64,000 bases of DNA from Diacronema lutheri (taxonomy: Eukaryota; Haptophyta; Pavlovophyceae; Pavlovales; Pavlovaceae), in NCBI GenBank assembly GCA_019448385.1, contig JAGTXO010000068.1:62001-126000 (forward strand), in the 5' to 3' direction. This document shows positions 1-64,000 of the stretch, in pieces (within the stretch, counting starts at the first letter, position 1; each line of letters begins with the position of its first letter). The notes under the pieces are model-generated. The model was not told where the DNA came from. It was given only the letters and a program-made list of their open reading frames with translations, and searched no databases. A program made the translations under genes and the position numbers.

Positions 1-161
1 GGCACGCCGAGCGGCTGCTGCTCGAGCGCGCGTGCGGCGCAAGCCCGCTGAGCGCGCGCAGCGGCGATGGTGCGCGCCAACTCCTTGCGCTGCACGGCTC
101 GCTGCTCCGCTACGGCGCCGCGCTCGACGTCGCGCACGACGAGCTCGCGCGCGGCGCGTGA
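1..161 (+). CDS. C-terminal end of an ankyrin-like protein (5' partial)
   Basis: Reading from base 3, an open frame enters from the left edge and ends at TGA 159-161. It encodes about 52 residues with an ankyrin-like look: an AERLLLERA helix, then LLALHGSLLRYGAALDVAHDEL. The composition matches the ankyrin gene that follows, so this is probably the end of a neighbouring tandem ankyrin gene, or of an upstream exon of the same cluster. The frame is short and the region is GC-rich, so chance openness is possible. Confidence 0.4.
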   Translation, partial: HAERLLLERACGASPLSARSGDGARQLLALHGSLLRYGAALDVAHDELARGA

Positions 162-331
162 AGGCGGCGAGCCAGGCTTCCATGATTTTTCAAATCGATT
201 CTTCTGAAGATCACTCTCGCGCCTTCGCACCTCTCATCAACGTGCGGGTCGCATCTGGTTGGTTGAGCCCAGAGTTGCCCCTCACGCGCGAGGGTTCACG
301 CGGAGACGCGCGAGTGCGCGCCGCGCGGGGG

Positions 332-2227
332 ATGACGACGACGCGCGGCGCGGCGTTGGCGGAGCGGGCGTTCGAGGCGCTCATGTTCGCGTGCAACGCA
401 GGCATCGAGGCCGCTGCGCGCGACGCGCTCGACCGCGGCGCGCCGCTCGTCCACCGCGGCGCGGCGCCGCTCGTCGCGGCCGCGCGCGGCGGGCACGACG
501 CGTGCGTCCGTCTCCTCCTCTCGCGCGGCGCGCCGCCGGGCGACGCGCTCGTCGCGGCGTGCGCGGCGGGCACGGCGTCGATCGTGCGCGCGCTCCTCGC
601 CGCCGGCGCGCACGCCGACACCACCACGCCCACCGGCATGAGCGCGCTCGCGCTCGCGTGCGCGCTCGGGCACGCGGCCGTCGCCGAGCTGCTGCTCGGC
701 GCGGGCGCGCGCATCGCGGCGCCGGGCGGCGGGCCGTGCGCGGTGGCATGCGCATGCGCGTCGGGTCACGAGAGCTGCCTTCGCCTCCTCCTCGACGCGC
801 TGCGCGGCGCGGACGCGCTCGGCACGGGCGCGCTTCCGCCATCGCCGCCGCCGCCGCTCCTTCCGTCGTCCGCGTCCGGCTCGGGCGAGTCACACGCGCC
901 GTCGGAGCAGCCGGCGCCGTCGGTCCCGGTAATGCTGACGTCGCCGCCGTCGTCACCGCCGTCGTCGCCGCCGCCCGTGCCGCCGCCGCTGCCCGGCGCG
1001 CCGCCGCCGCCCGGCGCGCAGCCGCCGCCGCCGCCGCCTCCGCCAACCGTCACGCCGCTCCTCCTCGCGGCGGCCTTTGGCCACGCCGGCTGCGTGCGGC
1101 TGCTGCTCGACGCGGGCGTGCCCGCCGATGACTTTGAATCACCGTGCGGCGCGGCGCGGCGCAGCGCGGCGACGCCGCTCGCGCTCGCCGCCTTTGAGGG
1201 GCACGCCGCCGTCGTCGCCCTCCTCCTTGCACGCCGCGCGTCGCCGTCCGCGCCGCGCGGCGTGCCGCACGCACCCACCGCGCTCGCCGCCGCGTGCGCC
1301 GAGGACCGCGTTGAGTGCGTCCATCTCCTCCTCGCGCATGGCGCGGAGGCGGACGAGCTCCTCGCGGACGGCGACACGGCGCTCGGCGTCGCGTGCCGCG
1401 CCGGCCACGCGCGCTGCGCCGAAGTTCTCCTCCGCTTCGGCGGCGCCGACCCGCGCGGCGGCGCGGCGTGCGCCCTCACGCCGCTCGCGCGCGCGGCGTG
1501 CGCGGACGACGACGCGGCGTGCGCCGAGCAGCTGCTGCGCGCCGGCGCGGACGTGAGGGCGCCCGCGATCTGCGCGCCCGCGATCGACGCGCCCGCGTCC
1601 GACGCCGCCGCCGGCGCGCGCGCGCGCGCGCTCACGATGCCGCCGTCCGCGCACGCGGCGCACGTCGTCGGCGAGACGAGCGCTGCGATGGCACGGGCAC
1701 GCGCGCTCCGCCGCGCGGCCGCGCTCGGCCCGTGCGCGGCGCTGCTCGGCGCGCTCGCGCCGCTCACGGCGCACGCGGCGCGCCTCGCCGCCGAGCTCGC
1801 GCGCGCCGCGCCGCACGGCTACTGGTTGCGCGCCTCGCAGCAGCTGCGGCCGCGCCTTCGCTCGCTCGACGTCGTCGCGGCGCGCCGGCACGCGGTCGCG
1901 CAGCGGTGCGCGGCCGCGCTCGACGGGTGCGGCGTGGACGACGGCGCGGCCGTCTCCGTCGCCGGGCTCGCGCGCTCGCTCACGCGCAGCGGCGCGCGCT
2001 CGTCGGACTCGGCCGCCGCGCTCGTCGCGCGCGCGTCCGAGCGCTGGTCGCCGGGCTCGCACGCGCTCTTCCCTAGGGCGGCACGCGAGCGCGCCGTCGC
2101 GCTGCTGCTCGTCGGTGCCGCGCTCGCGCGCCTCTCCGGCACGCGCTTCGCTGGCGTAGAGGACTCGCTGTTTGAGGTGTGGGTCAGCCACGTGCTGCCA
2201 TACGCCGTCGAGCGCTCGTCGCGTTGA
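332..2227 (+). CDS. Ankyrin-repeat protein
   Basis: The open frame extends upstream to base 32, but the first ATG that begins convincing protein is at 332 (MTTTRGAAL), giving 631 residues. At least eight ankyrin repeats are visible as 'TPLxxAAxxGHxxxVxLLLxxGA' units: four or five before and four or five after a Pro/Ser-rich linker (genomic 830-1045). The linker separates two ankyrin blocks. The C-terminal third (from about 1680) is Ala/Arg-rich helical sequence with no recognised domain. Ankyrin repeats mediate protein binding, so no reaction can be assigned. There are no introns. The upstream ATG at 181 (MIFQIDSSE) is in frame and is an alternative start. Confidence 0.8.
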   Translation: MTTTRGAALAERAFEALMFACNAGIEAAARDALDRGAPLVHRGAAPLVAAARGGHDACVRLLLSRGAPPGDALVAACAAGTASIVRALLAAGAHADTTTPTGMSALALACALGHAAVAELLLGAGARIAAPGGGPCAVACACASGHESCLRLLLDALRGADALGTGALPPSPPPPLLPSSASGSGESHAPSEQPAPSVPVMLTSPPSSPPSSPPPVPPPLPGAPPPPGAQPPPPPPPPTVTPLLLAAAFGHAGCVRLLLDAGVPADDFESPCGAARRSAATPLALAAFEGHAAVVALLLARRASPSAPRGVPHAPTALAAACAEDRVECVHLLLAHGAEADELLADGDTALGVACRAGHARCAEVLLRFGGADPRGGAACALTPLARAACADDDAACAEQLLRAGADVRAPAICAPAIDAPASDAAAGARARALTMPPSAHAAHVVGETSAAMARARALRRAAALGPCAALLGALAPLTAHAARLAAELARAAPHGYWLRASQQLRPRLRSLDVVAARRHAVAQRCAAALDGCGVDDGAAVSVAGLARSLTRSGARSSDSAAALVARASERWSPGSHALFPRAARERAVALLLVGAALARLSGTRFAGVEDSLFEVWVSHVLPYAVERSSR

Positions 2228-2443
2228 AGCCGATCGAGACGCTTGCCCTGCGTCCTCCTCCGCTCTGCTGCTCGCCTCCGCTCGGACGCGAGGACCCGTG
2301 AGAAGTTCGGAGGACTACATACTCACTCGTCACACTCAAAATTGCCGGCCTCCCGCCAACCGAGGCGCCATGTCGGCGCCGTAAAATCTGGGGCGGGCAG
2401 GGGAGCGGCAAGAGGCGAGACGGCGGGGCCCGCGCCCACCGCG

Positions 2444-3623
2444 ATGGCGACGGCGCCCGTGCCGGACGCGCGCGAGCTTGACCGATATGGCTTCGCGCCA
2501 GGCAAGGAGCTCGCGTCGCCCGCGCGCTCCGAGACCGAGCAGCTCGCGCTCGCGCGCCGCGAGAACGCGCGTTCGCTCAAGTGGCGCGCGATGATCTCCG
2601 ACTGGAGCACGTTTGCGCATGGTGCGGGGCGGAAGAAGCTCAAGGCGCGGGTGCGCAAGGGCATTCCCGATGGTCTACGCGGCCATGTTTGGCAGGTCGC
2701 CTCGGGCGCAATGGTCGCGCACCGCGCGCAGCCTGGCCGGTACCACGCGCTCCTCGAACGGCCGTCGCCGATGGACGGCGCGATCGTCAAGGACCTGCAC
2801 CGGACGATGCCGCAGCACGTGCAGTTCCAGCCGGGTGCGGACGGGCAGCGCCAGCTCTTCAATGTCTGCCACGCGCTCGCCGTCCATTCGCCCGAAGTCG
2901 GCTACAACCAGGCCGAGGCATACGTGGTCGCCACCCTCCTCACGTACATGACCGGTGCGCGCGCGCACGGCGCGCGGTGCGGCACGGGCGCGCGGCCTGC
3001 GCGCACGCGCTTTCGGCTGCGCGCACGCGCGCACTCGCCAAGAAGGCTTGGCACAGCTTCCGAAACGCGCCGCGCCGCGCCGCGCGTTGCCGGGCCGGTG
3101 CGCAGAGGAGGACGCCTTCTGGATGCTCGAGCACATGAGCGCGGCGTGCGGGCAGGGCGCGCTCTGGCGCGAGCGCATGGACGGCTGGATGGAGAGCCGC
3201 GCCAAGCTCGATGCGCTCGTCGCGGCCAAGCTGCCGCGGCTACACCGCCATCTTGCCGACCACGGCGTAACGGCCGACCTCTACGCGATGCAATGGTTTC
3301 TCACGCTCTACGCCAAGGACTTCCCGTTCGAGTCGACGCTGCGCGTGTGGGACGTGCTGCTCTGCGAGCCGCCGCCCAAAGGCGCGAAGGTGCTCTTTCG
3401 CGTCGCGCTCGCCGTCCTCGCCGCGGGCGAGCGCGAGCTCCTTAAGATGCACGACGTCGAGCAGCTCACAACGCACATCCGTAGGCTGCCCGCGACGTCG
3501 CCCGCGCTGCACGGCGACGCGCTCATGGCGAGGGCTTTTGCGATCAGCCTGAAGAGCCGCGCGCTCTTCCCCGTGCCGGCCGCGCGCGGCGCCGGGCCCA
3601 GTGGAGCTTCGCAACTGCCGTAA
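2444..3623 (+). CDS. TBC-domain Rab GTPase-activating protein
   Basis: Two exons, 2444-2954 and 3106-3623, joined by a phase-1 GT-AG intron of 151 bp; 342 residues. TBC proteins accelerate GTP hydrolysis by Rab GTPases in membrane traffic. The TBC domain starts at about residue 72 with GIPDGLRGHVW. Both catalytic fingers are present: IVKDLHRT supplies the IxxDxxR arginine (R120) and VGYNQ supplies the YxQ glutamine (Q156). The second exon carries the helical second half (FLTLYAKDFPFESTLRVWDVLL, abbreviated here from a longer match). The ATG at 2444 follows a stop-free leader, and its frame agrees with the domain. The stop lies 25 bp from the stop of the convergent GT17 gene, so the 3' UTRs must overlap. 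Confidence 0.88.
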
Positions 3624-3648
3624 AAGAAGGCAAATGTTTTAGGCTGTG

Positions 3649-4935
3649 TCACAGTTTTCGCTGCAACCGTCGGAAGCCAGGCGTCAGCGCACGGGCGGGC
3701 GCGCGCATCACTTCCGGGATGCGCGCCTCGCGCGGATCCGCATGGCCCCACCATGCGGGGTACCGCGCTTTATTGCACGCGAGGAACCACGGCGTGCGCG
3801 CGAACGTGGCAAAGTCGCGCACGAGCCCGACCGGCACGCTGCGCCGCTTCCAGTCGAGGTGGCTGTCGAGGGTGAACTCGCGCAGGGCGAGCGCGCGCGC
3901 CTGCTCAACGCTCGAGAGTGCGGCCACGTCCTGCGCGGAGAGGCCGTGGTACTCGTTGGTCGTGACCTTTTTCAAAAGCACGTGCGGCAAATACGTGTAA
4001 TGCGTTAGGTGCATCCCGCCAAGCAGGAAGGCGGACATGTTGGAGCGGCCAAACTGGCGGCCGGGGACGGCGCACGCCTTGCTTGCAAAGTTGGCGCACC
4101 CACGCAGCAGCTCCGCCATCCTGTAGATCGTCGGCATGCCGAACGCGTACGGGTGCGCGTGCGACGCGGGCCAGTCGGGGCGGAAGGCACGCGCCATTGA
4201 GCCCTGAGGCATCCACAGCCCGCCGGACGCGACGGGGCCGTGGAGCCGGCAGCCGGCGAGCTCGTGCAGCGCCTCGCGGCTCATAATCTCGTCCGTGTCC
4301 GCTGAGATGAAGACGTCGTGATCGGCGAAGACGCGCGTCGCCGCGTTCCACCGCAGGAAGGATCGCCACCCATGCGCGGTCTGCGCGTTCTCGACGACCC
4401 AGCCGTTGCCGCTGCGCGCCACGTCGATGGAGGCGGCGCTGCTCGCCGCGTCATCAAAGACGATATGCACGACGTTGTCGCGCAGCACGTCAAAGCGCGC
4501 CTGCCGCTGGATCTGCTCCCAGAGCAGCGCCTTCTTCGAGCCGAGCCGCGTCGTGCGCGTGCCCTCGACGAGGAAGACGGTGTGCACGACACCAGCGTAC
4601 TCGTGCAGCGCAATCTCGAGGCTGTCAGCCTCCGCGTTGAAGAGGAGCATCAGCGCAATCTTGCTCGGCCGCGACAGCTCGCGTGCGTCACGCGCAAAGA
4701 GCGGCGCGGTGCACGCGCGCGCGGCCGGGAGCGGCTGCGCGGCGCATGACGCGTTGATCGGTGCGGGCGGCTCGAGTGCGACGAGAAACTCGAGGCGGCG
4801 AACAAGCAGTGCGTCCTCCGCGCCGAGCCCGGCCGCGGCGGAAGGGCCCACGAAAAGCAGGCAGGAAAGGAGAAACTCGAGGCGGCCGCACTTCGCCGCG
4901 CGCAAAGGGCACGGGCACGGAAGGGCCAGCGCCAT
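3649..4935 (-). CDS. Glycosyltransferase family 17 protein (MGAT3-like)
   Basis: Single exon, 428 residues from the ATG at 4935. Family 17 contains beta-1,4-mannosyl-glycoprotein N-acetylglucosaminyltransferase, which adds bisecting GlcNAc to N-glycans in the Golgi; related algal proteins have unproven acceptors. Recognisable segments are ALMLLFNAEADSLEIAL near residue 85, HTVFLVEGTRT, a SADTDEIMS acidic motif in the place of the DxD sugar-nucleotide/metal site, and LGGMHLTHYTY. A hydrophobic stretch (LEFLLSCLLFVGPSAAA) near the N-terminus fits a Golgi signal anchor. The frame remains open upstream and a run of three ATGs at 5001-4993 is an alternative start; that start would overlap the divergent exchanger's ATG at 5000. 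Confidence 0.82.
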   Translation of the reverse strand: MALALPCPCPLRAAKCGRLEFLLSCLLFVGPSAAAGLGAEDALLVRRLEFLVALEPPAPINASCAAQPLPAARACTAPLFARDARELSRPSKIALMLLFNAEADSLEIALHEYAGVVHTVFLVEGTRTTRLGSKKALLWEQIQRQARFDVLRDNVVHIVFDDAASSAASIDVARSGNGWVVENAQTAHGWRSFLRWNAATRVFADHDVFISADTDEIMSREALHELAGCRLHGPVASGGLWMPQGSMARAFRPDWPASHAHPYAFGMPTIYRMAELLRGCANFASKACAVPGRQFGRSNMSAFLLGGMHLTHYTYLPHVLLKKVTTNEYHGLSAQDVAALSSVEQARALALREFTLDSHLDWKRRSVPVGLVRDFATFARTPWFLACNKARYPAWWGHADPREARIPEVMRAPARALTPGFRRLQRKL

Positions 4936-5036
4936 CCATGCCGTGGGCGTCGTTTGAAACCGTCCGGCGAAAGTTTTTGGGCGCCCGGTGGCCATCATCA
5001 TGCGGCTGCATTTCGCCGCGCGCAAAGGGCACAGGC
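4882..5036. repeat. Direct repeat spanning the shared divergent 5' region
   Basis: About 33 bp beginning GCGGCCGCACTTCGCCGCGC at 4882-4916 recurs with three differences at 5003-5036. The first copy codes the GT17 N-terminus (PLRAAKC on the minus strand). The second lies in the first codons of the exchanger (HFAARKGH on the plus strand) and in the upstream extension of the GT17 frame. It looks like a small tandem duplication in the shared promoter and 5' region. Confidence 0.7.
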
Positions 5037-7755
5037 CGAGGGTGAGCAGGGCCAGGGCAGGCGTGGCGCTGCGAGCGGGCAGCCTGTTCAGCGCGATGGC
5101 GCTCGTCGTCCTCCTCTCCGCCGGTCGGTCGCTCCTCGCCGGCGAGACGCGCGGCTGGTCGGCGCGCATGGTGGAGCGGCTCGATGCGGATGCGCTCGCC
5201 GCGTCGCTACCCGAGGCGGACGCCGGCGCGGCCGCAGCGGATGTGGCGGACATCAGCGACAACGCTTCATCCGACGGCCGTGCACGTGGCCACGCGTCCG
5301 AGGCTGCCTGGCAGGAGGCGCTGGTCTGCGGCTCGTGCGTCGCCTCTTCGCGCCCGCCCGCTCGCCAGTCGCGCCCGCCTCCTCGAGCGCGCCTCACCGC
5401 GGCCCGTCTCTGCCCCCTCGCGTGGCGCGGCAGGCACCTCGACGTGACGCACCCAAAGCTCGCCGTCGCGCTGCTGTGCTGGGGCATCTTTTACATGTTC
5501 CTCGCGCTCGCGTCTGTGTGCGACGATTACTTTGTGCAGTCGCTTGAGGTGCGCACCGGCTAGCGCCAAGGCGCAATGCGGCCGCGGCGCGCGCCACGCC
5601 GCGCTACGGCGCGACGGCGACAAGCGCGCGCCCCATCCGCGCCGCCGTGCGCACCGTCACCGTCACCGTCACCGTCACCGTCACCGCCGTGCAGGTGATC
5701 TGTGACGAGCTCTGGCTCTCGGACGACGTGGCGGGCGCGACGTTCATGGCCGCCGGCTCGTCCGCGCCCGAGCTGTTCACGTCGATGATGGGCGTCTTTG
5801 CGGTGCACAACGACGTTGGCGTCGGTGCGTGCAGGCCGCGCGCTGATGCCCCGACGCGCAGCCCCCCCCCCCCCCCCCCTTCCTAGGCCGCAGCCATGGC
5901 CGCAACGATCGGGCAACCCCGCCTTCCCCCCCCCCCCCCCCCCCCCCCATCCCCTCCCCCATCCCCCCTCACTCCGTACCCCACTTGCATGCGCGAGCGC
6001 CTCCGCACACCGCACACCGCACACCGCACACCGCACACCGCCAATGCCAACCGCCGACCGCCAACCGCCGACCGCCGACCGCCGACCGCCGACCGCCGAC
6101 CGCCGACCGCCAGGCACGATCGTCGGTTCCGCCGTCTTCAACCTGACGGTGATCATAGGCGGAACAGCCTTCTTCATGCCGCGCGCGCTTGTGCTCGACT
6201 GGCGGCCGCTCTCTCGCGACACCGCGTGCTACGCGGTCGCCATCGTGATTTTGATCGTCACGATGCGCGACCACGCGATCTCAAAAGGCGAGGCGCTCGC
6301 GTACGTCGGCGCGTACGGGCTCTACGTGTCGCTCATGGTGTGCAACGAGCGGTTGATGGCGTGGATGGCGCGCTGGCCGTGCGCCACGCGCCGCGCCGAC
6401 GCCGCTGCGGCGCGGCGCGCTGAGGCAGGCGGCGGCGATGGCGCGCACGAGGACAGCGCGCCGTTCGCCGAGACGGCGTACGGCTCCTACGGCACGGCGC
6501 TGTTTGGCGGCGTCGCCCTCTCGCGGCCGGCGCTGCGCACGAGGAGCGCGGGCGGCAGCTTTGCGACGCTGCGCGAGGAGGAGGGCGGCGACGGCGGCGA
6601 CGGCGCCAACGGCGCCAACTGCGCCGTCGGCGCTGACGGCGGCGACGGCGGCGACGGCGGCGACGGCGGCGACGGCGGAAACGGCGGCGCGACGCCGCGC
6701 GACGCTCGCGCGCGCCGCCTCACGGCGCACGCGGCCGCGGCCGCGGCCGGCTCTGCGCGCGACGGCGGCCGGACGGGGAGCGGCGGCGGGACGGGGAGCG
6801 GCGCGCTCGGCGTAGGCGCGCCCGCGGCGGACGGCGACGGCGTGGACGCGGGCGCGGCGCGTGACGGCGCCGGGCGCTCGTCGCTCGTCGCGACGGCGCT
6901 CAAGGAGCCGATCGAGCTCGCGCTTTCCTTGACGATCCCGAGCTCCGAGACGACGAGGAGGTACTACATGTGGACCTTTGGGATGAGCTGCGTGTGGATT
7001 GGTGCGTGCGTTGTGACGCACGGCCGCACGGTGCCCAATCGTGCGCCCATCCCCAACCCCACCCACCCCCATCCTCATTCCCCCAACCCCCCCCCCCCCC
7101 CCCCCCCCCCCCCCGTCCGGCCGTCCGGCTCCGGCCGCGCGCGCCGCCCACCGCGCCGCGGCCGCGCCGTCGTCGCGCCGCGGCCCGTCGTCGTCCGCAG
7201 GCGTCCTCTCCTTCCTGATGGTCACGTGGGCGACCAAGCTCGGCTGCCTGCTCGGCGTCCACCCGGCCGTGATGGGCGTCACCGTGCTCGCGGCCGGCAC
7301 GTCGGTCCCCGACGCGATCGCGTCGCTCATCGTCGCGGCCAAGGGGCAGGTGCGCCCACCGGCCGCGTCGCGCGCCGACGCGCCGCGCCAACCGCCGCGC
7401 CAACGCACCAGCCACGCGCCTCGCGCGCAACCGCGCACGCCCTCGTCCACACCCCGTCGTGCAGGGCGACATGGCGGTGTCGAACGCGATCGGCTCGAAC
7501 GTGTTTGACATTTTGCTCGGCCTCGGGCTGCCGTGGTGCATCTCGACGGTGTGCTTTGGCGGGGTGGTTCGCGTCGACGCGTCCAATCTGACGCCGATGG
7601 CGGCGGTCCTCTTCTCGACGCTCGCGCTCGTCTACGCGGTGGTGATGCTCTCCGGCTTCCGGCTGAACAAGAGGATCGGCGCCTTCTTGTTTGCGCTCTA
7701 CATTCTCTTCTGCGCGTACGTGCTCCTCGTCGAGTTTGGCACGATCCCGAGATGA
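5000..7755 (+). CDS. K+-dependent Na+/Ca2+ exchanger (NCKX/SLC24 family)
   Basis: Five exons: 5000-5548, 5695-5824, 6114-7001, 7201-7349, 7465-7755; 668 residues. The exon joins restore the family's signature repeats. The alpha-1 repeat ([19 protein letters not shown], then [14 protein letters not shown]) crosses introns 1-2. The alpha-2 repeat ([19 protein letters not shown], then [19 protein letters not shown]) crosses intron 4. These form the ion-binding core. A large, acidic/glycine-rich cytosolic loop (about genomic 6390-6890) separates the two membrane halves, as in NCKX proteins. Further membrane helices lie at the C-terminus, and an N-terminal hydrophobic segment may be a signal sequence. 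Introns hold ACCGTC hexamers (about 5652-5690), CGACCGC repeats and C homopolymers. It probably exports Ca2+ from the cytosol or loads a compartment; location is not determinable. Confidence 0.92.
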
Positions 7756-7845
7756 GTGCGAGCGGGGTACACCTGAGCTGATCACAAGACTAAAGTGATG
7801 GAAAACACGCTTCACGGACACTGTTCACCCGTCGGAAAGCGTCGT
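7756..7845. other. Exchanger 3' flank with a shared terminal motif
   Basis: Short intergenic stretch after the exchanger stop. Its last 27 bases (7821-7847) resemble, at about 21 of 27 positions and without gaps, the right end of the 13302-15653 element (15627-15653), including AAGCGTCGTTA. The first transposon therefore appears to sit at the TA closing this motif. Confidence 0.5.
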
Positions 7846-8285
7846 TACTGCCCGTTGGGTCTGAGTTCGCGGACGAAGGAATAGGAGAGACCCGCGCGCG
7901 AAAAAGCGAAAATGGCCGCGAGAGGTGCGCGCGCGCGTCGCGTCGGCCCCGCGGGAGGTGGCGCGGTGCGTGTCGCGCTATGCGTGTCGCCGCTGCGCGT
8001 GGGGGTTCCTGACATACCCGGGAACCCCGCTCTCATAACCGCGACACGTGCAGGCGGCGCGGCCGCAGCGCCGCGAGCGGCGTCATCATCGGCGTCGGTC
8101 GCGGGCACCGGCTCTCGGTCGAGGTCATGAAGATCATCCTGTGGCGGCTATTTTCTCGGCAGGAGCGCGGTGAGGATCGCGGATGACCTCCACACATCCA
8201 CCGACACGCTCACGGAGTCGATCGTCCGCGCCACCATCGAGCGGTACGAGGCCACCGGCATCGTCGATTCCCAGCCGAACAAGCC
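7846..8285 (+). repeat. Left 440-bp terminal inverted repeat
   Basis: Mirror of 10166-10605 (x pairs with 18451-x). Its inner end, 8161-8285, encodes RIADDLHTSTDTL and ERYEATGIVDSQPNKP, the helix-turn-helix start of the transposase, in an inward orientation. Past 8285 the copy breaks off into unrelated sequence. Confidence 0.9.
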
Positions 8286-8292
8286 ACACGCT

Positions 8293-9885
8293 CGGTGAGC
8301 CGACAGCGGACGGCGGCGTCGCGGACGGTGTCGCCGTGCCGGCCCCGGGTTCCCAAGATGGCCAGGACCCCGCCGCCGCAGCTGCGACATCCGCCGCGCC
8401 CGGCCCGCCGGCCGGCGCAGGCGCGCTCGCGGCCCTCCGCTTGGACGCGGACGCCGGCGCGCGCGCTGGCGTTGGTCGCGTCAAGGTCGCGCGCGCCGGT
8501 CCGTTGGACAAGGCGATAGCCGACAAGATGACGCGAGCGAAGCGCAAGGCCGACCAAGACGAGGCCAATCGCGCGCGCGAGACCTCGGCGCCGGCTGGCG
8601 CGCGACCCCGCGTGCCGAGGGTTACCATGTACTCGCCTACAACAATTGGCGCGCTGCCGCAGCGCTCGTCTCGCAAGCCCAGCGCTGGCGCAACGAAGCC
8701 GCCCGAGAAAGCGGCTCCAGTGCGCGCCCTCGCCGGCGGCGGGGCCGGCGCGAAGGCCGGTAGCTCGAGCGCGCTGCCGGCGGCCGAGCCGGACGAGCAC
8801 GAGCCGGACGAGCACGAGCCGGCGCGTGGGCTTGCGGCGGTGCCCGCGCAGGATTCGCTCAAGTCGTGGCGGACGACTCCGAGGAGGAGGGGAAGCCTTT
8901 GGAGACGCTGCGCGTGTACCTCGTGTCCTTTGACGCGTACGTTGATGCCCTCTACGTTGATGCCCTCAAGCCGGGCGAGCCATTGTGCGTCAAGCTGGGC
9001 GCCAACTCGGGGGACAACGATGCGATCACTCGCGTGCAAGCTTTAAAAAGGGCCAAGCTCCTCTTCAGTATAGCGCGGAGGCCGCGGAGCTCGCCAAGTC
9101 GGAGGCCGCGCGCACGCAGAGGAGAACAAGGTGCACCTTGCGCCTGCGCTCGGGGAGAAGGCGCAAGCGCAGGCCCGGTCGGCTGAGACGCGCGCCAACA
9201 AGGACGAGGCGGCCGCAAAGGCGGCGGAGATCAAAGCCGCGCAGCTTGAGGAGCGCACGGCGGAGACGAGCGATGTGTCGGCGCGCCGGCCCGGCGCGCG
9301 AGACGCGTCGCGCCGCTAATCGCGCTCGACCGGCGAAGACGGTGAGGATGACGAAGCAAGCGCTTCCGCGCCGCTACGCGCTCTCGTTGGTCTACAAGCA
9401 GCCGACGGCTTTTACGCGCTGGTCGAGAGCCGCGACGTGCTCACCGCGCTCCTACGCTCGACGCACGACTCGACTCACGGCAACCTGCCGCAGCCGCCTC
9501 ACTCCCTTCGGCTCTACCGGATCGGCATCAGCGAGAGGTCGGCGCGCCCGCAGTGTTCGTCCGCCTGACGCTGATCACCGACGATGCCGACGTGGCGCGC
9601 AGGTTTTACGCGCCGAGCGGCGCGCAGCAGGACTTGGACATCTGCATTCTTTACCTTGTCGTCGAGGTGACGCCCCCGCCCAAGCACCCTGGCAAGGTCG
9701 GTGGCGGCGGCCTCGTGGCGTCGGGCGGCTGGGCCGGCGCGTTCGATGCCTACTCCGCGCCCGTGCCGGCGCCGCAGTCCATTGCTCCCACTATGCCGGC
9801 CGCTCAGAGCGTGGCGCTCGCGCAGCAGGTCGCGCAGGCGCTCGAGTTGTGCAAAGTTGGCTGGGATGCGACCGCGCAGGCGTGA
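8293..9885 (+). pseudogene. Decayed passenger gene inside the transposon (unknown family)
   Basis: No intact frame spans the segment, but successive stretches in different frames look like ordinary protein: KADQDEANRARETSAPAG (8540-8600), DDSEEEGKPLETLRVYLVSF (about 8874-8933), an Ala/Glu/Lys coiled coil (9131-9290), VGLQAADGFYALVESRDVLT (about 9387-9446) and FVRLTLITDDADVARRFYAP (9553-9615). Frameshifts near 8860, 9050-9130 and 9545 would be needed to join them. I do not recognise the family. Its strand is opposite to that of the transposase remnant, so it looks like captured host or other-element sequence rather than a second transposase exon. Confidence 0.5.
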
Positions 9886-9889
9886 ATCA

Positions 9890-10305
9890 AGGCTGCTGAG
9901 CACATGAACAGCAGCGTCGAGCGCGCGCAGCTGTTCCTCAGCATGCCCGAGGTGTTCTTCTTCGTCGCGGGCCGCTTGGACGCGCTGCATCTTCTTGAGC
10001 GAGAGGCCGGCGGCGCAGAGGTTGTAGTGAATGTACTCGCGCGTGAACGCCTTGAGCGTGACGGCCTGCAGCTCGGCCGCAATCTCGCTTAAGTGAAGTC
10101 ACGGTTGCTCCGCCATGATCGCGAGCATCAGCTCCTGGTCGAGCTCGCTCATGAGCTTCGCGCACGGCTTGTTCGGCTGGGAATCGACGATGCCGGTGGC
10201 CTCGTACCGCTCGATGGTGGCGCGGACGATCGACTCCGTGAGCGTGTCGGTGGATGTGTGGAGGTCATCCGCGATCCTCACCGCGCTCCTGCCGAGAAAA
10301 TAGCC
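9890..10305 (-). pseudogene. Transposase N-terminus, Tc1/IS630-like, truncated and with nonsense codon
   Basis: Reading leftward from about 10305, the frame gives a bipartite helix-turn-helix typical of Tc1/IS630 transposases: VRIADDLHTSTDTLTESIV, then ERYEATGIVDSQPNKP, then DQELMLAIMAEQP. TGA at 10101-10099 interrupts it, and the same frame continues with LHLSEIAAELQAVTLKAFT and AAGLSLKKMQRVQAARDEEE, the conserved end of the DNA-binding region. No DDE/DDD catalytic domain follows before unrelated sequence. It is therefore a DNA-binding-domain remnant of a once larger transposase. Confidence 0.72.
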
Positions 10306-10605
10306 GCCACAGGATGATCTTCATGACCTCGACCGAGAGCCGGTGCCCGCGACCGACGCCGATGATGACGCCGCTCGCGGCGCTGCGGCCGCGCCGCCTG
10401 CACGTGTCGCGGTTATGAGAGCGGGGTTCCCGGGTATGTCAGGAACCCCCACGCGCAGCGGCGACACGCATAGCGCGACACGCACCGCGCCACCTCCCGC
10501 GGGGCCGACGCGACGCGCGCGCGCACCTCTCGCGGCCATTTTCGCTTTTTCGCGCGCGGGTCTCTCCTATTCCTTCGTCCGCGAACTCAGACCCAACGGG
10601 CAGTA
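10166..10605 (-). repeat. Right 440-bp terminal inverted repeat
   Basis: Reverse complement of 7846-8285. It contains the 5' part of the transposase frame and terminates in CCCAACGGGCAGTA. The right flank (GTAAATAG) lies 65 bp upstream of the methyltransferase ATG, so the repeat now forms most of that gene's promoter. Confidence 0.9.
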
Positions 10606-10670
10606 GTAAATAGAGGGACGCGGAAGGCACGCGGCCGTGGACGTCGTGCCGACGGGCTCGACCGCGCAAG

Positions 10671-12125
10671 ATGAGCGCCAGCCTCGCCGCCGACCTCGCC
10701 GTGCGTGACGCGGCCTTCGAGGCCACGCACGGTCGCCGCGCCAAAGGCGCCGACATACGCGCCGACGCTGAGTGGGCCGCGCTCTTTGCCGCCGTCAAGG
10801 CCGCCGAGCGCAACGCGGCGCCGGCGCCAGCCGCCGGCGGCTGCCAGCATTTCATCGCGCGCCGCCGACGCTATTGCTCGGCGCGCGCGCGCGAGGGCGA
10901 GGCCGTGTGCTCGCGGCACGCCGTCGACGCGTCCGCCGCTGCGTCCCTCCTCGGAGGCGGCGTGGACACGTCGGTCGTGATCGCGCGCGGCTCGGACACG
11001 GCCGCCGCGGGCGCACCGCCGCATGCCGCTGGCGCGCGCCGGCTCAAGACCAACCTGGGCCGGCGGATGAAGGCGATGACCGACCCGCTTCGCCACCGCG
11101 CGCCACTCGCCGCGCCGCCCGACTGGAGCGCTCTGCTCTCGCCGCCCGCCGGCCCCGTGCTCGTTGACGTCGGCTGCGCCAAGGGCCGCTTCGTGCAGGC
11201 GCTCGCCGCGTCGAGCGCGGCGCGCGACGCGCTCGCCGAGCCCGCGGCGCGTGCGCCATCGGGCGCGGAGGCGTGCTCGTGGCTCCTCGCCGCGGACGGC
11301 GACGCGCGCTGCGCACGCTGGCGGTTCGTCGGCTTTGAGATTTTCCCGCCCCTCGCGCACGCGGCGCAGGCGTGGGCGGCGGCGCGCGCCGAGCGGAGCT
11401 GCGCCTTCCTCGCGGCGAACGTTGCGCGGGACGACGGCGCCGAGCTCGTGCGGCTCTGCGCCGGACTCGACGTGCGCGTGCTGTGCGTGCAGTTCCCGGA
11501 CCCGTGGGGATCGCACGCGCCGTGGCGCGGCGCGCGGGACGCGGCAGGGGCGCGCGCGTGCGCGCCGCGCGGCGACAGTGGCGATGGCGGCGGCGGCGAC
11601 GACGAGCGCGCGAGCGACGCGGACCGGTTTGCGCACGCCAAGTTCCGCCGGCGCCGGCTGCTCGGCTCGGCGGGCGTCGCGCGCGCGATCGCCGCCATCC
11701 TGCCGACCGGAGGCCTCGTCTACGGCGCGTCCGACGTGCCGCGCGTCGCGCTTGAGATGCGCAAGGCGCTCGAGGCGTGCGGTGGCGAGGGCGGCAGAGC
11801 ATTCGTGCCGCACGCGCTCCACACGCAGCCGGCGTGGTGCGCGCCCGGTGCGTCCGCGGCGATGCGCGCGCTCGACGGCGCCGACGACGCCGGCGGCGAC
11901 CGCGACGGCGACGGCGGCGAGACCCGCGGACGGACGTGGCTAGCGCGGACGCCCTTTGGCATCCCGACCGAGCGCGAGCTCGTGTGCGAGGTCGCGTGGC
12001 GGCCGGTCCTCCGCTTCCTGCTGCGGCGCACGGAGGTCGCCGTGGACGCGCCGTTGGGGGAGGGCCTCGGATCCGGAGTCAGGCTTCGAGTCCGGACGGT
12101 CGGGCCGGAGCAGCCGGCTGGCTGA
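10671..12125 (+). CDS. tRNA (guanine-N7)-methyltransferase with N-terminal CCCH zinc finger
   Basis: Single exon, 484 residues. The catalytic part is TrmB/Trm8-like, which forms m7G46 in tRNA using S-adenosylmethionine. It shows LVDVGCAKGRFV (SAM-binding motif I), a GFEIFPPLAHAA segment, CVQFPDPWGSHAPW with a later KFRRRR in the position of the family's KRRR, and PTERELVCEVAWRP near the C-terminus. Before it, residues 58-83 contain Cys58-x10-Cys69-x10-Cys80-x2-His83, the spacing of the CCCH finger of the tRNA 2'-O-methyltransferase TRM13. A Gly/Asp-rich insert separates PDPW from the RRRR motif. The ATG at 10671 follows the transposon by 65 bp. The gene converges with the next one, the stops 48 bp apart. 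Confidence 0.85.
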   Translation: MSASLAADLAVRDAAFEATHGRRAKGADIRADAEWAALFAAVKAAERNAAPAPAAGGCQHFIARRRRYCSARAREGEAVCSRHAVDASAAASLLGGGVDTSVVIARGSDTAAAGAPPHAAGARRLKTNLGRRMKAMTDPLRHRAPLAAPPDWSALLSPPAGPVLVDVGCAKGRFVQALAASSAARDALAEPAARAPSGAEACSWLLAADGDARCARWRFVGFEIFPPLAHAAQAWAAARAERSCAFLAANVARDDGAELVRLCAGLDVRVLCVQFPDPWGSHAPWRGARDAAGARACAPRGDSGDGGGGDDERASDADRFAHAKFRRRRLLGSAGVARAIAAILPTGGLVYGASDVPRVALEMRKALEACGGEGGRAFVPHALHTQPAWCAPGASAAMRALDGADDAGGDRDGDGGETRGRTWLARTPFGIPTERELVCEVAWRPVLRFLLRRTEVAVDAPLGEGLGSGVRLRVRTVGPEQPAG

Positions 12126-12172
12126 GTCGCTGACTGTCAGACGTGAGACGCCAACGCCAACAGTTGCCTGAG

Positions 12173-13141
12173 TCACTCGGCCGGCCAGGCCAGCGGCCCC
12201 GCGTGCTGCGGCCATGTTTCTCGCTCCGTGGCGGGCGCGGACGCCGCAGCGAGCTCACGGGCGGTGGGCTCGGCGCGCGGCGGCGAGTCGCGCGACGCCG
12301 CGCGCTCGGCCGCAGGCTCCTCCGGGAGCGTCTCGGGGATGGTGAGCCTCCCGCCCGTCGCGCGCGCGCGGTGGTTGAGCGTGTGCTCAGACGAAACCGA
12401 CGCCCTGTGGCTGACGGGCGCGTCGTCGCCCTCGTGTGCGTGCAGCTGCCGAATCCGCTCGAGGTGCTCGGCGTTGAGGAGGAAGGAGGAGTCCACCCGC
12501 TGCTCGCGCACGGCGAGGTGCTCAAAGGGCGCGGTGATGGACGCGGCTGCCGCGCGCACGCTGCGCGGCGACTCGCCCGCGCTCGCCACATCCGCCTCGA
12601 GCATGTCGAGCAGTCTCGCCTCCGACTCCGTCGCCGACTGCGATCGGACGTTCGCGTCGAGCTCGTCGCCGTCGCCCACACCGCCGGACGCACCGTCGCC
12701 ACCAGCGCCACGGCCGACCATATCGCCACCGCCACCGCTGACGCCATCGACGCCACCGCCGCGGCGCGCGGAAGCAGGCGGCGTGAAATCGTGCAGCTCG
12801 AGCGGCCACTCGTCATGTCTAGGCCGTGCCGAGCGCCGCCGGAACGACGAGGTGGTCGACGTGTTCGTCTCGTCGCCGAACTGACGGCTGAGCAAAGCGG
12901 GCGTATCCGTCGGCATCATGATCCGCGCCGCGACCTCCTCGTCGAGCTCAGCAACGACGGCGGGCGCGGGACGGCGGCGCGTGAAGGTGGCGCCGTCGTC
13001 CTGGGCGTCGTCGGCGTCGCTCGGGTGCACGCACCTCGCGAGGACCGGGTGCGCGGCCGTCGCCACGCTGAGGTAGCGTAGCAGCTGTGCGCCGTCGAAC
13101 TGCTCGATCAGATCCGCGAGTGGCACGAAGCACGCGACCAT
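12173..13141 (-). CDS. Uncharacterised Ala/Asp-rich protein
   Basis: Single-exon frame, 322 residues from the ATG at 13141. The N-terminal 70 residues look structured (FVPLADLIEQFDGAQLLRYL, then VATAAHPVLARC). The rest is mostly low complexity: a Gly/Asp-rich loop encoded about 12690-12770, then a segment with SSFLLNAEHLERIRQLHAHE and an acidic, Pro/Glu-rich tail. No family recognised. The frame is plausible because the N-terminus is not merely compositional, but GC-rich DNA keeps spurious frames open, so the model is moderate. Confidence 0.5.
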   Translation of the reverse strand: MVACFVPLADLIEQFDGAQLLRYLSVATAAHPVLARCVHPSDADDAQDDGATFTRRRPAPAVVAELDEEVAARIMMPTDTPALLSRQFGDETNTSTTSSFRRRSARPRHDEWPLELHDFTPPASARRGGGVDGVSGGGGDMVGRGAGGDGASGGVGDGDELDANVRSQSATESEARLLDMLEADVASAGESPRSVRAAAASITAPFEHLAVREQRVDSSFLLNAEHLERIRQLHAHEGDDAPVSHRASVSSEHTLNHRARATGGRLTIPETLPEEPAAERAASRDSPPRAEPTARELAAASAPATERETWPQHAGPLAWPAE

Positions 13142-13301
13142 CACGAGTGGCGGCGAGCGCCACCCCGCTGCCCGCCCGTGGTTCGCGACCGGTGCGTTCG
13201 CGGAAATTTCAAAATTCGCGACCGGTCAGGGGCACGATTGAACTTTGATTAATTTTGCAACTAAATTTGAACTTTCATCATTGCCGTGCGGGGGCGTATA
13301 G

Positions 13302-13436
13302 TAACGACGCTTACAGGCGGGTCAGCAGGAGGGGCGCGCACGGGGCCGAGGCTGGACAAACGGAGCGAGCGAAAGGGCGCAGGCAACATCAGGCCGAAAT
13401 CAGGGCGTCGACCCTGTGCACGCCGGCAGCGGGAAC
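13302..13436 (+). repeat. Left 135-bp inverted repeat
   Basis: Pairs with 15519-15653. It begins TAACGACGCTTACAGGCGGG and ends at GCAGCGGGAAC. Confidence 0.88.
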
Positions 13437-13908
13437 GGCCGGGACGGCAAGGACGTGGCAGGACGCGTCATGGGCGGACACCCACACACGCCTAGCCACC
13501 GATGGTCAAGCCAAATCCGATCAGGGGCACGGTCGAGCGCCCCGAGTGCAGCTTTTTTTTGCGGGCCGTTCGGAAGGACGTCCTTGTGAGGGAGCTCTTC
13601 GCTTGGCGAGCGCGGGAGCACGACGCGCAGCGTTGCTGCGGCGGCGTGCGGGCGGCGAGCAGCGGTCGGGCTGCTCGAGACGAGGCCGGAGCAGACGGCG
13701 CCGTGGCCGCCGGCGCAGGTGACGCGCGCCGACGAGCCGTAGCGAGCGTCCGTGATACGCTCGGCGGTTGGAGCGGGCCGGCTGGTGCGGCGCGCTCGGC
13801 CACGGGCGGCGGCGTGCACGGTCGTGCCGCGCGCGGCACGCGTCGCCAGCCGCGCGCGACCTGGGCAGAGCCCGCAAGGCGTCGACCGCTGCGCGGCTCG
13901 GCCGTGCG
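13437..13908. other. Interior of the second element without a recognisable gene
   Basis: Several frames are open, as expected at this GC content, but none resembles a known protein. An eight-T run sits near 13552. By position it is the 3' flank of the zinc-ribbon remnant. A guide-RNA-like region would be expected near a Fanzor gene, but nothing here demonstrates one. Confidence 0.3.
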
Positions 13909-14391
13909 TCAACGCCGGCCGCGCTTCGGCCCGCGCGCGCTGCCGCCGCCGTCGTCGTCGTCGTCGTCGCCGCCGCCGTCGTCGTCGCCGTCGCCCTCGC
14001 CGTCGCAGTCGTCGCCCTCGCCGTGCACTATGCGCTCCTCACGCTCCCACACCTCGCCGCGCGCCCACCAGGCGAGCACGAGGGCAAAGCGCTCAGGCGT
14101 CGACGTGGTGTCGCGCCCGGCCGCGTGCGCCGCAATGTCGTGCACGTCGTAGAAGATGTTGCGCGCGGCATTGTAGTCGCGGTGCACGAGCTTCTTGCCG
14201 CCGTTGCACGCCGGGCAGATGACGAGCGCGTGCACCGTGCGCGTGCCGCCCTTTGCCACGGGCAGGCGCGGGTCCAGCGCGAGCACGGCGCCGCAGCGTT
14301 GCAGCCTGCCGCCCTGGGGAAGAGCATGGCCGTGCGGGGGCGCATATCGCGGAACGTGCGGCCCTTTTCCAACCCCGCCGAACGACAGCAC
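13909..14391 (-). pseudogene. Fanzor/TnpB-like C-terminal zinc-ribbon and RuvC-III remnant
   Basis: The minus frame contains VHALVICPACNGGKK followed by HRDYNAARNIFYDVHD. The CPxC ribbon half followed by a D-x-NAARN motif is the hallmark of OrfB/TnpB nucleases and their eukaryotic Fanzor relatives; the aspartate is the last RuvC catalytic residue. An acidic Asp/Gly tail follows. Only this C-terminal piece is present; no RuvC-I or -II region and no clear first CxxC are visible upstream, where a 19-bp tandem array and the cargo gene take over. Some upstream coding may continue in another frame (FRDMRPRTAMLF region, about 14355). It is therefore a fragment, inactive as it stands. Confidence 0.62.
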
Positions 14392-14392
14392 G

Positions 14393-14488
14393 CCGACTCA
14401 ATGGACGACAGCCGACTCAATGGACGACAGCCGACTCAATGGACGACAGCCGACTCAATGGACGACAGCCGACTCAATGGACGACAGC
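14393..14488. repeat. 19-bp tandem repeat, five copies
   Basis: The unit CCGACTCAATGGACGACAG recurs at 14393, 14412, 14431, 14450 and 14469. It lies between the glycosyltransferase-like gene and the zinc-ribbon remnant and supplies the stop codon of the former. Confidence 0.92.
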
Positions 14489-15480
14489 ACCGTTGCTGCG
14501 CCGATTGCGCCCGCGCCGCGCGCCGCGAGCGCGGCGCGCGCGCCGTCCTGCGCCGTGCTGCGCGCGTAGCGATCGTACAGCGCCGCTTTGACGCGCGAGA
14601 CCCGCCGGTGGCAGCCGTACCGGCACTGGTCACCGTCCCACCGGCAGCGCTCGGCGAGGCACGCGTCCTGTGCGTGCACCTCGCCCGTCGCGCGCACGCG
14701 CATGCCGACCATGCCCGTGAGGCGCTGCACGAGCCCGCGCTGCGCGATCACCCACGCGAGGAAGGCCTCGGAGTTGAGCGGCCGCGCGCGCGTGTACTCG
14801 GCCGCGTCGAAGAGCCGGTTGCCCCACGCGGCGGCGGCGCGCGCGCCGCCGAATGCGAGCCGGTCGTTCTCGCCCAGGTGCCGGTGCCAGAAGGGCGTGT
14901 AGATCTCATCGTCGCGCGCGCGCAGCATGGCGCGCGCATCGATCGGCGCAACGAAGCGCAGGTCGGGGCGGAGGTAGCCGACGGCGCGGTAGCGCGCGGC
15001 GGCGGGCGTCCAGAGCGCAGTGACGAGCTGCAGCGAGTAGAGCTGGCGGAGCAGGTTGCGCTGCACGGGCTCGGCGTACGCGAGGCCGGCGTGCGCGTAT
15101 ACGCGCATGTCGAGCAGCCGGTCCGCGTCCGCCTGCGCCGTCACCGCGTGCCGGCGCGGCCGGAGCAGCGCGACCATCTCGGCCGCGCCGCCGATCGACA
15201 CGTTGTACTCGTGCGCGTGCGCGCTCGTCACCGTCGTCTCCGAGTAGGTGTGCACATAGACCTCCCACGCGGCGCATGCCGCGCGCAGCGGCGCAAAGAC
15301 GTGGGCGCGGATCGAGCCAATCGTGTGCCGGAGCGAGCGGTTGAGGCCGTAGAAGCAGAGCGCGACGCGCGCCGACGCCCGCTCGGGTGCGCACGCGCCG
15401 CTCGCCGACGCGTTGCGAGCGAGCGCGGCGTCGCTCGCCGCGGCGTCGTGCGCCAATACTGCCACGAGCATGGCCGCCAT
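14455..15480 (-). CDS. Glycosyltransferase-like protein carried inside the second element
   Basis: Single exon, 341 residues from the ATG at 15480, only 38 bp inside the right inverted repeat. The N-terminus (MAAMLVAVLAHDAAA) resembles a short signal sequence. The body has a clear globular character: VALCFYGLNRSLRHTIGSI, WEVYVHTYSETTV, YLRPDLRFVAPID, DDEIYTPFWHRHLGENDRLA and NSEAFLAWVI. This pattern of a nucleotide-sugar-like fold with 'RPDLRF' and 'NDRLAFG' occurs in uncharacterised glycosyltransferase-like proteins of algae and large viruses; donor and acceptor are unknown. The last residues (LSSIESAVVH) come from the 19-bp array, so the original C-terminus may have been replaced. Confidence 0.55.
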   Translation of the reverse strand: MAAMLVAVLAHDAAASDAALARNASASGACAPERASARVALCFYGLNRSLRHTIGSIRAHVFAPLRAACAAWEVYVHTYSETTVTSAHAHEYNVSIGGAAEMVALLRPRRHAVTAQADADRLLDMRVYAHAGLAYAEPVQRNLLRQLYSLQLVTALWTPAAARYRAVGYLRPDLRFVAPIDARAMLRARDDEIYTPFWHRHLGENDRLAFGGARAAAAWGNRLFDAAEYTRARPLNSEAFLAWVIAQRGLVQRLTGMVGMRVRATGEVHAQDACLAERCRWDGDQCRYGCHRRVSRVKAALYDRYARSTAQDGARAALAARGAGAIGAATVLSSIESAVVH

Positions 15481-15518
15481 TGATGTGGCTGTCGACGCCG
15501 CGGCGGATGTGAGTATAC

Positions 15519-15653
15519 GTTCCCGCTGCCGGCGTGCACAGGATCGACGCCCTGATTTCGGCCTGATGTTGCGTGCGCCCTTTCGCTCGCTCCGTTTGTC
15601 CAGCCTCGGCCCCGTGCGCGCCCCTCCTGCTGACCCGCCTGTAAGCGTCGTTA
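15519..15653 (-). repeat. Right 135-bp inverted repeat
   Basis: Reverse complement of 13302-13436 with about two mismatches. It ends CCTGTAAGCGTCGTTA at 15653. Confidence 0.88.
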
Positions 15654-15890
15654 GTGTATACCCGACACGCACAGGGTAACCCGGTAATCACATCCGCGGT
15701 GAGTAGGCTGTGCTCGAGTTGCGGTGGCGAGGCGCGGGCGTACCGCGGTGCGCACCGGACGCGGCGCAAGTCGCGACCCCTCTGCGCGCCGTGGGGCCGA
15801 CCACGTCGCGCGCCGCGCCGCCGGAGCGCCCCATGCATGCAGCACGCGACGCGCACACGGATCCGCTGTCCGCAGACTGGTCCGTCCTAA
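15654..15890. other. 5' region of the retroelement
   Basis: GC-rich leader with no convincing gene, turning AT-rich just around the retroelement ATG (TTAATAAAATATTTTC at 15912). It begins GTGTATACCC directly after the preceding element's TA. Confidence 0.35.
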
Positions 15891-18800
15891 ATGAAAGTTA
15901 GCCCTGCGGTGATTAATAAAATATTTTCAAGATGTCAAGGTAACGGCCTCCCTGCTCGCCGCGGCCTTGTCGGGCTCGCGGATATGGCAGGGAGGCCACT
16001 GGCGCTCATGCCCCCGGTGGCGGAGATGCCGCAGCCTTTCGCAATCGCGCCGATGGTCGCCACCCGGCTCCGCCACCTGCAGGCCATCGTCACCTCGTAC
16101 ACGGGGATCTACGACTACCTCGTTTCGCACCGGCTCGGCCCCGATTTTGTCGACACGGCGACGGCGAAGCACGTGCTCGCGAACCTGCCCCATTCGGAGC
16201 GGCCTGGGTCGGACGCCACGCCTGCAGAGTGGGCACGCATTGGCAAGTCCAACTTCCATCGCGCGCTCGCACGCGGCCTGCACCCGGACAAGCTTTGGTG
16301 CGCGCAGACGACGGTTGTGCACGAGTTCATGGCGTCCCGCCTGCGCGAATTGGCGCTACGCGCATTGGCGATCCTCACCGGGGGCACGCCCGAGCTCGTC
16401 GTGGCACCTCTCGCTCCGCCGCGCGTGACGGGCTGGCAGGGCGTCGGACCCGCGCAGGGCGGCGGGCGGCGGGCCGCGGAGCCGTCGCCCGTCGAGGTCT
16501 TCGCCTGCGACATGGCGGCGGATGTGTGCACGGGTCTGCGCGTCGCGCACCACGGACGTGAGGCGGCGTTCCACGGGCATCGGGGAGTTGCGATGCTCGC
16601 CGCCGAGAGGCTGCGGCAGGAAGCGCACCGGCTGTCACCGCAGGTCGGCGACAGACGCGGCCGTGACGGGGCGGACCGCCCGTCGGCGCGCACCCGTGCG
16701 GCCACGGGCGGGCCATCACAAGGGACGGGCTCCTCCCCCCGCGCAAGCGCGCCGCCGTCACGGCCAGCCCCGCGCACGTTCCGGCGTCCGGCACAGGGCC
16801 AGCAGGGGCCACCGCAGGGGCCGCCTCCGCCGCCCTACCCGCCGCCACCGCCGCCCCCTCCGCCGCCGCCACCACCGCGGGACGGAGACGAGGACGAGCG
16901 GGGCGCCGGCGGCGACGACGACGTCGACGTCGTCGACGACGGGCACGCCGGCGGCGATGATGCCGGCGCGCGCGGCCGGCGGCAGCGGCACCGTGCCGGG
17001 GCTAGCCGCGCAGACCCCGTCATGCCGCCGGCCACGGCGCACCGGTCGATGCAGGGCGGCACGTACGCGGCGCTGGACCACCTCACCGTCATGCAGGCCG
17101 CGGGTCTGGCGCCTGACTCGGCCGTCCCGATGCTGGTCAGCGTGCCGCACGACTTTTCGGAGCGCTTCGCCGCGGCTTTCGTGCAGGTGATCCACAAGCT
17201 TCGCGACGCCGAGGCGGACGAGGGCACCGGCGGCCACGGCGCACGCCAGACGGCGACAGAACGCGCGCTGAAGATGCTTCTCCTGCTGCCAGCGCTCCTC
17301 CTACGCGCGACCCGCGCCGACAAAGTGAGGGTAGGCAAACAGCTTGCCGCGCGCTTCGCCGCATGGGAGGCGGGTGACTACGACCAATTGGTTGCGCACT
17401 GGGAGCGCGACTGCTCGTGGCACGCGGCACGCGCGTTCCAGTCGTCGCAGGATGCGGACGAGCGCCTGCACAAGCGCGTGCTCGCACTCATCGCCAAGGG
17501 CAAGGTGTCCGACGCGCGGCGGCTACTGGAGAGCTTGGGTGTCGCCGACATAGCCCGCCCGGAGGTGCTCGCGCAGATGGCAGCCAAACACCCGGTGCGC
17601 ACGGCGGACGTCGACGACGGCCTTGCCGATCGGGACGACTTGCCCCGAGTGGTGATCTCGCCGGAAGACATCGTGACGGCGTTCCGCAGCCTCGACACGG
17701 ACAAGGCGGCCGGCGCCTCGACCTGGCGCTACGAATACCTCATCGCCCTGGTGCCGACCGTGCCCTTCCCGTCGATCATGGCGGCCGATGCGGCACACTC
17801 GGGCGCCTACTTTGCGACGCGCTTCGCCAACAACTTGCTGCCTGCGTGGTTCAATTTCGTCTTCTCCTCCGTGCGGCTTCTGGCGCTTCGCAAGTGTACG
17901 CCCGGGGTGGACGGGCGCGAGGACGCTCGCCCGGTCGGCATCGGTTGTGCGTTGCGACGGGCGGTTTCCAAGGCGGTGGTCTCGCGCGCATCGCACAAGG
18001 CGCTGGCGGCGGGCTACTTCGCGCCGCAGCAGCTGGGAGTCGCCGTACCGTCGGGCGGCACCAAGCTCGTCCTCTCCGTGCGCGAACTCCTCGACGCGGA
18101 TCCCACGCTCTGCATCGTCGCGGTCGACGTCTCCAACGCCTTCAACTCCGTCAGTCGGGCGCATCTCCTGCGCTGCCTGACGGACGTTCGCCTCCCTGAG
18201 GACCTCCGAGCGCTCGCTCGCCTCGCGCTCGCGACGCTCGCTCAAGAGGCGCTGGTCTTCGCGGGCGGCGGCAGCGGCGGGGCACCTCTCCGTGAGCTCG
18301 GCTTCCGCAGCTCCGAGGGCGTCCAGCAGGGTGCGCCGGAAAGCTCCTTCTTCTTCGCGGCCGCCATCCAACCCCTTCTCGAGGAGTTCGACGCGCGCCT
18401 GGCGCTCCACGGCGGGGCGGTCCGCGCGGCGCACGACGACGTTTACCTCCTCGGGCGGCCGGTAGATGTCTTCGCCGCGCTTGCGGACTTCACGCGACGG
18501 CTGGAGGACCTCGGCCTTTGCGCCAATGCGGCCAAGTCGCAGTGCTGGATCGATCCGCTCCACATGGCCACGCTCGAGGCCTGCCGCGGCTCGATCTCGC
18601 TCGGCTCGGTGCCAGACGGCGCGGGTGGCGCGCATTACGGCATCGATGTCTACGGCGTGCCCATCGGCGCGCGCGAGTATGTGCACTCGACCCTCAGCAC
18701 GAAGGCCGACGAGCTTGCCGGCAAAGCGAACAACATGATTCAGTCGCTCGGCTCGTCGGACAAAGAGTCGCTGTGGGTCGTGTTGCGCTGCTCGTTCTAG

Positions 18801-20429
18801 CACCGCTTCGCATGGTTCACCTCCAACTCCTACCCTTCCGACGCGGCCGGCGCGGCGGCGATCTACGACGCTGCCGTCCTTCGGGTCGCCACCGTCGCCC
18901 TCGGCGTCTCGGTGTCCACCGATGCTCACGCCTGCCGCCGGCTGTTCCTACCGGTCGCGCAGCACGGCGGCGGCCTGCGCAGGCAGGCCGACTCTGCGCT
19001 CGCGGAAGTCTGGGGCGCAGCGTGGCGGGTCGTGCCACACTTGCTCGACACGCTCGCGCCGGACGGCACGGTGCTCATGCAGGGCATCCTCGACCGCCCG
19101 GCCATCGCAGCTCGCGTCGGTCGCGGCGCATTCGAAGACATGCCCACGCAGGGCTGGCGCCAGTTTTTCGCCTCGGGCTCGCGCCTAGGCGGCGAGCTCG
19201 AGGCGACGTGGAGTCGCATGCAGACGGAGCTGGCCGGATGGAGGCAGCAGCCGGACGGCGTGGAGGTGCGCGTGCTGCACTTGCCCGCTGGGTCGGTTGC
19301 ACCCGCGGCGCCCGACGCGGGTCGCAGGCCCAACCTGCAGGCCGACATCACCGGCGACCGCGAGCGCTGCCGCCTCGCGATGCTCGACGCGGAGCACGCC
19401 GCCATGCACCCCTCCGCACGCGCGCGCCAGCTGTGGTTCGCACTCGGTCGGGAGAGCGGCTTGTTTCTCTCGTTGCTGCCGCGCGGCCTCGGCGCCTTCT
19501 CGTGCGCGGAGTGGGTCGAGGCCACGGCGCGCTACTTTGGCCTGCCGAGCCCGGCATGCGCGCCGCTCGCGGCGGCGGGCGCGCGCCTCCCGCGCAGCGG
19601 CGCGCAGCGGCCGGTGCCCGTCGACGCTTACGGCGACTCGATCGCTGCGGCGCCCGGCGTCGCGCACGACCACTTCGCCAAGCTTCGGCATGACCCGGTC
19701 CTCGCCGCGGTCGCGTCGCTCGCCCGCATGGCGGGCGCCTACGTGCGCCTCGAGGACAGTGACATCTTCGGCTCCGTGCTCGCCGGCGTGCCGGCCGCGG
19801 GCCGCCGTGCGCTCGGTCGCCGGCGCGTGCCGACAGTCGACTTCGTCATCGCGCTCCGCAGCCAGCTGAACCTCTTCGAGCTCAAGACGCTCGCCTTCTG
19901 CCCGACGCGCTACAAGCCGTGGGCAGATGCCCGACGCTGCGGGGCAGTGGAGCTGCGCGCGCGCGAGGTGCCGAGGGAGCGGCTGCGCGAGTGCGTCGCG
20001 CTCGACCGGGAGGTCTTCGCGGCGCCAGAGGGCCACGTGGGCCCGATGCAGCGGCGCCTCCACGAGTTCCCGCCGCTGCAGGCGGTCGTCGTCGGCAGTT
20101 TTGGCGAATGGTCGGCCGGGCTGGCTGCCCTCCTCAAGACGCTCTCGCACATGGGCGCGGACGCGTGGATGGCGCGCATGCGCGCGCCGACTCGCGGCGC
20201 CGCCCAGGCGTCGCTCGAGCGCGTCATGCGCCACCAGCTCGCCGCGTGTGTGGTGCGCGGGCACGCGCAGCTGCTGCTCGCGCGCGCGCGCATGGTGCGC
20301 GCGGGGGCCGCGCCGCGTCGTGCGGCCGACCAGGCGGCGGAAGCGGGCGCTGACGCGTGCGGTGGTTTGGACGGCGTGTATCGCCTGCACGCGGGCGGCG
20401 GCACGCGACCGGCAGCGCGCGGCGGTTAG
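15891..20429 (+). pseudogene. Non-LTR-type retroelement polyprotein: reverse transcriptase plus putative PD-(D/E)xK nuclease, one nonsense codon
   Basis: One frame of about 1,512 codons runs from ATG 15891 to TAG 20429 and is broken only by TAG at 18798-18800. The reverse transcriptase includes DKAAGASTWRYEYLIAL, a palm Asp in VAVDVSNAFNSVSRAHL, the GVQQGAPESSFFF motif, and AAHDDVYLL. In that last motif AHDD replaces the usual YxDD but keeps both aspartates. A Pro-rich/acidic linker lies at 16790-16990. Downstream of the TAG the same frame continues (HRFAWFTSNSYPSDAAG) into a domain with VDFVIALRSQLNLFELKTL, a D-x(11)-ELK pattern fitting a restriction-like endonuclease. Continuity of sense across the TAG suggests a recent single mutation. 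I cannot place it in a named clade. Confidence 0.78.
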
Positions 20430-20824
20430 GCACGTGCGGGCCCTTTGGGCCCGTCGGGCCTCGCTGCCCGCTCGCTGGTGACCGGGATGCGCGGGAATCG
20501 ACGACATTGGTGGCTACTCGATTCCCCCGCAGCTGGTGCTGACCCCGCTGTCCTGACGTAAGCGCCGTTAGTATTAAAAATTTAATACTAACGGCGCTTA
20601 CGTCAGGACAGCGGGGTCAGCACCAGCTGCGGGGGAATCGAGTAGCCACCAATGTCGTCGATTCCCGCGCATCCCGGTCACCAGCGAGCGGGCAGCGAGG
20701 CCCGACGGGCCCAAAGGGCCCGCACGTGCCTAACCGCCGCGCGCTGCCGGTCGCGTGCCGCCGCCCGCGTGCAGGCGATACACGCCGTCCAAACCACCGC
20801 ACGCGTCAGCGCCCGCTTCCGCCG
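20335..20824. repeat. 490-bp near-perfect palindrome (245-bp arms)
   Basis: 20335-20579 and 20580-20824 are reverse complements (x pairs with 41159-x), with no interruption that I can find. The centre reads TTAGTATTAAAAATTTAATACTAA. The left arm is the last ~95 bp of the retroelement frame plus its 3' end; the right arm is the same 3' end inverted. GCCGTTAGTATTA occurs once more just outside the right arm (20821-20833). It looks like an inverted, 5'-truncated second copy, or an assembly fold-back. Confidence 0.9.
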
Positions 20825-20906
20825 TTAGTATTAATAAGCTTCCCTGCAGTGCCTTTCCGCATTTGGAAACCTGGATCCAAAAATCTGGATCCAAAAATAC
20901 GGGTCC

Positions 20907-22008
20907 ATGACGCGCGTGGAGCACGGAGACGACGCGCGCGTGCGAGTCATCCACGACCGCGTCGCGCAGCTGCGCGCCGAGGGTCGCTGGCGTCGGCAGC
21001 GCGTGCAGCTGCCCGCGTTCGTCGGCGGTGCGCTCATCGCGTGCGTCGGCGGCGCGTTGGCGGTACTGCACGGCAGGCTGCTGCGCGCAGTTGGCCTCGG
21101 CTGCGCCCATCTCGGGCTGTGGCTCGCGCTGCTCGCGCTGCGGCCGCAGGACCGTCAGAGCGTGCGCTTGCTCACAGCGGCAAGCACCGTCTTCCTCGTC
21201 GCCGTCGCCATCGACATTGCCCTTCCGCGCGGCACCGAGACGGTGCACCCCGGCACGTCGATCGCGCGCGCGCTTGCGGCGGCGCAGATTGCAAGCGCGG
21301 CTACGAGTGCGCTCGCGTCCGCGGCGTGCCTGCTAGTGCTCGTCGCCGACGTTGCATTTGGCGCGTCTCCGCGGCTGACGCTTCGACGGTGCTGGCAGAC
21401 GCTCGGCTCGACGTACATTCTTTTTGCGTGTGTCCTCTACATGCCCAAGGCCGTGTTCGCGTTCGCCGCGCCGTCGAGCGTGGCCCACCTGCAGCTCGCC
21501 CGCGAGGCGCTCGTGCCGCTTATCGCCGTCGCCATCGGCCTCGGCTGCACCGCCTTTTGGGAGCCGCTGCGCACGAGCGTGCACGAGCTGCTCGCGCGCA
21601 TCGGCGAGGGCGTCTCGGCCGCCGCGGGCATCGCCGAGCTCATCGGCGGGTTGCCGCCCGCCGAGGTGCTCGCGCGCGCGAGGGCGACGTTCCGTGCACT
21701 GCCGGCGAGCGCGCTCACCCTTGAGCACTTCACGCTGCCGCACGCGCCGACGATTGGGCCGCAGCGGTCGGCAGGGGCGCTATCGCGCACGTCGGGCGCG
21801 TCGGTCGGCCGCCCGTCCTCGTCAGCGGGCGGCGTGTCGCCGCACTGGCGCTGCGCACGAGTCGCGCCCAGCTGTGCGGCTGGCGCGCGCGTGTCGACAC
21901 CGCGCGCCTCGTTTGCCATGAGCGCCGCCGAGCTGTACGCCACGTCGTCGCCCGTGCAGCTCGGCAGCGTCGACGCGTTCATCTCGCACTCGTGCGCGCG
22001 CGCGCCTC

Positions 22009-22039
<31 letters not shown>

Positions 22040-22417
22040 CGCCTGCTGCCCTTTGCCCCGTGTACTTCTTTCCGCCCCCCGCCCCCCCCCCCCCCCCCTC
22101 CCCCCTTCCCCCCCCCTTCCCCGCTTACTCACGCGGAGCCTGTCGCGGCGCGCGCAGGTGGCACGATGACCCGGCGTCCAAACTCGATGCAATTCAAAAG
22201 TGGCGCCGCCGCTTCGTGCGGACGCACGGCCGTGAGCCGACCGTGTGGTGCGCGCCGTACCCCACCCCTTGCCCGTTCATCCCCTTCACCCACGCGCGCA
22301 TCCAACTTGGCGGCCTGGCGCCGAGGGGCGCGCGCGCAGGCTGAGCGTGCCATGGGCGAGCCGTTACGCGCCCGCGTTGGCACATTGCCCGCGTCGCCGT
22401 GCGCCCGCATCCTCGGC

Positions 22418-22455
<38 letters not shown>

Positions 22456-23310
22456 CGGCGGGTTGGGATGGTTAGAGGAGGGGGGGGGGGGGGGGGGGGG
22501 AAGGGGGCACGCGCCCAGCTCCGACCTCTCGACTCGCTCGCCTCGGGATGCCCGCCGACCCCTTCGTTTCCCGCCTTCCGCCCCCTGACGCACGGTAATG
22601 CCCCTTCCTCTCGCGCTGCCATGGCCCACGTTGACCCCCGCCTCGTCACACACGCTGAATTCCCCTCCACCGCGCGGCGCAGGTTTGACCGGCTGTGCAT
22701 CGACCAGGACGACATCGCGGCGCAGCTGCCCGCGCTGCCCGTCTACCTCGCCGGCTGCAAGAGCCTGCTCGCGCTGCAAGGGCCCACCTACTTTCAAAGG
22801 CTCTGGTGCGTGCTCGAGCTGCACATCTTCCACCAGATGGGCGGCTCGCTCGACCAGATCCAGTTCGTGCAGCTCGACACGCCGCTGAGCCCGCTGCGGC
22901 TGCCCGGCTCGCCTCTCTCACGGCCAAGCGGCTCGCACGCGCTCGGCGCGGACGTGCCGGACTTTGACTTTGACGTGCGCACGGCGCAGGTGACCGACCC
23001 GCTCGACCAGTCGCGGCTCCTCGCGGTGATCGAGGGGAGCGGCGAGGGCGTCGCTGCGTTCAACGTGTGGGTGCGCTCGATGCTCAAGCTCGCCGCGGCG
23101 CGGCACAAGCGCGAGCAGCGTGACGACGCGTGCTCGGCTGCAAGTGGCGCCGAGAAGCCGCACCAGCCGCGCCCCTCGTTCCGCGCGCCTGCGCTGCCGT
23201 GGGAGCAGCACGGCGGCAGCCGCAGCGCGTACAGCACCGCCTCGACCAGCTTGGTGGCCTCCATGCCTGCCACGCGGAGTGTCAGCTCGGCGAGCAAGAC
23301 AGGCGCGTGA
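20907..23310 (+). CDS. Multi-pass membrane protein with TIR-like (SHSW) domain
   Basis: Three exons: 20907-21991, 22158-22247, 22683-23310; 600 residues. The first 250 residues contain about six hydrophobic segments, for example AFVGGALIACVGGALAVL and STYILFACVLYMPKAVFAF. The exon joins rebuild a TIR-like domain: DAFISHSWHDDPASK (residues 355-369), WFDRLCIDQDD (392-402) and YFQRLWCVLEL (428-438). WCxxE matches the plant-TIR position where the NADase glutamate lies (here Glu437). The tail is Ser-rich. Such proteins are numerous in haptophytes and dinoflagellates; no member's function is known to me. Intron 1 has C homopolymers and intron 2 has long G homopolymers (22417-22454, 22479-22500). 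The ATG is 83 bp right of the palindrome. Confidence 0.8.
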
Positions 23311-23582
23311 CGGCGTGAGGGGAAAAATGATTAAATCAACATTGCCATTCTTCACTCCTTGCTTTTTGCACTCCGTTCTGCCATCGGCAAACGCACGCCC
23401 GTCATACACATTCGCGCAACGGCCCTGAGCATCTCATCCGCTGGCCAGACGCGCACACGGCGCGCAGCCACCGGTGCGGCGCTGCTGCGACGGCGAACGC
23501 CCACGGCCGACCGCGGGCCGCCGGCCGCGCCGCATACAGCTCACGCGTCGCAGCAGCGTCGCAAGCGCTCATGCGCGCGCGC

Positions 23583-24179
23583 TCACACGGCGGCGATGGC
23601 CTGGGCGCGCAGCATCGCCTCGCGCGCCTCCGGCTCCGCGCGCTCGCGCCGCGCGCCCGACGACGCGGCGACTCGGCCGCCGGCAAAGTCAACGTATGCG
23701 TCCGCCGCGTATGTGCTGTCCGCCGCGGCGGCGCGACGCGCGCGCGAGGCGACCGCGACGTAGAGCGCGGCGGGGACGACGACGGCGATGCAGAGCGCCG
23801 CGGGCACGAGCGACGAGCCGCGCGAATGGCGCGAGTCGGCGGCGCGGCCCGCGCGCAACGCCGGCAGAGCCACGTCATCGCCAGGCGCCGCCGCCGCGCT
23901 GTCAGGCGCGGAGTCGATGGCGCGCTCGTCGCCCGACGCGACCTTCGGCTCGCCCTCGCCCTTGTCCGCGTCGCCCTCGTCGGCGCCCGCAAACGACGGA
24001 CCTTCCGTGGCCGCGGCTGCGTCGTTGAGCTGCGCCGTGTCCTCGTCCGTCAGGGCACCGTCGCCGCCATCGCCGCCTGTGGCCATGGCGTCGCCGCTGT
24101 CGCTAACGCCGGCCAGGGCATCTTCGCCGCCGTCGTCGTCCGTGATGCCGTCGCCACCCGCCATGTCATCAAAGTCACC

Positions 24180-24215
<36 letters not shown>

Positions 24216-26324
24216 TTCGTCGTCCACGGCGTCGTCGTCCGTCGCGTCGTCGTCCATGGTCTCGTCAGGCAGCATGGCGCCGGGCACGTCCTGCATCGCC
24301 TCGCGCATCGCCTCCCTGGCCGCCACAATCTGCGCGCGCACGCTCCCCTCCGCCGCGTCGGCGCCCATCGTGCCCGCCTGCACCGCCCGGTCCGCGTCGT
24401 CGCGCGCGCGCTCGATGGTGCGCTCGAAGACGTCGACCGCGCGCTCGACGGCGCGCTGCGCCTCGTCGCGCGCGCGCACGCCGTCGCGCGCCTGCTGGTC
24501 GGCGACCATCTGCCGCAGCTCGTCCGCGCGCTTGATCAGCTCGGCGGTCTTGACGTCGTCGTCGGCGTCGGCCAGCGGCGCGTCCGAGGCCGACGCGTCG
24601 AACGCAGCGCTCATGTCGTCGGGGGCCGTCTTTGGCAAGGCGGACCACAAATTGTGCGGCGCCTGCGCGCGCGCCGAGCCAGCGGACCGCTCGGCGGCGG
24701 GCTGCTCGGCGGCGGCGGCGGCGGCGGCCGCGCGCGCTGCGCCGAGCTGCGCGTGGAGCTTCTTGAGCGCATCCGACAGCTTGGCGACGAGGTCGATGGC
24801 CTCGTCAAGCGGCGCCGGCAGCGCGCTGGCAGCAGCTGGCGCGTCGCGCTTCTCCGCCTCGTCCGCTGCATCGCCGCCGGCCATTTTGTCACCGCCCTTT
24901 GCCGCGCCGTTCCCCTCCTCCTCCTCCGACTCGCCACCGCCCTTTGCCGCGCTGTTCCCCTCCTCCTCCTCCGACTCGCCACCGCCCTTTGCCGCGCCGT
25001 TCCCCTCCTCCTCCTCCGACTCGCCACCGCCCTTTGCCGCGCCGTTCCCCTCCTCCTCCTCCTCAGACTCGCCACCGCCCTTTGCCGCGCCGTTCCCCTC
25101 CTCCTCCTCAGACTCGCCACCGCCCTTTGCCGCGCCGTTCCCCTCCTCCTCCTCCGACTCGCCACCGCCCTTTGCCGCGCCGTTCCCCTCCTCCTCCTCC
25201 GACTCGCCACCGCCCTGCTTCCCCTCCTCCTCCTCAGACTCGCCACCGCCCTTTGCCGCGCCGTTCCCCTCCTCCTCCTCAGACTCTTCACCGCCCTTTG
25301 CCGCGCCGTTCCCCTCCTCCTCCTCCGACTCGCCACCGCCCTTTGCCGCGCCGTTCCCCTCCTCCTCCTCCGACTCGCCACCGCCCTGCTTCCCCTCCTC
25401 CTCCTCAGACTCGCCACCGCCCTTTGCCGCGCCGTTCCCCTCCTCCTCCTCAGACTCTTCACCGCCCTTTGCCGCGCCGTTCCCCTCCTCCTCCTCAGAC
25501 TCTTCACCGCCCTTTGCCGCGCCGCCCGCGGCCGCACTGGACTTGCCGCCGCGCCTGTCGTTGCCGTGGTGCACGTGCAGCGACCACAGCCGGAGCGCGG
25601 CGGCCAGCACCGCCTTCTCATGCCGGTGGGCGTGGCTTTGCTCGGACGGCCCGGTCGCCATCGCTTTGCCGTCGGCCTCGTCGTCACCGGCACCGGCCGT
25701 CGCGTCGACCGCAGCAGAGGCCACGCCGTCGTACGCATCACCGCTCGCGTCCGCACCCGCGCCGTCCGTGCTCGCGCCCTGGGGCGACGTTGCGTCGCTC
25801 AGAGCGCCCATCGCCCGGCGCAGCATGTCCTGGAAGCCGGCCATCGCGTCGGCGCCGCGCGCGTCACCGGCGCCGGCCGATCCGCCCGACAAGATGTTGT
25901 CGAGGATATTGCCAAGCGCCTCGATCACGCCCTGCGTCACCTCGGTCATGACATCGTCGTCCACCGGCGGCGGCGCGTCGGTCCCGTCCGTAGCGTCCAT
26001 CTCGTCCATCTCGTCGGTGTCGGCGGCGTCGGCGTCCAAGGCGCCGACGCCGGCATCGCTCGACGGCTCGTCCGTGCGCTCTTCAATGAGCAGCACGCGC
26101 GCGGTCGCGGCGGCCTCGCGCCGGATCTCTTCAGCAAGCGCGCGGAGCTCTGCGGGCGGCGTGTTCGCGGCCTGCGCCTCCTCGAGCTTGGCGGCCCACG
26201 CGGCGGTGCGCGAAAGGACACGCGAATGGATCGCAGCGCGCGGGGACAAGTCGGGCGGTGTGGCCGCCGCGGCGAGCGCGAGCGCGAGGCAGACGCCGAA
26301 TCGCAGCAGCGCCGGGCACGCCAT
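23583..26324 (-). CDS. Secreted or membrane-anchored acidic repeat protein
   Basis: Single exon, 913 residues. An N-terminal signal peptide is clear (ALLRFGVCLALALAAAA). A central array of about fourteen units of roughly 15 residues, GGGESEEEEGNGAAK with minor variants, makes the protein strongly acidic. Helical, Ala-rich segments flank the array, and a second Asp/Gly tract ([13 protein letters not shown]) follows. A single membrane helix near the C-terminus (SSLVPAALCIAVVVPAALYV) leaves a short basic tail. This is a type I topology with a large acidic lumenal or extracellular region, which might bind Ca2+; that is inference from composition only. Homology is not recognised. It is divergent from the methyltransferase gene at 26973. 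Confidence 0.7.
24893..25525 (-). repeat. 45-bp coding minisatellite
   Basis: About fourteen in-frame copies of a unit containing CCCTTTGCCGCGCCGTTCCC, mostly 42-48 bp and encoding GGxESEEEEGNGAAK. Two shortened copies (about 30 bp, CCCTGCTTCCC) lack the NGAA part. All length changes preserve the frame. Confidence 0.92.
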
Positions 26325-26972
26325 TCTGCTCCTCGCAAGGCGGGCGCCGACGGGTCGCTTTGGAGTTGGCTTGCTTATGGGGGCCTATAAGACGTTGAAA
26401 AGGTTTTTTTTAAAAAGGTCCCCGTATGCAGTTGGAGCCCGGGCTCGGCGTCATGTGCATGTCCCGACTCCCGGCTCCCGAGCCTGTCTTGCTGGCGTGG
26501 CGAGCAGGGCCAGGGCGGACGAGCGAGCTCACGCAAATTGCAGCGGGAGCGGGAATGGGAGTGGCTTATTTTGCTGGGTCCTGGGGTAGGGGAGGGCTCG
26601 GAAGCCTGGCAACGGTCACTGCGGAGTGCAGATGCGCGCGCAGTCGCACACAGCAGTGGCCGTTGCCAGGATGATTGGCGAGGGTCGTCCTTGCCTCTGA
26701 CGCCCAGCCGACGGACCGCTCGTGAGTCGCGAGCATCACGATTCACAACTCACGACTCACGAGGGGTAAATCACGCATTGGTGCCAGGTCACTTGGGCGT
26801 CGCGTTTGCGCGTCTCAGCGGGTCAGCGCCGTCATGCCCAAGTTGCGAGCAGGTCACTTGTCGACTGTCGTCATGCCCAAGCTGCTCCCAAGTTAACGCC
26901 ACTTGGTAGCGCGGTCACTTTGGGCTTTGGCGAGTGCGGAGCCGCCATCGTGCGGGTCAGGTCGGAGCCGCG
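26325..26972. promoter_or_regulatory. Bidirectional intergenic region between divergent genes
   Basis: No gene seen. It contains an A/T block (about 26396-26417), an 11-bp inverted repeat CTCGTGAGTCG/CGACTCACGAG at 26719-26729 and 26753-26763, and GTCATGCCCAAG repeated at 26831 and 26870. As the only DNA between the ATGs at 26324 (-) and 26973 (+), it must hold both promoters. Confidence 0.5.
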
Positions 26973-28410
26973 ATGAGCCCGCCGCCGCGGCCGGGCCGCA
27001 GCCTGACGCTGCTGCCGCTCGCCGCCCTCGCCGCCGCGGTGCTTCTCCTCGTCTTTGCCGCGCAGCGCAGTCCGCCCGAAAGATCCGTCTGCAACTGCGA
27101 CGCGGCGATCGCGGCCGCGCAAGCGCAGCAGTCGCGGCCGGCGGCGCCGCTGGCCGCCGCGGCGGCGGAGGGCGACGGCGGTGGCGGCGCGGGCAGCGCC
27201 GAGGTGCTTGCGAGCCTGGCCAAGCTCGCCGCGCTCCGCGTCGAGCTCGCCGAGGCCAAGGCCGCGCTCGACAAGCTCTCGCGCAAGCACGAGGCTGAGG
27301 CGGCCGAGGCGCGCGCGACCATCCGGACGCTCTCAGCGCCGTCAGCGGCGTTCAAGCCGCTGACTAAGGAGCAGCGCGTGGTGCAGGTGCTCGACGCGAT
27401 CGACCCCAAGCTCCTCTGGCGGCCGGGCAACCGAGCATGGTCCATGTCGCAGACCGTGCGCAACCACAACGTCGACGCGCGCCGGTGCGGAACGATGGGC
27501 TCTGACAAAACCTTCGGCGCGCCAAAGGCGCTGCCCGCGGCGCACAACGCGACGTTGCGCGCGCTGCCGCTGGACAAGCTGTACGATCCGATCGCCAGCG
27601 TCGCCGCGCACGACGAGATGGAGGCGCTCAAGTGCGACGTCGGCTTGCCGAGCGCGCCGCTCCCGCCCTTCACGCTCGCGCACAAGCACACGCACCATCT
27701 CTCGCGCTACACGATGTACTTCAACATCATGTGCTGGCTCGAGAGCGAGCCGCGCTTCGGCCGCGTCCTCGACGTCTCCGGCTCCGAGCCTTGGCTCACC
27801 CGCTTCGACCCGAAGCGCACCGAGGTCGTTGCAGTCAACTACCCGAAAACCGACATCCACGATCTCTCCTCGTTCCCGCCAAACTCCTTCGACTGGGTGA
27901 TGGCGGACCAGGTGATGGAGCACCTTCGCTTCCCGCAGCAGGCGATGGATCAGGTCCACCGCGTGCTCAAGCCGGTGCGCGCGCCGCGCCGCGCGCGCGC
28001 TCGGCGCACGCCGCGTCGCGCGGCGCTTGGCGCTCGGCGTGCGAGCGCGTTGCGCGCCGCCATCGTGCGCATGCGCGCACGCGCGACAGGGGGGCCGCGC
28101 GATCATGACGTCGTGCTCGGCGAACCCGGTGCACATGTTCCACGACTACTGGCGCTTCACGATGGACGCGTTCAAGTCGCTCGCCCTCCGCTTCGAGCAC
28201 ATGGACCTGTGCGGCTCGTGGGGCAATGGTGTCGTCAACGCGGCGCGCGCGCTCGCCGGGCAGTTCTCGGGCGAGCCGGGCTCGATGCTGATGAAGGCGG
28301 CGAACGGGTCGGAGGTGGTCGACCCGCTCTCGCTCAAGCTCGCCGCGCAGAACGAGAAGGACCACGCGATGACGGTCTGGATGATCGTGCGCAAGGCGGG
28401 AGCTGGCTGA
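26973..28410 (+). CDS. Membrane-anchored SAM-dependent methyltransferase-like protein
   Basis: Two exons, 26973-27974 and 28090-28410, separated by a 115-bp phase-0 intron; 440 residues. An N-terminal signal-anchor (LTLLPLAALAAAVLLLVFAA) is followed by a coiled-coil stem (LRVELAEAKAALDKLSRKHE), as in Golgi type II proteins. The catalytic part resembles Methyltransf_11: RVLDVSGSEPWLTRF is a weak motif I, FDWVMADQVMEHL matches the motif-IV region, and the intron falls exactly in QVHRVLKP|GGRAIMTSC, the conserved 'LKPGG' turn. Motif I lacks the usual GxGxG, so catalytic activity is uncertain. The substrate is unknown. Confidence 0.75.
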
Positions 28411-28630
28411 GTGTGGCTCAGACTCACTTGAAAAGTTGGGACTGGCCGCAGAGGAGAAGGCAGAACCCCCGGACTTGACTCCGGTGCACATTCGAGAGCT
28501 TCTCTCATGATCCTGCGGCCTGCCAGGTGCCTGCCAAGGAGGGAATCCAAGGCAGACGCAGAGGAGACTGCGCCACCCGCCTCGTGCGCAGTTCACGTTT
28601 CTTTGGCGCGGTCCGGGCCTGTCCGGCCAA

Positions 28631-29995
28631 TCAGACGCTCAGCTCGATCGACGCGCGCGTCGCGCGGAAGATGGCCGCGACGCTCGCGCTCGCGCCGAGC
28701 GCGCGCTCGTGCGCGGGTCCGAGCGCGCAATGCACGTGCGCGAGCGCAGCGTCGGCGAGTGCGCGGGCTTCCGCGTCGTGCCCACGCCCGCGCGCGACGT
28801 GCGCCAGGCGCAGCACCGCCGCGACGGGCGAGCTCGCCTCGGCGCGCGTCGGCGGCGGCTCGCGCAGCGCGGCGACGGTGTGCGCGCACAGCCGCGACGC
28901 CGCGGCGAGCTCGCCGGCGTCGAGCAGCGCGGTGGTGACCCGCGCGGCACGGAGCGCGTCGGCCGCGCCCTCGCGCTCGAGCGCGAGCGCGCTCACCGTC
29001 GCGAGCCAGCGGCGCACCGCGACACGCACGCGTGCGTCCGCGGCGACGAGCCCGCCGGGGCGCGCGCGCGCCGCGTCGATCACGTCGCCCGCCTCGTCGT
29101 CGTCCTCGGGCCATGCGGGCGGGCGCGCGTGCGCCGCCTCGAGAGAGGCGCCGTCGGCGAGCGCGCGGCACGCCGCGCCATAATGGCCACCGAGAGGGGA
29201 GGGGGACGACATCGTATATAAGCCACTGAGAGACGAACGGAACCCGCGCTCGGCCGGCGGCGGAAGCAGCAGCAGCACACGCGCGCCCGCCTCGGCCGCC
29301 GTCGCGATTTCAAAAAGGCAGCGCGCGCGCGCGAGCGCGGCGGGCTCGATCCAGGGCCCGCGGTGCGCGAGCACGGGCAGCTCGCATGGGGGTGCGCTGC
29401 GCGCGCCCGCGCCGCCTCCGGCGTCCTGCTGCGGCGCGGCAGGCGCCGCGACGACGAGCAAGCAGCGCACCTTGCCCAGCGCGCGCCGGAGCCCGTCAGT
29501 CCACCAGCCGGCCGGCCGCCGCTGCGCGCGCGGAGCACGCAATGGCAGCTCGAGCAGCTCGAGGTGCAGCAGCGGGTCGTCGCCCAGCTCGGCGGCCGCG
29601 TCGCACGCGGCGACGAGGTCAGCGAACGGGCATTCCCACGCGTGGCTAACGAGCGCCTGCGCGGGGCCTCGGCTAAGCGCGGGCACGAGGTGCGAGAAGG
29701 GCGCGGCAGAGTGCTCGATGCGGGGCAGGATCACCTCGAGCCAGACGTCCGCCGTGGTGAGCGGCTGCCCCGCCGCGCGGCGCGACGGCGGCGCGAGCCA
29801 CGGGCGCGCCGGCCCGTCCCAGCGCGAGAGCGCCGTCGCCTCGTCGAGCAGCTGGACGAGGATTGACAAGCGAACACCGCTTACACTCGGCTCGGCGGCC
29901 GGCGCGCGCGCTCTGTGCGCGCCCTGGTCGCGCTGGCCAGCGGCGGAGCTACGCGAGACCCACGAATTCTCGCGCAGCCACCGCAAGGGCGCCAT
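28631..29995 (-). CDS. TIR-like (SHAW) protein with C-terminal TPR-like repeats
   Basis: Single exon, 454 residues from the ATG at 29995; the frame stays open upstream. TTADVWLEVILPRIE leads into QALVSHAWECPFADLV (residues 113-128), then CLLVVAAP and PWIEPAALARARCLFEIATA (214-233). This is the same order as in other SHxW TIR-like proteins; Glu229 in CLFE sits where WCxxE has its glutamate, although Trp is replaced by Arg. The C-terminal 150 residues form Ala-rich helical hairpins like kinesin-light-chain TPRs (DAEARALADAALAHVHCALG). It probably acts in signalling, but no partner is evident. It converges with the methyltransferase. Confidence 0.68.
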   Translation of the reverse strand: MAPLRWLRENSWVSRSSAAGQRDQGAHRARAPAAEPSVSGVRLSILVQLLDEATALSRWDGPARPWLAPPSRRAAGQPLTTADVWLEVILPRIEHSAAPFSHLVPALSRGPAQALVSHAWECPFADLVAACDAAAELGDDPLLHLELLELPLRAPRAQRRPAGWWTDGLRRALGKVRCLLVVAAPAAPQQDAGGGAGARSAPPCELPVLAHRGPWIEPAALARARCLFEIATAAEAGARVLLLLPPPAERGFRSSLSGLYTMSSPSPLGGHYGAACRALADGASLEAAHARPPAWPEDDDEAGDVIDAARARPGGLVAADARVRVAVRRWLATVSALALEREGAADALRAARVTTALLDAGELAAASRLCAHTVAALREPPPTRAEASSPVAAVLRLAHVARGRGHDAEARALADAALAHVHCALGPAHERALGASASVAAIFRATRASIELSV

Positions 29996-30514
29996 TGCAC
30001 GGCCGTTACTTACAGACGGTGCAGGGCCCTTCCGGGTCCTGCAAGCCGACAAGCAGCCTTGCTGAGGCTGAAGTTCGCGTAGAGCGTCGTGCTCAGCTGT
30101 GCGTGCTGTGGCTGCGCGGCGGCCCGCCCACCGCCGCCGCGCTGCTTGCCGCGCGCTGCGCGGGCATCGGACGCGCATTAGCACGGCGCACGGCGCGATA
30201 CACCGCGCCGCCGTGCATGCACCGTGGGCGCTCGTAGAATGAGGTGCCAGCTCGGTCCGCGCAAGCCGCGAGCGCGCTGGCCCAATGTCGAGCCGATTCA
30301 CAGCTGACCCCACCACGACGTTGTCGGCGCGACAAGCGCAACGCAGGTCCCTGCCCGCGACAGTCGACTCGACGGCTTTTGTACACGAGTTTTGTACACG
30401 AGGGCGTCGGCGCGACAAGCGCAACGCGGGCAGGGATTGCCAGCGTGAGGCGATTGAGCGGTGGCGTACTGCGCAATCAAGGACGGCTTCGGCTTTTGGC
30501 CCCCTTCGGCGGAT
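29996..30514. other. Intergenic region with a 22-bp direct repeat
   Basis: No gene recognised. GTCGGCGCGACAAGCGCAAC and two further bases occur at 30323-30344 and again at 30406-30427; TTTTGTACACGAG is repeated between them (about 30378 and 30390). It holds the promoter of the SHAW gene and the 3' flank of the next gene. Confidence 0.45.
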
Positions 30515-31018
30515 CTACCTCCACGCCTGGCCGAATGGAAGCCGCAGGAACGGCTGTGCGCCCGCCCATTCCACCCCCGCCGTCGCCTGCGCGCGCGCGT
30601 TCGCGAGCGCGTCGTACTGCCCGCCTCCGCCGTCGCCCACGTCGGGGCGGCCGCCACCCATGCCGTCGGCAAGGTCGTACACGCCGCCAAAGCTCGGCAG
30701 CGCGCGCCCTGGCGGCGCGTACGCGCCGCCGCCCAAGATGCCACCGCCGCCGTCGATGTGCGAGTGCGGCTGTGCGTACGCGCCGCGGTCGGATGCGAGC
30801 GCGCCGCCACCGCCGCCGCCGCCGCCACCGCCGCCGCCACCGCCGCCGCCGCCGCTGCCGCCGCCACCGCCGCCGCCGCCGCCACCGCCGCCGCCGCGCG
30901 CGCCAACGCCTAGCAGCACGCCTTGCATCTCAGTGGCGAGCGAGTTGACCACCGACCACAAGCTCGAGAGCGCCGTGCGCTCTTCGTCGAGCGACTGCTG
31001 CTGCGCTGCGAACAGCAT

Positions 31019-31084
<66 letters not shown>

Positions 31085-32437
31085 CGTCTGCTGCTGGGGC
31101 AGCTGACCTGCGTTCCCAAACGGCAGATAGGCGTACGATGGCGCCGTCGGCAGCGCGGGCGCGAACGGCGCACCAACGCCATAATCGCGGCTCGGCGCGT
31201 GCCCCGCCGCCATCGCCATCGCTATGGGCGCCATGCCCAGTGCCGGCGCGCCTTGACTGCCACCACCGCCGCCTGCGTTGAAGCTGCCGCCAAACGCTCC
31301 GACGAGCGGCCGCGCGCACTTGGGCTCGAGCGGCCATCCTGAGCGCGTCTGCCATCGCTGCCAGTTATACCAGTCCGCGACAAACTCCTGCACGTCGATA
31401 CCGACGGGCATGGCGGTGAGCGCGTGGATCTCGCGCGCGAAGATGTGCGCCTCGTCCATGGAGTGCACCCACCCGCCGCCCGCCCGGACCGCCGCGTGCA
31501 CGGCGCGTACGAGCGCGCCGGACGGCGCGCCGGCCATCGCCGCGTCCGCGCCGCCGTCGCCGCCGCCGCCGATCCCGCGGCCGTGCGAGGCGAAGGAGGA
31601 CCGGACGCTCGCCCCGGACTCGGGCAAACCGTATATACCGGACACCGTGCCGACGTCATCCGCTCCACCGGCGCCGTGCCGGTCGTTGGCGACGGCGAGC
31701 GGCGGGCCGATGGGCGAGACGCGCGCGGCCTCGCGCGCCGGGCTCGGCGCGCGCTCGGAGTAGGAGCTCGTGGGCGAGGGTGTGCGCTCGGCCAACGGCA
31801 TGCCGCCCGCGGGCGCCGCGCCGGCTGCCGAGGTGGGCTCGGGCAGCGGCGGCGGCTCGCGGTGCACACGCGGCGAGCGCTTGAGCCGCTCGGCCGTCTT
31901 GACGCGCCCGTCGCCCTCGGCGGCGTCGGCCTCCGTCGGCTCGGCGCGCGGAACGCGCGGCGCGACCTGTGCGCCGATCGGCCTGCCGCGCCCATCTGAG
32001 GGCTCGAATGTCGCGGCCGCCGCCGCGCCGCTCGCGCCGGCGGCGCGCGCGGCCACCAATGCACCGTGCTCCGGCTCCGCGCGTGCCGCGGTGACGAGCG
32101 CGTTTGGCGTGGCGCTCGGCGCGCGGCGCGAGAGGAAGCCGGGCGTGGGCTTGGTGACCGACTGCGAGCGGCGGATCGGGTCGTCCTTGGAGCGCGGCGC
32201 GCGCGCCGCGGGCGCGTCGCCCGCGCCGGCGACGGGGAGCGCGGCGGCGACGAGCAACGCGCGCGCAGGCGGTGGGTTGTCCGCGAGCCAGTTAGCGAGC
32301 GCAGTGCGCTTGGCGGCGAGCGTCGACGGCTGCGGCACGCCCGTGAGCTGCGCGACGATCTGGGTGAGCGCGCTCACCTCACTCGCGCGCAGCTGCGCCG
32401 CGTCCTTGCCCGCGACGGCCGCGTAGATCTCGTCCAT
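30515..32437 (-). CDS. Uncharacterised Gln/Gly-rich protein, paralogue A
   Basis: Single exon, 640 residues from the ATG at 32437; the start is fixed by alignment with the divergent paralogue B. The order is: a small helical N-terminal domain (DAAQLRASEVSALTQIVAQL, TGVPQPSTLAAKR), a long disordered Pro/Ser/Ala region, a conserved block (WVHSMDEAHIFAREIHALTA, then EFVADWYNWQRWQTRSGWPL, then EPKCARP), a 21-residue polyglutamine run (31021-31083), a poly-glycine run (about 30805-30898), and a C-terminal FLRLPFG motif. The conserved block is the only part that looks enzymatic or binding. No family is recognised; low-complexity tracts suggest a scaffold or transcription-related protein. Confidence 0.65.
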
Positions 32438-32593
32438 GGGGCGGTGGCGCGCGCGCGCGCGAGCAGCGAGAGCGCGTCTCACGCGCGAGAGCACGCGGGG
32501 TGCCTCCGCGCCGAGCGCGCGGCGCCGAGCACGGGCCCCCTTTTCGCCTCCCTTTCCGGGAACTTTCCGACGAAGTGAGCGCGTCGGCGGGGC
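32438..32593. promoter_or_regulatory. Shared 156-bp promoter of the divergent paralogue pair
   Basis: The two ATGs are separated by 156 bp of GC-rich DNA with a short C-rich/T-rich patch (GCCCCCTTTTCGCCTCCC, about 32534). Both transcripts must start here. No TATA box is seen. Confidence 0.5.
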
Positions 32594-33733
32594 ATGCCGG
32601 CGAGCGCGGCGTCGGTCGTCGCGCTGCTCGCGGGGCGCGATGCGGCCGATCTGTCGTCGCCCGAGGTGTCAGCGGTGGTCGAGCAGATCGCCGAGCTCAC
32701 CGGCGTGCCCAAGCCCGCCATGCTCAGCAAGAAGCGCGCGATGATCGACAACTGGCTGACCGACTACGGCGGCGGCGGTGCGACGACCGCGGTCGCTGCC
32801 GCGCCGCCGGCGCCGCTGAGCGCGCGCGCGCCCAGCGCAGCGCCACCCGTCGCGCCAACCGTCCGGTCCACCGACGCGATCGCTGCGCCGCTCTCGCCCA
32901 CGCCCGCGTCGCTCACCAAGCCAACGTCCGGCCTGCTGTCCGCACGGCCGAGGCTCGGCTCGGTTGCGGCGGCCGACACGTCGTCCGCGCTGCTCGTGCG
33001 CGTGCACTCGGCGGTCAGGGCGGGGCAGGGGTGGGTGCACTCACTCGAGGAGGCGCGCCTCTTCGCGCGCGAGATCCACGCGCTCACCGCCATGCCCGTC
33101 GGTATCGACGTGCAGGAGTTTGTCGCTGACTGGTACAATTGGCAGCGATGGCAGACGCGCTCAGGATGGCCGCTCGAGCCCAAGTGCGCGCGGCCGCTCG
33201 GGCTGCCGATGCCGGGGCGCGCCGTCCTCGGCTTTGGCACGGCCGTCCGGCTGCCCGCATTTGGCGCCGGCGCCTTCGCGCCGCCGCACGCGCTCGGCGC
33301 GTACGGCGGCGGGCTCGCGGCGCTGGGCGGCTTCGGCCCGATGGGCGCAGGCGGCGGCGCGTACGCGCAGGCGGCAGCTGCGGCAGCGGCAGCACAGCAG
33401 CAGCAGCAGCAGCAGCAGATGCTCGCGCTGGCGCAGATGGGCGTCGAGCGTAGGTCCGCGAGCGCGCAGCTCGAGCAGCAGCGGCTCGAGCTCGAGGCGC
33501 AACGCTCGGCGCTCGGAGGTGCGCGCGGCGGATGGGTTGTGAACGGGCGAGGGGAGGAAAGGTCGGCTTAGAGGCGAGAGCGCATCGCTGCCGCGCCGTG
33601 GCGACGCTGCGCTGCTCCCGCACCGGTCCCCGCGCCCCTCATGATCCCATCGGAGCGCCTCTTTTCAAACCAGCAATCAGCCGCAAAAACATCTCCCGCG
33701 CCCCTCCCCCCCCCCCCCCCCCCCACCCCCCCT

Positions 33734-33769
<36 letters not shown>

Positions 33770-34331
33770 TTTCCCCCCAGGCGTATATTCGATGATCCAC
33801 TCGCTCTCGTCCACGGTCGCACAGGCCTTTCACGCCGGCGGAGGCGGCGGAGGAGGAGGCGGCGGAGGCGGCGGCGGCAAAGGAGGAGGAGGTGGAGGCG
33901 GAGGTGGAGGAGGAGGCGGCGGAGGAGGAGGAGGAGGAGGCGGTGGAGGAGGCGGTTCCGGAGGCGGAGGCGGATGCGAAGGTGGGGCCGGGGCCGGGGG
34001 CGGGGCATTGGGCGGGGGCGGCGCGCCGCATGGCTACCGTCCCGGCGCGCTGTCCGCGCGGCCGACCGGGCTACAGGCGCCGAGTCACGCCGCGTACGGT
34101 GACGATCCGCGCTACGGCCCGCCCGTCAGCACGCGCTCCCAGCCGCAGCATGGCGGCGCGGCGGGGGCGGGGCGCAGCCTGCCCTTCTCACGCGCCGAGA
34201 GCGCGCAGGGGCAGGCGTTCGCCGTTTCGCCCATCGACGGCGAGCAGACGGCGCCCGACGACGGCGACGGCCAGGCCCTCTTGCGGCTGCCCTTCGGCCA
34301 CTTTGGCGGGCGCAGCATTGAGACAGTCTGA
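32594..34331 (+). CDS. Uncharacterised Gln/Gly-rich protein, paralogue B
   Basis: Two exons, 32594-33518 and 33781-34331, with a phase-1 intron of 262 bp containing about 60 bp of near-pure C; 491 residues. The join gives RSALGGVYSMIHSLSSTV, aligning with paralogue A's RTALSSLWSVVNSLATEM and confirming the splice. Shared order with A: N-terminal DAADLSSPEVSAVVEQIAEL with TGVPKPAMLSKKR, a disordered region, a 46-residue conserved block identical to A's, a short polyQ (about 33398-33418), a poly-glycine run and C-terminal LLRLPFG. B is shorter than A, chiefly in the disordered linker. Function unknown. Confidence 0.7.
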
Positions 34332-34635
34332 GTGACAGTCACGCGGACCGTCTCAATCCTGCGCCTGAAGGTGTCTGTCTGCCGACAAGCGAGGTCACCC
34401 CCCAGATTGACGATCGACTCAGACGGACGGCAGTGGTCTTCCACCGCGTGAAACGTACAAGCCGAAACGCATGCTGTCTGTTGGCACGCCTGCTCGCCTA
34501 CTCCGATGCGTGGGTCGGGCGGCCGGCCGGCCATCCGCCGCAGCGCGCGCCCGGCTGCGCAAGGCGACCGCCGCCCTGCGCGCGCCCGCGTCTCTGCACA
34601 GCGCCGCGGCGCGCGGCGAGAAAGAGGGCGCTCGC
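34332..34635. other. Convergent intergenic region with a small hairpin
   Basis: No gene seen. Just after the paralogue B stop, TTGAGAC at 34317 pairs with GTCTCAA at about 34350, a possible RNA hairpin near the transcript end. The rest is ordinary GC-rich 3' flank of the two convergent genes. Confidence 0.4.
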
Positions 34636-35243
34636 TCAGATGAGCACGTCCTCGCCACGCGGCGGCGCGTGCAGCGCCGTGAAGAGCGACGGCGCAAGCG
34701 CGAGCATGACGAGCACGGCGAGCCAGAAGCGCGTGTCGCGCACGAGCTCGTATGGCGAGGGGACGGAGGAGCGCATGTCGTTGAGCACGCGCGTGGCGCG
34801 TGCAGTCGCCAAATCCTGCGTCGTGTACGCCGAACGGCCCTCTGGCCGCCAGCTCGCGCTGCCCTCTCGCTGGAACTTCCTCCAGTCCTGCGCGCGACAC
34901 ATCGCGCGTGGCGCGCGCGCGCGCCGCACATGGGTGAGGACCTGGCTGGCGGTGGGGCGGGCGAAGAGGGGCGCGCGTTGAGCTGCGAGGGCAGAGAGGG
35001 CACGCGCTGCGCTGCGCGCGCTCGTCCGCGCCGCACCGCGTCCCAGTCTGTGCTGAACTCTGCGCCCGCGGCATCCTCGCCTTCGGGTAGCGGCGGCTCG
35101 CCGTCGCCGCCGCGCTCGGCGAGCGCGTCGATCCTGCAGATGCGGCGCGGCTGGCGTGCGAGGAGCTGCGTGCCACGTGCGCGCGGCGCGACGGCGGCCG
35201 TGCACGCCGCCAACGCCGCGGCGAGAGCCACGAGGCGCAGCAT
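34636..35243 (-). CDS. Small single-pass membrane protein, possibly organelle-targeted
   Basis: Two exons read leftward: 35243-35037 and 34887-34636, with a 149-bp intron; 152 residues. The N-terminus (MLRLVALAAALAACTAAVAP) is a signal peptide followed by a basic stretch, a bipartite-like leader used by algae with complex plastids. The mature part has EFSTDWDADWRKFQREG, a basic-acidic segment, and a membrane helix (FWLAVLVMLALAPSLFTAL) near the C-terminus. The splice choice is forced: only this acceptor keeps both frames and gives the window's typical intron length. No family recognised. Confidence 0.55.
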
Positions 35244-35409
35244 CCGTCGGAGCGTTCGAGAGAGGTCGGGCTCCCGCTTCCCAAGGGGCAACAGGGCCTT
35301 TTTGACGGGCGCGCTTTTTGCGGGCGATCCCAGTCATCAACTCACCCCCAGTGTGAGCACGAGACGCGTCAGTTCCACGACCACACGCCCGTTAGTCCGT
35401 CACGCCGGC

Positions 35410-37522
35410 TCAGACGGCGCCCACCTCGAGCTTCTCGCCGTCGCTCAGCTGAACGCGCCCCTGCTGCTCGTCGAGCTGCCGCAGCTTGCGCAGCGCCACG
35501 GACGTGCGCTTGGTTCCCATCTCATGCAGCTCCTTGAGCACTTGCCCAAAGTCCTGCGCCCGCCGGGAGTCGCCCGCGGCCCCGGCCGCGCATCGGCGCG
35601 CGCGCGCCCATGCGCGCGCCCGCGTGTCGCACGACGCGCGGCGCGCGACGCGCGACGCGCGACGCGCGCGCGCGCTCACGCGGATGGACAAGGAGCGGGT
35701 GCGCCACTGTTCGGCCATGTGCGCGTAAAGCGCCGCGTGCAGCTCGTGGAACGCGTCGACGGCCGAGTTGCGCTCGTTCGCCGCGGCGGTGAGCGCACCG
35801 CAGCGCAGCGCCTCGATGCACACCTTTGTCAGGTTGATCGAGACCGTCATGAACGGGAAATCACGCTCGCCGCGCGAGAGCGCGTACAGGCCCTGCGCGA
35901 GCGGCCGCCTGCGCGTGACGAGGTAGAGCGCGTTGAGGAGGGAGAGCATGCCGACGCCGCGCAGATCCGTCGCCGGGTCCGTGCCCTGGAAGCCCACCAT
36001 GTCCCAATGCGCGCCGTAGCGCGGCGGGTCGCGCGCGTTGCCCGTGAGCGCTTTAAAAATCGACATGAGCATGCGCAGATGCGCGTCGACCGTGTCATCG
36101 AGCGGCGTCTTCGCGACGCAGAGCAGCATGTCGCGCTGCGCGTGCAGGTGCTCGCCGCGCAGGCGCGGGCGGAGGAACGGGACGAGGCGTGGCATGCAAC
36201 CCGCACCGGACCAGTCCTGCAGCACAGCGGCGCGCGGTCCGCACGCCGCGCACGCGCGTCAGCCGCGCGCGCGGCGCGCGGACCACGCAGCCGCGCATAC
36301 GCGCGCGAGCGCGCGTGGCGCCGCCGCGGGCGCGCACCGCGCGCGCGTGGCGCGGATGCGCGCGCGTCACCTCGCGAACGATCACCGCAGCGTGCGCCGT
36401 CACGTCCGCGTCGGTTTCAAAAAAGGCGAGGGCCTCGGCGAAGCCGATCTTATCGCCGCGCGCGCGCGCGCCGAGCGGCGCCTGTGCGCGCGCCGCGGCG
36501 CGCTCGGCGGCGGCCGCGCCCGCCTGCTCGACAGCCGCCCACTGCGCCTCGGCTGCCGCGCGCTCGGCGGCGTCCGCCGCGCCGCGCGCGCCGGGCAGCG
36601 CGGCGGCGCCCGGCGCGCCGCCACGCACGTCGGTGCCGCCCTCCTCGCCGTCGCCGCCGGCCCTGCCCTCGCCCTCGCCCCCATCGCCACCACCGACCGC
36701 GCCCGCGCCCTCGCCTCCGCCGCCGTCGCCATCGCCCCCGTCGCCACCACCGTCGTCATGCTCATCCTCTTCCGCATCCTCCGAGATGTGAATCAAGCCG
36801 CCGCGCCGCTGCGAGGCGGCGAGCTCGTCCGCGCGCTCGGCTGCACTCTTCGCCGCGTGCGCCGCCACCGCCTGCTGCCCCGCCGCGCCTCCACCCGCCG
36901 CGCCACCCGCCGCCTCGCGGACGGCGCGTAGCGCGCTCGCGGCGTCACCTCGAAGGTCGGCGAGTTGGCGCTCCTCAGCGGCCGCGGCGGCCTCGGTTGC
37001 CTTTCGGCGCTGCTCGGCGAGAAGCGCGTCCACGTCGTCCGCGTCTGCCGCATCCGCCGGAGACAACGCCGGCGCCGCCGGCGCCGCCGCCGCTGGCAGC
37101 CGAGGCGCGTCGGCGCGGTCGGCGTCGGCGTCGGCCGCCGGCCGTGCGGTCTCGGCGTCCGCGGGCTCGAACGCAAACTCGTCGTCGTCGTCGCCGTCGT
37201 CGTCTCCGCCGGCGCGGGCGGTCGCGGGCACGCGCACGCTGCCAACCTGCGCGGCCGCCGCCTCGGCCTCCAGCTCGAGCTGCCGCTCGAACTCTGCGCG
37301 GCGCGCCTCGTCGTCGCGCGCGGCGGCAGCAGCCGCGCGACTATCGCGCGCGGCCGCGAGCGCGCGCTTGCGATCGTCCGCGTCGGGTCGCGCGCGCTGC
37401 GCGGCAAGTTGCGCGGGCCGCGCGCCCGGGATCGACGTGCCAGCCGGCACGCCGGCCGGCCCGCCGCCGCCGAGGACCTCCTCGACGGCGTTGGCCATCG
37501 CCAACTCGAGCGGGGTGGCCAT
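35410..37522 (-). CDS. ELMO-domain protein
   Basis: Three exons read leftward: 37522-36371, 36216-35680, 35553-35410; all introns phase 0; 610 residues. The first 340 residues are charged and low-complexity: an Ala/Arg/Glu coiled coil, acidic DDDGDDDDEF and a Gly/Asp stretch. The ELMO domain begins at the end of exon 1 (FAEALAFFETDADVTAHAAV) and continues in exon 2, with YGAHWDMVGFQGTDPATDL and RGVGMLSLLNALYLV as its core. ELMO proteins act as GAPs for Arf-like GTPases (the ELMOD type) or with Dock exchange factors. Here no PH domain or Dock-binding tail is seen, so the ELMOD type is more likely. The invariant WxxxGFQGxxPxxD segment is intact. Confidence 0.85.
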
Positions 37523-37716
37523 GCTTTTCAGCCGGGGACTCCAGGAGTTGGCCGTTGCGCGTCCGATTTTCGATACGCACGACTTGTGCGCGGCGCGAGC
37601 CAGTCGCGTGCCGTCCGCTCACGCCTCACGGCTCCGCGGGCACGTCAGCGCTGCGGAGCCAAAATTGCTGCCCGCAAAAGGGGTTCTGGGCAATTGGCAT
37701 GCCTTGCACGGATCAT

Positions 37717-40700
37717 TCACGCGCTTTGGCGCGCCGGCGCGTCCGCGCTTCGCAGCCAGCGACACGACCTCGACATCTGCTTCCCTGCGCCGCCGAAGCG
37801 CAGCTCGAACGCGCGCCCGACCTCGCCCGCGCCCGACGCGCGCCGCCCGTTGCCCGCCCGCCCTCCAAACGGCAGCCGCTCCTTGGCGCCCTTCTCGGGC
37901 TGCGCGCCCGCGCCGGCCTGGCTGGCGCACGCGCGGCGCACGACGTGCTCGCGCAGCTTGAGCAAGAGCGGCTCGACGTCGGCGGCAAACCACGCGTCCA
38001 CGTGCTGCATGTACGTATCATGCCACGAGTCGACGCCACCCGACGGCGTGCCGGGCGCGCACACACTTCGCCGAGGCGCGCTCTTCCTGGGCCGACGGCG
38101 TCCAGAGACGGTTGGGCTTGCCGAGCGCGACGGTCGGCCGAGCTCGGCAACCACCGCCTCGATCGTCGCCGCGCTCGCGGCCTCGGCGGCGGTGCGCGTC
38201 GGAGGCGCACGCCGCGGCGCGCACCCCGTCGACGCGCGCGCGCGCCGCTCGCGGTGCGCCGGCTCGTCACTGCCGGCGGCTCCGCCGTCAAGCGCGTCGA
38301 CGCCCGAGCCGACGGCGGCGTCAACCTCGCGCGAATGCGCGCGCGCGCCGCCCGCCACGGCCTGCTCGGCGCGCGAAGCGTCGCCGCCGGCGGAGCTGTG
38401 CTCGTCAGGCCGCGCGACCGCGCCTGCCGCCGCCGGCGCGCGTGGCGAGCTGCCCACGGGCGGCGTCCCGGGCACGGCCTCGTCGCCGCCGTGCGGCGTG
38501 TCGACGCGCAGCAGCGGCGCGCTGCCCGCGCGCCGCAGCTGCGCCGCCGCCCGCGCGCCATCCGCGCGCTCGTTGTCGCCGTGCGTGGACGGCGGCAGCG
38601 CGCTGCCGCCGTCCACGCGCACTGCGCTCACTGGCGCCGTCAGCTCACTGTGCTCACTGCGCACACTGCGCACACTGCGCACACTGACGGCGTCAGCGCG
38701 CGCAGTGAGCGTGGATGGCGGCAGCGCGCTGCCGCCGTCCACGCGCACTGCGCTCACTGGCGCCGTCTGCTCACTGTGCGCACTGCGCACACTGACGGCG
38801 TCAGTGCGCGCAGTCAGCGCCGCGCTGTGCGCGAGAGGCGCCACGCCGCCGTTCCAGGCCGTCGCCGGGGCGCCGTCCGCCATTTGTCGAGGCGCCCGTT
38901 GCGCCGTCTCGGCCACCGGCGGCGCGCGCTCGTGTGCGAGCGTCGTGCCGACGCTGACGAAGAGCGGCGCCTCCTCGCCGTCGGTCGACTCGCCCACGTC
39001 GTCGAGGCCCGCCGCCGCGCCGACCGCGGCGGCGCCAACCACCGCGTCGGCGCGCGCGCGCGCCGCCGCACCCGCGCGCTGGGCAGCGCCGCCGCGCGCC
39101 GCGAGCGCGACGGGGTGGCGCACGACGACCGTGGGCGAGGCGTTCGACGACCGCGCGCGCGGCGGCGCCGGGTCCGCGAGCTCCTCGGCGGCGCGCAGCG
39201 CGAGCTCGGCGCACGCGGTGCACGTCTCGCCGTCCCACGTGGCGCACAGGCGGCCGTGCCGCTGCTGCGTGGTGCCGTGCGCGGTGCGGCGCGCGCGTTG
39301 GCGGCAACAGGTGCGGAGCGGCGCGCCATCCGCTGTGCCGTTCGCGCGGCCAAAGTGGCCAAACGTCGCGTGGCGCGCGGGCAGCGGCTGCGTCGACGCG
39401 GTGATGGCGACCACGTCCGTCCGGTCCATCCGTCGTCCGTCGCCATCGTGCGCAGCACTTACGCCTGCCAACGAGCGCATGGGCGCGCGGGCGTGCGCGA
39501 CGGCGGGCGCGCTGCACGCCGCTCGCGCTGCATGCGCGTCCGGCTCGGCGTCGCTCGAGCAGGCGCTGTCCGGTGCGCTGTCCGGTGGACTGGGGCTGTC
39601 CGGCGGCGAGCGCGCGCGCGGCAGCCGGAGCAGCGCCGAGCCGGACTCGACGGCGGTTCGGCGCCACTCGGTCGGGTTGGCGCGGCGCAGCGCGACGGCG
39701 AGCGTCTCGAAGAGCAGCTCGGATGCCAGGTCGGCGAAGGACGCGAGGAGTCTCGAGTAGCCGTAGCCGCGCGCCGCGCGCTTCGCGGCCGCGCGCGCGA
39801 GAAGTGCAATCGCCGTGCACTGCGCGAAGCGCTCGAACGCGGCGTCGGAGACGAAGGAGCGCTGGATGAGCGCGCGGAGCACGCGCCGCTGCGCCGGCAC
39901 GGCGACGGCCGTCGTCATCACCGAGATCCGCCGGATCGCGTCCGCGTAGCGCGGCGCGTTCTCCGGTTTTAAAAAGAGCTCCGCGGAGACATGCACAGCC
40001 GATGGCGGCCGGCTGAGCAGGAAGAGGCCCCACTCGAAGAGGCACCACCTGCGCACAACACGGCGCGCCAAAACGACGACGCCGACGCCGAGCGCGCGCG
40101 GTGGCGGCGCCGCGCCGAACGATGAGCGCGCGCGCGACTGCCCGCGCGTCTCAACTGGGAAACAAAAAGATGAGCACGCGTTGAACAACTGAAAACAAAG
40201 AAAAGAAGAAGAAAAAGAGCACGTGCCCGCCGGTGTCCGAGCCGGCCGTCCGGCGCCGGCGCCAACGGCGCAGGCCGCGCTCCGGCCGCGCTCGGCAAAA
40301 CACCTCGCCGGCGTCCTCGCCGGCGTCCGGGGCCCGCGCGCGCCGGCGCGCGCGCGCGCGCGCGCACATGCGCGAGAAGTAGTTGTGCGTGCACAGAACA
40401 ATCATGGCGTCGCACTGGCCAAGAAAGCCGCCGATCTACGCGTTGACGCGCGCGCGCGCGTGTGTGCGTGGGCAGGCGGCGGCGTGCGAGGCGGCGTGCA
40501 GGCCGCGCGCGGGGGGTCAACGCGTCAAAGTGGCCGGGGGTTGCCGAGGGCCGGCGCGGGCGGCACGGGCGGCACGGCGAGCGGCGCGCGCGCGCGCGCG
40601 CGCGCGCGCGCGCGCGCACCTGACCGACGCACAGGTCGAGGAGAGAGTGTTCTTGCGGGCAGCACGCCTTGTCGATCCACAGCCGCGGCTCAGGCGGCGC

Positions 40701-43237
40701 GGGCGGCGCGCTCGAGCAGCCGCCCGCGTCGGCGGCGTGCGCGGCGGAGCACGCGCCCGCCGCGCACTCCGCGGCGGCCTGCAGGTCCTTGCACGCGAAC
40801 GAGACCTCCATCGCCTTCGCCTGCGCGTACGCGATCGCAGAGTCCCAATCCTCGGGAGGCGACCAGACGTGGCTGACGAACCACAGCGGCGCTTTGGCCG
40901 CCGGAGGGCAGCGCGCACCGGACTCCGGTGCGGCCGCCGGAGCTCCCGGACTCAGCCAGCTCGGCGTCGCTTGACCAGCCGATCGCGCCGCGCCAGCGCC
41001 CGCCGGGCACGGCGCGTCGATTGACGCAGCGCGCGGCGGCGCGGCCGGCGCGGCCGGCGCGGCCGGCGACGGCGCCGGCTGCCGCTGCCGCGTGCCCCAC
41101 GCACCGCACGCGCCCGCCGCGCACGGCCCGATGGGCTGCGAGAGGAGGTAATCCTCGAGCCTGCCGTTCGGAACAGCCCAAAAGGACGCCGCAACGGGCA
41201 GCCGCTCTGGCGTCGTCCAGTCAGCGCTGACTGTGGCGACGTGCACCTGTTGCGAGGTGAGTGGAAGCGCACGAAACGAAGGAGCGCGCGCGCGCCACGC
41301 AGGGGCGATGACGTGAAGGGGGTACCGCCACGCAGCGGGCGATGGCGTGAAGGGGGCGGCGCGCAGCGCGGCGGGTGAGGGCAGGCGGCAGGCACGCAGC
41401 GGGCGCGCGCGGCGCGGCCGCCAGCGCGCAAGAGCGCGGGCCCGCCAACCGCAGACCGCTGAGGCGATGACGAGGCCAACGATGGCGACCGCGCGCAAGA
41501 GCGCGGGCCCGCCGGCGCGGGCCCGCCAAAATGCGCGCGCGGCGTGCGGCGTGCGGCGCGCACCCCGCGCAGCAGCAGCAGCTCAGGCGTCGGATGGCGC
41601 TGCGCGAGTGCACTGAGGACGTCAAGCTCGCGCACGAGGGCCGCGCGCTCGTGCGACGTCATGGGCGAGACGTGCAACGGCGCCGCGTGCGCCGAATTCC
41701 ACGACGCGCCGCGAGTCGGCAGCACCGGCAGCACGAGCGCACTCAGCACGGCGAGCATCGGCCGCGCGTCGGCCACGTCCCCGGCCGCATCCGCGTCCTG
41801 CCCACCGCGCGCCGCGTCCTCGGCAGCGGCGCCGACGCTCGCCGCGCCGCGCGCAGCGGCGCTCGCGGCGCGCGCACGCCCCGCGCGCGGCCGCGCGCGC
41901 TCGGCCGCGGCGTCGTCGTCGTCCGCCGCTTCCGGCGTGCGCGACGGCGGCTGCACCTCGAGTGTGTCGTGGAAGACAGCGTCCTCGCCCGGCGACTCAT
42001 AGCCGGCCCCGGACTCGAGCGGCGCGGCCCCGAACTCGAGCGGCGCGGCCCCGGACTCCGCCCCCGCGTCGTCCGCGTCCGCCTCCGTGCCCGCCTCCAC
42101 CTGCTCGAGCATGTGCGCAAACTCGTGCGCGGCGAGCGCGCGCACGTCGGCGCCCAGCTCGGCCGCGACCGCCGTCGCCATCGCCGTCGCCCGCGAGCGG
42201 CGCGCTAAACGCACCGCACTGCGCGGCGATGGCAGACCGCCGCCTCGCACCACGCCAGGCGCGGGCGACGCGCGCGCGCGGGCGCGCCACGCGCTGAGCA
42301 GGCCGCGCCAGCCGTGGCTCGCGAGCGCGGCCGCTGGCCAGCGCCAACTGTCGCGCGGCGCATGAGACGTCGGGTCCTTCGCCTCCGCGCCCGCCGCCAC
42401 GCCGCTACGCCACCACGCGCGCTCAGCCACCGTCGCGAGCGGAGAGCGAGCTGGGAGCGAGTGCGCGAACGCGTTCAAGTCGAATGCCGAGCGCTCGATC
42501 GAGCCGCGCGGGCTGTCCGCCGCGCCGCGCGTCCGCCGCTGCTCGTTCGAGCTCTCGGCGGTAACGAAGAGTTGTGCAAGCGCGTCGTGCACGTCGCCGG
42601 GCGAGAAGGGCGCGGCGGGCGTGCCGGAGGCGAGCGGCTCGCTCGCGCGCGCGACGGCGGCGCGGCCGAGAACCCACACCTGCCACGCCGCCGAGCTCCC
42701 CTCGGGCGGCACGATCGGCACCATCAGGATGGACTCGCCGTACAGCCGCTCGGCGAGCGCGGGCACGGCGCCCTCGACAACGTACTCGAGGCCGCGCCGG
42801 TCGGACGCGTAAGAGAGGCGCGACGAGCCGTCGGCGAGCAACCGGTAGTCGAAGATTGGCATGCTCGACCTGCGGAACGACCGCTCGAGATTGGTATGCA
42901 GCAGGTTGAGGTTGAGCATTAGCTCGCGCACGTCCGAGCCGAGCGCACCGAGCAGCTTCAAGTAGCCGGCGCGCGCGACGTGTTCGATATGCGCCTTACC
43001 GATCAGCCGGAGCCCATCCGCCAGCTCGAGCTCGAGCTCGTCGAGCGTCGCAACGAGCAGGCTCTTCGACAGGCAGTCGGGATACTGCTCGGCGCGCACG
43101 AGCGTGTCGTCGGGCGCGACGACCGGCGCGACGTCGCGCGCCATGTCGGCGAGCGCGCGCGCGCGCGCGCGCGCCCACGCGCTCGGCTCGCGCTCGTCGA
43201 GCAGCGCCTTGAGCACCGTGTGGATCAGCCCGTGCAT
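37717..43237 (-). CDS. H-NOX haem-sensor domain fused to a TIR-like domain
   Basis: Four exons read leftward: 43237-41564, 41246-40620, 40435-40368, 40048-37717; 1,566 residues. Residues 1-180 are an H-NOX (haem NO/O2-binding) domain: N-terminal MHGLIHTVLKALL, GSDVRELMLNLNLLHTNL with proximal haem-ligand His114, and the propionate-binding YxSxR motif as YASDR (143-147). A disordered linker follows. Exons 2-4 rebuild a TIR-like domain: LWFVSHVWSPPEDWD (679-693), RLWIDKACCPQ (746-756), CDAMIVLCTHNYFSR (775-789) and MWCLFEWG (790-797), with Glu795 at the WCxxE position. The 770-residue tail is disordered apart from a helical segment after the domain and a Cys cluster (TWDGETCTACAEL). Intron phases agree at every join. 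The weakest join is intron 1 (317 bp), where a separate gene starting at 41498 is conceivable. Confidence 0.74.
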
Positions 43238-43503
43238 CGCCGCGGCGCCTCGCCGAGCGCGCGCACGGGCGTGCACTGACTTCTCGCGGGAAGGGCGCAC
43301 CCACGTGTGGCCCCAGCAGGGACGAACCTCGACGGGTCCCTTTTCGGGGCCAGCGGAGTAAAAATTTGAACGTTTGGATGCGAACGGATATGAACGGAAA
43401 TGGTGCGATAGATGCGTACCCACGCACGAGCACATGGCTCCGTCTCCCCGTCTTCCAGGACCGCACTGCCTGCCATGTTCTAAGGACCCCGTCTTCCAGT
43501 CGC
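43238..43503. promoter_or_regulatory. Promoter region of the H-NOX fusion gene
   Basis: The 266 bp between the coiled-coil gene's stop and the H-NOX ATG. It contains an AT-richer patch (about 43358-43410, GTAAAAATTTGAACG) unusual for this window and a repeated CGTCTTCCAG (about 43449 and 43489). No gene is visible. Confidence 0.4.
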
Positions 43504-46483
43504 TCAATAATACGAGCGCTGCGCGCACGAGAAGGGCGAACCAATCCGCGGGAGCAGCGGCGGCTCGCCCGCCGCCGCCTCGCCCGCGCCGCCCGCCGCG
43601 GGCCTCGTCGCGCCGAGTGCGCCGCCGCTGCGCGCGACTGCGCCCGCGGCGAAGGACCACAATTCGTCGTCCTCATCGAGCGCGCCCACGCCACCGCCCG
43701 AGGCGTACGCCGCGCCGCGCGTGAGGCCGAGCGCGCGTGCGTCTGCGAAAGGCGCGGCGGCCGCGTCGACGCGCTCGGCGTCGGCGGGCGCGCGCGCGCC
43801 CGGCCGCGCGTTGCCCGCCTTGCCCGCCGGCGCGCCGCTCGCGAGCTGAACGCCCGACGGCACACGGCGCGCGGCGAGCGTCGGCGGCGGGCGCGGCGCT
43901 GCTGCCGCCGCGTCGACCGCCGGCACGTTCGGCGCGCGGCGCGCGCCCTGGCGCGCGCCGTCCGCGCCGTCGTCGCCTCCACGACCGCCGCCGACCTTGC
44001 CGCCACGATCGTCGTCGCCGCCACGACCGCCCTCAACGGCGCGCTCACCCGCGCGGCGCGCGGCGGCCGCGGTCACGGCGACGAGGTCAGCTTGCAGACC
44101 GAGGGCGATCCGCTCGAGCTGCTGCCGCTTGGCCGCCTCCGCCTTGAGCTGCTCCGTCAACTGCGAGACGAGCGTACCGGACGACGCGGCGGCGGACGAC
44201 GCGGCGGCGGGCACGCCGGCGCCGGCTGCGGCCGAGCCGGGGCCGTGGGCGACGGCGCCAATGGCGGACACGTTGGCGCCGACGGCGCGCGGCAGCTGCA
44301 GCGCGGCGCGCAACTGCGCCTCGGCGTGCGCCTGCGCGACCGCCGCGTCCTCGCGCCGGCGGGTCGCGTCCGTGAGTTGCGACTGCAGGTCGTAAAGCCT
44401 ACGCCGAAGCTCGACCGCCGTCGCGTCCGCCGCCTTGACCGCGTCGGCCTGCGAGCCCATCGCGACGCGCGCGCGCTCCGACTCGGCCGCGAGCCGCGCC
44501 TCGAGGTCGGCGATGCGCGAGCGCTCGCCCTCGCGCGCGCGCAGCGCCGCGCGCAGCGCCTCCTCCGCCGCGTTGAGCTCAAGCGCGCGGCGCAGCATCG
44601 CGTCGTTCGCGACGGCCAGCCGGCCGCGCTTGGCGGCGAGCTCGCCATCGAGCGTCGCGAGCCGCTCGTGTGCGCGCAGCTTCAGGTCGCCCTCGCGGAA
44701 CGCCTGCGGGCGGGCGAGCGCGCGCGCCGGCGTGGCGGCGTGCGGCGTGTGCGCGGTGCGCGGCAAAAGGGGCGGCGCGAGCGGCGGGCTTTGTCCGCGT
44801 CGGCGGCGGGGGCTGCGCGAGCCGCCGCGCAGCAGTGGAGGGGGCAGAGGCGCGCGTGCGTCGTGCCGCACATCGCGAGGCGCGGTGCACGAACAGAAAG
44901 GGGGGGAAGGGGGAGGGTAGGGGTCCGGGTGGGGGGTCCGGGCTATCCGGCTGGGGGTCGCGGGCTCGCGCACCCGCTGCTCCGCATCGCGCCGCGCGTC
45001 CTTCTCCTTGTCGAGTGCCGCGCGCGCTTCGCCGAGCAGACGCGCCGCTTCCGCGTGCGCCTCGCGCGCGCCCGCGAGCTCCTCGTCGACGCGCGCGCGC
45101 GCGCGCTCTTCGCCGTCGGCGCGCGCCTCGGCGTGCGCGCGCGCGCGCTCCGCGTCCGCACGCGCGGCGCGCTCCTCGACGAGCGCCGCGTCGTGCAGCC
45201 GGCGCGCGTCGCGCAGCTCGCCGTCCAGCGCGGCGCGCGCCGCCTCCGCGCGCGTGAGCGCAGCCTGTGGCGCGGCGCGAGGCGAGGCGAGGCGAGGCGA
45301 GGCGAGGCGCGGCGCGGAACGGAAAAGGGAATCAGAGCAAGGCCAAAAAAAGAAAAGAGAGAGGGAAAAAAAAAAGGACAACGCAATGCGTGCGCGGCAT
45401 GAGCGCGCGCGCTCGCGGCCGGCCGACGAGCGCGCGCACCTGCAGCTCGGCGCGCGCGGCCTCGACGGCGTGCAGTTCGCGCTCGGCCGCCCACCGCCGG
45501 CTCGCCTCCTCCTGCGCGCCCGCCGCCGCGCGCGCCGCGTCCGCCTCCGCCTTGGCGCGCGCGTCCGTTTCGGCGCGCGCGCGCTCGTGCGCGTCGCGCA
45601 CGGAGGCCTCGAGAGCGACGCGCGTCTTGGCGGCGGCGGTGAGCTGCGCCTCCGCCTCGCCGAGCCGCTTCGTCGCGCCCGCCAGCTCGGCGCGCAGCTG
45701 CGCAACGTGCGCCTCGGCGCCGGCGAGCGCCGTGTCGCGCACGGCGGCGCGCACCACGAGCGCCGAGACCGCGCGCGCGCCGACGCCGGGCGCGACGAGG
45801 CCGGCCGCGTCGGCCTGCGCGGCGGCGCCGTCGAGCTCGGCCGCCGAGTGCACGGGCGCCGCGAGCGCCGCCCACACGTCCCGCTCTGCCGCCATCTTGC
45901 GCGTGACGGCGTGCCGGCGTGACGCGCACGCCGCGCTGAGCTGCGCGACATCCGCCTCGAAGATCTCCTCGTAGTAGCCGCCGGGGAAGAGCGGTGTTGG
46001 GAGGTGGTGGCGCAGCTGACCGAGCTCTTCGCCCACCGCGGCGAGCGCGCCGTCCGGCACCTCCACGCCGAGCATCGCGCCGCACGCGAACGCGAGCACG
46101 GATTGCGTGCGGTCGGCGAGCCGCGCGTCGCTCGCGCGCATGCGCGCGAGCGGCTCGCTGCGCACGTCGCGCATGAGCGCGCGCGAGACCTTGGCCCACT
46201 CGCGCCGCTGATGCTCTTCCGAATCGGCGTGCGGCGACGTCGCGGTGAATGCGAGCGAGCGCATCATCGACGCGACCTTCTCGACCGACGCGGGCGAGAG
46301 CGGCCGCGGCTGCGCGCCGCGCGGCTCGAGCAGCGCGTCGTCGCGCGGCGGGGCGAGGTCAGCGGCCAGATCGTACCGTGGAAACGGGTCGAGCGCGAGG
46401 CTCGGCAGATCGAGCGCGTCGAAGTCGTGCCCGACCGGCTGGAAGGCCGAGCGGCCCGCGAGGGGCGCCGGGTCGAGCAGCAT
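43504..46483 (-). CDS. Long coiled-coil protein
   Basis: Three exons read leftward: 46483-45440, 45264-44974, 44703-43504; 844 residues from the first ATG. An N-terminal helical domain of about 160 residues (SVLAFACGAMLGVEVPDGAL, PTPLFPGGYYEEIFEADVAQ) precedes about 400 residues of coiled coil (heptads such as RAALDGELRDARRLHDAALV) and a Gly/Ala-rich disordered tail ending FSCAQRSYY. The architecture suits a cytoskeletal, centrosomal or ciliary protein, but nothing identifies it. Intron 1 holds a GAGGC pentamer run (about 45283-45308). It is tandem with the JmjC gene, whose stop is 90 bp upstream. Confidence 0.68.
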
Positions 46484-46572
46484 GCGGGCCGTTACGTCCG
46501 CAATGGCAGCGTCAGCCAGATTCACTTTGTCAGTGTGTTCAGTCACTTCAGTGGGCGCGATTCAGACCACGG

Positions 46573-46865
46573 TCACGCGCCGCCCTCCCGCGCTTGCCGC
46601 CGCGCGCGCCGCGCCTCACGCAGCGCCATGAGGACGACATCGAGCGCGGGCGCGGTGCAAAGCGCGTCAACCACGTCGGCCATCGTCACGTCGCCCTCCG
46701 CGTCGGCCGGCGTGGCCCCCGTCTCGCGCCTCGCGGCCGCGCTCGGAGTCGCGCGCGTCGCCGCGCTGTTGCGCGCGCCCTCGGCACCGAGCGCGGCGTC
46801 GAGCGCGCGCAAACTTTGCGCGGCCGGCCACGCCTCCTCGCCGTGGTTGAGCCAACGCGGCGGCG

Positions 46866-46953
<88 letters not shown>

Positions 46954-47835
46954 CGCGCGCTCGCTCGCGCCGGTGCCGAGCGGGAGCAGCGCACACGCGA
47001 CGAGGCGGACGAGCGCCTCGCGCGCGCGGTCGAGCGCGTCGTCCGGCAGGTCGAGCCATGCGTTGACCGAAATGGAGGCGGGCGAAACGGTCGTAACGGC
47101 ATGGTACCAGTGCTTTGGGACGAGCAGCAGGTCGCCCGGCCCGAGCTCGGCTGTGAGGCGGCCGGGCGCATCGCGCAGCTCGCTCGCGGACGCGCGCGCG
47201 AAGATGGACGATTCTTCGTACGGCACGCGCGACGGGCGGAGCGACGCGCGCGCGGACGGCGGGAAAAGCACCCACAATTTGGTGCCGTGCAGCTGCGCGA
47301 CGGCGTTCGCGCCGTACGCGTCCTGGTGGCAGGGCGTGCTCGCACCGCGGCTGCCCACCCAGAGCGTGCTCGCCTCCGCCGGTACGTCCAGCCCAAGCGC
47401 GCGCCAATCCACCGAGCTGAGGGCGCGCGCGTCCGCACCAAAGACACTGTGGAAGCGTGCGTACGATACGTAGCCACTCGCGCCCGCGGGAAGCGCGCCG
47501 AGCGGGCCGGGCGCGGCGGACCGCGGCTCGGCAAGCGCGAGCCACGCGCAAAACTCGCGCATCGTCAGTTCGAGCTCGAGCCCGTCAGTCTCGACTTGCG
47601 CGTCAGCGTCCGTCTCGGCGTCCGCGTCGGCGGGCTCGTGGAAGCGTGCGCGCACGCACGCGCCGCCAAACTCGCTCGCGAGGAGCTGCGGCGTCCACAG
47701 CCGCGCGCCCCACGCGTCGATCGCGCCGGTCAGCACGACGGGCCGCGCCACGTGCGCGAGCGCGCGTGCGCCGTGCCGACCGATCGGCACGCGCGGCACG
47801 GACGGCGCCTGCCGTCCATTCTTCGTCGCTTCCAT
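46573..47835 (-). CDS. JmjC-domain (cupin-8) 2-oxoglutarate oxygenase
   Basis: Single exon, 420 residues. The domain resembles HSPBAP1/FIH-type JmjC hydroxylases. The Fe(II) triad is visible: His170 and Asp172 in STPCHQDAYGAN and His245 in LLLVPKHWYHAVTTV. GTKLWVLFPP provides Lys186, a likely 2-oxoglutarate contact. The N-terminal RPVVLTGAIDAWGA is the family's typical start. A 9-bp array (46866-46957) inserts a DGA tripeptide repeat in the C-terminal third. It may hydroxylate a protein or RNA; substrate unknown. Its ATG is 14 bp from the ATG of the divergent coiled-coil gene. Confidence 0.85.
46866..46957 (-). repeat. 9-bp coding repeat (GCGCCGTCC)
   Basis: About ten copies in frame, encoding (DGA)n in the JmjC protein. 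The period is a multiple of three, so length changes are tolerated. Confidence 0.9.
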
Positions 47836-47849
47836 GGAATTTTGAACGC

Positions 47850-49898
47850 ATGGCGGCCACTGGCGAGTGGTGGCGCTCGGTGATCTCGTTGCTGAAGGAG
47901 TTGGACGACGAGGTGGCCGGCGCGCACGAGCGGCGCGCAATGTCGGCAGCGCGCCTCTCTACATCACCCGGAGCTGCATCGCCCGTCGACGAAGACGGCG
48001 CGGCGCCGGCGCGCGAGTCGAGTGAGCCGCGCGGCCAAAGGCCTCCGCGCGAGGCGCTCGATGCGCTCGAGGACGCGCGGCGGCAGAGTCGCGAGGCCGC
48101 GAGCCTCGCGGACCGCGGGCCGTACGCGCGCGCCTTTTACGCGCCCTCGCTCTATGAGCCCGCGCCGGCCCGCGCGCGCCTCGTGGCAAGCGACCGGGCG
48201 TTCGGCGAAGCCGTTCGCGCGAGCACCGGCGACCCGCTGGCGGCGTGCGCGACGGCACGCGCAGCGCTCAGCGGCGCGGCGCGAACGGCGCCGCGGCCGC
48301 GCTCCGCGCCACCCGCCATTGAGCGCCGCGCGCGCCGCCCTCGTTCGGCGCTGCCTGCGAGCGGCGAGCGATCATCGGCGTCGGGGATACGGTCTGCGCG
48401 CGATATCAGCATGGCCGCATCGCGTGCGCAGGAGACGAATGTGGCCGGCTCTGTCGGCAGCTCGCCGACGCGCCAGCAGGCGCTCGCCGGCACCCTCAGC
48501 GGCGTCGGCTGGTCGGCCGGCGCGGGCTGGCCCGCGCGCGCGCGCGCGCGCGTGCGCCGGCCGCACAGCGCTTCGCGTGCTACCGCCGCTGCCGACCGCT
48601 CCGTGTCGCCGACCGCGGCGTCGGCGGATCTGCGGATCGAGCCGTCGGCGCACACGGCGTCCGCGATCTCGCTCCGCCCGCTCCCGCCGCGCGCCCTGCC
48701 GGCCGCCGCCGCCACCACCGACCCGGGCGAACGCCTCGACGCGCTCAAGCGCACGGTGCGCGCACGCGCGCGCGAGCGCCGGGGGCGCCGGGGGCGCCGG
48801 GGCCTGCGCGCCGCGCCTGGGGCCAGGCCAGGCTTGCGCGTGGCCTGTGCGCAACGCAGCGCGCGCCCGCAGCCACGCTGCGCTGGCGAGCGGGCGCCCA
48901 CCGCGGCCGACGCATGCACGTCGCCACGCCAACCGTGCGCCCGCCCCCTCCACGTCGCCACGCCAACCGTGCACCCGCCCCGTTCCCCCCCCCCCCCCTC
49001 CCCCCCTCCTCCTCCTTCATCCGTCTCCTTCCCGCCCCTCTCTCCCATACCCGCCCCCCCCTCCCCCCCCCCCCCCCCCAACACACCCCACCCGCCCGCT
49101 TCCTTCTCTCTTCAGCTGCGCAAAATCAGCGCCAAGATCGCGGACCGCTCCGCCGCCAACGAACGTCTGCGCGCGCAGCTCGCGCAGCGCGATGGCCGAA
49201 TCGCCGTGCTCGAACGCGCGCACAAGGCGACCCACGCGCAGAGCGGTCTCGTGCAGGCGCTCGCCGCGAAGCTGGCGAGCGCCGAGGCTGCGCTGGCGGA
49301 CGCGCGCACGGCGCTGGCGGGCGCCGAGGCGCGCGCGTCGCGCGCGCGCGACGAGGCGGGGCGCGACGCGCGCGCGCACGCGCTCGATCTGCAGCGGCAG
49401 CTCGCGCGGCTGAAGCGCGAACTTTCCGAGCAATTTCCGGAGCGCGCGCACCCTTTCGACTCCGCGCAGCCCGACGCGGCCAAGCGGCGCGCCGAGCTCG
49501 AGCGGCGGTGGCGTGCCGAGCACGTGCGCGCGAACGACCTTCAACGCGCTCTTGACGAAACACGCGCGCGCGTCGCGGCGCTTGAGGCACAGCTCGGCGC
49601 GCGCGCGCGCGCCGGCGGCGGCGCGCTGGCGCGCGGCGCGGGGCGCGAGGGCGCGCGTGTGCGACACGGCGGGGAGGAGGCGGCGGCCGTGCCGCGCGAT
49701 GGGCCGGCGCCGGCGCCGTTGCCAACGCCGAGCCGTGCGCCGGCTGGAGGCGCGCCCGCCCCCGCCGGGCCGGCCGCGCGGGGGTTCCAAGGCGGCGCGG
49801 CTGCGGCCGCAGCCGCCGCTCCTGTCGCGGCCCTCGAAGTGCGCCAGCGGTGGGTGTGCGTGCAGCCGTACGGCGGGGCGGTCTTGCTCGGCGGGTAG
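47850..49898 (+). CDS. Coiled-coil protein of unknown function
   Basis: Two exons, 47850-48755 and 49116-49898, with a 360-bp phase-0 intron; 562 residues. Exon 1 starts MAATGEWWRSVISLLKELDD and continues as Ser/Arg/Ala-rich disordered sequence. Exon 2 begins LRKISAKIADRSAANERLRA and carries a long coiled coil to about genomic 49610, then an Ala/Pro/Gly tail ending VCVQPYGGAVLLGG. The intron contains a repeated CACGTCGCCACGCCAACCGT (about 48917 and 48953) and long C-rich tracts before the acceptor TTCTCTCTTCAG. The coiled coil suggests a structural role. Confidence 0.65.
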   Translation: MAATGEWWRSVISLLKELDDEVAGAHERRAMSAARLSTSPGAASPVDEDGAAPARESSEPRGQRPPREALDALEDARRQSREAASLADRGPYARAFYAPSLYEPAPARARLVASDRAFGEAVRASTGDPLAACATARAALSGAARTAPRPRSAPPAIERRARRPRSALPASGERSSASGIRSARDISMAASRAQETNVAGSVGSSPTRQQALAGTLSGVGWSAGAGWPARARARVRRPHSASRATAAADRSVSPTAASADLRIEPSAHTASAISLRPLPPRALPAAAATTDPGERLDALKRTVRARARERRGRRGRRGLRAAPGARPGLRVACAQRSARPQPRCAGERAPTAADACTSPRQPCARPLHVATPTVHPPRSPPPPSPPPPPSSVSFPPLSPIPAPPSPPPPPNTPHPPASFSLQLRKISAKIADRSAANERLRAQLAQRDGRIAVLERAHKATHAQSGLVQALAAKLASAEAALADARTALAGAEARASRARDEAGRDARAHALDLQRQLARLKRELSEQFPERAHPFDSAQPDAAKRRAELERRWRAEHVRANDLQRALDETRARVAALEAQLGARARAGGGALARGAGREGARVRHGGEEAAAVPRDGPAPAPLPTPSRAPAGGAPAPAGPAARGFQGGAAAAAAAAPVAALEVRQRWVCVQPYGGAVLLGG

Positions 49899-50040
49899 GC
49901 ACAGTGTGCAGCTGACTGTGTGGTCAAAACGAGTGACATGAAACGACTGGCGAAACCGCTCAGGAAAGCGCCGGCGCCCTCATATTTTCCTCCCCGCAGA
50001 CCGTCGGCGCCGACCGACCGACCCTCAGGCGTGACCGGTC

Positions 50041-51662
50041 ATGGTGAAGGAGACCAAGTTCTACGACGAGCTCGGCGTCGAGCCTACGGCGACGAAGACG
50101 CAAATCCGCAAGGCGTACTACACCAAGGCCAAGCAGTGCCACCCCGACAAGTTTCCAGGCGACGACGCGAAGGAGGCGCAGTTCAAGGCGCGCGCGCGCG
50201 CCCTCTGCGCACGCCACCCGCGCCGCGCGTGGCACGTGCCGCCGATGCGCACCTGCTCCCATGCGGGTGCGCGCGCCTGCGTGTCGCGCGCATCGCTCAT
50301 CGGCGCGCGGCGCGCGCGCGCTCTCGCGTCGCGCGCCCGCGCCACGCCGCCCGGCGCGACTGCAGGCGCTAAGCGAGGCGTACCAATGCTTGTTTGACGA
50401 TGAGAGCCGCGCGACGTATGACCAGCTGGGCGCAGCGGGGATGCAGCAGAGCACAGTGGACCCGCGCGACGTGTTCGCCGCGGTGTTTGGCGGTCCGCAG
50501 TTTGAGCCCTTTGTCGGCACGCTCGCCATGTGTGCGCCGCTGCGGGTGCTTGGAGGGCGCGTTGCGAGGTACCCGTGCGGTTGTGGCGTCGGGCGGGCGG
50601 TCGGAGGGTGCGGTCTTGAGCGCGGCGACAGGCAACGGAGGTGCTGCCCCATTGTTGTGGCCATGGCTGCGGCCTGGGGGGGGGGGGGGGGGGGGGGGGG
50701 GGGGGCTTCCAAGGGCAAGACGAAGGGGGGCCCGGAATTGGGCCAGGGCGAGGCCGGGGCAGGGCAGTGGGGCAGGTGGTGGCGCGCTCTTGTGCAGCCA
50801 CCCCTCAGCTGCAGCTGCAGGGCAGTGGGGCAGGTGGTGGCGCGCTCTTGTGCAGCCACCCCTCAGCTGCAGCTGCAGGGCAGTGGGGCAGGTGGTGGCG
50901 CGCTCTTGTGCAGCCACCCCTCAGCTGCAGCTGCAGGGCAGTGGGGCAGGTGGTGGCGCGCTCTTGTGCAGCCACCCCTCAGCTGCAGCTGCAGGGCAGT
51001 GGGGCAGGTGGTGGCGCGCTCTTGTGCAGCCACCCCTCAGCTGCAGCTGCAGGGCAGTGGGGCAGGTGGTGGCGCGCTCTTGTGCAGCCACCCCGCAGCT
51101 GCAGCTGCAGGGCAGTGGGGCAGGTGGTGGCGCGCTCTTGTGCAGCCACCCCTCAGCTGCAGCCAAACCAGCACCCACAGCTGCAGCTACAGCTGTACAC
51201 ACAGCTGTAAGTGCAGTGCGGGAGGCAGGCAGTGGGTGCAACCGCCGCACTTGCAGCCACCCCCCAGCTGCAGCCAAACCAGCACCCACAGCTGCAGCTA
51301 CAGCTGTACACACACAGGAGGCAGTGGGTGCAACCGCCGCACTTGCAGCCACCCCCCAGCTGCAGCCAAACCAGCACCCACAGCTGCAGCTGCAGCTGTA
51401 CACACAGCTGTAAGTGCAGTGCGGGAGGCAGGCAGTGCAACCGCCGCACTTGCAGCCACCCCCCAGCTGCAGCCAAACCAGCACCCACAGCTGCAGCTAC
51501 AGCTGTACGCACAGCCGCGTGCACACGCACGCGCGCTGCAAGGCCGCGCAAGCCCCCGCGTCCCCCTTCGAACCGCCATTCGCCCCCCCCCCCCCCCCCC
51601 CCCCCCCTCCGCGCGCTGCAAGGCCGCGCATGCCCCCGCGTCCCCCTTCGAACCGCCATTCG

Positions 51663-51699
<37 letters not shown>

Positions 51700-54600
51700 C
51701 GCGCTGCAAGGCCGCGCATGCCCCCGCGTCCCCCTTCGAACCGCCATTCGTCCCCCCCCCCCCCCCCTCCCCCCCCCCCCCCCCCCCCCCTGCCTGCCTG
51801 CCTGCCAGGTGTGCGCCAATTGACGAGCGGATCGCGCAGGAAGCCGACGTCGCGATGGCCGAGGTCTCCGCGTATCACAAAGTGCGCGGCACCCGCGCGG
51901 CGCCCGCGCGGCGGCGTGCATCCGCGTGCTGTGCCCTGCGAGGCCTTCGGGTTTTAAAAAAAAAATGTGTTCAAAAAAAAAATGGGTGGGGGGGGGGGGG
52001 GCTGGAGAAGCGGGTGGGTGGGGCGTCTTGCGGACGGGCTGCAGCCCCGCAGCGTCGAGGACTGCCCCGTGACGGTGTGCTGCGTCGCGTGCGCCCACGC
52101 CGCGCGCCACGCTGTGCGCGCACGCCGAGCAGGAGTTGAACGCGCGGCGCGCGGATGGTCACGTCTTCTCGGCCGAAGAGGCCAAGGACGCCCGCGAGAA
52201 GCTCGACAAGCTGCAGGCGAAGGCGTCGGAGAAGCGCGCCGCGTTCGAAGCCGAGTCCGCGCGCGTGCAGCGGCTGCGTGTCGCGAAGTGCGTCGAGCAC
52301 CTACGCGAGTACATCAGCGCGTACACGACGGGCGGCGACGCGGGACGCGACGCCTTCCTCGCAAAGGCGCGCGCCGACCTCGAGCAGCTGCGCGCGCTCA
52401 ACATGGGCGAGCCGCTGCTCAACACGATTGGGTACATCTACGTGCACGAGACGAACAAGGCGCGCCGCGCTGCCGCCCGCTCGCCTGGCCGTGCGCTGCA
52501 CTGCCGTGCCCCCCCCCTCCCCCCAACGGCTTCCCCCAACCGGCTTCCCCAACCGGCTCCCCCCAACGGCTCCCCCCCAACCGGCTCCCCCCAACGGGCT
52601 CTTCCCCTCTCCCAAATCCCCTGCTGCGCCCTTTTGCGCACATTCGCACGCGCGCGCGAGGTTGCCGCGCGCGCGCGCACCAGCGCCGTCACACCTCCGT
52701 CACACCACCGTCACACCTCCGTCACACCACCGTCACACCACCGTCACACCTCCGTCACACCACCGTCACGTCACACCACCGTCCACGCGACCGTCCGCGC
52801 GCGCACTCAACCCGGCACGCAGGTGCTCGGAAAGCATGGCGTCGGGATCCACCGAGTCTGGGGCGCGCTCGAGTCAGCGCGCGAGTTTGGCCACAATTTG
52901 GGCGAGGGTCTGTCGGCGGTTACAAAGGCGCGTGCCGCACCGCACCGCCACCGCACCGCCGCCGCGGCCGCGGCGCGGCCGCGCGGGGACGCGCGTGCGG
53001 TCGTGCGCGCGCGCGCGCAGCTCAAGTGCGCCATGCTGTGCGCCATGCTGTGCGCCATGCTGTGCGCCATGCTGTGCGCCATGCTGTGCGCCATGCTGTG
53101 CGCCATGCTGTGCGCCATGCTGTGCGCCATGCTGTGCGCCATGCTGTGCGCCATGCTGTGCGCCATGCTGTGCGCCATGCTGTGCGCCATGCACGTGCCT
53201 ACGCCGGGCCCGAGGCGTCATGCCGTCACGTGCGTCATGCCGTCACGTGCGTCATGCCGTCACGTGCGTCATGCCGTCACGTGCGTCATGCCGTCACGTG
53301 CGTCATGCCGTCACGTGCGTCATGCCGTCACGTGCGTCATGCCGTCACGTGCGTCATGCCGTCACGTGCGTCATGCCGTCACGTGCGTCATGCCGTCACG
53401 TGCGTCATGCCGTCACGTGCGTCATGCCGTCACGTGCGTCATGCCGTCACGTGCGTCATGCCGTCACGTGCGTCATGCCGTCACGTGCGTCATGCCGTCA
53501 CGTGCGTCATGCCGTCACGTGCGTCATGCCGTCACGTGCGTCATGCCGTCACGTGCGTCATGCCGTCACGTGCGTCATGCCGTCACATGCGTCATGCCGT
53601 CACCTGCGTCATGCCGTCACCTGCGTCATGCCGTCACGTGCATGCGCGCGCACAGCATGGCGCACAGCATGGCGCACAGCATGGCGCACAGCATGGCGCA
53701 CAGCATGGCGCACAGCATGGCGCACAGCATGGCGCACTTGGGCCCGACGGCATGCACGCGCCATGCCGTCACGGCGCGCGCCTCGCCTCGGCTCCGCCGC
53801 GCGCGCGCCCGCGCCCGCGCCCGCGCACTCGCGCGCCGGCCGAACCCGTCCGGCCCACCGGCGCACCCGCGCGCCCGCCGGACCCGTCCGGCCCACCGGC
53901 GCACACGCGCGCCCGCCGGACCCGTCCGGCCCACCGGCGCACCCGCGCGCCCGCGTCGGCGCAGGTCGCGTCGCTCGCGCTCGCGCAGGCGAAGCTCGCG
54001 CGCGACGCGGAGGAGGACATCGACGACGCGTCGGCCAAGCCGGGCGCGAAGCCGCGCAAGAAGCTGACGCAGGAGCAGCGCGAGGCGCTCTCGCGCACGG
54101 TCGGAGAGTCCACGTTCCACCTGCTGTGGAAGCTCACGAAGAAGGACGTGGAGGACACGGTGCGCGCCATCGTCGACGCGCTGCTCGCCGAGCCCGACCC
54201 GACCGCGCGGGAGGCCGGCGAGGCGGGCGCGGCGGGCGCGGCGGCGGCGGGCGGGTCGGGATCGGATGGGGTCGTGCTCGGAGGTGCGGTGCTGCCCCGC
54301 GTGTCGGACGAAGACGGCGCGTGCGTCGGTGCGCCGGCGAGCGCCGCCGCGCCGGCGAGCGCCGCCGCGCCGGCGAGCGCGCGCGCGGCGGACGCGGCGC
54401 GGCCGCCGACGACGACGCTACCGCCTCACGTGCTCGCGCGCGCAAAGGCGCTCGTCGAGCTGGGCCAGGTCTTCGGCGAGGCGCTCACGTTCTCCCAGTT
54501 CCTCGCGCAGCAGAACCAGCCGCCCAAGCCGAGCCGCGTGGACAAGGCCGCCGCGGCCGTCGGCGTCGACATGAGCCAGGCGTCCAAGAGGGCGGCCGAA

Positions 54601-54768
54601 GCGCGCGACGCCGCGCGCAAGTCGGCCGCTGAGATGGGCAGCGCGATGGGCAAGCTCTTCTTCGGCAAGAAGAGCGCACAGACGCCGGTGCAGACACCAC
54701 GGCCACCCACGCAGCCCACGCCGCCCGGCTCGCCGCCCCCCGGCTCCGAGCCCGAGCGAGCAACGTGA
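50041..54768 (+). CDS. DnaJ (J-domain) co-chaperone of the DnaJ-X type
   Basis: Six exons: 50041-50187, 50366-50529, 51809-51881, 52133-52459, 52823-52927, 53965-54768; 539 residues. J-domain proteins stimulate Hsp70 ATPase. KFYDELGVEPTATKTQIRKA, the HPD motif at residues 34-36 and ALSEAYQCLFDDESRATYDQ make a complete J domain. The DnaJ-X region follows: VFGGPQFEPFVGTLAM, LNTIGYIYVHETNK, then exon 5 VLGKHGVGIHRVWGALESAR. A 270-residue tail, partly helical, resembles DnaJ-X C-termini (GESTFHLLWKLTKKDVEDTV) and ends disordered. Introns 1, 4 and 5 begin GC rather than GT (AAG|GCGCG, AAG|GCGCG, AAG|GCGCGT), and all end CAG. Introns 2, 4 and 5 hold tandem arrays, making the gene 4.7 kb for 1.6 kb of code. 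Confidence 0.85.
50677..51808 (+). repeat. G homopolymer, 58-bp minisatellite and C homopolymers in DnaJ intron 2
   Basis: After a run of about 30 G (50677-50705), a 58-bp unit containing CAGGGCAGTGGGGCAGGTGG is repeated about seven times, 50760-51165. Diverged repeats around CAGCTGCAGC and CCAAACCAGCACCCACAGC follow to 51530. Three units pairing a C homopolymer with GCGCGCTGCAAGGCCGCGCA then reach 51790. Confidence 0.92.
53029..53192 (+). repeat. 12-bp tandem repeat GCCATGCTGTGC in DnaJ intron 5
   Basis: About 13 exact copies. It is the reverse complement of the array at 53655-53735. Confidence 0.95.
53214..53640 (+). repeat. 17-bp tandem repeat in DnaJ intron 5
   Basis: About 25 copies of GTCATGCCGTCACGTGC, nearly exact; the last three show single changes (CACATGC, CACCTGC). 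Each unit contains the E-box/G-box palindrome CACGTG. Confidence 0.95.
53655..53735 (+). repeat. Inverted 12-bp array ATGGCGCACAGC in DnaJ intron 5
   Basis: About seven copies, reverse complement of the 53029-53192 array. The two can pair around the 17-bp array. Confidence 0.93.
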
Positions 54769-54905
54769 CGGCGACGGCGTGCGGAGCTAGGATGCCCGTG
54801 TGACGCACGGCCGACGGGCACACTTCCCGTGTCGCCAGCGGGCACCAGCCCCGGCGCTGGTGCTTTCCCGTGTGACGCACGGCCGACGGGCACTTCCCGG
54901 GCCGA
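54769..54905. repeat. Intergenic repeats between convergent DnaJ and membrane-protein genes
   Basis: GTGTGACGCACGGCCGACGG occurs at 54799 and 54870, with a partial third at 54912. GGGCACCAGCCCCGGCGCTG occurs at 54840 and again at 54937, inside the coding tail of the next gene (residues APGLVPV). The repeats therefore cross the stop of the minus-strand gene. Confidence 0.8.
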
Positions 54906-56120
54906 CTAGACACGCACGGCCGACACGGGCACCAGCCCCGGCGCTGGCGGTGGCCTGGGCGGCGCCGACGGCCTGCGGCCCTTGCCGCCGCGCGCCGCGG
55001 CCGCGTCCGCGTCGACCCACGACGCGTCGGTGTCACCCTTGATCGCGACGCCGTGCAAGGCCATCTGGATTCTGCGCGCGATGAGGGCAGGTCGGACGAG
55101 CTTAAAGTAGATGACGACGAGGGCGACGCCCAGGCCGAACGCGCCCACCGTGCTGCCGATCAGCATTTCAATGTTGATCGCCTGCGCGTCATCGGACGCG
55201 GCGTTGTTCGCGCCACCCTCGAGCGGCACGGCCGGCTTGGGCTCGTCCTCGCGCAGCGACGCGAGGAGCGGCGTGGTGAGGCGGCCGAAGATGTCGGCGA
55301 AGCGCTCGGCGTCGAACGTTGCGGGCACCGGCCGAAACGTCTCGTCGTACCGCATCCCGCCCCAGACGAGCAGCGCAACGAGCGAGACGCCGTCGCCGTC
55401 GCGCCACGTCACCGAGTCGAGGTCGATGTTCGTGTCGCACGAGACGGAGTGCCTCGCGCCGGGCGGCGCGAGGATGAGGTGGTTGACGGTCGCCTTCGAG
55501 TCGGCGTAGCTGCACGTGCTCGCCGTGTTGTTCGAGATGTCGCACCGGTCCGACCACGGGTAGTCGGGGCAGACGGCGTCGTTGAGGTCCTGCACGGTGT
55601 AGTCCGTCCCGCGCGACGCGAACTTGTACCAGCCTTCGAGCGTATTCCCCGAAGCTGTGCGGGTGAGCGGGGCCACGTTCCCGCCCACACGCCCGATCGA
55701 GTCGGCGCCCAGGTTGCCCGTCACGCGGAACTGCTGGATCGCCTTGCGGCGCGAGACGAACACGGCGATCATGGCCGAATTGACAAAGCACGTCTTGTAG
55801 ACGACGTCGGCGATGCCGGCAGAAGCCCACGGCAAAATGTTGGCGCAGTCGTCGGCGTAGGGCAACGCAAGCGCCTCCTCCGTACTCGTGTACACGTTGA
55901 GGAAGTTGCCGCCGTCGAACATGTCAGCGCCGTCGCCGTCGAGGTTGTTCGTCCCCGCGCCGTTCGCGACCATCCAGTGGAGAAGCGACTCATGCTCGAC
56001 CGCGGCGTCTTCGAGCCAGGCCGTTGCGAGCGTCGTGATGCTCGCTTTGCTCGCATTGATCTCCGCGTGCACCGATGCGACGCCCAGCAGTGCGGCGCAC
56101 AGCCAGGCAGGCCTGGCCAT
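54906..56120 (-). CDS. Type I membrane protein of unknown function
   Basis: Single exon, 404 residues from the ATG at 56120 (an in-frame GTG lies upstream). The signal peptide is MARPAWLCAALLGVASVHA. The lumenal or extracellular part (to about residue 300) has paired cysteines (ADDCANILPW, YKTCFVNS, AVCPDYPWSDRCDISNN, STCSYAD, VSCDTN) and N-glycosylation sites such as NNT. A membrane helix (MLIGSTVGAFGLGVALVVIY) and a basic tail (RPALIARRIQM) follow. No family is recognised. The last residues are encoded by an intergenic-type repeat, so the C-terminus may be variable. Confidence 0.75.
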   Translation of the reverse strand: MARPAWLCAALLGVASVHAEINASKASITTLATAWLEDAAVEHESLLHWMVANGAGTNNLDGDGADMFDGGNFLNVYTSTEEALALPYADDCANILPWASAGIADVVYKTCFVNSAMIAVFVSRRKAIQQFRVTGNLGADSIGRVGGNVAPLTRTASGNTLEGWYKFASRGTDYTVQDLNDAVCPDYPWSDRCDISNNTASTCSYADSKATVNHLILAPPGARHSVSCDTNIDLDSVTWRDGDGVSLVALLVWGGMRYDETFRPVPATFDAERFADIFGRLTTPLLASLREDEPKPAVPLEGGANNAASDDAQAINIEMLIGSTVGAFGLGVALVVIYFKLVRPALIARRIQMALHGVAIKGDTDASWVDADAAAARGGKGRRPSAPPRPPPAPGLVPVSAVRV

Positions 56121-56486
56121 TTTCGGAACCGCCCCTTTGGCCACGACGGCGGCCGGTTGGGAAGCCTCCCTTGGGTCCCCGGTTGCTGCGCGAGCGACAC
56201 ATACGGATATGGGTAGGACGGGGGCTGGAAAAGTGCGAGCGGTCTTGAAGACGTTTGGATCCGGACTCTCACAACCACTGGCCGGTCCGGGAGTTTGGGC
56301 CGCCCGAGCTCAGTGCGAGCGTCACAACCCCCGTGGCCCGCCCGGCGCAACGACCACCACCGGCCAACGGCACGACCGGCCCTCCACAGCGCGGCGCCGC
56401 GGGCCGCCGGCCGCACGCGCGGCCGCGCGACCGCGCGGCCGCGCGGCCGCGCGCGCCGCGCGCGCCGACCCGTAGCCGTTCTCGGC
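56121..56486. other. Intergenic region, tandem minus-strand genes
   Basis: Promoter region of the type I membrane protein and 3' flank of the SEP-UBX gene. It contains a CGCGGCCGCGCGGCCGCG alternating stretch (about 56418-56460) and no recognisable gene. Confidence 0.4.
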
Positions 56487-57683
56487 TCAAAGGAGCGAGA
56501 CGACGAGCGTGTTGTTGAGCAGGCCCGCCTCCTTCAGAGTCGGCGCGTCATCCGCGAGCACGTGCCTCGGCATCGCGATCGCAAGCTCGAACGGCCGGCC
56601 GGCAGGCGTGAGCGTCGCGACGTGCGCGCGCAGATCGCCGACGGTGTGCGACACGTTCAATTTTAAAACCTTGCGCGCGCCGTCCGCCATGCGCAGCTGC
56701 ACCGACGTCGTCGGCGCCGACGCGTCCACCGTCGCCTCGCGCGGCTCGACAAGCGCGCGCGCCGGCGCCGAGCCCGCAGCGCGGCCCGGGCCCGCGCGCA
56801 TCGTGTGGCCTGCGCCCGTGAACGGGTGTAGGCTTGCCGTGGGCGGCACGTACGCCTCGGTGCTCTTGTCGATGCAGTGCACGTCAATGTCAGCGCCTGC
56901 GCGCCCAGCGCGGTCGCGCGCACGACGCCAGCCCGCGCGCGCGAGCGAACGCGCGCGCGCGCGCGCGCCGAGGCGGCGCGGCGCAGCGCAACGGGGCGGC
57001 GTGGCGCGGCGTAGTGCGGCGTGCGCGCGTGCGCGGGAAAAGCGGCTCGGCTGAGACGACGCTCATGCGAAGCGCGCGAGCGCGAGCGCGCCCAGCGTCG
57101 CCGGTGGTGCGACACTCGCTCGCGCGCTCGCGGGCGAGCCGGGGCGCGGCCACCGGCTCGCAGCGCGCGCGCTGCGCGCGCGCGCGCGCGGCTGCGCGGC
57201 GCGCGCACCACCGGACGAGTCCTCGAGCTCGCGCGGCACCTGCCCGCGGTTGATGTCGGCGAGGAACTGCGCGTTCTCCGGGTCGGCGGTGCGGCGGAGC
57301 GGTCCGTCGTCGACGGTGAAGCCGTCGCGCCAAAAGGTGATCGTGTGCGCCTGCCCGCGCGCCGGCTGCTCGCCGTCGGCGGCGTCGTTCGCAGCGGCCG
57401 TCGCGACGGGCGGAGCGGCGGCGCTGGGCGGCGGCGCGGAGGCGAGGGAACGCCCCGCGCCAAGCGCATCGAACGGCGTGCCCACCTGCTGCCGCTCGGC
57501 ATTGTACTCGTCGAGCGAGCGCGCGCCGAGCTCGTCGCGCGCGCGGCGCATGAACTCGCGCGGGTCGAGGATCTGCTGGCCGGAGCCGCCGCCGTTCTGC
57601 CCCTGCCCGCCGGCGTAGTACGCCTGCCGCTTCTCCTCCTCCTCCTGCTCATTCAGGTCGCGCAGCCCGCGGATGTTCGCCAT
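56487..57683 (-). CDS. p47/Shp1-like SEP and UBX domain protein
   Basis: Two exons read leftward: 57683-57209 and 56896-56487, with a 312-bp phase-1 intron; 294 residues. Start MANIRGLRDLNEQEEEEKRQ, then AYYAGGQGQ, matches the N-terminal region of p47 cofactors. The SEP domain is HTITFWRDGFTVDDGPLRR with DPENAQFLADINRGQVP; the join SSGG|ADIDVHCIDKSTEAYVPP completes it. The UBX domain (TTSVQLRMADGARKVLKLNV to LLNNTLVVSLL) is C-terminal. These proteins recruit the AAA ATPase p97/Cdc48 in membrane fusion and ubiquitin-dependent degradation. A UBA domain, present in animal p47, is not seen. The conserved UBX loop FPR appears as MPR. Confidence 0.88.
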
Positions 57684-57875
57684 CGCGAGACGCGCGCGCT
57701 CTGCGGCCTCGAGCTCCCGCGGCTTCGGCTGCCGCCGCCCGCGCTCCGTTCTCCGCTCTTCGGGCGCCTGTCGAGAGACAGCCAAGCCGGGACCGCGCCA
57801 AAAAGGGGGCTTTTAGCTTTTTACATCGCGGGAGGGTAAAAGCTTTACGGTGCCTTTTCACTTTGGGCGGGATCG

Positions 57876-60800
57876 ATGCTGGTCGAGGCCGCGGCGCTGG
57901 CCGGCGGGCCGCTCGCGCCGTATGCGCGCGGCGTGCGGATCGAGCGGCTGCTCGTGGAGGACTTCAAGTCGTTTCGCGGCAAGCAGACCATCGGTCCATT
58001 CCTCGACTTCACCTCCGTCATCGGGCCCAACGGCGCCGGCAAGTCGAACACGATGGACGCGATCTCGTTTGTGCTCGGCGTGCAGTCGCGCGACCTGCGC
58101 GGCCGGCAGCTCAAGGACATGATCTTTCGCGCGCCGGGGCGCACGAGCGGTGCGCGCACTTACGCCGCGCCGCGTGCCGCGCGTCTCCGCGTCGCGCCGC
58201 GCGCTGCCGCGCGACGCCGCGCCCCGCGCCGCGCGGCGCGCGCGCATGCATGCCCCGCCGCTCACGCGCTCCGCCGCCGGCGCGGATCGGCGCGGCGCGG
58301 CGCGGCGCGCGCGCGCGCGCGCAGTGGCGCGGCGGGCATCGGTGACGCTCTGCCTGCTCGTCGACGGCGCCGAGCGCGAGCTCTGCCGCGCCGTCTCCGC
58401 CGCGGGCTCGTCGGAATTCTCCGTCGATGGCACGGCCGTCTCGGCCGCGTCGTACGAGCGGACGCTCACCGAGCTCTGTCTGAACCCGCGCTCGCGCAAC
58501 TTCCTCGTCTTCCAGGGCGATGTCTCTGAGGTCGCGAGCAAGTCGCCGCGCGAGCTCACCGCCCTCTTCGAGCGCCTCTCCGGCTCCGACGGGCTCAAGG
58601 CGCCGTACGAGGCCGCGCTCGACGCCAAGACGGCCGCCGAGGAGGGCACGCTCTCGGCCTACCAGCGGCGCAAGGCGCTGCTCGCCGAGCAGAAGGTGCT
58701 GCGCGTGCAGCGCGACGAGGCGAGCGCGTACGAGGCGCTCGACGCGCAGACGCGACACCTCCGTCGGCGAATCGTTCTGCTGCGCCTCTATGAGATCGAG
58801 GCGGCCATCGCTGCGATCGAGATTGAAAGGCAGCGCGCGCGCGCCGCGCACGGCGGCGCGCGCGACGCGGCGGACGCGGCGGACGCGGCGACGGCCGAGG
58901 CGAAGGCCGCCGCCGCGCGCCACGCCAAGGAGCGTATTCAAATTGAGCGCCGTGCGGCCGCGGCCGCGCGGGACGCTGACCGCGAAAAGCCGCGCGGTAT
59001 CACCTTGCAGACGGAGGTGCGCGCGCGCGCCGGCGGGCGGCACGGCGGCGCGCGCGCGCGGGCGTGGATCCGGCCGGCCGCTCGGCCGTGGCTGGCCGAG
59101 CGGCCGCGCGTGCGCGCGTCGCCCGCGTGCGTGCGCGCGGGCGACGCCGCGGCGCGCGCGGCGTGAGGCCGATGTGGCTCCGCAGCCCTGGGCCGGTTGA
59201 GTGCTACCCCGCACACCCTGCCCCGCAGCCCTGGGAAGCCTGGGCAGCCTGTGGCTTTACAGCGCGCCCCGCAGCCCTTGGGAGCCTGGGCAGCTTGCCG
59301 GTCTGACCCTCACGCCCCGCCACGCGCCCCTCGCACCAACCGCCCGCCCCGCACACCCGCCCCTCGCACCAACCGCCCGCCCCGCACACCCGCCCCTCGC
59401 ACCAACCGCCCGCCCCGCACACCCGCCCCTCGCACCAACCGCCCGCCCCGCACACCCGCCCCTCGCACCAACCGCCCGCCCCGCACACCCGCCCCTCGCA
59501 CCAACCGCCCGCCCCGCACACCCGCCCCTCGCACCAACCGCCCGCCCCGCACACCCGCCCCTCGCACCAACCGCCCGCCCCGCACATCCGCCCCTCGCAC
59601 CAACCGCCCGCCCCGCACATCCGCCCCTCGCACCAACCGCCCGCCCCGCACACCCGCCCCTCGCACCAACCGCCCGCCCCGCACACCCGCCCATCGCACC
59701 AACCGCCCGCCCCGCACACCCGCCCCTCGCACCAACCGCCCGCCCCGCACACCCGCCCATCGCACCAACCGCCCGCCCCGCACATCCGCCCCTCGCACCA
59801 ACCGCCCGCCCCGCCGTGCTTCCCGCCCCGCGCCGCCCAGGTCGAGCACCTTGACCGCCAGATCGCGCTCACGACCAAGTCCGCCGCCGCGCTCAAGGCA
59901 AAGTCGTCGTCGCAGTCGACGGCGGTCAGCGCGCTCCGCGCGCGCATCGCCGAGCTCGAGGCGGCGGAGGCGGCGGCGGACGTCGTGTACGCGGCCGCCG
60001 AGGCCGCGCGGCCCGAGCTCACGCTCACCGCCGAGCAGAAGAAGCGCCGCGCAGAGCTGACGGCGCGCGCGGGCGCGCAGACGGCGGAGACGCAGGAGCG
60101 GCTCGTCCGCGCGCGGCGCGAGCTACGCGCCGCCGAGCGCGCGCTCGCGCAGGCGGAGAGCGACGCGGCGACGGCGGACGCCGACGCCGCGGCGGCGCGC
60201 GAGCAGGCCGTCGCGCTCGCCGAGCGCGCCGCGGCCACGTCGGCGGAGATGGACAAGGCGCGCGACGAGGGCGTGCGTGCGCGCGACGAGCTTGCGCGCC
60301 TCGACGCCGAGCGCGAGCGCGCGGAGGCGCGCGCGAGCGCGCTGCGCGCCGAGCTCGCGGACGGCCAGTCGCGCCTGTCCGAGCTTCGCGCCGACCGCGC
60401 CGACTCCGAGCGCGACGCCAAACTGCGCGCGTCGCTCGACGCGCTGCAGCGGCAGATCCGCGGTGTCGTCGGCCGCGTCTCCGAGCTCTGCGAGCCGACT
60501 CACCGACGCTTCGACGCCGCGTGTGCGATCGGTGCGCGCGCGGCAGCCGCCTGCGTCGCCGCCTGCGGCGCCGGCGCCGACGTCGGCGCCGGCGCGCCTG
60601 TCGCTGCGCCGCCCGCCCGCGCGCGCGCACGCACCCACCCACCCGCCCACCCACCCACCCACCCACCCACCCACCCACCCACCCACCCACCCACCCGCCC
60701 GCCCACCCACCCACCCACCCACCCACCCACCCACCCACCCACCCACCCACCCACCCACCCACCCACCCACCCACCCACCCACCCCTCCACCCACCCCTCC

Positions 60801-63800
60801 ACCCACCCCTCCACCCACCCACCCACCCACCCACCCACCCACCCACCCACCCACCCACCCACCCACCCACCCACCCACCCGCCCGCCCGCCCGCCCGCCC
60901 ACCCGCCCACCCACCCACCCGCCCACCCACCCACCCACCCACCCACCCACCCACCCACCCACCCGCCCACCCGCCCACCCGCCCACCCGCCCACCCGCCC
61001 ACCCGCCCACCCGCCCACCCGCCCACCCGCCCACCCACCCGCCCACCCGCCCACCCACCCACCCACCCACCCCCGCCCGCCCGCCCACCCACCCCCCCCA
61101 CCCACCCACCCACCCACCCACCCACCCACCCACCCACCCACCCACCCACCCACCCACCCACCCACCCACCCACCCACCCACCCACCCACCCACCCACCCA
61201 CCCACCCACCCACCCACCCACCCACCCACCCACCCACCCACCCACCCACCCACCCACCCACCCACCCACCCACCCACCCACCCACCCACCCACCCACCCA
61301 CCCACCCACCCACCCACCCACCCACCCACCCACCCACCCACCCACCCACCCACCCACCCACCCACCCACCCACCCACCCACCCACCCACCCACCCACCCA
61401 CCCACCCACCCACCCACCCACCCACCCACCCACCCACCCACCCACCCACCCACCCACCCACCCACCCACCCACCCACCCACCCACCCACCCACCCACCCA
61501 CCCACCCACCCACCCACCCACCCACCCACCCACCCACCCACCCACCCACCCACCCACCCACCCACCCACCCACCCACCCACCCACCCACCCACCCACCCA
61601 CCCACCCGCCCGCCCGCCCGCCCTCCTCGCCGCCGCCGCGCGCTCGGCAGCGCTCGGCAAGAACCTCGACGCCATCGTCGTCGACACCGAGGCGACCGCT
61701 CGCGAGTGCATCAAGTACCTGAAGGAGCAGCGGTACGCGCCGCAGACCTTCATCCCGCTCGACGGGATCCGGCCCAAGCCCATTGCCGAGCGGCTGCGCG
61801 CGCTCGGCGGCTCTACGCGCCTTGTCCTCGACGTGCTCAAGTTCCAGCCCGCGCACGAGCCGGCAGTCCGGTACGCTGCCGCGGACACGCTGCTGTGCGA
61901 CGGACTTGACGAAGCGCGCGAGCTGTGTTACCGCTCGAGCAGCGCGCAGTCGGGCGAGCGGTTCAAGGTGGTCTCGCTTGATGGGACGCTCATCGCAAAG
62001 TCGGGCCTTATGACCGGCGGCGACGGCGGCGGCGATGGCGGCGGCGGCGGCGGCTTCGGCGGCGGGGGCGGCGGTCGCGGCGGCGCGCGCGCCGGCAGCC
62101 GCGGCGCCGCCGGCGCGGGCGCGGCCGGCGCGGGCGGGGGCTCGTCGCGTTGGGACGCAAAGAAGGCGAACGATTTCAAGGAGGCGCTCGAGAAGTCGCA
62201 CGCCGAGCTCGTCGCGCTCGAGCGCGAGCCGCAAGCGCGCGCGGAGCACCGCGAGCGGTTGCTCAACTTTGCGGTGCGCCACGAGGCGATGGTCGCCGCG
62301 TTGCACGCCGACCTCGCGACGACGCGCGCGAAGGAGGCGGGCGCGCGCGCGCGCGCGAGCGAGCGTGCCGCGGCCAAAGCCGCCGCCGACGCGACCGCTG
62401 CGAAGGAGCGGCGGCGCGTGGGCGAGCTCGCCGCGAGCGAGGCAACGCTCGCCGAGGCGGCGCGCGCGGGCGGGCGGGCCGAGCTCGCGGCGCTCGCTGC
62501 CGAGCTCGGCGTGCCCGACCTGCTCGCGTACGAGGCTGAGGTCTCAGACCGGCGGCGCGCGCACGAGGCGCGCAAGGTCGACTTCGAGCGCGTGAGCGGC
62601 ACGCTGCGCGCCGAGCTCGCCTTCGAGGAGCGGCGGGGGTTGCCCGCGGCGCTCGCCAAGCTCGAGGCGCAGTTGAAGGCCGACACGGCGGCGCGCGCGG
62701 CCAAGGCGGCGCTGCACGCGGAGTGGGCGAGCGGCGCGGCCGACGCCGAGGCGAAGCGCGCGTCACTCGCCGCGCAGCTCGACGACGCGCGCGCCGCCGG
62801 CCGCGCGCTCGACGAGGCGGCCAAGGCGGCCAAGGCGGCCAGCGCGAACGCGCAGCGCGACGTCGAGGCTGCGGCCAAGACCCTCGCCGCGTGCGATGCG
62901 GACATCGAGGCGTCGCGCGAGCGGCGTCGCGCCGCCTTTGGCCGCGCGCGCCTCGACGAGGTTGAGCTCGATACGCTCGACGCGGACGCTGGCGGCGCGG
63001 ACGGCGCGCGCGACCACGCCGAGGTCGCGCGCAAGCGCGTGGCGGACGCGCTCGCGGCCGGCGGCGACGGCGACGGCGGCGCTGACGACGAGGGCGTCCG
63101 CCGCGCGGCGAAGCGCGGCAAGCGCGCAAAGGGCCGCACCGCCGCCGCCATGGGCGGTGGCGATGCGGCGGGCGCCGGCGGCGTTGCAGCCGCCAATGCG
63201 GCGGGTGGCGGTCCCCTCGTCACGCCGCTGCTGCTCGGAGCGTCCGAGCCGTTCGAGCCGTCGGGATTTATCGGAACGGCGACGGCGGACGGCGCGCGGC
63301 AGCGCGGCGCGGGCCGCGCCGACGGCCCGGACGGCGACGGCGCCGACGGCGGCGCGGACGGCGCCGGCGCTGGCGGCGGCGGCGGCGGCGGCGGTGGCGG
63401 CGGCGCGCGCGTGCGCATCGACTTCCGAGAACTTTCCGAAGACGAGCGGCGGGACGGCGGCGCGGCGGCGGCCGCCGCGAGCGCGCTCGAGGCGGAGCTC
63501 GACGAGCTCGCCGCCAAGATGCGCGCCATCTCGCCAAACCTGAAGGCCATCGCGCAGTTTGAGGACCTCGAGGTGCGCGCCAAGGACGCCGACGCCGCGT
63601 TCGCCGCGAGCCGCACGGCGGCGGCCGCCGCGAAGCGCGAACTCGACGACGTCGCCGAGCGGCGCAAGGCGCTCTTCCTCGGCGCGTTCAAGAACGCCGC
63701 GTCGGTGCGCGCGTTTGAAAACGGTCGCCCGGCGGTCGCCACCGCGCGCGTCGCGCGCGGCGCGTGTCGCGACGCGAGAGCCGTGCGTCAGCTCCCTTTT

Positions 63801-64000
63801 CCCCCCCTTTTTTTTCCCAGCTCCCTTTTTCCCCCCCTTTTTTTCCTCCTTCCATCGCGGAGAGCGGCGCTGGCTGCGCCGTAGGCTGCGCCTTCCACAC
63901 AGCGCGCGTTCACGAGCGCGCGAGCGCGGCATGGGCGCGCGCCGTGGAGAGCTGCGCGTGGGCGCTGTGGAGAGCTGCGCGTGCGCTCATGCGCGCGCGC
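57876..64000 (+). CDS. SMC1: SMC1 cohesin ATPase subunit (3' end beyond the window)
   Basis: Exons 57876-58149, 58325-59016, 59841-60531 and 61651-63704 give 1,237 residues; later exons lie outside. SMC1 pairs with SMC3 in the cohesin ring. [20 protein letters not shown] contains Walker A, followed by [15 protein letters not shown] and [20 protein letters not shown]. After a coiled coil the hinge starts at exon 4 ([37 protein letters not shown]) and ends [18 protein letters not shown], which identifies SMC1 rather than other SMCs. The returning coil has [18 protein letters not shown] and [14 protein letters not shown]. The signature motif and Walker B are not in the window. Donor 63705 opens an intron (C/T-rich, 63790-63850) whose acceptor I cannot place. 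Gly-rich inserts (about 62017-62140 and 63330-63410) are unusual. Confidence 0.92.
59320..59816 (+). repeat. 33-bp minisatellite in SMC1 intron 2-3
   Basis: About 15 copies of a unit containing CCTCGCACCAACCGCCCGCC inside the intron 59017-59840. Only single-base variants (CACACC/CACATC, CCCCTC/CCCATC) are seen. Confidence 0.95.
60633..61618 (+). repeat. (CACC)n tetranucleotide array, nearly 1 kb
   Basis: Occupies most of the 1,119-bp intron 60532-61650. The first half has CGCC and CTCC interruptions and a phase slip near 61075-61095; from about 61098 to 61603 it is essentially pure CACC. The exact length in any assembly is doubtful. Confidence 0.97.

Follow-up and report, generated by a model that had tools for sequence, protein, structure and literature searches.

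The window, a stretch of 64,000 nucleotides from the haptophyte Diacronema lutheri, contains a predicted H-NOX–TIR-like fusion gene that runs on the minus strand from 43237 to 37717 and is divided into four exons (Table 1). Splicing of these yields 4,701 nt, which read as a protein of 1,566 amino acids followed by a stop; there are zero internal stops and each of the three introns is of the GT-AG type. The four-exon model of the first-pass annotation, in which the frames agree across all three introns, is upheld. An intron at most one codon from the position of intron 3 is inferred in all eight paralogues, and the presence of the C-terminal VDAWFAAD motif indicates that the frame of exon 4 is correct near its end.

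Table 1. Features of the fusion gene, with positions in the window.
Feature	Residues	Position	Strand	Description and basis
Exon 1		41564..43237	-	ATG at 43237-43235; H-NOX and first linker, 558 codons; open frame, HNOB match to residues 43-170
H-NOX domain	1-185	42683..43237	-	HNOB match, sGC beta-1 alignment, nine-protein alignment
His114 codon	114	42896..42898	-	Predicted proximal haem ligand; aligns to sGC beta-1 LH histidine; 9/9
YASDR	143-147	42797..42811	-	Haem-propionate motif Y-x-S-x-R; Y and R 9/9, S 7/9
Intron 1		41247..41563	-	GT-AG, 317 nt; top admissible splice pair; C55 paralogues unbroken at junction
Exon 2		40620..41246	-	FW...G..EDY.LS, a conserved region, followed by the opening half of the TIR-like domain; nine-protein alignment
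FVSHVW	681-686	40863..40880	-	First conserved motif of TIR-like domain; FVSHxW 9/9
WIDKACCPQ	748-756	40653..40679	-	W[IV]DKxCxxQ 9/9
Intron 2		40436..40619	-	GT-AG; paralogues aligned across without interruption
Exon 3		40368..40435	-	IGGFLGQCDAMIVLCTHNYFSRM, immediately upstream of WCLFE; nine-protein alignment
Intron 3		40049..40367	-	GT-AG, at WC motif
WCLFE	791-795	40033..40047	-	Predicted alpha-C motif, Glu795 and Cys792; WCx[FY]E 9/9
Exon 4		37717..40048	-	WCLFEW and a conserved extension, then a tail of low complexity, a conserved motif at the C-terminus and the stop; nine-protein alignment
VDAWFAAD	1473-1480	37978..38001	-	Family-specific C-terminal motif; VDxW[FYL] 9/9

Intron 1 had been regarded as the weak link of the model. 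All frame-keeping donor/acceptor pairs in the ranges scanned (1,193) were scored against two paralogues that are intronless at this place; the annotated pair ranked first with a score of 312, followed by two GC-donor pairs at 306, while the next GT-AG pair reached 294. The alternative, that an H-NOX gene and an adjacent TIR-like gene have been wrongly joined, draws on the G+C-rich sequence of the intron, its many possible donors and the small margin of 312 to 306, but we find it barely credible. In the two paralogues (794 and 953 aa) H-NOX and TIR-like domains occupy one open frame with no intron between them, and the junction in the window gene aligns to both without a gap. By inspection, the exon-2 frame has no ATG between the last upstream stop and the SHVW motif, so that, as read, it is not a free-standing gene; moreover, the genome holds nine co-oriented H-NOX/TIR-like pairs. 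Splice-pair enumeration and the intronless paralogues thus rule against two genes. The claim of a single H-NOX–TIR-like protein gains strong support from the eight further fusions, and sequence establishes the two domains as one predicted translated unit.

An Rfam scan of the window gave no match above cut-off. Two tRNA calls made by ARAGORN (39019-39107 and 40221-40299) fall on G+C-rich stretches within the gene and are presumed to be false.

The predicted haem-sensor domain

The N-terminal domain can be assigned firmly to H-NOX, as had been proposed from His114 and YASDR. Pfam HNOB (PF07700) matches the protein with an E-value of 1.2e-17 (64.7 bits against a curated cut-off of 25.5), and in an alignment to soluble guanylate cyclase (sGC) beta-1 (E 6e-12) His114 falls on the LH histidine and YASDR on YYSDR. 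The ligand histidine, together with the tyrosine and arginine, is kept in all nine fusions; in the C55 paralogue pair glycine replaces the serine (YTGER).

A distal tyrosine at the place of sGC Ile145 marks O2-binding H-NOX domains. In the alignment to sGC beta-1 this place is taken by the nonpolar Val153, which favors NO over O2; the neighboring residue is Tyr152, which leaves room for O2 binding. A similar distal-residue argument is made for the Acanthamoeba H-NOX in the available portion of PMC4053784. The domain might instead sense haem, redox state or O2, a reading in keeping with Tyr152 beside the distal position and with the response of certain bacterial H-NOX proteins to oxidation, as described in parts of PMC7108781 and PMC12329717. 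We consider it improbable, given that sGC beta-1 and Nostoc Alr2278 H-NOX come closest to the domain among solved structures and that tyrosine is absent from the Ile145 place itself. Binding of NO is the predicted property of the domain.

The TIR-like domain and its remote relatives

The three motifs of the second domain, the last within the stretch of residues 789-796, are shared by all nine fusions (Table 1). In a profile alignment the WC..E of the family falls on the YC..E of TIR domains, and WCxxE is kept both in the nine fusions and in 8/8 relatives of a further alignment (A2). The accessible text of PMC9153377 describes the alpha-C glutamate as essential for NAD+ hydrolysis by plant TIRs and the adjacent cysteine as essential for 2',3'-cNMP synthesis; by analogy, the domain may cleave NAD+.

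Established family models recognize the domain poorly. The window protein scores 13.6 bits against TIR_2, where the cut-off is 28, and is not among the Pfam HET matches. The cut-offs of Pfam TIR (PF01582, PF13676) and HET (PF06985) are reached by no member of a 13-member alignment (A1), in which HET is nonetheless matched in 9/13 (best E 0.0026), TIR_2 in two (best E 0.035) and ThsB_TIR in one, with no other Pfam family among the matches listed. Bit scores for HET are 12.8 for the first member, against a cut-off of 22.5, and 15.6 and 13.6 for two relatives. That HET is matched more often than TIR goes beyond the first-pass annotation. A HET search over the whole genome was silent, as was its control. 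NCBIfam and PADLOC yielded weak matches in one member each: to the TIR-like FxsC (0.042) and, counting against a TIR-like reading, to a sugar-phosphatase (0.17) and to Cas8g/Csx17 (0.02, 0.077).

In a profile comparison made directly with bacterial TIRs the fused domain gives a weak 4.2% (E 0.0097), and single-sequence HMMER scores against TIR are not significant; however, the fused domain matches relatives without H-NOX from the same genome at 98.7% (E 1.7e-16), and these in turn match bacterial TIRs at 68.9% (E 4.5e-5). Fused and unfused sequences pooled give 30.0% (E 5.5e-4), and the receiver and H-NOX controls 0.05-0.51%. What ties the fused domain to bacterial TIRs is thus chiefly the set of relatives that this genome encodes. 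For one relative (L059) the best of five models, at pLDDT 72.4 and pTM 0.68 (the rest between 57 and 45), has four strands alternating with helices. Pattern searches of prokaryote and viral collections for relatives of the TIR-like domain returned 73 and 28 matches, respectively, with zero confirmed. The unfused profile found zero matches among PDB sequences, and a TIR_2 domain elsewhere in this genome (C93) zero PDB and zero plasmid matches.

Together these data support, if indirectly, a divergent TIR-like domain whose nearest families are HET and TIR. What had been proposed in advance therefore holds in part: the motifs and the chain of profiles through unfused relatives speak for a TIR-like domain and HNOB clears its threshold, but no Pfam TIR cut-off is reached and the direct comparison is weak.

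A gene family and a putative nitric oxide switch

The locus is a member of a gene family, a finding that likewise goes beyond the first-pass annotation. Ten H-NOX loci were found in the D. lutheri genome and in 9/10 a TIR-like domain follows downstream on the same strand, giving a family of at least nine fusion genes. At the tenth (C40, L045) H-NOX is followed by matches to HisKA (weak), HATPase_c and receiver, with no TIR-like domain. Trees of the H-NOX and TIR-like domains split the nine identically, which points to one old fusion. Signs of selection come from close paralogues: in four pairs of these, dN/dS values of 0.23-0.41 for H-NOX and 0.21-0.52 for the TIR-like domain stand against 0.50-0.76 for the linker and 0.43-0.82 for the tail; in the C11a/C11b pair the TIR-like value (0.52) is not below that of the linker (0.50).

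The window copy could be a decaying duplicate of a working family, being the longest and a divergent member (its terminal branch in the H-NOX tree is 1.7), with an H-NOX dN/dS of 1.05 against C55p at a distance near saturation. We think this very improbable: 1,566 codons are open and the family motifs are intact, the C-terminal VDxWF included. At a genomic G+C-content of 73% the open frames are weak evidence; the intact motifs are stronger.

Our preferred reading, to which we assign a probability of about 0.5, is that the locus encodes a signalling protein, a single chain and apparently soluble, whose haem-binding H-NOX governs a divergent effector of the TIR/HET type as an NO-triggered switch. 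Solubility is presumed, since a hydropathy scan gives the fused proteins 0-2 windows above threshold each (one in the window protein, in the linker at residue 488). NO would bind to the ferrous haem on the side across from His114, and the bond between histidine and iron would break or shift in the manner of soluble guanylate cyclase. The linker would relay the movement to the TIR-like domain, which might then self-associate or pair with membrane-bound TIR-like proteins of the same genome. The assembled domain would act through Glu795, most likely as a NAD+-cleaving or nucleotide-cyclising enzyme, and the protein may serve as a switch through which NO triggers a response of stress, defence or cell death.

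It is also conceivable, though doubtful, that the TIR-like domain is an assembly module rather than an enzyme, and that NO on the H-NOX domain releases it to dock on multi-span membrane proteins of the same genome via their TIR-like tails, which would make the protein an NO-controlled adaptor. Beyond the nine fusions TIR-like matches occur at 20 places at E <=0.001 (31 at E <=1), and the four non-fusion proteins scanned have 5-6 hydrophobic windows ahead of the domain; some TIRs lack the catalytic glutamate or NAD+ hydrolysis and still require TIR-TIR association (PMC9153377, in part). A pure scaffold, however, would have no need of the WCxxE that fusions and relatives alike retain.

The enzymatic switch would acquire its broadest meaning if the family were the receptor by which NO kills or arms haptophytes, the haem turning on a TIR/HET-type enzyme in the same chain that drains the pool of NAD+ or produces a nucleotide messenger. 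Bacteria, infected cells or dying neighbors would supply the NO. We advance this tentatively, as an unlikely extension. The preferred reading, too, draws on haptophyte biology: NO of bacterial origin is involved in setting off a death-like cascade in one such alga (PMC10356946), and NO increases during viral infection of a haptophyte (PMC6461841). Against it, a search of the genome for nitric oxide synthase (PF02898) found none, and the source on viral infection also reports that an NO donor raised survival of Emiliania under peroxide, which shows that NO is not necessarily lethal. The main text of PMC10356946 names no algal NO receptor; none of the terms sensor, receptor, guanylate and H-NOX occurs in it. 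HET homologues are reported in Haptophyceae (PMC4986451 and PMC10890737, in part), and HET, a domain of cell death, is remotely homologous to TIR and shares the conserved glutamate (PMC9153377, likewise). A role of the family in cell death may be surmised. A multigene family that unites an NO-type haem sensor with a domain akin to death domains offers a direct and testable candidate for an NO receptor, and the fusion could tie NO directly to an algal death or defence response. If true, a gas-gated TIR would be an immune-type receptor with a diffusible gas as its signal.

The literature searched did not describe a combination of H-NOX, or HNOB, with TIR, in agreement with the novelty first claimed for the architecture; H-NOX would be a new sensor for TIR/HET control and the TIR-like domain a new output under H-NOX control. 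Soluble guanylate cyclase beta-1 is laid out as H-NOX-HNOBA-coiled coil-cyclase. It shares with the window protein an N-terminal H-NOX with the same histidine and YxSxR, and sensor and effector in one chain, but the window protein has no Guanylate_cyc domain (Pfam). Six cyclase-domain matches occur genome-wide, none on an H-NOX contig, C55 included, and a guanylate-cyclase partner was rejected on this ground; an HNOBA search was silent, as was its control, and is given no weight. Bacterial H-NOX systems, in which a stand-alone H-NOX has kinase, cyclase or chemotaxis partners, have the sensor domain in common with the window protein. Among 194 sampled genomes (phylum of a Nostoc centre) 15 have H-NOX above cut-off, in frames of <=221 aa, which leave no space for a TIR fusion.

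Allosterically controlled TIR NADases include SARM1, plant TNLs and Thoeris. There too a sensor part governs the TIR, and the alpha-C glutamate and cysteine recur (PMC9153377, in part), whereas in D. lutheri the sensor is H-NOX and the TIR kinship remote. HET, the domain of the fungal HET-domain proteins, is the commonest Pfam match, but the D. lutheri domain lies below the HET cut-off and is joined to a gas sensor rather than to an NLR. The Acanthamoeba H-NOX is likewise eukaryotic, without guanylate cyclase fusion and argued to sense NO, although neither a TIR nor a HET partner is named in the available part of PMC4053784. Closest to hand is the tenth D. lutheri locus, where organism and sensor family are the same and histidine-kinase domains replace the TIR-like domain.

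The window gene and its relatives

The genome searched was the 43.49-Mb assembly in 103 contigs, of which the window covers G000:C55:62001-126000; for D. lutheri NIVA-4/92 a genome of 43,502,671 bp in 103 contigs, with 73.25% G+C and an annotation that drew on RNA-seq, is given in PMC8379373. Splicing the four-exon, minus-strand model of the window gene yields a protein of 1,566 aa without internal stops, all introns being GT-AG, which bears out the claim of the first-pass annotation that frames agree across the three introns. The N-terminal H-NOX domain proposed there, with His114 and YASDR, is likewise confirmed: HNOB matches residues 43-170 (E 1.2e-17), the best PDB match of this part is sGC beta-1 (E 6e-12), and in the sequence comparison H114 aligns with the ligand histidine, and YASDR with YYSDR, of that protein. 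The HMM search suggested for the TIR-like part returned a sub-threshold TIR_2 match (residues 772-801, E 0.098).

A six-frame search of the genome gave 11 HNOB matches at 10 loci. With the spliced TIR-like part as query, 52 matches were obtained at E up to 1 (self and fragments counted). Both counts are lower bounds. At nine of the ten H-NOX loci a TIR-like match lies downstream on the same strand; among the matches listed (13 of 52), the distance from H-NOX to the nearest TIR-like match is 869-1,482 nt, and the locus on contig C40 has none. Spliced models turn the nine into in-frame fusions of 730-1,566 aa. Two of them, on contig C55, carry both domains in one open frame, in which the sole intron inferred is small, in-frame and within the TIR-like part. 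That H-NOX and the TIR-like domain belong to one protein, as first proposed, is thus upheld.

The first-pass annotation had also called the fusion an architecture not known to it from the literature. This stands for PMC, outside which subscription papers and preprints lie: neither "H-NOX" with "TIR domain" nor "HNOB" with "TIR" co-occurs there. Sensor-controlled TIR/HET-like domains are of a known kind; H-NOX as the sensor was found reported nowhere in that library. Of 194 bacterial genomes sampled from the phylum to which Nostoc belongs, 16 have HNOB at E up to 0.001. In 15 of these the match exceeds the cut-off and its frame is no longer than 221 aa; the one match below the cut-off sits in a frame of 577 aa.

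The first intron had been flagged as the weak link. To evaluate it, donors (GT or GC) and AG acceptors were enumerated for introns of 40-900 nt with the end of exon 2 fixed. Within these ranges 1,193 pairs leave exon 1 free of stops and preserve the reading frame; each translation was scored against two C55 paralogues, both intronless at this site. The original pair, 41563/41247, ranks first with a score of 312. Its lead is small: two GC-donor pairs reach 306, and the runner-up among GT-AG pairs has 294. Another intron, at the WC motif, is predicted in all nine fusion genes, its position varying within one codon; the C55 pair requires a GC-AG intron there. In five of the nine genes this intron is stop-free and a multiple of three in length, so that a retained-intron form would stay in frame, inserting 36-46 residues into the TIR-like site. 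In such a G+C-rich genome this may be chance.

Identity of the second domain

Pfam was run on 13 contiguous members: eight from loci lacking H-NOX, and five fused ones whose presumed intron was translated along with the exons. HET was matched in nine (best E 0.0026), TIR_2 in two (0.035) and ThsB_TIR in one (0.041); no other family appeared in these 13. Single-sequence HMMER scores of the family against TIR were not significant. Profiles were compared by hhalign. Three cyanobacterial genomes supplied the reference, ten TIR_2 domains; the controls were ten receiver domains from one of these genomes and H-NOX. Against bacterial TIR the fused set reached 4.2% (E 0.0097), the unfused relatives 68.9% (E 4.5e-5) and the two jointly 30.0% (E 5.5e-4), while fused against unfused gave 98.7% (E 1.7e-16) and the controls 0.25-0.51% (receiver, E 0.11-0.24) and 0.05% (H-NOX, E 0.83), each E-value applying to a single comparison. 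In the profile alignment the WC..E of the family falls on YC..E of bacterial TIR. In the top AlphaFold2 model of L059, a relative without H-NOX, strands alternate with helices (pLDDT 72.4, pTM 0.68); the remaining four models have pLDDT 57.4-45.1. HET homologues in Haptophyceae, and remote homology between HET and TIR, are reported by Dyrka et al. 2014 (PMC4986451), and a plant review notes that the functionally important glutamate also occurs in HET (PMC9153377). On the basis of the profile comparisons, the Pfam matches, the L059 model and these two sources we call the domain TIR/HET-like.

Origin, constraint and a possible mechanism

Trees of the H-NOX and the TIR-like domains both separate the window gene and the C55 pair from the six on C97, C102 (two), C11 (two) and C28. 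The TIR-like tree supports the former group at 100/99 and the H-NOX tree at 87/89; in the latter tree the kinase-linked H-NOX of C40 and the six share an open fork. The nine genes appear to descend from one old fusion.

In four close pairs (C55p/C55m, C102a/b, C11a/b and C11a/C28) dN/dS is 0.23-0.41 for H-NOX, 0.21-0.52 for the TIR-like domain, 0.50-0.76 for the linker and 0.43-0.82 for the tail, C11a/b being exceptional in that its TIR-like value (0.52) is not below that of its linker (0.50). The corresponding values are 0.62, 0.42, 0.94 and 0.83 for C97/C102b, and 1.05, 0.60, 1.15 and 0.75 for the window gene and C55p, at near-saturated distance. On the whole, the two domains are under tighter constraint than linker and tail. 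The inverted C55 pair shows dS of 0.07-0.08 in H-NOX and the TIR-like domain, 0.44 in the linker and 0.77 in the tail, a pattern as if gene conversion had homogenised the domains.

Architecture, retained ligand and motif residues and signs of selection are established at the sequence level; the manner of action is proposed. Val153 of the window protein, adjoined by Tyr152, occupies the place of Ile145 of sGC in the PDB sequence alignment, a place that presumably matters for the choice of ligand. From this substitution we infer that NO would bind the haem. The signal would pass through the linker to the TIR-like domain, which would self-assemble, with Glu795 as the putative catalytic residue. 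WCx[FY]E, with this glutamate and its neighbouring cysteine, is kept in all nine fusions. A search of the D. lutheri genome yielded no nitric oxide synthase; NO would accordingly derive from reduction of nitrite or nitrate, or from outside the cell.

In TIR domains NAD+ hydrolysis needs the alpha-C glutamate, and the cysteine beside it matters for 2',3'-cNMP synthesis by plant TIRs (PMC9153377); how HET domains cause death is described as not known in PMC10890737. Emiliania huxleyi makes NO early in viral infection, and survives peroxide better with an NO donor (PMC6461841); in Gephyrocapsa huxleyi NO of bacterial origin plays a part in setting off a death-like cascade (PMC10356946).

Other H-NOX and TIR-like loci

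Coordinates of H-NOX, TIR-like and neighbouring features
Feature	Location	Strand	Remark
H-NOX locus on C40	L045:2759-8129 = G000:C40:165259-170629	+	sole H-NOX locus found without TIR-like domain
Open frame with both domains	C55:16402-18783		794 aa
Open frame with both domains	C55:19767-22625		953 aa
Inverted pair of fusions (L039), first	C55:16462-18784	+
Inverted pair of fusions (L039), second	C55:19766-22286	-
ELMO/CED-12 domain frame	window 35413-36258	-	E 2.2e-32; downstream of fusion gene, same strand
Tandem of five TIR-like matches (L046, L021-L025)	G000:C9:282051-293057		spacing 2,694-2,697 bases
TIR_2 over cut-off, six matches	G000:C93:130985; C4:623408 and 623924; C71; C85; C92

At the C40 locus the downstream frame contains six hydrophobic windows; its HisKA match is weak (E 0.0063) and is followed by HATPase_c (8.7e-11) and a receiver domain (8.2e-7, just under the cut-off). 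As predicted from unspliced frames, this is apparently a eukaryotic hybrid histidine kinase with H-NOX. The locus lies 165 kb from its contig end and the nine fusion loci 7-83 kb from theirs; the fusion family is possibly subtelomeric.

By a simple hydropathy scan, TIR/HET-like proteins without H-NOX on C48, C75, C5 and C99 (L050, L053, L048 and L059) have 5-6 hydrophobic windows ahead of that domain. The six TIR_2 matches over the cut-off stand apart from the H-NOX-linked family; a locus on C88 combines a TIR_2 match below the cut-off with a weak match to that family. C48 bears a row of five TIR-like matches spaced 1.9-2.6 kb apart, and in the C9 tandem three frames differ by at most one residue over the portion compared.
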